A stretch of 11,373 nucleotides of DNA from an uncultured Clostridia bacterium. Its GTDB lineage: Bacteria > Bacillota > Clostridia > Christensenellales > UBA1242. A program made the translations under genes and the position numbers. Below the pieces are notes generated by a model that was not told the DNA's origin, did not search any database, and worked only from the letters and a program-made list of their open reading frames with translations. The DNA lies in the NCBI GenBank assembly GCA_934725745.1, contig CAKVCH010000006.1:1-11373 (forward strand). The letters are read 5' to 3'. Every line of letters begins with the position of its first letter. Position 1 is the stretch's first letter. This document shows, piece by piece, positions 1 to 11,373 of this stretch.

Positions 1-266
1 AAGTGGAACTGCCTAAAATTATTGAAGCGCACAAAGATGCAACTTTCGTTATTGATCCACCGCGAAGTGGCGTGGATAAAGGGACCCTTGATTTGCTAAA
101 AAATTGTAGAGTTAAACGCATTATATATGTTTCGTGTAATCCATATACATTAAAGCAAAATTTGGTCTATCTAAATGATTTGTATGAAGTTGCCGATTTT
201 GAAATTTTTGACCTTTTCCCGCAGACTTTTGACATTGAAAGCCTTGTAGAACTAAAATTAAAGTGA
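1..266 (+). CDS. 23S rRNA (uracil-5-)-methyltransferase, RlmD/TrmA family, 3' end only
   Basis: This is the C-terminal part of a SAM-dependent RNA uracil-C5 methyltransferase; the gene begins upstream of the window and the GTG at position 3 is internal. Visible residues include the motif-IV-like DPPRSG and, about 20 residues later, YVSCNP, whose cysteine is the family's catalytic nucleophile that attacks uracil C6. Near the C-terminus FPQTFDIESL matches the FPHTxHxE block carrying the catalytic glutamate; the usual histidine before it is Asp here but the Glu is kept. The family methylates U1939 or U747 of 23S rRNA (RlmD, RlmC, RlmCD) or U54 of tRNA (TrmA), and the fragment alone cannot separate these. 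The reading frame stops at TGA 264-266. No convincing terminator follows; there is only a short imperfect hairpin before a T-run near 285. Confidence 0.9.
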   Translation, partial: VELPKIIEAHKDATFVIDPPRSGVDKGTLDLLKNCRVKRIIYVSCNPYTLKQNLVYLNDLYEVADFEIFDLFPQTFDIESLVELKLK

Positions 267-310
267 CTTCGGCAAGGTCTTGCTTAATTTTTTGACAATT
301 TAAACTCGTT

Positions 311-339
311 TTGATAGAAAAAAGGTTTAAAATTAAAAT
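311..339 (+). promoter_or_regulatory. possible upstream promoter for the lgt-divIVA transcript
   Basis: TTGATA (311-316), a 17-base spacer and TAAAAT (334-339) lie in the gap after the methyltransferase gene. If used, the transcript would carry a leader of about 140 nt before the lgt ATG. In such AT-rich DNA single matches of this quality can arise by chance, and a better-placed promoter lies closer to lgt. Confidence 0.3.
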
Positions 340-451
340 AGACTTAATTTTTTGGTTGAAAATTCTATATTTAATTTCAAAAGGATAAAACGTTTTATAT
401 ATTTAGTAAAAATTGACATACAAAAAGGTCTTTTTGCACTCTTAAACTTGC

Positions 452-480
452 TTTACAAATTTGAAAGCGTAGGGTATAAT
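452..480 (+). promoter_or_regulatory. sigma-A-type promoter abutting the lgt start
   Basis: TTTACA (452-457), a 17-base spacer and a perfect TATAAT (475-480) form a near-consensus promoter. The -10 box ends directly before ATG 481 and 6 bases before ATG 487, so the expected start of transcription falls on or beside ATG 487. The mRNA would then be leaderless. The AGGG at 471-474 could act as a weak ribosome binding site for ATG 481, but only on a transcript started further upstream. Confidence 0.7.
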
Positions 481-486
481 ATGGAT

Positions 487-1266
487 ATGGAAAACTCTTT
501 ACTAGTCGCAAAATCTTTTACAGTATTTGGGCGAGAAATTTCTTTTTACGGGCTAATCATATCAATTGCGATGCTCCTTGGCGTGGTTGTAGCGGTTTAT
601 ATCGTAAAAAAGAAAAAGTACAGCGCAGATATGCCAATAAATATTGCACTTTACGCTTTGCCTTGCGCGATTGTGGGGGCAAGATTATATTATTGCGCTT
701 TTCATGGCGTGAGCGACTTTTGGCAAATTTTCCGAGTTTGGGAAGGCGGAATGGCGATTTATGGCGGGGTGATCGGTGGATTTTTGGGAATTGTGCTTTG
801 CTCTAAAATACATAAATATTCACTTCTTGAATGTTGTGACCTTGCAGCGCCTTGCTTGATTTTGGGGCAGGCGATAGGAAGGGTTGGGTGTTATTTTGCG
901 GGTTGTTGCTACGGCGTTGAAACGACCGACCCTATGCTTATGTTTTTTCCGCTCAGTGTTCAAATAGATGGCGTTTGGCATTTAGCAACATTTTTTTATG
1001 AAAGTTTTATTGACCTTTTAGGATTTGTAATATTGTTTACTTTGACGCACAAAATAAACACAACAGGCGTCATAACTGCGGGATATTTTATCATTTACGG
1101 CACTGCGCGCGCGGTTCTTGAAGCGTTCCGTGACCCAGCGGAGTGTTTGATGATAGGTAATTTGCGTGTTTCACTACTATTGAGTGTTTTTCTTGTTGCA
1201 CTTGGTGGCGTGTTACTATTTGTTGTTTTAAAAAAGAAAGAAAAAGGACAAAAAGCAAATGAGTAG
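487..1266 (+). CDS. lgt: prolipoprotein diacylglyceryl transferase (Lgt), 259 aa
   Basis: Lgt is a membrane enzyme that moves diacylglycerol from phosphatidylglycerol to the lipobox cysteine of prolipoproteins, the first step of lipoprotein maturation. The product is hydrophobic with about seven membrane segments. Visible family blocks (numbered from ATG 487) are GREISFYGLI near the start, WEGGMAIYGGVIGG (about 86-98), GQAIGRVGCYFAGCCYG (about 127-143, Arg132) and YGTARAVLEAFRDP (about 205-218, Arg208, Glu212, Arg215). The histidine found in E. coli at the GG-x-x-x-HGG block is Tyr here, and the Asn pair of the GRIGNFxN signature is replaced by the Cys-rich GCYFAGCC. To my knowledge this variant occurs in Clostridia-type Lgt proteins. 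The frame is open back to TTG 352, but the extra 43-45 residues do not look like Lgt, and the promoter at 452-480 points to ATG 487 (or 481). It overlaps the next gene by 8 bases. Confidence 0.88.
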   Translation: MENSLLVAKSFTVFGREISFYGLIISIAMLLGVVVAVYIVKKKKYSADMPINIALYALPCAIVGARLYYCAFHGVSDFWQIFRVWEGGMAIYGGVIGGFLGIVLCSKIHKYSLLECCDLAAPCLILGQAIGRVGCYFAGCCYGVETTDPMLMFFPLSVQIDGVWHLATFFYESFIDLLGFVILFTLTHKINTTGVITAGYFIIYGTARAVLEAFRDPAECLMIGNLRVSLLLSVFLVALGGVLLFVVLKKKEKGQKANE

Positions 1267-2056
1267 TTTTAAGATTGTTAAAAAGGGATACAGTCAACTT
1301 GAAGTCGACAGTTTTATTGAAAGAATGAAAAACGACTACGAGTCAAGGCTTGCCGAACAAAAAGATAGAATTTTTTATTTAAAAGACCAATTGGAAAAAT
1401 TGACAAATTCGTCGGATAGTGACCTTATGACGTCGCTTTTGTCTGCCGTTGAAAAGGCAAAACTTATCGAAAATAGTTCAAAAAACATCTACGAACTTGA
1501 AACTAAAAAATTAAATTTATTGTATGCAAAAATGGAAAATTTATTGAAGGACGAGAATGCGTCAAATAACAAAAATATAAAAATGGAACTTTTAAACACA
1601 ATTCAAGATTGTAGGCGCTCGCTACAAAACAACATTGAAATGCAATCAAAAAATATGAAAGAAAGTTCCAGTGGGGACCCAGTTAGAAGACTTCTTTCTA
1701 AAATGATGAATGCCAAAAAGATTGTTGTTGACGAAAATGATATTGAGTTAAAAGAGTCTGAGCCTGTTAAAGTTGCAAGAAAAGACACTCAAGAAACGGC
1801 AATAAGACCAGTTGAATCAAAAAAAGAAGTGAAACGCGAGACGCCTGAATTTGAAAAGTTTTTGTCAAGCGATACGCCTTCTTCAAATGGAACGAACTTT
1901 GAAAGTATTTTATTTGCACCAAACTCTGATTTGTCGCCAAATGAGTCGGGCTTCGACTTGAAGGAAGCGGTTAATCCAAAAGAAGATTTGGACGAAATAA
2001 TGAAGGCTTTTGACTTCTATAACGACATAAAAAGTGATGATAAAAAGGCAAATTAG
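1259..2056 (+). CDS. DivIVA-domain protein, 265 aa
   Basis: The N-terminus (residues about 4-50) matches the DivIVA lipid-binding and coiled-coil domain: FKIVKKGYSQLEVDSFIERM corresponds to the F-x-x-x-x-x-GY-x-x-x-EVD-x-F pattern, followed by heptad-like sequence to about residue 100. DivIVA family proteins sit on the curved inner face of the membrane at poles and septa and recruit division, wall-growth or chromosome-anchoring partners. After residue 135 the protein is charged, Ser/Asn/Glu-rich and probably disordered, ending with a short predicted helix (DLDEIMKAFDFYND) that could be a partner-binding tail. It starts inside lgt (ATG 1259, lgt stop 1264-1266), with AAGGA at 1244-1248 as ribosome binding site, so the two are probably translated from one mRNA. 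Whether it is the main DivIVA or a paralogue (GpsB- or SepIVA-like) cannot be told; its length exceeds that of typical short DivIVA proteins. Confidence 0.8.
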   Translation: MSSFKIVKKGYSQLEVDSFIERMKNDYESRLAEQKDRIFYLKDQLEKLTNSSDSDLMTSLLSAVEKAKLIENSSKNIYELETKKLNLLYAKMENLLKDENASNNKNIKMELLNTIQDCRRSLQNNIEMQSKNMKESSSGDPVRRLLSKMMNAKKIVVDENDIELKESEPVKVARKDTQETAIRPVESKKEVKRETPEFEKFLSSDTPSSNGTNFESILFAPNSDLSPNESGFDLKEAVNPKEDLDEIMKAFDFYNDIKSDDKKAN

Positions 2057-2168
2057 GGAAAAATAGCAAATTTTTCTAATTTCAACCTAAAATCAACATA
2101 AAAATTATTTTTTAGTCTGTAAAAAGATATTAGGGCGAAAAAGTGTCTAAGCAATTATTGAAAAATAA

Positions 2169-2214
2169 AAAACTAGTTAAAATGAATGAATTTTCAATTT
2201 AACTAGTTTTTTTT
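2169..2214. terminator. strong Rho-independent terminator, likely bidirectional
   Basis: An inverted repeat (AAAACTAGTTAAA at 2169-2181 against TTTAACTAGTTTT at 2198-2210) continues after one mismatch with TGAA/TTCA (2183-2186 with 2193-2196), closing a 6-base loop. Eight or more T follow on the plus strand and a run of A precedes it, so it can end both the lgt-divIVA transcript and the minus-strand transcript that arrives from 2335. Confidence 0.88.
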
Positions 2215-2334
2215 GTCTCAAATATCATTTTTTTGTGGACTCTCGATGCTTTGATTGGGATTGCTTTTTATGTTTCTATATTTAAAAAATGGAACTCTGG
2301 TTTTGGTCGGGAAAATCTCTTAGCGACGCGCAAT

Positions 2335-3345
2335 TTAATTAAAAACATACAAATATGCGTAGAAAATTGTGCTTGGAAGTTGCTCCGCCTTGTCTTTTTC
2401 AAGGTCGCCAAAGATTTGCTTTAAAATTTCTTTTTTGTCAGCACTTTCAACGTGCTCTAACTCTTCTTCAAATATTTCTTTGTAATTTTGCATATCTTCT
2501 TTTATTTCGTTAAGTTTTTTCTTTTTTGTTCTAAGGAGTAAAGCGTTTAAAGTCATAAGTAGCAATTTTGAGATGAAATCTTCTTGAAGAGTAGATGTTG
2601 AGTTGGAGTTAAAAACTTTTGAAATGATTTTTACAATATCATATTTTCTAGTTTCATATTCAATATTAAAATCGTACATCAAGTCGATTTTTTGTATATA
2701 TTCGCCCAATTTTTGATAAAAATAGAGTTTTGCAAATGATGGATAGCCTTTTGTGTTTGGGAGTATCTCCTTTTTAATAAATTTTGACAACTCTTTTTTG
2801 AGTTTTTCACTATAATCCCGTTTTGCGCCTTGGTTTTTGGAAGGTATCTTTCGTATTCTTTTGATGTAGTCAGAGACGGGAACAATTTGATTGTGTTTTA
2901 GATCTTCATAAAAAACAAAATATTCTTCTGAAAGTAGGTCTTTGAGCCTTTTTTCGTATTCATCAATTTTTTGCTTTTTTTGTTTGCCTGCAAGAAGGGG
3001 GAGAGATGCGTATAGTTTATCAAGTGTAACTTTTATAACTTCTTGCGCCTTAATATTGTATGGATATTTGTGGACAAAATCTTGGTTTTCAAAACTAAAT
3101 TCGTAATTTTGCATATTGTAAACGGTTTCTTTGCCTTGTTTGTTTACTGTAATGACGCCGACTGGACGGGAAATGTTGTCTTGTTCTAGCCTTTTTGCGA
3201 CTGGAAAACATAAAAGTAGGTTTAAGCCTATGAGTTTAAAAACTGGGGGCAAGATTAAAATGTCGCTATCCCAATTTTTGAAATTTTTGTAGTATTTTTT
3301 TTGTAAATACATTATATAATTTAATCTAAAACATTGATAAAACAT
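2335..3345 (-). CDS. hypothetical protein, about 336 aa
   Basis: I do not recognise this protein. It is lysine- and glutamate-rich, mostly helical in appearance, with one moderately hydrophobic stretch near the N-terminus (DILILPPVFKLIGLNLLLCFPVA) that could be a buried helix or a single membrane segment. The C-terminal half is charged and coiled-coil-like. No catalytic motif, zinc site or signal peptide is evident. The frame is open upstream to ATG 3510, but that extension runs through the cloverleaf element and the promoter and is surely not translated. The chosen ATG 3343-3345 lies 7 bases after a -10 box, as in the other leaderless genes here; ATG 3312 (325 aa, no clear ribosome binding site) is the alternative. 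It converges on lgt-divIVA across the terminator at 2169-2214 and diverges from the metal permease. Confidence 0.65.
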   Translation of the reverse strand: MFYQCFRLNYIMYLQKKYYKNFKNWDSDILILPPVFKLIGLNLLLCFPVAKRLEQDNISRPVGVITVNKQGKETVYNMQNYEFSFENQDFVHKYPYNIKAQEVIKVTLDKLYASLPLLAGKQKKQKIDEYEKRLKDLLSEEYFVFYEDLKHNQIVPVSDYIKRIRKIPSKNQGAKRDYSEKLKKELSKFIKKEILPNTKGYPSFAKLYFYQKLGEYIQKIDLMYDFNIEYETRKYDIVKIISKVFNSNSTSTLQEDFISKLLLMTLNALLLRTKKKKLNEIKEDMQNYKEIFEEELEHVESADKKEILKQIFGDLEKDKAEQLPSTIFYAYLYVFN

Positions 3346-3352
3346 CAATATA

Positions 3353-3380
3353 ATTATACATTTTTTGACTTGTTTGTAAA
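3353..3380 (-). promoter_or_regulatory. promoter of the minus-strand hypothetical gene
   Basis: On the minus strand TTTACA (3380-3375), a 16-base spacer and TATAAT (3358-3353) form a good promoter. Its -10 box ends 7 bases before ATG 3345. No Shine-Dalgarno sequence precedes either ATG 3345 or ATG 3312. Confidence 0.6.
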
Positions 3381-3400
3381 TAGGTAATTTTGTTGGACGA

Positions 3401-3508
3401 ATAAAAGGGCAGGGCGAAGCCGTGGCTAAGGCGATAGCCTTAGCCACCCCTTGACGCCTTTTGGCGTCAAGGGGGCGCGCAAAAGTTTTTGCGCGCAACG
3501 GCTTCGCC
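3401..3508 (+). repeat. cloverleaf palindromic element, copy A
   Basis: A GC-rich island in AT-rich intergenic DNA folds without mismatches into a four-way junction. The outer stem is 3413-3423 with 3498-3508 (11 bp). Inside it are arm 1, 3424-3432 with 3437-3445 (9 bp, GATA loop); arm 2, 3447-3458 with 3463-3474 (12 bp, TTTT loop); and arm 3, 3475-3483 with 3488-3496 (9 bp, AGTT loop). The junction has almost no unpaired bases. The left flank ATAAAAGG (3401-3408) is shared, at the same distance, with the element at 9985-10098. It sits between two divergent promoters, about 33 bp from one -35 box and 70 bp from the other. No T-run follows it on the plus strand, so it is not a typical terminator. 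Function unknown: a non-autonomous mobile or REP-like element, a DNA cruciform site, or a structured RNA. Confidence 0.85.
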
Positions 3509-3578
3509 ATATGGACTTATGCACACATCTTAATTTGATTTAAATTTGTCGAAAATGACCAATCTCATAATAAAAACC

Positions 3579-3607
3579 TTTACAATATTTTATAAATGAT
3601 TTAAAAT
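3579..3607 (+). promoter_or_regulatory. promoter of the metal permease gene
   Basis: TTTACA (3579-3584), a 17-base spacer and TAAAAT (3602-3607) are followed after exactly 6 bases by the ATG at 3614. Transcription is expected to start at or within a base or two of the A of the ATG. There is no Shine-Dalgarno sequence in the preceding 20 bases. Confidence 0.65.
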
Positions 3608-3613
3608 CACTAT

Positions 3614-4624
3614 ATGTTTGAAATTATTTTAGAAATACTTAAAGAAGCAACGATTGATTCTCTTAAAATGTTGCCAGTCATATTTGTTTGTTATGTAGTA
3701 ATAGAATTATTAGAAGATAAAATCCTAAACAAATATCAGACGAACAAGCTATTAAAATCCCCATTTGCCCCTGTTGTAAGTGCGGGCTTTGGGCTAATTC
3801 CACAATGTGGTTTTTCACTTGTCGCGACTGATTTGTTTTCAAAAAAGGCAATAACATTAGGCTCTCTTTTTGCAATTTATCTTGCAACTTCAGATGAAGC
3901 ATTACCACTTCTTCTTACAAATTCAAACCATTATTTGAATTTATTATACATCTTAGTTATAAAATTTGGCTATGCAGTTTTAGTTGGATTGACAATAGAC
4001 TTGATATTTAAAAACAGAAAATCAGCACTTGCCACATCAAACAACCTTATTTTAAAAGGCGAAAACAATCAAAAAGAAGAGCAGAAAAAAGACGATAAAA
4101 AATCCGAAGCAGTCAATTTAGACGCATCAAGCGATAAGACTTTTCACGCAGTCGACGAAAATGAAAATGGAGAAATTTTATCCGTCGAACACATCCAAGG
4201 TTGTTGCCATCATGATATAGAAAACGAGCATAAGGGGATAAAAGAAATCTTCTTGCATCCACTTTTACACTCTCTAAAAATCTTTCTTTTTATTCTTTTA
4301 ATAAACATAATTTTTGGTACAATCGTTGAGTTTGTGGGCGAAAATGCGATAAAAGATTTTATGACAAGTACGGGCTTTTTTGAACCTTTTATTGTCTCTC
4401 TCGTTGGGCTAATTCCTAACTGTGCTTCGTCCGTAATTATAACTGAACTCTTTATGGCGGGGAGCATAAGTTTGGGGTCTACTTTGGCGGGATTGTCTGT
4501 TAATTCTGGGCTTGCCCTTGTGCTACTATTTAAGACAAATAAAAATACCAAACAAAATGTTTTGATTCTTATTTCTCTCTATTCTTTAAGCGTGCTTTTG
4601 GGTGTAATAGTTAACCTTTTCTAA
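3614..4624 (+). CDS. ArsP_2-type putative heavy-metal (arsenic/manganese) efflux permease, 336 aa
   Basis: This is an integral membrane protein of the PF11449-like family of ten-helix putative heavy-metal exporters, variously annotated as arsenic efflux protein or putative manganese transporter. It has two related halves, each with a hallmark loop: GLIPQCGFS (about 60-68) and GLIPNCASS (about 265-273), each with a conserved Cys, followed by small-residue helices (ATSDEALPLLL at 91-101; LSVNSGLALVLLF at 294-306). The halves are joined by a long charged linker (about 134-210) that ends with a metal-binding-looking cluster, HIQGCCHHDIENEH (193-206). That Cys/His patch suggests transition-metal handling or sensing; the ion is not determinable from sequence. 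No arsR, arsC or metalloregulator gene is adjacent. The start is fixed by the promoter six bases upstream; the mRNA is predicted leaderless. Confidence 0.8.
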   Translation: MFEIILEILKEATIDSLKMLPVIFVCYVVIELLEDKILNKYQTNKLLKSPFAPVVSAGFGLIPQCGFSLVATDLFSKKAITLGSLFAIYLATSDEALPLLLTNSNHYLNLLYILVIKFGYAVLVGLTIDLIFKNRKSALATSNNLILKGENNQKEEQKKDDKKSEAVNLDASSDKTFHAVDENENGEILSVEHIQGCCHHDIENEHKGIKEIFLHPLLHSLKIFLFILLINIIFGTIVEFVGENAIKDFMTSTGFFEPFIVSLVGLIPNCASSVIITELFMAGSISLGSTLAGLSVNSGLALVLLFKTNKNTKQNVLILISLYSLSVLLGVIVNLF

Positions 4625-4779
4625 AAAAATTGACAGGGATTTTAGGGTTGTAAGAGACTAGAAAAATTTTACAACATTTATCTTAAAAAATAACGATTTA
4701 GAGAGCGAGAGTTAAATTAAATAAAACTATTTTTTGGTTGTTAAAAATACGAATAAGTAAAATAAAGGGGACAATAGAA

Positions 4780-6564
4780 ATGGCAAAAAAAGAATATCTT
4801 TGGGATTTTAGTGATTATTTTAAGGATGAAAAATCGTACGAACAAGCGTTTTGCGACGCGCAAAAAAGTTTGAATAATTTTAAAAGTTTTGAAGAGAAGT
4901 TGGGGAATAAAAAAGAACTTCTTTCTCTTTTGAAACTTCTTGAAAAGTCCTATTATGACATTGATAAGTTGTATGTTTATGCACATTGTTTGAGTGATAT
5001 GGATGTAACTAATTCCAAAAATCAAGAGCGTCTTGCAAAAGTGCAAAAACTTGCGACCGACCATTCGGTCGAAACTGCGTTTATCGCACCAGAACTGACA
5101 AGTATGAGCTCTGACTACTTGAACGAAATTTATCAAGATAAAGATTTTTCCGATTTTTCATCTCTAATTCGAGATGTTATAAGAAACAAACCACATACAT
5201 TAAAGAAGGATTGTGAAGTTTTACTTTCAAATGTTGGCGCTTTCTCTAGCGATTTCCAAAAAAATATGTCTAGTTTTGGAAACGGCGATTTAAAATATAA
5301 GGATGTTTTAGACAAAAATGGAAAGAAAAAAAAGTTGACGCAAGCGCTCATCTCGACTTATCTTCGTAGCCCCGATAAGGTCCTTCGTCTTAACGCATAC
5401 AAAGAGAGAATGATGGCGTATGGAAGATATAATAATTTTCTTTCTTCAAACTACATTGCAAGTGTTAAAAAGGACATTTTCTTTGCGAGAGCAAGACATT
5501 TTGAGTCGGCACTTACTGGGTCTTGCTATATGGAAGAAGTAGACAAAGCTGTTTACGAAAATTTGCTTAAAAATATAGAGAAAAATTTGCCATTTAACCA
5601 AGCATATTTTGTCGCGAAAAAGAAAGCGCTCAAATTGAATAGTTTTAGTTTAAGTGACATCTATTTTAATCCTTTTTCAAATGCAAAAAAGTATACTTTT
5701 GAAGAAGCGTTAGAAATTGTTTTAAATGCACTTTCACTATTTGGGAAAGACTACACTGACTACATTCAAAAAATGGTAAATCAAAATATGATTGATGTTT
5801 ACGAAAGACAAGGGAAAGTCGGCGGGGGATATGAAATTATGGCGTCAAAATGTTCGCCTAGAATTTTGCTCAATTTTACGGGGACGGCGAGTGATGTTTC
5901 TACTCTGGCGCACGAACTTGGTCATGCGATGCACAGCGTCTATTCTGACAACTCTCAAAGTATTATAAATTCGGCTTACACAATTTTCCTTGCGGAAATT
6001 GCAAGCACTGTAAATGAAACTATTTTGAATGACTATATGTTTGACAGAACAAATAACAATGCTGAAAAAATTTTCTTTTTGAGTGAGTTTTTATCAAACT
6101 TTAATGCAACGGTTTTTAGGCAAACGATGTTTGCTAATTTTGAACAAATAATTCACGACAAGGTCGAACACGACGAGCCTGTGTCTAAAGATGTTTTAAA
6201 TGAAACATATTTTGCTCTTGTTAAAAAGTTTTTTGGCAAGTCGGTTAAAATTTTAAGTGAAGTCAAGTACGAGTGGAGTTTAATTCCGCACTTTTACACT
6301 CCTTTTTATGTGTACAAATATGCAACTGGGCTAATAAGTGCGATAAATATCGTGGAGAATTTAAGAAGTGAGAAAATTACGGTTGACGATTATAAGAAGT
6401 TCCTTTCAAGCGGATGCATTAAAGACCCAATTTCTCTTTTAAAAATAGTCAAAGTTGATTTGACGACAAATGAGCCTTTTGAGATTGCTTTTAAGTATTT
6501 TGAAAATAAACTTAATTTGTTTAAAACTTTAACTACAAAGAAGGAAAAGGTCGTAAACAAATAA
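4780..6564 (+). CDS. pepF: oligoendopeptidase F (M3 family), 594 aa
   Basis: A cytoplasmic zinc metallopeptidase of family M3B that cleaves short oligopeptides, typically for peptide turnover. The zinc motif HELGH is at residues 378-382 inside AHELGHAMHS, and the third zinc ligand is probably Glu406 in AEIASTVNE, 24 residues after the second His, as expected for M3 peptidases. The N-terminal helical PepF domain (YLWDFSDYF... to about 200) and the conserved C-terminal FYTPFYVYKYATG region are present. The length is typical (about 600 aa), so it looks intact. The frame is open back to TTG 4738, but ATG 4780 is preceded at 9 bases by a good ribosome binding site (AGGGG at 4766-4770) and gives the usual N-terminus. 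I see no clear promoter; an inverted repeat (GTTGTAA 4647-4653, TTACAAC 4669-4675) lies in the upstream gap. No obvious terminator follows. Confidence 0.93.
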   Translation: MAKKEYLWDFSDYFKDEKSYEQAFCDAQKSLNNFKSFEEKLGNKKELLSLLKLLEKSYYDIDKLYVYAHCLSDMDVTNSKNQERLAKVQKLATDHSVETAFIAPELTSMSSDYLNEIYQDKDFSDFSSLIRDVIRNKPHTLKKDCEVLLSNVGAFSSDFQKNMSSFGNGDLKYKDVLDKNGKKKKLTQALISTYLRSPDKVLRLNAYKERMMAYGRYNNFLSSNYIASVKKDIFFARARHFESALTGSCYMEEVDKAVYENLLKNIEKNLPFNQAYFVAKKKALKLNSFSLSDIYFNPFSNAKKYTFEEALEIVLNALSLFGKDYTDYIQKMVNQNMIDVYERQGKVGGGYEIMASKCSPRILLNFTGTASDVSTLAHELGHAMHSVYSDNSQSIINSAYTIFLAEIASTVNETILNDYMFDRTNNNAEKIFFLSEFLSNFNATVFRQTMFANFEQIIHDKVEHDEPVSKDVLNETYFALVKKFFGKSVKILSEVKYEWSLIPHFYTPFYVYKYATGLISAINIVENLRSEKITVDDYKKFLSSGCIKDPISLLKIVKVDLTTNEPFEIAFKYFENKLNLFKTLTTKKEKVVNK

Positions 6565-6691
6565 TAAATTGATAGTGGCTTTAGTTCGAGCAACGAAAGG
6601 TGATTTTAAAAGAAATTTTTGTGCGCACTATTTTGAAATAATGAAAAACAAAAATTTTTTTAAAAAAAATTGAAAAATCTTTAAAATTTTA

Positions 6692-6720
6692 TTGACATTA
6701 TAAAAAGACTTTGCTATTAT
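6692..6720 (+). promoter_or_regulatory. consensus promoter of tRNA-Asn
   Basis: A perfect TTGACA (6692-6697), a 17-base spacer and TATTAT (6715-6720) with an upstream TGC extended -10 element form the strongest promoter in the window. It lies 32 bases before the mature tRNA 5' end, as expected for a stable RNA gene. Confidence 0.85.
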
Positions 6721-6752
6721 AAGGGAGCATTTAAAAAATAAGTGCGCAATAA

Positions 6753-6827
<75 letters not shown>

Positions 6828-6830
6828 ATG

Positions 6831-6860
6831 AAGACTTGTGGGAACACGAGTCTTTTTTGT
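6831..6860 (+). terminator. Rho-independent terminator of tRNA-Asn
   Basis: AAGACTTGTG (6831-6840) pairs with CACGAGTCTT (6845-6854) through 10 bp with one G-U pair around a GGAA tetraloop, and is followed directly by a T-run (6853-6858). It starts four bases after the encoded CCA. Confidence 0.93.
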
Positions 6861-6874
6861 TTTTATTAGATAAG

Positions 6875-6893
6875 ACGGACGAACTATCGGTTA
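6875..6893 (-). repeat. inverted partial copy of tRNA-Asn (anticodon arm to T arm)
   Basis: The reverse complement of 6875-6893 matches tRNA positions 6787-6805 at 17 of 19 bases without gaps; the first ten bases, TAACCGATAG, are identical. In RNA, one of the two mismatches becomes a U-G pair. It lies 48 bp past the tRNA end, beyond the terminator. It may be a remnant of recombination at the tRNA or a segment that can pair with a read-through transcript. Confidence 0.6.
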
Positions 6894-6959
6894 GTTTTCG
6901 ATAGAAAACTTTTTGTCGACAGACAAAAAACAGCCTGGGGCATTTATAAGATTATAAAT
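6893..6959 (+). repeat. cluster of three short perfect hairpins in a non-coding gap
   Basis: The tRNA-to-acyltransferase gap (6861-7150) holds no gene I can support. Within it are three hairpins: AGTTTTC-GATA-GAAAACT (6893-6910), TTTTGTC-GACA-GACAAAA (6911-6928) and ATTTATA-AGAT-TATAAAT (6942-6959). Each has a 7-bp perfect stem and a four-base loop. The first two abut each other. No ribosome binding site or downstream plus-strand gene explains them. The rest of the gap is AT-rich, apart from the terminator at 7090-7121. Confidence 0.5.
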
Positions 6960-7089
6960 TGTAATAGAAAGAAATTTAAAAAAAATATGGCAACCCTTGG
7001 TTTTTTAGAATTGATTTGACATTTTCTATCTGTCGAATAATTGTTTTTTAATTTATTGTGATTTGGTTAAGTTAAAGACTAATTTAGTC

Positions 7090-7121
7090 AAAAAAAAGGC
7101 GACTTGTTGAGTCGTCTTTTT
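7090..7121 (-). terminator. terminator of the plsC-like gene, usable in both directions
   Basis: GGCGACT (7098-7104) pairs with AGTCGTC (7110-7116) through a TGTTG loop, with flanking A and T runs extending the stem to about 12 bp and one G-T pair. On the minus strand the stem is followed by eight T, which suits the gene ending at 7151. On the plus strand five T follow, so it can also stop read-through from the tRNA side. Confidence 0.88.
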
Positions 7122-7150
7122 GCTTGAAAAAAGATAAAGAGTGGGAATGT

Positions 7151-7999
7151 TTATTCTTTTGAGTTGCATAGGTAGGTGAGTTTTTGATTGTAAGTTGTTT
7201 CGTAGCAAGTTTTCCACAATTCGTAGTTTTTGTCAGCCATTAGTTTTGCATTTTCTTTTTCGGATAAGTTGCTGTCGCCATAAATTGCGGGGAAAATGTG
7301 TAAAGTATATTTTTGGTAGAATGAACCGTCAGGCGCGCGTTTATCGCTATTTTCCATTGTTAAAAAGCAAGGAAGAACTGGCGCGTTTGAACTTACGGCG
7401 AATCTAAACGCTCCTGGTTTGAAAGGCCTTGGCTTTTTATAATTCCACCACATTGCTTGTTCTGGGTAGATAAGCACCTTTTCATTTTGTTTTAAAAGCG
7501 TGTCCATAGCGGTCATAAATTTTTTCATTGTATCGCGATTGGATGATAGTGGAAGAGTATTGCAATGCCTAAAAAGTTTTCCAAAAAAGCCTGGAAATGA
7601 AGTGTAATTTGCTTCCTTTATGACTTTCCAAAGGTGTTTGCGTCCTAAACTCTTTTGAATAACCTTAAAAATAATATAATTGTCATAAATATTGCAGTGA
7701 TTGCAAGTAATGATGACTCCTTTATCTTGTACTGCTAGATAATTTTCAAAGCCCTTAACTTCTTTTATAATAAGGTTGCCTTTTTTTATTTCCTTGTCAA
7801 AATATCTGACTGCGAGTTTGTTTGAAAAATAAGTTGCAATTCTATTTTTTAGTTTTTTATTCAAATAGTCAATTTCGTTTGGCTTAATAGGACGACCTGG
7901 GACATCGTCTTCCACATCGTCATTGAAACGACCTTCTTTTTCAAAAAGTTCAATATTTTGTAAAACCTTTTGTCTATCTAAGGATAATTCTTCGTTCAT
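7151..7999 (-). CDS. lysophospholipid acyltransferase-like protein (PlsC superfamily), 282 aa
   Basis: The core has the LPLAT/PlsC signature: CNHCNIYD (99-106) provides the catalytic NH-x4-D motif (His101, Asp106), and LIYPEQAMWW (176-185) with KPGAFRFAV (194-202) corresponds to the substrate-binding FPEGTRS-like block, here with Glu180 kept but the following G-T-R replaced by Q-A-M. VLPCF (208-212) fits motif IV. Such enzymes transfer acyl chains to lysophosphatidate or related lysolipids at the inner membrane face. The variant third motif and the roughly 80-residue N-terminal extension suggest a substrate other than classical lysophosphatidate. No membrane helix is obvious. ATG 7999 is preceded by a good ribosome binding site (AAGGAG on the minus strand, about 6 bases away). 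It is monocistronic, divergent from hisS, and ends at the terminator 7090-7121. Confidence 0.82.
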   Translation of the reverse strand: MNEELSLDRQKVLQNIELFEKEGRFNDDVEDDVPGRPIKPNEIDYLNKKLKNRIATYFSNKLAVRYFDKEIKKGNLIIKEVKGFENYLAVQDKGVIITCNHCNIYDNYIIFKVIQKSLGRKHLWKVIKEANYTSFPGFFGKLFRHCNTLPLSSNRDTMKKFMTAMDTLLKQNEKVLIYPEQAMWWNYKKPRPFKPGAFRFAVSSNAPVLPCFLTMENSDKRAPDGSFYQKYTLHIFPAIYGDSNLSEKENAKLMADKNYELWKTCYETTYNQKLTYLCNSKE

Positions 8000-8022
8000 A
8001 ATTTCTCCTTTATATTTTTGAG

Positions 8023-8051
8023 TCTATAAAAAGGTGTTTTAATTGTTGAAA
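8023..8051 (-). promoter_or_regulatory. probable promoter of the plsC-like gene
   Basis: On the minus strand TTTCAA (8051-8046), a 17-base spacer and TATAGA (8028-8023) would start transcription about 16 bases before ATG 7999, leaving room for the AAGGAG site. The match to consensus is moderate. Confidence 0.45.
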
Positions 8052-8064
8052 GAGCCACCTTTTT
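8028..8064. promoter_or_regulatory. dyad overlapping the plsC-like promoter
   Basis: AAAAAGGTG (8028-8036) and CACCTTTTT (8056-8064) form a 9-bp perfect inverted repeat, centre to centre 28 bp apart. It brackets the predicted -35 and touches the -10 of the minus-strand promoter. It could be an operator for a dimeric regulator acting on plsC and perhaps the divergent hisS, or a relict terminator, since a T-run follows on the plus strand. Confidence 0.35.
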
Positions 8065-8144
8065 ATTATCTTCAAAAAAACTCATTTATTGTATCTTTTT
8101 GCATAAAAGTTCACGCGTTTTCTTTATTACTTTAACATATTTAG

Positions 8145-8173
8145 TTGAAAATAAGCAAGTATTATGGTAAAAT
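8145..8173 (+). promoter_or_regulatory. promoter of the hisS-rpiB operon
   Basis: TTGAAA (8145-8150), a 17-base spacer and TAAAAT (8168-8173), with TGG just before the -10 as an extended element, predict a start near 8180. The leader is about 26 nt and contains the AAGGAA ribosome binding site at 8195-8200. It is too short for a T-box riboswitch. Confidence 0.7.
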
Positions 8174-8205
8174 ACTTAGAAAGTTAAAAGAAAAAAGGAA
8201 CGAAA

Positions 8206-9441
8206 ATGAAGACATCAACTCTTAAAGGAATGTATGATTATGTGCCAAAGGAAGCAAAAATAAGAGATTATTTGCAAGGGAAAATAATGGACGTTTACAC
8301 TTCGCAGGGGTTTAACAGAATATATACGCCTATTGTGGAAGATATTGAAAATCTCGAAAAAAGCGATGGGGGCGAAAACCTTAATCTTATTTTTAAGATT
8401 TTAAAGCGCGGTGAAAAGTTTGAAAAAGCGGTTGAAAATAGAGATTTTGGCAATTTATGTGATATGGGGCTTAGGTATGACTTAACTTTGCCACTTTCTC
8501 GTTTTTTTGCCGAACATAGAAATGATTTAAGTCTTCCTTTTAAATGTATTCAATGCGATAGGGTTTATAGGGCGGAACGACCACAAAAGGGAAGAAATAG
8601 GGAGTTCGTTCAGTGTGATATTGATATTATTGGTTCAAAAAGTAGCGATTGTGAAATAGAACTTATTGATACAACTTCGCGCGCGCTTCTTTCGCTTGGG
8701 CTTAATGATTTTACAATAAAAATAAATCATCGCGGATTACTTAAAAAATTACTTATCGAAATGGGCTTTTGTGAACAAAATGTGGATAGCGTGTGTATAA
8801 CTTTCGACAAATTAGACAAAATTGGTTGTGACGGAGTTGGAAACGAACTTTTGGAAAAGGGATTCAACGAGATCGCTACTCAAAAATTTATGAATTTACT
8901 AAACGACCTGCCACTAAGTCTTGAAAAGATTGAAAATATTGTTGGAAGTTGTGAAGAAATTGATAATTTAAAGGAAATAATCGCAGGTGTAACTGCGCTA
9001 AGTGGCGGAAAATACAAAATTGAGTTTGATTTAAGTTTGGTGCGTGGGCAAAGTTACTACACGGGAGCGGTTTTTGAAATTAAAAGCAATGAATTTTCGT
9101 CGTCTGTAGGTGGTGGCGGAAGATACGACAACTTAATCGGAAAATTTATAGGTGAAAGCGTGCCTGCGGTTGGTTTTTCAATTGGATTTGAAAGGATTTA
9201 TTCGATTTTGTCTCAAAAACAAATAAAGACGGGCAGAAATAAGTTGGCAATTGTTTATGATGAAGGGAAATTTGTTGAATGCCAAAAATTTGCCTTGACA
9301 TTGCAAAAGGATTTTGATACGGCGCTTTTTGTGAGACCAAAGAAGTTAGGAAAAATGCTTGATAAACTTGAATGGGAAGGTTATTATGGCTTTGTTGTGT
9401 TTGGAGAGAATGATATAAAGCCTTTTAAGGTGGCGAAATAG
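8206..9441 (+). CDS. hisS: histidyl-tRNA synthetase, 411 aa
   Basis: A class II aminoacyl-tRNA synthetase that charges tRNA-His. Motif 2 is YRAERPQKGRNREFVQCDID (121-140); the histidine-specific block is LVRGQSYYTGAVFEI (278-292), with the catalytic-type Arg280 kept; motif 3 is AVGFSIGFERI (321-331). GLRYDLTLPLSR (88-99) and the motif 2 wording belong to the group shared with archaeal, eukaryotic and some bacterial HisRS rather than the E. coli type. Two oddities: RGLDYY of most enzymes is RGQSYY here, and the C-terminal anticodon-binding domain stops soon after GENDIKPFKVAK, perhaps 20-30 residues short of usual. No continuation is seen in other frames, so it is a short form rather than an obvious frameshift. 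HisZ is unlikely because the histidine loop and motif 2 are intact. The start has AAGGAA five bases upstream. Confidence 0.9.
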   Translation: MKTSTLKGMYDYVPKEAKIRDYLQGKIMDVYTSQGFNRIYTPIVEDIENLEKSDGGENLNLIFKILKRGEKFEKAVENRDFGNLCDMGLRYDLTLPLSRFFAEHRNDLSLPFKCIQCDRVYRAERPQKGRNREFVQCDIDIIGSKSSDCEIELIDTTSRALLSLGLNDFTIKINHRGLLKKLLIEMGFCEQNVDSVCITFDKLDKIGCDGVGNELLEKGFNEIATQKFMNLLNDLPLSLEKIENIVGSCEEIDNLKEIIAGVTALSGGKYKIEFDLSLVRGQSYYTGAVFEIKSNEFSSSVGGGGRYDNLIGKFIGESVPAVGFSIGFERIYSILSQKQIKTGRNKLAIVYDEGKFVECQKFALTLQKDFDTALFVRPKKLGKMLDKLEWEGYYGFVVFGENDIKPFKVAK

Positions 9442-9492
9442 TTTTAACTGCTAGGACAAGTTTTAAATTTATGTAAAAAGGGAAAGTGTAAA

Positions 9493-9927
9493 ATGATTGT
9501 TTTACTTTGTGACCACGCGGGATTTGAATTAAAAGAATATTTAAAAAATAGACTTGTTAAAGAAAACTACGACATTGTTGATGTCGGGGCGTGTGAACTT
9601 GACGAAAGTGACGACTTTTCGACCTATGTCGGAATTGTGCGAAGAACTATTGACACCTTCAACACGGAGAATAAAATTATTGCAGTCTGCGGGTCTGGTG
9701 TCGGGATGTGTATTGGACTTAATAAAATTAAAGGCGTGAGATGTGTCGTTGGGCACAGCGTGAGCGAAGTCGAAATGGCGAGACTTCATAATGATGTTAA
9801 CACGCTTGCACTTGGCGGGCGAGTAACTGGAAAAATGGTCGCATATAAAATGGTGAAGACATTTTTAGAAACAAAAAGTCTTGGTGGAAAGTACGCGAGA
9901 AGAATGAGTGATATTGAAATTAAATAA
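9493..9927 (+). CDS. rpiB: ribose-5-phosphate isomerase B (RpiB/LacAB family), 144 aa
   Basis: RpiB interconverts ribose-5-phosphate and ribulose-5-phosphate in the pentose phosphate pathway. Key residues line up with E. coli numbering: Asp7-His8 in CDHAGFELK, the base Cys66 in CGSGVGM (64-72), and His99 in ARLHND (96-101), followed by LALGGRVTG. Ser68 replaces the usual Thr of CGTG. The length is normal for the family. Other members isomerise galactose-6-phosphate (LacA/LacB) or allose-6-phosphate, but the single copy without sugar-transport genes favours the housekeeping role. It lies 51 bases after hisS with its own ribosome binding site (AGGGA at 9479-9483, 9 bases from ATG), no promoter is seen in the gap, and it is probably co-transcribed. 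No ordinary terminator follows; the cloverleaf element begins 57 bases after the stop. Confidence 0.88.
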   Translation: MIVLLCDHAGFELKEYLKNRLVKENYDIVDVGACELDESDDFSTYVGIVRRTIDTFNTENKIIAVCGSGVGMCIGLNKIKGVRCVVGHSVSEVEMARLHNDVNTLALGGRVTGKMVAYKMVKTFLETKSLGGKYARRMSDIEIK

Positions 9928-9984
9928 AAAAGATTTTAAAGGTTTAATGAATTTAAATTTGGACTTTTAAAAAAATCAGAAAAG

Positions 9985-10098
9985 ATAAAAGGTGGGGGAG
10001 AACGGACAAAGGACGCGAGAAACGCGTCCTTTTCCTTTCTTCGCCAAATTTTTGGCGAAGAAAGGGGCGTGACTTAAAAGTCACGCCGTCCGTTCTCC
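9985..10098 (+). repeat. cloverleaf palindromic element, copy B
   Basis: It has the same architecture as 3401-3508 with a different sequence. The outer stem is 9997-10007 with 10088-10098 (11 bp). Arm 1 is 10008-10017 with 10023-10032 (10 bp, AGAAA loop); arm 2 is 10034-10047 with 10052-10065 (14 bp, ATTT loop); arm 3 is 10066-10074 with 10079-10087 (9 bp, TAAA loop, possibly 10 bp). Only T10033 is unpaired at the junction. ATAAAAGG (9985-9992) again lies 4 bases outside the stem. The outer stem reads GGAGAACGGAC against GGCGAAGCCGT in copy A, and the arm 2/arm 3 border has AAAGGGGCG against AAGGGGGCG. It lies between convergent genes, 18 bases from the stop of the lipoprotein gene, so there it might help end transcription, though no long T-run follows on either strand. 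Confidence 0.85.
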
Positions 10099-10116
10099 GT
10101 AGGTATAAAAACTAAT

Positions 10117-10788
10117 TTAATTTTTTTGCAAAATTTCGCCAGTTTTAACATCAATTAAATTTGCAACAATATCGCCATTTCTTGTTACGCACAAAACATA
10201 ATAATAAATATTTGACATATCTTTTTTATCGCGGACCAATTTTATATAGATTTCGCCTTCAAAAGAGCCGTTTATGTTAAATGTTTTTAATCTTTCCTTG
10301 TTTTTGTGGGTAAAAATATCAAGTGCTTTGTTATAGTCAACGTTCCAATCTTTTGACAGACAGACAAGAGAAATCTTTTCTCCGCCATATTCAAGCTCCA
10401 AATTGTCGTCTTTTGAAACTGTTTTGCAAATATCGAAAACAAGGGTGTTGTCAAAAGGATTGACTTCAAATTCTCCGTCAATTTTTTCGTTACCAATGTT
10501 TAGTGTGAACTTTTTTTGAGATAAATCATCCGTTTTAACAACAATTACTCCAAAATCAACAAGTGGCGACTTTATGCCGTCAGCAACGAAGTCTTTTTCG
10601 CGCTTGCCGTCGGTGAAAGTTGCTGAAAAATTTTCGCCGATTCCCATAAAAAAGTTTTGTCTGTACTCGCTGACATTTTGGCTGATGTTTTCTTCGACAC
10701 TTGTGCCACATCCAACAAGCGAAATAATGCACAAAATTGCACATAAAACGACTGTATATATCTTAATTAGTTTATATAAATGTTTCAT
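10117..10788 (-). CDS. lipoprotein of unknown function, 223 aa
   Basis: The N-terminus is a type II signal peptide: a basic start (MKHLYKLIK), a hydrophobic core (about 10-24) and lipobox LVGC with the lipidated cysteine at residue 27. The mature part is thus predicted to be anchored outside the membrane and would be a substrate of Lgt. The remainder looks beta-rich with alternating hydrophobic residues (FTLNIGNEKIDGEFEVNP, YYYVLCVTRNGDIVANLIDVKTGEILQKN). The ending resembles the last repeat of small domains that follow a modified-residue pattern (VDVKTGEIL), seen in PepSY-like proteins, but the match is too slight to assign a family. No Shine-Dalgarno site precedes ATG 10788. A weak -10-like TATACA lies 6 bases upstream without a good -35. 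The gene is alone, convergent to rpiB and divergent from hflX. Confidence 0.75.
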   Translation of the reverse strand: MKHLYKLIKIYTVVLCAILCIISLVGCGTSVEENISQNVSEYRQNFFMGIGENFSATFTDGKREKDFVADGIKSPLVDFGVIVVKTDDLSQKKFTLNIGNEKIDGEFEVNPFDNTLVFDICKTVSKDDNLELEYGGEKISLVCLSKDWNVDYNKALDIFTHKNKERLKTFNINGSFEGEIYIKLVRDKKDMSNIYYYVLCVTRNGDIVANLIDVKTGEILQKN

Positions 10789-10943
10789 AACATATGTATA
10801 TGGCTAGTCGTAACCAAAAAGAAGTGAATATTTTTTTGGCGTGATTTTAAAAAAACGACTTGATAACTAATAGAAGTAAATGTGTGGTAGTATTAGGAAT
10901 GGTTACTTTTATGCCAAAAGGAGCAAAATATGTTACTTTTGTT

Positions 10944-10972
10944 TTGAATTTAAGGTAAAAATGTGGTAAAAT
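10944..10972 (+). promoter_or_regulatory. promoter of hflX
   Basis: TTGAAT (10944-10949), a 17-base spacer and TAAAAT (10967-10972) with a TGG extended -10 element. The -10 box ends 7 bases before ATG 10980, predicting a leaderless transcript. AAGGT at 10952-10956 is too far upstream to serve as a ribosome binding site and would not be transcribed. Confidence 0.65.
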
Positions 10973-10979
10973 TATATAT

Positions 10980-11373
10980 ATGAAGAAAAAAATGTATGAA
11001 TCGGAAAAAGAAAAGGAAAAAGCGATAATTGTAGGCGTCGCGATAAATCGTTCAAAAAACGATTTTCAAAGGGAACTTGAAGAGCTTGAAAGTTTGTGCT
11101 ATACGGCGGGGCTTGATGTTGTTGGACAGACCTTTCAAAATATAAAGGAAGAAACCGCTTCAACACTTTTAGGGTCGGGAAAGGTTGAAGAAATTAGGGG
11201 ACTTGTTAAAGAACTTGGCGCCGATGTTGTTGTCGTCGATTATGAACTTACAGGGTCACAAATTTCAAACATTTCAGACATTGTGGACGCAAAAGTCATT
11301 GATAGGTCGATGCTTATTCTCGACATATTTGCAAAACGAGCGACTTCAAGCGAAGGACGACTTCAAGTAAAAC
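10980..11373 (+). CDS. hflX: GTPase HflX, 5' end only
   Basis: The window ends inside this gene; 131 codons are visible. HflX is a ribosome-binding GTPase that rescues or splits stalled and dormant 70S ribosomes under stress. The visible part is the HflX N-terminal domain: AIIVGVAINRS at the start, EELESLCYTAGLDVVG, TLLGSGKVEEI, ADVVVVDYELTGSQISNIS and VIDRSMLILDIFAKRATSSEGRLQV, which match the family's GKGKxEE, LSPxQxRNL and DRTxLILDIFAxRAxTxEGxLQV blocks. The G domain lies beyond the window. The usual Asn-Leu after the SPSQ block is varied (SQISNIS). ATG 10980 (MKKKMYESEK) is chosen because the promoter ends 7 bases before it; ATG 10992 is possible, and neither has a Shine-Dalgarno site. 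Confidence 0.9.
   Translation, partial: MKKKMYESEKEKEKAIIVGVAINRSKNDFQRELEELESLCYTAGLDVVGQTFQNIKEETASTLLGSGKVEEIRGLVKELGADVVVVDYELTGSQISNISDIVDAKVIDRSMLILDIFAKRATSSEGRLQVK

Follow-up and report, generated by a model that had tools for sequence, protein, structure and literature searches.

Three-Armed DNA Cloverleaves of Unrelated Sequence Dispersed in Uncultured Clostridia

Introduction

Two gaps between genes in the 11,373-nucleotide stretch of DNA analysed here (hereafter, the window) hold cloverleaves of the same plan, in which an outer stem closes three hairpin arms, so that either strand, when single, can form a four-way junction. Their stems are unrelated in sequence. How might a shape recur where the sequence does not? 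A previous sequence-only reading of the window proposed that shape rather than sequence is recognized or copied, or else that arms are replaced as modules. Herein, we describe the two structures, their counterparts in related genomes and the evidence bearing on their maintenance. On balance, we consider it probable, with some reserve, that the cloverleaves are dispersed non-coding palindromic elements, the pairing of which is kept by template switching and the spread of which favours an intact three-arm fold. So far, the class is known from a single family-level group of uncultured Clostridia.

Results

Two Cloverleaves in the Window

Cloverleaf B (9997–10098) has an 11-bp outer stem, with 9997–10007 paired to 10088–10098. 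This stem encloses arm 1 (10008–10032; 10 bp, loop of 5 bases), arm 2 (10034–10065; 14 bp, loop of 4) and arm 3 (10066–10087; 9 bp, loop of 4), a single unpaired base separating arms 1 and 2. According to our detector, there is no mismatch in any of its stems. Folded as DNA (9975–10108), this region formed the cloverleaf at -51.4 kcal/mol, as against -16.3 ± 2.7 kcal/mol for 200 shuffled sequences, none of which equalled it (z = -13.1). Fold and detector thus both confirmed the mismatch-free outer stem and three arms of the sequence-only reading, which had, however, placed the start of the structure at 9985 instead of 9997; positions 9985–9996 are flank.

Cloverleaf A (3413–3508), folded as DNA in the same way (3403–3518), reached -53.1 kcal/mol (z = -12.1). 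Its outer stem of 10 bp (3413–3422 with 3499–3508) closes arms of 10, 12 and 9 bp (3423–3446, 3447–3474 and 3475–3496), each with a loop of 4 bases; again, the detector found zero mismatches, and two unpaired bases follow arm 3 on its 3' side. Among 100 Markov shuffles of the window, no structure with three or more arms appeared, and only one with two.

A comparison of the arms of A with those of B by eye revealed nothing convincing; the earlier claim that the stems are unrelated in sequence is correct. The outward flanks, read on the minus strand at equal distance from the stem (3401–3412 for A, 9985–9996 for B), are identical at 9 of 12 bases; for the best of four comparisons, chance would give this at about 0.006, in a test made post hoc. 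Searches with B and its flanks against phages and with A and its flanks against plasmids returned no matches.

B lies 69 bases 3' of the end of an rpiB-like gene (9493–9927, plus strand; LacAB_rpiB, Pfam PF02502, 130 bits). It sits between the 3' end of this gene and that of a minus-strand ORF (10117–10788), which converges on B, has a lipoprotein-like start as judged by eye and is without a Pfam match. On one side of A is a minus-strand ORF; on the other, downstream of A, is an ArsP_2 permease-like gene (3614–4624, plus strand; Pfam PF11449).

Distribution of the Three-Arm Plan

The detector allowed 2–8 arms and demanded Watson–Crick stems with at most one mismatch each, and therefore favours intact copies. 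Relatives were reached through the PepF protein of the window (4777–6561), which led to genomes at 51–58% identity, grouped as one genus of 12 genomes. In G1492, the genome richest in copies, 703,527 bases of about 1.1 Mb were scanned. At a score of at least 24, these 703 kb yielded 77 three-arm structures, one four-arm structure and none with two arms, while three shuffles of the same DNA yielded no structure at all. Lower thresholds raised the three-arm count only to 83. Two-arm structures exceeded the shuffles at low scores (13 against 1.7 at ≥18 and 4 against 0.3 at ≥20, with none left at ≥22), and weak two-arm forms may therefore exist.

A census was also taken of the window and 33 genomes, 34 samples in all, with G1492 excluded. 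It gave 15 matches at a score of at least 30, of which 14 were three-armed; shuffles gave none. These matches came from seven samples: six from G1502, three from G1545, two from the window and one each from G976, G1561, G1543 and G1448, the last being probably due to chance. The other 27 samples were without a match at this score. The three cloverleaves of G1545 looked mutually unrelated by eye, and a further 54 kb of this genome contained no cloverleaf. The four-arm matches, one in G1492 and a doubtful one in G1502, are AT-rich and imperfect. Over all 282 loci (2.60 Mb, overlaps included), 93 of 94 matches at ≥30 were three-armed; in the first 40 loci (154 kb), searched with an older detector, no cloverleaf was found. 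Overall, the class is patchy among species, and the plan is common to unrelated sequences. Since little DNA was scanned outside the family-level group, the class may be wider.

Two cloverleaves, at L144:3138–3224 and at C10:138291–138374 of G1492 (L166), directly adjoin short tandem repeats with units of 7 and 10 bases. In G1545 (L198:17642–18044), a cloverleaf starts 46 bases 3' of the SRP RNA gene.

At a score of at least 26, G1492 provided 76 matches, two of which (C10:117900 and C23:34660) are AT-rich and probably chance; the remaining 74 all score at least 29. Sixty-six of them form one sequence family and eight are unrelated to it, two of the eight resembling one another. This division followed a first sorting into 61 main and 13 other structures, five of the latter being reassigned to the main family by eye. 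The family comprises 55 copies of family I and 11 of subfamily II, which has a longer unit of about 167 bp with an extra hairpin after the cloverleaf and is often tandem; tandem pairs with a 167-base period were observed at C12:7503–7771, C12:19695–19960 and C18:102940–103208. Elements are about 80–115 bp long and occur about once per 9 kb in G1492. Their outer stem is mostly an inverted repeat of 10–12 bp, about one helical turn.

The view that the plan is kept and the sequence is not thus holds for A and B, for the eight unrelated cloverleaves of G1492 and for copies in G1502, G1545 and the pair G976/G1561. The sequence-only reading had named shared primary sequence among other copies as an outcome that would speak against it. 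Such sharing exists within the family, but the plan also recurs across unrelated families.

Placement and Element Ends

Nearly all strong G1492 elements (73 of 74) are clear of called ORFs, which occupy 81% of the DNA. Divergent gaps hold 4 of 73 elements, though they make up 49 of 321 gaps. In co-directional gaps, family I copies are sense-oriented in 30 of 39 cases, and copies are nearer to the preceding stop codon than to the following start codon in 27 of 39. T-rich tracts follow the stem on the 3' side in 33 of 55 copies and on the 5' side in 24 of 55, compared with 26% nearby. The T-rich tracts, the closeness to the preceding stop and the scarcity in divergent gaps would suit intrinsic or bidirectional terminators of an elaborate kind, in which the outer stem is the terminator stem and the three arms are accidental or stabilizing. 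Moreover, the 3' tracts are at about twice the background, so that some copies may act as terminators. However, 22 of 55 family copies have no 3' tract, and both window copies fail a rule of five Ts in eight on both sides. Scanning around B called terminator-like sites only at single arms (3, against 1.2 in shuffles). One hairpin suffices for an intrinsic terminator, and we know of no requirement of termination for three arms. As an account of the whole class, termination therefore appears unlikely to us.

Conserved sequence in G1492 stops at the ends of the outer stem, with the exception of a weak, roughly inverted motif outside it, mostly 6–9 bases from the stem (range 0–21). Scored with a noisy matrix, this motif exceeds the 95% null in 31 of 55 copies on the 3' side, which is the side used for training, and in 14 of 55 on the 5' side. 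One unrelated cloverleaf (C10:177285) bears the outside motif of the main family on both sides, at 15.0 and 13.0 bits (99% null, 8.6), and is the strongest hint that cloverleaves of unrelated sequence form one system. Among all eight unrelated cloverleaves, the motif passes the 95% null on both sides in this one, on one side in three and on neither in four. In REPs, the foot of the palindrome is tagged by GTAG or CGTC. Over the 45 bases 3' of family I copies, words resembling TAGTTG, GTAGT and TCGTA are over-represented, without a fixed position relative to the stem foot; GTAG stands 3' of B.

How Copies Might Spread

A REPIN joins a conserved REP sequence to a second, inverted copy of it and is linked to a RAYT. 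The cloverleaves could be elements of the REP/REPIN type, mobilized on single strands by RAYT or an IS200-like HUH transposase. They are likewise short, intergenic, palindromic and high in copy number (cf. the accounts given in parts of PMC3116915 and PMC3733652). Flank matches of 2–9 bases beside the stem (offset 0, or up to 4 for lengths of at least 4) are at chance level, which leaves them without a target-site duplication there. Family I orientation agrees with the leading strand inferred from GC skew in 44 of 55 copies, a figure confounded with gene direction; the five cases informative for separating replication from gene direction divide 3 to 2. Compensatory changes have been noted in one portion of REPINs, and the legend to a supplementary figure mentions a clover fold (PMC3116915). 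As for the transposase, Y1_Tnp (IS200/RAYT type) is present in 5 of 35 genomes, including the cloverleaf-bearing G1502.

Against this stands the lack of a Y1_Tnp match in G1492, as well as in G976, G1561, G1545 and G1543, all of these assemblies being MAGs and perhaps incomplete. RAYT/IS200 mobilization was rejected as a general explanation on this ground. The architecture also differs: a cloverleaf is closed by an outer stem, and its arm 3 is not arm 1 repeated in inverted orientation, the basal identity of the two being 0.38 in A, 0.12 in B and 0.40 on average in the 55 G1492 copies. We thus give a REP/REPIN-type origin a low probability. No ORF family of three or more copies was detected in the 703 kb scanned of the roughly 1.1-Mb G1492 genome. 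We only infer insertion itself, because no strain-level empty site was seen beside a filled one.

Stem Pairing and Covariation

Stems of the 55 family I copies are Watson–Crick in 2,269 of 2,279 cells (99.6%), the rest being five G-T pairs and five other mismatches. At 37 of 44 pair positions, two or more Watson–Crick types each occur in at least two copies. Relative to the commonest pair, 434 cells are altered on both sides and five on one, the first figure being inflated by frame slips of the parser. A slip-free count was therefore anchored on the conserved TGTG/CACA of the outer stem, which was usable in 51 of 55 copies. The five outer-stem pairs beside the anchor show 58 two-sided changes and one one-sided change, and one of these pairs is A-T in 27 copies and G-C in 24, with zero intermediates. 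The sixth pair has five two-sided and two one-sided changes. At the seventh, which is the stem end, there are 16 and 17, respectively, and pairing falls to 49%. Shuffling partners among copies lowers Watson–Crick pairing to 71%.

A sequence-only profile gave 114 matches, a count in which palindromic copies may appear on both strands; only six lay outside the detector set, one of them probably spurious. Broken family copies therefore seem few, as far as a profile built from intact copies can tell.

Strong covariation of this kind, together with the sense orientation of most family I copies in co-directional gaps, would also be expected of a structured RNA (an sRNA, a leader or a 3'-UTR), the pairs of which are kept by purifying selection on the RNA fold. 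Selection on RNA should nevertheless leave G-U pairs. G-T accounts for 23 of 387 stem pairs (5.9%) in 18 tRNAs of G1492 and for 11.5% of pairs in a loose set of terminator-like hairpins from that genome, a control that admits G-T by design; the cloverleaves have 0.2%. No Rfam family matched at its gathering score at the window copies or at the copies in six loci, elsewhere in which Rfam recognized tRNA and SRP RNA only, and the weak matches to B all fell under the family cut-offs. An RNA function is thus quite improbable as the reason for the pairing. Near-total Watson–Crick pairing, two-sided changes and G-T pairs rarer than in tRNA rather indicate that pairing is kept at the DNA level.

As regards the extreme covariation that the sequence-only reading had seen between A and B, two unrelated copies prove none; covariation is shown instead by the 55-copy family and by the two orthologous sites described below.

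Orthologous Sites

The closest genome pair used for an orthologous site, G976 and G1561, is 86% identical over 4.75 kb, with a cloverleaf at the same place in both. Between the two, one outer pair has a compensated change, the loops are strongly divergent, and G1561 has two pairs fewer in arm 2. Five relatives with the same-looking flanking genes over the stretch compared (L066, L067, L124, L125 and L131; judged by eye) are without a cloverleaf there. G1502 and G1492 have a family I copy in common in one orthologous gap, as read by eye. Here, compensated changes affect two pairs of the outer stem and a single pair in each of arms 2 and 3, and one pair at the tip of arm 3 is open in G1502.

A second gap in the same two genomes, 3' of the same 369-aa ORF, holds cloverleaves unrelated in sequence, 21 bases past the stop in G1502 (L196:10872) and 12 in G1492 (C21:54843). 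The latter is the weakest of the eight unrelated G1492 structures (score 29.5, one mismatch per arm). Given that G1492 has an element about every 9 kb, unrelated cloverleaves could meet in one gap by chance.

That the cloverleaves are unrelated look-alikes or assembly artefacts, as the lack of shared stem sequence between the window copies might suggest, is hardly credible and was rejected, since shuffles give no three-arm structures at these scores and the plan is found again in several assemblies made separately, in two pairs of species (G976/G1561 being one) even at orthologous sites.

Variation of Arms and Loops

Variation in arm 1 is uncorrelated with that in arm 2 (Mantel r = -0.01, 55 copies, with noise added by parser frame slips). 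An arm has been largely replaced in at least two of 55 copies (C18:9748 and C23:70921); several other arms flagged as divergent in family I are frame slips. The outer stem and arm 3 are correlated at 0.45, possibly an effect of the parser. The proposal that arms behave as modules is therefore supported insofar as they look separate, within the noise that the slips bring. Among 52 three-base loops of arm 3, GAA occurs 27 times and its reverse complement TTC 10 times; as high a value was reached in 96 of 5,000 column shuffles, which makes this sign of loop inversion moderately significant.

Discussion

Template switching is known to create and repair stems (as reported in a part of PMC8794818) and to homogenize arms and invert spacers, including a GAA to TTC case (likewise from a part of PMC8604942). 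It would yield near-perfect stems, two-sided changes, scarce G-T pairs and loops in both orientations. Template-switch correction of inverted repeats is thus most likely the best explanation of the DNA-level pairing, and the maintenance mechanism is probably a known one. Replication or repair synthesis that meets a folded arm could switch templates, as in quasipalindrome correction, and copy one half-arm from its partner half, so that a one-sided change would become two-sided in a single step. Loops might be inverted and arms rewritten in the same way, with the fold retained. In yeast, spacer inversions were found only in arms of more than 9 bp, according to the available part of PMC8604942; arm 3 of the family, with 7–8 bp, is below this length.

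Template-switch or quasipalindrome correction, as treated in the cited parts of PMC8794818 and PMC8604942, would account for perfect stems, two-sided changes and loop inversion. It is a mutation process and not an element family, and it accounts for pairing, not for a constant number of arms. For the latter, we tentatively favour a mixture of two causes: a common ancestor whose arms are hardly ever gained or lost, and reading of the folded junction. On the reading of the cloverleaves as elements kept by template switching, copies would spread by some transposition or copying process, perhaps on single-stranded DNA, which would require, or at least prefer, an intact three-arm fold. Some copies downstream of genes would probably have been co-opted as transcription terminators.

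Overall, shape seems to be inherited more faithfully than sequence. Regarding the earlier proposal of shape over sequence, the architecture is indeed kept across unrelated sequences; that anything recognizes the shape is a conjecture. It is tempting to go one step further and suppose that the heritable identity of an element is its shape, a three-armed four-way junction read by a copying or transposition machinery while template switching rewrites the arms. We regard this as a tentative idea, more doubtful than not. If it were true, copies without alignable stems would be true homologues, and one slot might be occupied in two species by cloverleaves that differ in sequence, of which G1502 and G1492 offer the one case observed.

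Several described systems resemble the cloverleaves in part. Mitochondrial double-hairpin and repetitive hairpin-forming elements, as covered in parts of PMC10085805 and PMC2800124, likewise look mobile, form hairpins and are mostly intergenic, and hairpin types of sponge mitochondria are a few complementary substitutions apart. What these parts describe, however, is two hairpins, with no mention of a closing outer stem, while the cloverleaves have three arms and an outer stem. Three arms were found in 77 of 78 G1492 structures at ≥24 and in both window copies, which places them outside the double-hairpin elements. Moreover, several fission-yeast double-hairpin copies are identical or nearly so across species according to the same sources, whereas the sequence of a cloverleaf turns over and its shape stays. 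The parallel is a loose one, just as the sequence-only reading had said.

Like MITEs and other small mobile sequences (PMC2229807, in part), the cloverleaves are non-coding and dispersed, and their outer stem may correspond to inverted ends; they differ in having three internal arms, no target duplication beside the stem and, as far as the 703 kb of G1492 can tell, no parent transposon. Bacterial stem-loop sequence families (PMC2267715) offer a systematic catalogue of folding repeats, but one clustered by sequence, and the words cloverleaf, three stem and four-way are absent from its text. Searches of the open-access literature and of Rfam found no described family that fits, which is weak evidence. 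It is the sequence-independent three-arm architecture that sets the cloverleaves apart from known dispersed palindromic repeats.

Repeat families are normally recognized and classified by sequence, an approach that would overlook a shape-conserved class or break it up. The elements also provide a natural setting in which to study template-switch correction in bacteria. In addition, the 58 two-sided changes against one make a case in which strong covariation need not imply an RNA function, which calls for caution in covariation-based RNA discovery. The question posed by the elements is what counts their arms to three.

Finally, three further observations concern the window itself. The lipoprotein-like gene next to B converges on rpiB here (9493–10788) and is co-directional with it in the five relatives that match both genes (L141, L142, L149, L150 and L151); it seems to have undergone an inversion in the window lineage, one junction of which is occupied by cloverleaf B. 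Downstream of a 265-aa ORF ending at 2056, an inverted repeat of 29 bases (2158–2221; 86% complementary, 6-base spacer) looks like an ordinary AT-rich hairpin. For the HisRS-like protein (8206–9441), a 47% match occurs in a genome that is distant in other respects and the second HisRS-like match of which is at only 24% identity, possibly a case of horizontal transfer.
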